A stretch of DNA of 11,093 bases from Chloroflexota bacterium (lineage in GTDB: Bacteria > Chloroflexota > Limnocylindria > Limnocylindrales > CSP1-4). The translations under genes were made by a program, and so were the position numbers. How positions within the stretch are numbered: the first letter of the stretch is position 1; each line of letters begins with the position of its first letter. The stretch lies in NCBI GenBank assembly GCA_021815005.1, contig JAKAHL010000036.1, forward strand, positions 1 to 11,093, read 5' to 3'. This document shows, piece by piece, positions 1 to 11,093 of the stretch. The notes under the pieces are model-generated. The model made no database searches. It saw nothing but the letters and a program-made list of their open reading frames with translations, and was not told where the DNA came from.

Positions 1-582
1 GAGCGGGAGGTGGCAACCCTCCTTGGCTCTCAGGCCGCGCTGGCGGTGGCCAACGCGCACCTCCTCGCGGAGGTGTCCGAGCTCGCCATCCACGACCCGC
101 TGACCGGCCTCTTCAACCGTCGGCACTTCGATGCGGCGTTGGAGTTGCTGGTCGCCCGCTGGCGGCGGGACCGCGGGCGCACTGCGCTGGCCGCGGTGAT
201 GCTCGATCTCGATCACTTCGGCGACTTCAACCGCGCGCACGGGCACCAGACCGGGGACGCGGCGCTGCGCCTCTTCGCCGGCGTGCTGCGCGAGCGGGTG
301 CGCTCATCGGACCTCGTGGCCCGCTACGGCGGCGAGGAGTTCGTGGTGGTGCTCGAGCAGTGCGACCGGGACGGCGCGCGCGCCGTGGCGGACGCGATCC
401 GGGAGACCTTTGAGGAACGGGCGATTCCGGGACCCGACGGCGTCACCCTGCATGCCACGGTGTCCGCCGGGTGCGCCGCGCTGACCCCCGCCGAGCCCAC
501 CGCGGAAGCCCTCATCCGCGCCGCGGACGAGGGGCTCTTCATGGCCAAGCGCGGCGGGCGCAACCAGGTGGTGGCCGTCTGA
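1..582 (+). CDS. GGDEF-domain diguanylate cyclase, C-terminal part (5' end outside window)
   Basis: The frame is open from base 1, so the gene begins upstream; 193 residues are visible. The first ~20 residues (LLGSQAALAVANAHL) match the last helix of a GAF-type sensor domain as usually seen just before GGDEF. The GGDEF domain follows: DPLTGLFNRR, then LDLDHFGDFN with the metal/substrate Asp, then the intact active-site signature GGEEF at 328-342. An RSSD sequence at 301-312, exactly five residues before GGEEF, is a canonical RxxD inhibitory site. The protein should therefore make cyclic di-GMP from two GTP and be subject to product inhibition. The stop is TGA at 580-582. An internal GTG at 10 is not a plausible start because it would cut the preceding helix. 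No EAL domain is visible. The domain assignment is very secure; the input signal is unknown. Confidence 0.95.
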   Translation, partial: EREVATLLGSQAALAVANAHLLAEVSELAIHDPLTGLFNRRHFDAALELLVARWRRDRGRTALAAVMLDLDHFGDFNRAHGHQTGDAALRLFAGVLRERVRSSDLVARYGGEEFVVVLEQCDRDGARAVADAIRETFEERAIPGPDGVTLHATVSAGCAALTPAEPTAEALIRAADEGLFMAKRGGRNQVVAV

Positions 583-887
583 CCGATTTCGCTTCGCCGG
601 CGGTACCTCCCGAGCATCGTCTTGCCGATGCCTGGCTGTTCGAGCTCGGCCCCGAGCCCGAGCGCGCCACGCTCGGGCCGCCATCGAGGCAGCCCGCGAG
701 CTCCGGCCGGGCGCTGGCTCGAGTCAACCTCTCCCCGCGCCTCGTCGCAGACCCGGAGCCAATCCGGGAGTGCCGTGCACGCGGCGTCAAGAGAGGCAGG
801 GCGAGAAAGGGCGAGCGCTCGGATCTTGCGGACGGGCGCGCCTGGGCGACTCGCTGAACGACCGTCGCAACACGCCTGGACCAACCC
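583..887. other. Convergent intergenic spacer without a credible gene
   Basis: This 305-bp spacer separates the plus-strand cyclase from the first minus-strand gene. The open frames crossing it on both strands encode Arg/Ala/Pro-rich strings with no domain-like pattern and are read as GC-driven shadows. The only clear structure is a GC-rich hairpin at 657-677. Confidence 0.6.
657..677. terminator. GC-rich hairpin, possible bidirectional terminator
   Basis: CCCGAGC (657-663) and GCTCGGG (671-677) form a perfect 7-bp stem with a 7-nt loop. It lies about 75 bp after the cyclase stop, between convergent genes. A nearby overlapping inverted repeat, GCTCGG-CC-CCGAGC at 644-657, could compete with it. 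There is no T-tract on either strand, so termination is inferred from position and stem strength only. Confidence 0.35.
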
Positions 888-1163
888 TCAGTCGCTGGTG
901 TGGTCGGACGGCTCCTCGTCACCGGCGGCGCGCCGCGCGAGGATCTGGCCGATGAGCGCCCAGATACCCTCGTGCCGATCATGGCCACGCAGGCGATACC
1001 ACGGCGCGAAGACGAGGTGCGCGCCAGGGGCGGGCGCGCCGAAGCGATAGTCATAGTCGCAGATCTGGCCGCTCGGGTCGCGGTTGCCGATCTCGAGCAC
1101 GGCGATCCGCTCGGGCTCGCCCGTGCCGAAGGGCCGCAGCTCCACGGTGACCCGGATCGACAT
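888..1163 (-). CDS. 91-aa hypothetical protein of mobile-element-like neighbourhood
   Basis: The start is ATG at 1163 and the stop is TGA at 888-890. A perfect GGAGGT lies 7 nt before this ATG, which favours it over the longer in-frame extension reaching 1580. That extension is Arg/Pro-rich and looks non-coding. The N-terminal half alternates in a beta-strand fashion (MSIRVTVELR, IAVLEIGNRD, DYDYRFG). The C-terminus is helical (HEGIWALIGQILARR) and ends in an acidic tail. I do not recognise a named family. The general pattern, beta strands followed by a basic HxR and a W-x-L-(I/V) helix, recalls short uncharacterised proteins carried by integrative elements; this is a loose resemblance only. 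It is probably cytoplasmic, as there is no signal peptide or membrane segment. It is the last gene of the minus-strand series. Confidence 0.75.
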   Translation of the reverse strand: MSIRVTVELRPFGTGEPERIAVLEIGNRDPSGQICDYDYRFGAPAPGAHLVFAPWYRLRGHDRHEGIWALIGQILARRAAGDEEPSDHTSD

Positions 1164-1170
1164 CGCCCCC

Positions 1171-1176
1171 ACCTCC
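1171..1176 (-). promoter_or_regulatory. Shine-Dalgarno that fixes the start of the 91-aa gene
   Basis: On the minus strand this reads GGAGGT, 7 nt before ATG at 1163. It argues against the longer reading of the same frame. Confidence 0.75.
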
Positions 1177-1255
1177 AGCCCCGATGCCCAAGGGGTGCTG
1201 ATCGACGGCCGCTGCCGCCCTCGCATCCGCAAGCCTGGGCCGCTCCGGCGGCACG

Positions 1256-1546
1256 TCAAGGGCTCCGGGAGCCACGGACACCCACCAAGCATTCGTCCTC
1301 TGCGCACAGGACCCCGATCGTGAGGCCTCGCGCACGCACGACGAACTGCCGGCCAAGCGCCACCCGGGCGGCCCTGGCCCGCCCACGCACGGTGCCCCGG
1401 AGACGCGGCGGCACGCCGTCCAGGCGGACCGCCTGCCCGGCCCCGGGAAGCAGCGCCGCGAGCGCGGCACGGAACGCCTGGCGCTTCTCGCGTCGAGCGG
1501 CGCGGGCGTGCTGCTCCCGCGCGCGCACCGCGCGGCGCCGGCGCAT
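1256..1546 (-). CDS. Basic 96-aa hypothetical protein
   Basis: The stop is TGA at 1256-1258. The start is uncertain. ATG at 1546 has GGAGG directly against it with no spacer, which is too close for normal use. An in-frame GTG at 1594 would add 16 residues. The first ~35 residues are an Arg/Ala-rich, probably helical and nucleic-acid-friendly stretch (AREQHARAARREKRQ). The C-terminal half reads as a small beta domain (GRQFVVRARG, LTIGVLCAED, ECLVGVRG). There are no recognisable catalytic or metal motifs and no membrane segment. It lies 92 bp upstream of the 91-aa gene and downstream of the Cys-rich 78-aa gene on the same strand, so co-transcription is plausible. The C-terminal half looks coding; the N-terminal half could be partly spurious. 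No function can be assigned. Confidence 0.5.
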   Translation of the reverse strand: MRRRRAVRAREQHARAARREKRQAFRAALAALLPGAGQAVRLDGVPPRLRGTVRGRARAARVALGRQFVVRARGLTIGVLCAEDECLVGVRGSRSP

Positions 1547-1637
1547 CCTCCAGGGGAACCTGCGAGCGCTGTGCGTGCATCGGCGCGCCTTCACCCAGTG
1601 ATGCCAGCCACCCAAGCCCGGCCGCGACGGCCGCCGG

Positions 1638-1874
1638 TCAGGCCGCCCGCGGCGGATCCCAGGTCCGAGTCGGGGTTGCCCCCGCCGCCTCGAGCTGCAT
1701 CCAGCAGCGCAGCGAACAGGCGTGGCGGCCATCGTGCGTGCGCAGCCACCCGGCGGGCAGGTCCACGCCGGCCTCGCGCGCCTCGTGGCGCTCGACGCTT
1801 GGGCAGGCCGGGTCATCACAGGTCCAGGTCACGCGACCACCGAACAGGCGGCCGCTGCGCGCCACCGACAGCAT
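1638..1874 (-). CDS. 78-aa Cys4 zinc-finger-like protein
   Basis: The start is ATG at 1874 and the stop is TGA at 1638-1640. Upstream on the minus strand are GGGAG close to the ATG and AAGGAG 10 nt away. The core reads WTCDDPAC (C19, C24), then LPAGWLRTHDG, then CSLRCW (C53, C57). That makes a CxxxxC plus CxxxC zinc-binding arrangement around a Gly-Trp turn. This pattern is frequent in short proteins of phages and integrative elements, where the finger is usually structural and may contact nucleic acid or protein. There is no catalytic motif, signal peptide or membrane segment. It lies 153 bp downstream of the J-domain gene on the same strand. The Cys pattern makes coding status fairly safe; the function is unknown. 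Confidence 0.7.
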   Translation of the reverse strand: MLSVARSGRLFGGRVTWTCDDPACPSVERHEAREAGVDLPAGWLRTHDGRHACSLRCWMQLEAAGATPTRTWDPPRAA

Positions 1875-2027
1875 CGCTCCCGCGCTCCTTCGCTCCGCCG
1901 ACCCGACCGGGCCTCGCCGATCGCGGAGCGGACTGTCGGCGGAACGCCTGGGCCGTCAAGAGCCAGACACCGGACCGTGGTGCCAGCACGCGCCACGGAC
2001 GGCGTGGCCCCGTCGGACCCGGATCGG

Positions 2028-2693
2028 TCAGGCGGCGATGACACGCAGGAGCAGCCATCGGGCACAGCGCGCCGTCGCGCGCACCAGGTCGCCCAGGGGG
2101 TTGTCGAGGTTGCGAGTGAGGAGGGCCCCGAGCACCAGCCAGCCGCCGGTCACGCGGGCCACGAAGGCCGGACCGTCCGGGGCGGCAACCCCGAACGCCG
2201 GGGACAGGCCCGCCACGCACGTCGCCACGACGAGCAGGACCACCCATTGCCCCACCCGATCGCAGCACAGCCAGGCCAGTGGCTGGCGCACCGAGCGCCG
2301 GCGAGGATCCGGCATCGCGGGAGCCCGGCCGGGTCGGGACGCACCCCCCGCCGCTGGCGGCGCAGCGGCCGAGGGGCGTCGGGGCGATGGAGCGGCGGGC
2401 GGCACGCTTGACGGCGCGCGCGAGCGGCAGCTGGCCGCCTCGCCGGCGGCCCGCCGGGCGACACGCTCTCGCGCGAGGTCGTAGGCAGCGCGGCGGGCCG
2501 GATCGCGCAGCACGCCCGCCGCGGCGTTGAGGCGGGCGGCCAGGGCGGTGCGCCGGGCCCGGTCGGTGGGGTCGGTGCCGAGATCGGGATGCACGCGCCG
2601 GATGCGGGCCCGGTAGGCACGGTCGATCTCGGCGGTGCTGGCCGCCGGCGGCACGCCGAGCGTCGCGTAGTGATCGGGGAGCCGGTGGTGCAT
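2028..2693 (-). CDS. Membrane-anchored J-domain (DnaJ-like) protein
   Basis: The J domain occupies residues ~7-75: DHYATLGVPP (helix I), EIDRAYRARIRRVHPD with the invariant HPD triad at 35-37, a helix III stretch (RTALAARLNAAAGVL) and the closing DPARRAAYD. The HPD loop is what stimulates Hsp70 (DnaK) ATPase, so the protein should recruit DnaK to a particular client or site. There is no Gly/Phe-rich region, Cys zinc centre or CTD substrate-binding domain, so it is not a canonical DnaJ. A Pro/Ala/Arg-rich linker (~85-135) leads to two hydrophobic segments, ~149-170 and ~176-194, and a basic amphipathic tail. This implies membrane attachment with the J domain in the cytoplasm. The start is ATG at 2693 after GAGG; GTG at 2696 is an alternative. 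It follows the FtsK-type gene on the same strand after 271 bp. Confidence 0.88.
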   Translation of the reverse strand: MHHRLPDHYATLGVPPAASTAEIDRAYRARIRRVHPDLGTDPTDRARRTALAARLNAAAGVLRDPARRAAYDLARERVARRAAGEAASCRSRAPSSVPPAAPSPRRPSAAAPPAAGGASRPGRAPAMPDPRRRSVRQPLAWLCCDRVGQWVVLLVVATCVAGLSPAFGVAAPDGPAFVARVTGGWLVLGALLTRNLDNPLGDLVRATARCARWLLLRVIAA

Positions 2694-2931
2694 CACCCCC
2701 TCAGCGTCGGCGCCCTATCCGGCGCGCGCAAGAGGTTCTGGGTCGGGTGATCTGCCCGCGGGTCGCCCGCGACGCGCCCCTGCTGGCCACCGATCGAGCT
2801 GCACCGCACAGCGCACCGCTCGTGCTGCTCCGGAGCAGTCCGGGATCCGTCCCGCGGAGCCCCCGGCGTGGGGCCATTCGCGCGCGTGCGCGCGCGAGAC
2901 GGCTGCGGGACCGACGCGGCCGGCGCCGGGA

Positions 2932-2945
2932 CCGACCCCGGTCGG
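2932..2945 (-). terminator. Short GC hairpin just after the FtsK-type gene
   Basis: CCGACC and GGTCGG are separated by two bases. They lie 20 bp past the stop of the minus-strand ATPase gene. The position suits a terminator, but the stem is short and no T-tract follows on the minus strand. Further inverted repeats lie nearby: CCGGCGCCGG at ~2920-2929 and a perfect 14-bp palindrome at 2825-2838. Confidence 0.3.
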
Positions 2946-2964
2946 CAAGGGTGCGCCTATGCGT

Positions 2965-4914
2965 TCATCGGTCGCGCTCGGCGACCCACTCGAGCGCATC
3001 GTCGGCGTCGCGCTCGTCGGCCTCCGCTCGCGCAGCGTCGTCCTCCAGATCCGCAGCGTCCTCGGCATCCGGGCCCCCTCCGGCGCGGTCCGCCCGCAGC
3101 AGGGCGTCGCGCGCCTCGGACCAGGCGTCGAAGGCGAGGCGGCGGTAGCGACCGTCGGGGACCAGGACACCCGCCCCGGAGAGGGCGCGCAGGGCCGCGT
3201 CGAGCTGGATGTTGCCCGGCGCGGTCAGGCCCTCGGAGCGGATCATCTCCGCCAGCTTCACCCTGGAGACCTCGACCGGCCCCTCGCCCCCGGCCCGCGA
3301 CCGTGCCTCGGCGCGGGCGATGAAGCGCAGCGCGGTCAGGGGCTCCAAGCGGCGCGTCTCGTACTGGGTGGGCCGGCGGGGGTGGGTCTCGTCGGGGTCG
3401 GCCTCCGGTGCGCTCGGCAGCGGGGACCCGAGGCGCTGCAGGTGGCCGGCGGCGTCGCGGCGATACTCGACCACCGGGCCGTCGAAGAGGTCGGCCCAGG
3501 GCGAGCGGTTCGGCTCGCCGGCCGGGCCGCTCGCCAGGGCGTCCGCCCCGGCGGCCACCCCCGCCGCGTGTTCCACCTGCACCGCCGCGTCGCCGGGCGC
3601 GCCCGGGTCGAGCACCACCCGGCGCACCCGTCCCGAGGGGGCGTAGGGACGCTCGCCCAGCAGCCGCGCCTCGGGCCCCAGGGCCGCCGCGCGGGCGGCC
3701 GCGCGCAGGTGGCGGGTCAGCTCGCTCGAGAGGTCGTCGGCGTCATGGGTGCGGTCCAACAGCAGGCCCTGGAAGACGCTCGTCTCGCCCGCGACGCGCA
3801 CCACTCCGCGGCCCTGCACGATGTCGCCCGCGCTGCCCACCAGGCGCGCGCGATCGGCGCTGAAGGACGCCGCGTCACCGAGCATGAGCCGCCACAGGAG
3901 ATCGGTGCCCCCCTTGGCCAGCACGATCCGGGTGTCGGCGTTGGCCAGGATGTCGGAGGGGAAGGTCACATCCCTCCCTTGCCCCTTCTTGGGTTCCTGG
4001 GCGATGAGCCAGACCCGGCCGCCCCACTTGCGTCCCACCCGCATCACGCGGGCCGCCAGGGCCGCCAGCTCGGTGGCCGCATCGGAGCCGTCCATGGCCT
4101 GTTTCCACTCGTCCACCACCACGAGCACCCGGGGCAGCGCCAGGTCCGCGCGACCCAGGCGCGTCACCAGGGCGTTCCAGGTGTCGAGGTTGGGCACCCC
4201 GTCCTCGATCTCCTGGACCGGCCCGTGCGAGCGGCGCACGTGCACCGGCGCGGTGAGCAGCGCCTGGCGCAGCGCCAGTTCGGCCTCGACCCGCCGGAAG
4301 AGCGCGAGCGTGGTGGGCAGGTCGTCGGCCAGCGGGCCGATGGCGTGGGGCAGGCGCGCGAAGGGCCCGAGATCCGCCCCCGCCAGGTCCCCCAGGGCGA
4401 GGCGCACCAGGGCCGGCGGCCGGTCGGCCACCTGGGCCAGGAGCGAGGCCACGAAGACGCTCTTTCCGCCGCCGCTCGAGCCGCCGATGATGGCGTGGGG
4501 CCAGGCGTCCGCGTCCGAGAGCAGGGGTGCGCCGCCGTGGGTGACCCCGAGCAGCAGGCGCAGCGAGCCGCGCAGGGTGTCGCGCTGCGGGCCGTAGGCG
4601 GCAGCGAACCCGGCCCGGTCGGGAACGGGGGCCTCGCGGTCCAGGATGTCCACCTGGTAGTCGCCGTCCGGGAGCACCGTGACGCGCACCTCCTGGTGCT
4701 GCGCCCGCCCCCAGCGCTCCCAGGCATCCCGGACCCAGGCATCGAGGCGCGCGGTGGGCGCGCCGTCGAGCGGGGTGCCGCGCAGGCTGCCCGCCCGATA
4801 CCGTCGCCGCCAGGCCCCGCGCACCCCGTACTCCGGGCTGCGCTCCAGGCGCAGCGGGGGTCCCAGGGGGCGCAGGGTCGGGGCGGGCAGCCCCGGAGTA
4901 CCGCTGGCCGGCAT
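2965..4914 (-). CDS. FtsK/SpoIIIE-type DNA-translocase ATPase
   Basis: 649 aa. The start is ATG at 4914, placed by GAGGAGG 6 nt upstream; the GTG at 4929 lacks such a site. Walker A is IIGGSSGGGKSV, with K151 and S152. Walker B is PRVLVVVDEWKQ, with D268 and E269; the residue after DE is Trp rather than the Phe usual in FtsK. Later come the sensor-like segments GRVWLIAQEPKKG (299-311) and the NADTRIVLAKGG region (325-336), both typical of the FtsK-SpoIIIE motor fold. Residues ~525-600 (VSRVKLAEMIRSEGL, LDAALRALSGAGVLV) look like a winged-helix. The last ~45 residues are strongly acidic. There is no membrane segment. The upstream gene, 11 bp away, is polytopic, so the pair may divide the FtsK plan of membrane anchor plus motor between two proteins. 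The likely role is pumping double-stranded DNA, for example in element transfer; no relaxase is seen. Confidence 0.9.
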   Translation of the reverse strand: MPASGTPGLPAPTLRPLGPPLRLERSPEYGVRGAWRRRYRAGSLRGTPLDGAPTARLDAWVRDAWERWGRAQHQEVRVTVLPDGDYQVDILDREAPVPDRAGFAAAYGPQRDTLRGSLRLLLGVTHGGAPLLSDADAWPHAIIGGSSGGGKSVFVASLLAQVADRPPALVRLALGDLAGADLGPFARLPHAIGPLADDLPTTLALFRRVEAELALRQALLTAPVHVRRSHGPVQEIEDGVPNLDTWNALVTRLGRADLALPRVLVVVDEWKQAMDGSDAATELAALAARVMRVGRKWGGRVWLIAQEPKKGQGRDVTFPSDILANADTRIVLAKGGTDLLWRLMLGDAASFSADRARLVGSAGDIVQGRGVVRVAGETSVFQGLLLDRTHDADDLSSELTRHLRAAARAAALGPEARLLGERPYAPSGRVRRVVLDPGAPGDAAVQVEHAAGVAAGADALASGPAGEPNRSPWADLFDGPVVEYRRDAAGHLQRLGSPLPSAPEADPDETHPRRPTQYETRRLEPLTALRFIARAEARSRAGGEGPVEVSRVKLAEMIRSEGLTAPGNIQLDAALRALSGAGVLVPDGRYRRLAFDAWSEARDALLRADRAGGGPDAEDAADLEDDAARAEADERDADDALEWVAERDR

Positions 4915-4920
4915 GGTTCG

Positions 4921-4927
4921 CCTCCTC
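4921..4927 (-). promoter_or_regulatory. Shine-Dalgarno overlapping the upstream stop, sets the ATPase start
   Basis: The minus strand reads GAGGAGG, 6 nt before ATG at 4914, with the TGA of the membrane gene embedded in the same stretch (4926-4928). This couples translation of the two genes and rules out the GTG at 4929 as the main start. Confidence 0.8.
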
Positions 4928-6533
4928 ACCAGGGCGCGTCGGCGAAGGGGCTGCCGGCCACCTCGTCGTCGGCAGCGTCCGCGTCCGCGGGTCCCGCCTC
5001 GGCCCCGGGTGCCCGACGGGCGTCGCCACGGTCGAAGACCACGAAGACGCCCACCACGCCGCCTCGCGCCGGGTCGTCGGCCACGGCTTCGGCGCGGATG
5101 TCGCCCGGGTCATGCTCGGTGTGGAGCCAGGCCAGCACCTGGGACCGGGTGAACCGACTGTGGGCGGCCACGTTGGCGGCAAGATTGGCGCTGGTGAGGC
5201 GGGCCAAGATGTCATTGGCGACCACCGGCGCGGTGCCGAGGATGTACGCGAAGTAGTCCGGCCGCGCCCAGGCCCGCAGGATGAGCAGGCGCTTGCCGAC
5301 CTCCAGCGCCGGGGGCAGCGCCGCCATCGCCAGGGCGTCGAAGGGACCCTCGTCGAGCAGCTCCGGGGGCATCCCGGCGGCGTCGCGCGCGGCGCGACTG
5401 TTGCCGTGCTGGAGGGCGTCGGTGTGCGCGGCCACGAGCAGGGCGTTGCCGATCTCGCAGAGCTCGGCGGCCGCGGGATCGTTGCGCAGGAGGTGCGCTC
5501 GCAGGAGCTGCGAGCGGGTGAGGAGGGTGCCCCTGCCAGGTCGCGCCGGTGTGCCCGGGGCCGCCGCGACCGCCGCCGCCGGGAGTTCCTCGGTCCAGAT
5601 CGAGGCCGGGCCATACAGCACCGGCCGCTCGGGGTCGCCCGCCAGCAGGGCGTGCAGGGCGGCGAGGGGGTGCCAGGGGCCAGCGCCGCCCCCCGCCGTG
5701 GCCGCCGACCCAGCGCCCGGACCGTGGGCCGCCTGCGCGGCGCGCTTGCTCGCCACCTGTGCCGTCCCGCGCTCCAAGGTCGCGCGCGGATCGGAGCCCA
5801 GGCGCGGATCGAGGGCGGCCACGCCGTAGAGGGTCCAGCGCCCCACGCCCACCAGCACCGCCCGCCCCCACGGGAGGATCCATCCCAGCACCCAGCGTGC
5901 GGCGGAGCGGAGCTGACGCGCGAAGAGAGCGCCCGCGCTCGTGGCCGGCGCGAGCGGGCGGTCGAGCCGGATGCCTGGGGCGCCGCCGCTCGGCGCGGGC
6001 AGCCCGCCCATGGGCCGGTCGGCGCGCGGCCCCCGCCCGGCCATCGCCACCGCCTGCGCCTTCGCCGGGTCGAGCCGGTCGAGCTCGCGCGTCGCCGCCG
6101 GGATGGCCAGCACCACCGTGAGCACCGCGAGGGCGCTCAACGCGAGATCGAGGAGCGAGCCGCCGATGACGTTCGGCCAGGCGGCCGGGTCCGGGCCGAA
6201 GCAGGCCACCGCCAGGAGCCCCCAGACCGCGGCACGCGCGAGGGCGCGCAGGCCGCCGACCAGGTGGGCCGTGGCGGCCCGCCGCGCGGGGCCTTCGGCG
6301 AGGATCGCCACGCGCGGGCCCGCCAGCAGCACCAGCTCGGCGAGCGCCGCCAGCGCGAAGGGGACCCACAGGAGATCGGATGCCCGGCCCAGCAGCGTGA
6401 CGAGCTCCGCCCCGCGCGCGAACCGCGGCCAGGCGACCACGCCCGCCGCGGCCGCCGCGAAGAGGGTCAGGCTGACCAGGGGACGGTTCGGGATGCCGGC
6501 CGGAATCGGCCGCGCGCTGGTCGTGGGCTGCAT
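4926..6533 (-). CDS. Polytopic membrane protein, likely partner of the FtsK-type ATPase
   Basis: 535 aa, starting at ATG 6533 with GGGAG 7 nt upstream. Four hydrophobic segments lie at ~19-36, ~53-76, ~96-113 and ~122-146, the same number as the N-terminal anchor of FtsK. A further hydrophobic or amphipathic stretch lies at ~211-240 (WVLGWILPWGRAVLVGV). An Ala/Gly-rich linker leads to a soluble C-terminal domain (~285-500) that is mainly helical, with segments such as RSQLLRAHLLRNDPAAAELC and NDILARLTSANLAANVA. An acidic Asp/Ala tail closes the protein. I recognise no enzymatic motif. The stop lies 11 bp before the ATPase ATG, inside that gene's Shine-Dalgarno, which argues for equal, coupled synthesis. 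The likely job is a membrane platform or channel for the motor; a regulator of it is possible. The family is unidentified. Confidence 0.8.
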   Translation of the reverse strand: MQPTTSARPIPAGIPNRPLVSLTLFAAAAAGVVAWPRFARGAELVTLLGRASDLLWVPFALAALAELVLLAGPRVAILAEGPARRAATAHLVGGLRALARAAVWGLLAVACFGPDPAAWPNVIGGSLLDLALSALAVLTVVLAIPAATRELDRLDPAKAQAVAMAGRGPRADRPMGGLPAPSGGAPGIRLDRPLAPATSAGALFARQLRSAARWVLGWILPWGRAVLVGVGRWTLYGVAALDPRLGSDPRATLERGTAQVASKRAAQAAHGPGAGSAATAGGGAGPWHPLAALHALLAGDPERPVLYGPASIWTEELPAAAVAAAPGTPARPGRGTLLTRSQLLRAHLLRNDPAAAELCEIGNALLVAAHTDALQHGNSRAARDAAGMPPELLDEGPFDALAMAALPPALEVGKRLLILRAWARPDYFAYILGTAPVVANDILARLTSANLAANVAAHSRFTRSQVLAWLHTEHDPGDIRAEAVADDPARGGVVGVFVVFDRGDARRAPGAEAGPADADAADDEVAGSPFADAPW

Positions 6534-6541
6534 CGCGCTGC

Positions 6542-6628
6542 TCCCTCGCTCCCCGGGCCCCGCCCCATGCGGGGGGTGCTGCCCTGGCGGGACCAGCGGA
6601 GGCTGGGCGAAGGCGACGCGAAGTCAAG
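6542..6628 (-). repeat. Leader repeat copy 1 (87 bp), before the membrane/ATPase pair
   Basis: It matches 7281-7368 at about 82 of 88 aligned positions (five substitutions and one single-base gap). Read on the minus strand it opens with CTTGACTTCGCG, a good -35-like TTGAC, and ends in AGCGAGGGA. That end forms part of the Shine-Dalgarno region of the gene at 6533. No convincing -10 follows at 17 bp. It is probably a duplicated promoter or 5' leader. Confidence 0.85.
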
Positions 6629-6694
6629 AAACGGCGCGCGAAACGCGGCAGCCCTCGATGTTCCGGCGAGCCACACGGCGTCGCCAGCCCAGCG

Positions 6695-7198
6695 CTACGG
6701 CACCCGGACGCTCTGGCCCGCCACCGAGCCCTTCTGCAGCAGGGTGACGAGTCCGTCGATGGTGATCTCCTCGTCGCGGAGCCGCGCCCAGCGGGGATCG
6801 CGGAACGCGGGATAGTCCCAGCGGATCACGCCAGGAGGACCCCCGAGAGCGAGCAGGTCGTCATAGGCGTACGGGAGCAGGTGTTGGATCGCCTGATAGC
6901 TCAGGTCGATCCCGCCCTCTGCTGACCCCCCGGCGGCCGATCGAAGAGCCGGCACTGTGAGCCCGATGATCTCCAGGGCCGGCAGAAAGAGCGCACGGGC
7001 AGCCACTTCGCCCTTGACCGTCGACGCCCCAACAAGAGCGCGGATCATCTCCTTCTGGATGGCAGCCATCCTGGCGGGCGAGCTGGTGACCCCTTGGAGG
7101 TAGCGCATCATGCGCTCGAGCTCGAACTCGTGCCCCCGGAGCATGGCCAATTCTCGACCTAGCCAGGGTTTGGGGTCCCCCGCCCACGGAATTGGCAT
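6695..7198 (-). CDS. 167-aa hypothetical protein between two leader repeats
   Basis: The start is ATG at 7198, set by a perfect AAGGAGG 6 nt upstream; TTG at 7246 would add 16 residues without such a site. The stop is TAG. The protein looks soluble and mostly helical (GHEFELERMMRYLQGV, MAAIQKEMIRAL, SYQAIQHLLPYAYDDLLAL). It ends in a small domain with DEEITIDGLVTLLQKG. There are no Cys pairs, Walker motif, catalytic signature or signal peptide, and I do not recognise the family. Third codon positions are visibly more relaxed than in the neighbours (codons such as CCA, ATT, AAA, CTA, TTG, GTT, TTT, ACA, TCA), which suggests a different origin or lower expression. It sits upstream of the membrane/ATPase pair on the same strand. 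A copy of the 88-bp leader repeat lies on each side. Confidence 0.8.
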   Translation of the reverse strand: MPIPWAGDPKPWLGRELAMLRGHEFELERMMRYLQGVTSSPARMAAIQKEMIRALVGASTVKGEVAARALFLPALEIIGLTVPALRSAAGGSAEGGIDLSYQAIQHLLPYAYDDLLALGGPPGVIRWDYPAFRDPRWARLRDEEITIDGLVTLLQKGSVAGQSVRVP

Positions 7199-7204
7199 GT
7201 GCGG

Positions 7205-7211
7205 CCTCCTT
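7205..7211 (-). promoter_or_regulatory. Shine-Dalgarno deciding the start of the 167-aa gene
   Basis: The minus strand reads AAGGAGG, 6 nt before ATG at 7198. It excludes the longer TTG start at 7246. Confidence 0.8.
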
Positions 7212-7280
7212 GTTGCGCCCTTCCCAGCCTCGTTCCCGGAGTTCAACGGGGTGGTCCCGACCGACGCCGCGCGTCGGGAA

Positions 7281-7368
7281 TCCCTCGCTCCCCGGGCCCC
7301 GCCCCATGCGGAGGGTGCTTCCGCTGGCGGGACCTGCGGAGGCTGGGCGAAGGCGCCGCGATGTCAAG
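7281..7368 (-). repeat. Leader repeat copy 2 (88 bp), before the 167-aa gene
   Basis: This is the second copy of the repeat at 6542-6628, in the same orientation relative to a minus-strand gene. It begins on the minus strand with CTTGACATCGCG, a perfect TTGACA. It ends 82 bp before the ATG at 7198, whereas copy 1 ends 8 bp before its ATG. The spacing therefore differs and only copy 1 contributes to a ribosome binding site. Confidence 0.85.
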
Positions 7369-7512
7369 GGTTCGTGGCCACCCCCGCGCGCGACAGGACC
7401 GGCACAGCCGCGTTCGAGGAACCGCGGTGCCGGCGCCAGCACGCACCACTTTCTCGCGCCAGAGCGTGGGCACGCGGCCGACCCGCTGCTACACCGGTAC
7501 AGGCGACGTGGA

Positions 7513-7545
7513 TCACATCGGGTCACATGGACCCAACCCTTGACA
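7513..7545 (+). promoter_or_regulatory. Candidate -35 and operator repeats for the peptidase gene
   Basis: TCACAT occurs at 7513-7518 and again at 7523-7528, exactly one helical turn apart. A TTGACA follows at 7540-7545. The hexamer 17 bp later is AGGCTG, which is not a credible -10, so the promoter call rests on the -35 only. The start codon is 87 bp downstream of the TTGACA. Confidence 0.3.
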
Positions 7546-7617
7546 GGTGCGGACCCACGCCGAGGCTGGGCGATCGCCTCCTCGGAGATCATCGGTCACC
7601 CACCCAGGAGCGATCGC

Positions 7618-7624
7618 AGGGGAG
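7618..7624 (+). promoter_or_regulatory. Shine-Dalgarno selecting a GTG start for the peptidase
   Basis: AGGGGAG lies 8 nt before GTG at 7633. The ATG at 7625 is out of frame, and earlier in-frame starts give no signal peptide at the N-terminus. Confidence 0.65.
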
Positions 7625-7632
7625 CATGGACC

Positions 7633-9753
7633 GTGGGGGCACGCTGGATCCGCGGACTGGGTGTCGCCGGGGTGATCCTCGGCCTGGCGGTGAGCGGCGC
7701 GACGAGCCAGATCGGCGCCGGACCGCTGGTCTCGGTCTCCCGCACGATCCGTCCCCTGGTCGGCGCGTCGAGTCGCCTCGATGTGGGAGCCCTGCTGCGG
7801 ACCGGCCATCTGTCCGCCCCCGACGCGGGCGGTCCGTCATCGGTCGGACCATCGCTCCAGAGCGTCGCGCACCTCACCCATGGGACCGACCAGACCGCAA
7901 CCAGCGCCGCGGGCACCTCGCAGAACTGGTCCGGCTACATCGCCGGACCCGGGCCCTACACGAGCGCAGCCGGGACGTTCCGCGTGCCGCACCTCGCGGC
8001 GACGCCCACCGTGTCGGTGGCATCCGAGTGGGTGGGCATCGACGGCGTGGCCCCGGATGTGTCGCTGATCCAGGCCGGGGCCGACGAGCTCTACAACCCG
8101 GCCACCCAGCGGGTCTATACGCAGGCCTGGTGGGAGATCCTGCCGGCCTCCAGCGTCCCCATCCTGAGCCTGGCGGTCTCGCCCGGCGACAGCATCAGGG
8201 TGACGATCCGCCAGCTGGCCGGGGCGCAGTGGGCGATCCGCGTGAGCGACACCTCGACCGGCGGGAGCTTCACCTTCGAGCCGACCTACCGGGGCCCCGC
8301 GAGGTCGGCCGAGTGGGTCGTCGAGGCCCCCACCGACGGCACCACGGGCGAGGAATACCCGCTCGGCGCGTACCGCCCCCCGGTGCTCTTCCGCGACCTG
8401 CAGGCCGCTGGACCGGAGACCACCCTCACCCGGGTGGCGATGGTGCAGGGCGGCGCCACGGTCTCGGCGCCCTCGGCGCTGACCGCCACCGGGTTCAGCG
8501 TGTCGTATGGGGGGCCGGCTGCCGGTGGCGCGGCTGCCGACGCCACGCCCGCACCGACGACCGCGCCCGGCCTACTCGTGTACACCATCGCACCCGGGCA
8601 GCAGTTTCGCCTCATCGTGGTGGGCGGCCCGCCGGGTCTCTCGGCGGAATGGCAGGAATCGGCGGATCGGATCACCTGGACGCCCCTGGCGGCCGTGACC
8701 TTCGACGCCGCGGGGGAGGCGCCCACCACGCTCACGCCGACGGCCACGACCTACTATCGCCTCTACCTCCCGAGCCTCGCCCAGGCCGAGCCCTGGATCC
8801 TCGAGATCATCGTGGCGACGGCGACCAACACCCCGACGATCTTCACGGTGACCGCGGGTGCGCCGGCCACCCTCACCGAAGCCGGCCCGCCGAACAGCGA
8901 GTTCACCCTCGAACGCTCATTCGACGCACGGATCTGGACGGCGCTCGCGCAGCTCACCACCGATGCGACAGGCACGGCGACGTACACGTTCACGCCGGAC
9001 GCCACCGCCTACTACCGCGCGCAGTTCCCGGACAGTACCACCGCCGCCGGCCTGGGCGTCGTGCTCCCGCCCCTCTCGTCGGGGATCGTCCTGGCTGCGC
9101 CGCCGGTCATCACCTGGGGCACCGGGGCCACCCTCCGCGTCTCGGTCAACACCGGCGGCAATCGCCGGGTCGAGATCCTGGCGACCCGGGACGGCATCAC
9201 CTGGACCCGCGTTGCCGTGGCCACCACCGACGCACAGGGCGCCGCCACAGTCACCATCCGTCCGACCAGCACCGCGTGGTATCGGGCGGTGGTCGCGGAA
9301 GATCGCGGCCTGCCCGCGGAAACCAGCGACGCGATCCGCGTCGTGGTCCGCCAAGTCGTGCTGGCGGCGGGGGGTGCCGGCCAGGTGATGACGGTGCGGC
9401 GCGGAGCGACGGTGACCTTCGCGGCCATCGCTCGCCCCGACCAGGCCGGGATGCCCACCACGGCCTTTACCTTCCGCATCTTGCGCTGGACCGGCGCCCA
9501 CTGGCAGCTCTTCCGCTCGATCGTCGTGACGGCCGACGCGTTGGGGGTGGCCCGGCTCACCATGACGCTCGGCTCGAGCGGGCCCTGGTCGGGCACGGCG
9601 ATGGACGAGGCGATCCCGGACCAGGCGACCAGCGCATGGACCGCGGCCTGGCGCCTCGTGGTGCGATCGGCGGCCGCTGGGGAGCACGATCAACAGCGTG
9701 CCGGTCACTCGATCGTCGCGCGACGCGCCCTCCGCCCGTACGACGCGCCGTAG
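7633..9753 (+). CDS. Secreted family G1 (eqolisin) glutamic endopeptidase with C-terminal Ig-like modules
   Basis: 706 aa from GTG 7633 to TAG. The N-terminus is a signal peptide: basic ARWIRG, then a hydrophobic core GVAGVILGLAV, then SGA. A ~65-residue low-complexity stretch follows, probably a propeptide. The eqolisin domain is ~91-293: QNWSGYIAG (97-105), a GTFRVPHL strand, SEWVGIDG, SLIQAGAD with Q147 as the expected catalytic Gln, AWWEILPA, VSPGDSIRV, and AEWVVEAP, where E227 or E231 supplies the catalytic Glu. Family G1 enzymes are acid-acting, pepstatin-insensitive endopeptidases. After an Ala/Pro/Thr linker (294-313), about four related beta modules follow. They are marked by W349, W435, W524 and W624 and by a recurring D-A-x-G-x-A-x-x-T-x-T-P-T ... 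YYR signature; they probably serve adhesion or substrate binding. The tail is basic. The protein acts outside the cell. Confidence 0.9.
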   Translation: MGARWIRGLGVAGVILGLAVSGATSQIGAGPLVSVSRTIRPLVGASSRLDVGALLRTGHLSAPDAGGPSSVGPSLQSVAHLTHGTDQTATSAAGTSQNWSGYIAGPGPYTSAAGTFRVPHLAATPTVSVASEWVGIDGVAPDVSLIQAGADELYNPATQRVYTQAWWEILPASSVPILSLAVSPGDSIRVTIRQLAGAQWAIRVSDTSTGGSFTFEPTYRGPARSAEWVVEAPTDGTTGEEYPLGAYRPPVLFRDLQAAGPETTLTRVAMVQGGATVSAPSALTATGFSVSYGGPAAGGAAADATPAPTTAPGLLVYTIAPGQQFRLIVVGGPPGLSAEWQESADRITWTPLAAVTFDAAGEAPTTLTPTATTYYRLYLPSLAQAEPWILEIIVATATNTPTIFTVTAGAPATLTEAGPPNSEFTLERSFDARIWTALAQLTTDATGTATYTFTPDATAYYRAQFPDSTTAAGLGVVLPPLSSGIVLAAPPVITWGTGATLRVSVNTGGNRRVEILATRDGITWTRVAVATTDAQGAATVTIRPTSTAWYRAVVAEDRGLPAETSDAIRVVVRQVVLAAGGAGQVMTVRRGATVTFAAIARPDQAGMPTTAFTFRILRWTGAHWQLFRSIVVTADALGVARLTMTLGSSGPWSGTAMDEAIPDQATSAWTAAWRLVVRSAAAGEHDQQRAGHSIVARRALRPYDAP

Positions 9754-9819
9754 CTTCGTCGGAACAGGGACCTGGACAAGGACACCCGTGTTGGGGCGAA
9801 GAGCGGCGAAACCGGGGTC

Positions 9820-9832
9820 GTAGCAAAGCTAC
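9820..9832. terminator. Small hairpin between convergent genes
   Basis: GTAGC-AAA-GCTAC forms a perfect 5-bp stem with a 3-nt loop. It lies 67 bp after the peptidase stop and 51 bp after the end of the facing zinc-finger gene. The short stem and absent T-tract make a terminator role only possible. Confidence 0.25.
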
Positions 9833-9882
9833 CGAGGGCGCTCGCGTTGGAACGGGCACCCGCCCGGGGGAGGCGGCGCCGC

Positions 9883-10143
9883 TCAGGCGGCCGGGCGGTC
9901 CGCGTGGCCGGTCCGGCGGGCGGCGGCGGCGCAGGCCCGCGAGCAGAAGCGCCCGCAGCGACCGCCCGCCCGGCGCAGTTCGGCGGCGTCGGTCTCGAAG
10001 GCACGCCCGCACCAGGCGCAGGTGCGGGTCACCCGGCCGCCGTGCCCGAGCAGCCCGCCGAGCCGGCCCGAACAGGCACGCGAGCAGGTGCGCCGACCAC
10101 CGGGCCTCGGACCCCCGCAGACCTCGCAGCGCGGCCCGTCCAA
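9883..10143 (-). CDS. Double zinc-finger protein, or C-terminal half of a frameshifted gene
   Basis: This 86-residue frame opens with TTG at 10143 and stops with TGA at 9883-9885. It carries two fingers of the same plan. The first is C6-x-x-C9 with C20-x-x-x-C24 (CEVCGG ... RTCSRAC). The second is C42-x-x-C45 with C67-x-x-x-C71 (CAWCGRAFE ... RFCSRAC), with an extra C63. The motif CxxCGxxF ... RFCSxxC followed by Ala/Arg is widespread in short bacterial and phage zinc-finger proteins, often joined to HNH-type nucleases. The TTG start has only a weak AGGG at 9 nt. The frame begins exactly where the preceding finger protein, read in another frame, loses its protein-like character. It may therefore be the C-terminal part of that protein after a one-base shift, rather than a separate gene. 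The Cys pattern makes coding nearly certain. Confidence 0.75.
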   Translation of the reverse strand: MDGPRCEVCGGPRPGGRRTCSRACSGRLGGLLGHGGRVTRTCAWCGRAFETDAAELRRAGGRCGRFCSRACAAAARRTGHADRPAA

Positions 10144-10519
10144 CGTACGCCGCCCTGGCGGATTCGCGGCCCGCCTTCGCGCACGGCGTGCACAGCCAGC
10201 GCACGGTCCCCGCCTCGTAGTCGGTCACGAAGGGGCGCACGTCGGCGCTGGTGCCGCAGCCGGCACAGGGCTCGGGGACCCGGCCGGCCAGGATGGCGTC
10301 CCGGCGGGCCGCCCGCTCGGGGAACCGGCGCCGCCAGGCGTCGGCGCTGCGCCGGCGGATGGCGGCCTGCTCGTCGGGTGTCTTGCGCTCCCAGTGGGCG
10401 ATCCCCTGGGCGCGGCGCTCGGCGCGGATGGCGGCCTGCTCGTCGGGCGTCTTGCGCTCCCAGCGGCAGGCCGGGCATCCCCGATGGAAGTGATCGTGCG
10501 TGGCGTGCGAGGTGACCAT
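10142..10519 (-). CDS. Degenerate HNH-like zinc-finger protein, frame runs on without its own stop
   Basis: The start is ATG at 10519, with GGGAG 7 nt before it. The credible part is ~126 residues. It comprises an N-terminal CPAC (C15, C18), two copies of a charged helix WERKTPDEQAAIR, and a finger EPCAGCGTSADV ... TDYEAGTVRWLCTPC (C85, C88, C110, C113). The finger matches small HNH/zinc-ribbon proteins with the CxxCG ... H-H-x-D-Y ... V-R-W-L-C-x-x-C-H scheme. Here the expected His positions are Phe-Val (FVTDY) and Ala (CAKAGRE), so metal binding is kept while nuclease chemistry is probably lost. There is no stop near the domain end. The frame stays open to 9557, through the double-finger frame and into the antisense of the peptidase, where it becomes Arg/Pro-rich. 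A one-base indel near 10142 joining it to the next frame is the likeliest explanation. Confidence 0.65.
10356..10463 (-). repeat. Two 39-bp in-frame repeats inside the HNH-like gene
   Basis: Copies at 10356-10394 and 10425-10463 differ at one base and are 69 bp (23 codons) apart. Each encodes WERKTPDEQAAIR, so the duplication is in frame and makes two successive charged helices. Confidence 0.9.
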
Positions 10520-10559
10520 CCCGCGGCTCCCGTGTGGGCCGGCCGTGCGCCGGATGCGG

Positions 10560-10588
10560 GATGGTCGGCCGGGCCGCCCAGAAGTCAA
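10560..10588 (-). promoter_or_regulatory. Candidate promoter of the HNH-like gene
   Basis: On the minus strand TTGACT (10588-10583) is followed after 17 bp by ACCATC (10565-10560). The -35 is good and the -10 is weak. Transcription would begin ~35 bp before the ATG at 10519. Confidence 0.35.
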
Positions 10589-10600
10589 GCTTCGGCGATT

Positions 10601-10690
10601 CACGCCTCCCGACCCCTGGTGGGGAGGGAGGCGTGGGGTTCGGGACCCGGATTCACGTCCTCCCGACCCCTTGTGGGGAGGGAGGACGTG
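10601..10690. repeat. Two tandem REP-like hairpins with compensatory stem changes
   Basis: Hairpin 1 (10601-10635) pairs CACGCCTCCC with GGGAGGCGTG, then a GA/A internal bulge, then CCCC-TGGT-GGGG. Hairpin 2 (10654-10690) has the same plan with CACGTCCTCCC and GGGAGGACGTG, then CCCC-TTGT-GGGG. The two outer stems differ but both arms change together. Between them GGGTT-CGG-GACCC (10636-10648) forms a small third hairpin. They lie just upstream of the candidate promoter for the HNH-like gene, in non-coding sequence. Confidence 0.85.
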
Positions 10691-10738
10691 GGACTCTCCG
10701 GCAGCTTGAAGGGCGTTGCGCAAAGTCTCACTACTCAT

Positions 10739-10796
10739 CAACGCCCCCCGGAGGGGGCGTTGAGAGTTGAGAGTTTGCCGACGCCCCGGTGAGAGT
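10739..10796. promoter_or_regulatory. Strong hairpin with alternative pairing and three TGAGAGT repeats
   Basis: CAACGCCCCC (10739-10748) and GGGGGCGTTG (10753-10762) form a perfect 10-bp stem with loop CGGA. The 3' arm, GGGGCGTTG (10754-10762), can instead pair with CGACGCCCC at 10779-10787 (nine pairs, one of them G-U). TGAGAGT occurs at 10761, 10768 and 10790. There is no run of T after the stem, so it is not a standard terminator in either direction. Confidence 0.55.
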
Positions 10797-10897
10797 TGGA
10801 GTTCTCGGCGACCGGCCGGGTGGATCGCATCGCCCAGCTCGGCCGTGCCGGCCACCGGCGCCCACCGACCGAATCCGAGCGATTTGCGCGCATTGGC

Positions 10898-10926
10898 TTG
10901 ACAAGCCGGGAAACCTGCCCTCCATC
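10898..10926 (+). promoter_or_regulatory. Candidate promoter for the gene at 10974
   Basis: A perfect TTGACA (10898-10903) is followed after 17 bp by TCCATC (10921-10926), a weak -10. The -35 sits inside an inverted repeat GGCTT-GAC-AAGCC (10895-10907), which may be an operator. The ATG is 47 bp beyond the -10. Confidence 0.4.
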
Positions 10927-10973
10927 CGCCCAGCAACCGCCAGGCCCGCCGCTGACGGATACGGAGCACCGAG

Positions 10974-11093
10974 ATGAGCGCACCCCCCGTCCCTGCATCC
11001 GACTACCGAGCGCAGCTCGAGCGATCCCTGGTCAGCATCGTGCTGTGGAGTGGCGCCGACTGGGAGCGCGCCGCCCGCGCGATCGGCCCCGAG
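10974..11093 (+). CDS. Hypothetical protein, N-terminal 40 residues (3' end outside window)
   Basis: The ATG at 10974 has GGAG 9 nt upstream and a candidate TTGACA promoter further up. The visible 40 residues begin MSAPPVPASDYRAQLERSL and continue with a hydrophobic/helical IVLWSGADWERAARAI. There is no signal peptide, Cys pair or catalytic motif in this fragment. The frame is open to the window edge. Too little is present to name a family. Confidence 0.6.
   Translation, partial: MSAPPVPASDYRAQLERSLVSIVLWSGADWERAARAIGPE

Follow-up and report, generated by a model that had tools for sequence, protein, structure and literature searches.

RecA motors of the FtsK/TcpA type work on DNA as rings. 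TcpA, an FtsK-like coupling protein of the Clostridium plasmid pCW3, belongs to a family that is reported, in passages of one study, only from Firmicutes and beside rolling-circle-type relaxases (PMC5357655). TcpA carries its own N-terminal transmembrane (TM) segments, which are deleted in the TcpA 46–104 mutant; excerpts on this mutant state that TcpA without TM segments still supports transfer, at a lower frequency (PMC7431656, PMC7434980), and a separable anchor is therefore plausible. Review passages in the same two papers also describe TM-less coupling proteins with membrane partners, as well as TraG–TraJ pairs (PMC7431656, PMC7434980). In pIP501, according to sections of PMC4981023, membrane-associated TraI is presumed to recruit the motor TraJ, a VirD4-like protein that bound ssDNA, not dsDNA, and that works with a relaxase. 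TraB of Streptomyces is described in portions of PMC4170104 as a dsDNA pump recognizing DNA repeats and as the sole plasmid protein needed for dsDNA transfer, with which SpdB2 interacts. Finally, TdtA of ICEth1 in Thermus is an FtsK-HerA ATPase of a 14.9-kb element that holds restriction-modification (R-M) genes and has tRNA-derived repeats at its ends (parts of PMC5365140).

Here, we describe a gene pair from a Chloroflexota bacterium that is unusual in its detailed layout while having parallels among these systems. The window, i.e., the whole stretch of DNA analysed, is an entire contig of 11,093 bp (C13) from a draft genome of 2.05 Mb in 317 contigs, estimated as 72% complete. A second copy of the module is present on another contig of the same genome (C26). 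The features of the window are as follows:

2965..4914, minus strand: motor of FtsK/TcpA type, 649 aa from its ATG (open reading frame list, Pfam, motif counts, fold model and fold search)
4926..6533, minus strand: membrane partner, 535 aa (open reading frame list, hydropathy, alignment of relatives, low-confidence model)
2028..2693, minus strand: J-domain protein with one TM segment and the HPD motif kept, 3' of the motor gene (Pfam, hydropathy)
888..1163, minus strand: 91-aa protein (open reading frame; an 89% identical copy adjoins the C26 module)
6695..7198, minus strand: 167-aa protein, 5' of the membrane gene (open reading frame; missing from the C26 copy)
6551..6628: direct repeat, copy 1, just 5' of the membrane gene (repeat comparison)
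7291..7368: direct repeat, copy 2, 5' of the 167-aa gene (repeat comparison)
845..1176: left block conserved between the window and C26, 90% identical DNA (DNA alignment)
7330..7765: block conserved on the right, sharing 95% identity with the end of contig C26 (DNA alignment)

The five minus-strand genes are ordered, in the direction of transcription, as the 167-aa gene, the membrane gene, the motor gene, the J-domain gene and the 91-aa gene. At the junction of the pair the sequence reads ...CCCTGG TGA GGAGGCGAACC ATG, so that 11 bases separate the stop from the ATG, and the GAGG/GGAGG Shine-Dalgarno of the motor overlaps the stop of the membrane gene. The initial annotation had described this junction and the extent of the pair (2965..6533) correctly. 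An alternative GTG start at 4929 would give a motor of 654 aa and a 4 bp overlap with the upstream stop. As in TraI/TraJ of pIP501, the closest layout in print, the membrane-protein gene thus lies directly 5' of a TM-less motor gene; the window motor, however, falls in the FtsK/TcpA branch, and the two are likened by description only. Compared with TcpA, the TM segments are found in a separate gene. TraB with SpdB2 likewise combines an FtsK-homologous pump with an interacting membrane protein, whereas the ICEth1 passages name no membrane-gene pairing for TdtA (PMC5365140), which is also likened by description only. Given the parallels with pIP501, TcpA and TraB/SpdB2, we favour a membrane-tethered dsDNA pump. 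Our main reading, to which we assign a probability of roughly 0.6, is that the pair forms a membrane-tethered, ATP-driven, two-protein DNA translocase in a rare and probably horizontally acquired Chloroflexota module.

Judged by its sequence, the motor belongs to the FtsK_SpoIIIE ATPase superfamily. It matches PF01580 with 56.8 bits (E 2.9e-15; cut-off 24) and contains the Walker A GGSSGGGKS and the Walker B VVVDEW, the two motifs first reported in the initial annotation; PF01580 was found in all 22 members of the motor family (E up to 0.5). The tryptophan that had been singled out after the Walker B DE is part of an invariant D-E-W-K (22/22, window motor counted), while ordinary FtsKs have DEL after Walker B (11/11 in one set and at least 6 of 26 in another). 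No TM segment was detected in the window motor with a 19-residue hydropathy window and a cut-off of 1.6, and 21 of the 22 family members are also TM-free, in agreement with the first description; the exception, P0017, has a single match (566–584) inside its C-terminal domain. The protein is divided into an N-terminal domain (~14–114), a RecA core (~119–420), a disordered linker (452–506), a winged helix (517–611) and an acidic tail. Therein, the winged helix is predicted in the order H525–542, H551–560, H568–580, E584–587, E590–593 and H598–611, with a mean pLDDT of 79–91 per 10-residue block, and is followed in the fold model by a disordered tail (611–649); a winged-helix-like C-terminus with an acidic tail had thus been anticipated. 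FtsK_alpha (PF17854) and Ftsk_gamma (PF09397) were undetected in the 22 motors when families were considered at E up to 0.5. The window motor therefore differs from FtsK/SpoIIIE in having no fused TM segments, no match to these two families, and DEW rather than DEL.

The fold search returned FtsK as the closest structural core of the motor, and the predicted winged helix sits where FtsK has its gamma domain. Both points are consistent with an accessory translocase that segregates or maintains the DNA of an element or of the chromosome rather than passing it between cells, and in which the partner would only position the motor; we consider this explanation unlikely, and the missing PF17854 and PF09397 matches argue against it, as does the distribution given below. 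The N-terminal domain of the motor, which we read from the secondary structure of the model as beta-beta-alpha-beta-beta-alpha, is spanned by TcpA, whereas the FtsK rows begin at model positions 67–99. The cytosolic fold of TcpA, N-terminal domain included, thus appears in the model to be the same as that of the window motor; a winged helix after the motor sets the window protein apart from TcpA. By Z score, EssC/EccC structures are level with TcpA (27.0, 26.9). A protein-secretion motor of this type VII kind is nonetheless highly improbable: the EssC/EccC alignments begin at about model 94–98 and leave out the N-terminal domain, the score against the EccCa model (32.1 bits) is far under its cut-off of 509.15, and Pfam recognized neither WXG100 nor any further type VII family among the genes scanned. 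Furthermore, type VII EccC/EssC proteins have several FtsK domains in tandem, while the window motor has one PF01580 stretch, a single ATPase domain, and a predicted winged helix. Memberships in type VII secretion, in SpdB/TraB and in defence systems were all weighed and marked down; pIJ101 Tra and SpdB gave hhalign probabilities of 10.7 and 0.1 against the window proteins, so that no relation was detected, in single-sequence comparisons that make a weak test.

The membrane partner has three clear N-terminal TM segments and a weak one, followed by a helical middle, a C-terminal soluble domain (~300–510), and an acidic tail with an SPF-type motif at its end. With the same hydropathy settings as for the motor, segments 18–36, 54–72 and 126–144 passed in the window protein. 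The weak segment (~93–111, corresponding approximately to helix 82–112 in the low-confidence model) was below the cut-off in the window protein and passed in 15 of 16 relatives; the first N-terminal segment passed in 4/16, as did all four together, and an additional segment between 227 and 308 was present in 8/16. The four segments claimed initially are thus an estimate at the level of the family, since the weak one passes in nearly all relatives (15/16) and the full set in few (4/16). A distant partner of 321 aa has 2 TM segments, with homology confined to the C-terminal domain, and hence the TM part is not the conserved feature. Accordingly, the coupling of a TM-less motor to a membrane gene is supported, and the four-segment platform of the initial annotation is overstated. 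The large soluble domain, which the initial annotation called unrecognised, was without any match in Pfam, NCBIfam, PHROG, PADLOC or PDB sequences, and the model of the whole protein was poor (pLDDT 47.5).

FtsK rows in the fold searches with the membrane protein had prompted a literal reading of the pair as FtsK split into its alpha and beta parts. We did not keep it as the best reading. The "split FtsK" of the initial annotation is too literal, since the motor comes with an N-terminal domain of its own, spanned by TcpA, and the membrane protein showed no sequence link to FtsK. An FtsK alpha profile was built from 26 Chloroflexota FtsKs (26 of 30 loci). The C-terminal domain of the membrane protein scored no better than controls against it: 86 of 100 column shuffles reached at least the real score, and the reversed alignment outscored the real one. 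The membrane protein matched the whole FtsK alignment with a probability of 2, in the TM region only, and the N-terminal domain of the motor gave 1.4 in the same profile test against FtsK alpha. A relation of folds to FtsK alpha may still exist, because the profile test had no positive control at such distance.

Next, we determined how far the pair is conserved. Three loci were readable on both sides of the motor gene, namely the window, C26, and a locus in G036, a genome from the same family, and motor and partner are adjacent in all three (3/3), the outcome that the initial annotation's two-gene proposal called for. The C26 pair is 64% (motor) and 52% (partner) identical to the window pair, and the G036 motor is 43% identical to the window motor. 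For P0002/P0042 (11,791), P0003/P0041 (4,517) and P0005/P0046 (6,422), an equal longest-contig size suggests adjacency as well, while in G066 the partner gene continues past the edge of a 3.2-kb contig. Gene lists around these loci were mechanical or home-made calls, and the database searches with motor and partner scored only the 8000 candidates that had the most words in common with the query.

The distribution of the pair is patchy. Motor matches at E ≤ 1e-30 were found in 2 of 177 class genomes, and a sample of 400 from the phylum gave these two again. When genome contigs were scanned with a pattern, a scan that possibly left out the window's own genome, one relative was returned, in G036. 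Searches of viral contigs, phages and plasmids returned no relatives. The partner search matched 3/177 class genomes, including G099 at E 7.4e-4, which was dropped as spurious because it contains one in-frame stop and runs antisense to a different predicted gene. Absence of partner matches among the 177 genomes is weak evidence, as the partner known from G036 went undetected in this search. Proteins with FtsK_alpha were matched in 185 of 201 phylum genomes; the window's draft shows none (no PF17854 match even at E 10), for which incompleteness is the simplest reason. The module is probably a system additional to the host's FtsK, as a segregation translocase would also be; the 175/177 class genomes lacking a motor match at the threshold above speak against that role, and so do the different left neighbours of the window and C26 and the placement of G036 at another locus.

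The interior of the module is ~70% identical between the window and C26 where alignable, compared with 90% and 95% in the outer blocks. To the left of the left block, the DNA of the two is unrelated, save for a short stretch at window 780–843, and here the window has a GGDEF gene and C26 a DUF3626 gene. The right conserved block includes the divergent intergenic region and the start, at about 7633, of a divergently oriented peptidase gene (Peptidase_A4) whose product looks secreted. Since this right flank is common to both, the copies differ only in their left neighbours. The tblastx tables of this comparison were swamped by GC-rich noise and were unused. Two alleles in one draft could also come from a mixed-strain assembly. 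In G006, other genes come after a GGDEF homologue 71% identical to that of the window, and the similarity at DNA level ends at window 586, four bases past the GGDEF stop codon; with one relative only, this boundary is weak evidence.

In G036 the island has a GC content of 63.6%, versus 69.0% in the remainder of the 60 kb covered, and its contig begins inside the island. A tRNA-Thr gene is located at the stretch's edge, with the island on its 5' side, contrary to the usual arrangement. The G036 pair has HsdM/HsdS on one side and a DUF433/PIN pair on the other. This context would suit an ATPase of anti-phage defence or DNA processing that acts together with adjoining restriction or other genes, as would PADLOC matches of the motor to mad8 (37.8 bits) and SspH (33.1 bits) and the HerA defence complexes lower in its fold list. 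However, the PADLOC matches cover the shared ATPase region only, and no nuclease or R-M gene was recognized among the scanned neighbours of the window and C26 copies. R-M genes also lie next to tdtA in the ICEth1 passages, so the same context fits a transfer element (PMC5365140). A defence role is therefore quite improbable, more so than segregation.

The initial annotation had proposed looking for a relaxase, integrase and att sites within 30 kb on either side. In the DNA read, far short of that distance, none was seen: genes for a relaxase, a recombinase, a mating pore or replication were recognized neither in the window (11.1 kb) nor in C26 (10.3 kb) nor in the G036 island (~10.5 kb). Comparison with the relaxase neighbourhood of TcpA is limited to these stretches of about 10–11 kb each. 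As for att repeats, no shared stretch of ≥13 bases occurs between window 561–1200 and 7201–11093, none of ≥16 bases between G036 stretches 1–5300 and 8201–12000, and no copy of the tRNA-Thr of ≥15 bases elsewhere in the 60 kb of G036. These absences count against the main reading, as do the position of the tRNA-Thr, the right flank common to the window and C26, the lack of viral, phage and plasmid relatives, the level Z scores of EssC/EccC and TcpA, and the poor membrane-protein model. The module is likely mobile or horizontally acquired. The transfer apparatus proposed in the initial annotation is a role that we infer, and taken alone it is tentative, with somewhat less than even odds.

Under the tethered-translocase reading, the downstream gene would supply a RecA-type FtsK/TcpA-family ATPase which, as its family suggests, may form a ring round DNA. 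Its C-terminal winged helix probably reads or binds DNA, and its acidic tail may contact other proteins. The conserved C-terminal domain and tail of the partner, rather than its number of TM segments, probably dock the motor, and the partner would keep the ring anchored to the membrane. The likeliest task would be to pump the element's dsDNA across or along the membrane, for transfer or spreading, in the manner of TraB/SpdB2 or a TcpA-type coupling protein. Acidic C-terminal regions are known in coupling proteins, according to passages of PMC7434980. Should the proposal hold, DNA pumps of the FtsK/TcpA branch would have evolved a two-gene layout, with membrane anchor and soluble motor apart, that is known for a VirD4-like coupling protein, and the module would be a compact DNA-transfer candidate in a phylum for which the literature searches listed little on such machinery; the listed titles and abstract beginnings of open-licence papers gave no description of the family or of a two-gene FtsK/TcpA pump in Chloroflexota. 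The separate genes make it testable which functions of an FtsK-type pump need covalent membrane attachment.

Among the neighbouring genes, the J-domain gene has a counterpart at the same position on C26 (37% identical). For the 91-aa protein, the search of 177 class genomes (E ≤ 0.001) listed two genomes; the G090 hit among them (32% identity, E 7.8e-4) is marginal and was left uncounted, and beyond the C26 copy nothing else matched. The two copies of the direct repeat bracket the 167-aa gene. The GAGGCTGGGCGA repeats are a candidate sequence for binding by the winged helix.

The 167-aa gene of the window's module (6695–7198, minus strand) lies between two copies of a direct repeat, while the second module copy, on contig C26 of the same draft genome, has a single repeat and lacks this gene. 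From the two sequences, the difference is consistent with loss (or gain) of the gene by recombination between the repeats. The J-domain protein holds a common position in both modules, despite a mere 37% identity; none was recognised among the genes of the G036 island, which carries a third motor/partner pair.

Features of the window:
2028–2693 (−): J-domain protein with a TM segment (C26 locus counterpart, 5417–6085, −)
6551–6628 and 7291–7368: direct repeat, one copy on each side of the 167-aa gene
7633–9753 (+): glutamic peptidase (Peptidase_A4, 88 bits)
9883–10143 (−): small cysteine-rich (zinc-ribbon-like) protein
about 10130–10497 (−): small cysteine-rich (zinc-ribbon-like) protein
10605–10631 and 10659–10685: near-identical (96%) 27-bp repeat pair, 54 bp apart

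The 12-mer GAGGCTGGGCGA occurs exactly at 6599, 7339 and 7562; allowing up to one mismatch adds a fourth copy at 793 (four versus 0.25 expected). These copies sit close to gene starts of the module. The motif also occurs in the C26 locus (9876 and 10098) and on the 3.2-kb G066 contig (1817; one-mismatch copy at 541), and is possibly an operator.

The peptidase, whose N-terminus is hydrophobic and whose C-terminal part is long, is encoded divergently from the module and was matched (E ≤ 1e-60) in 1/101 searched genomes of the family, namely the window's own. Both cysteine-rich proteins had only sub-threshold Pfam matches; the DNA of the first (9883–10143) is 71.5% identical to positions 272–557 of the G066 contig, upstream of its partner gene.
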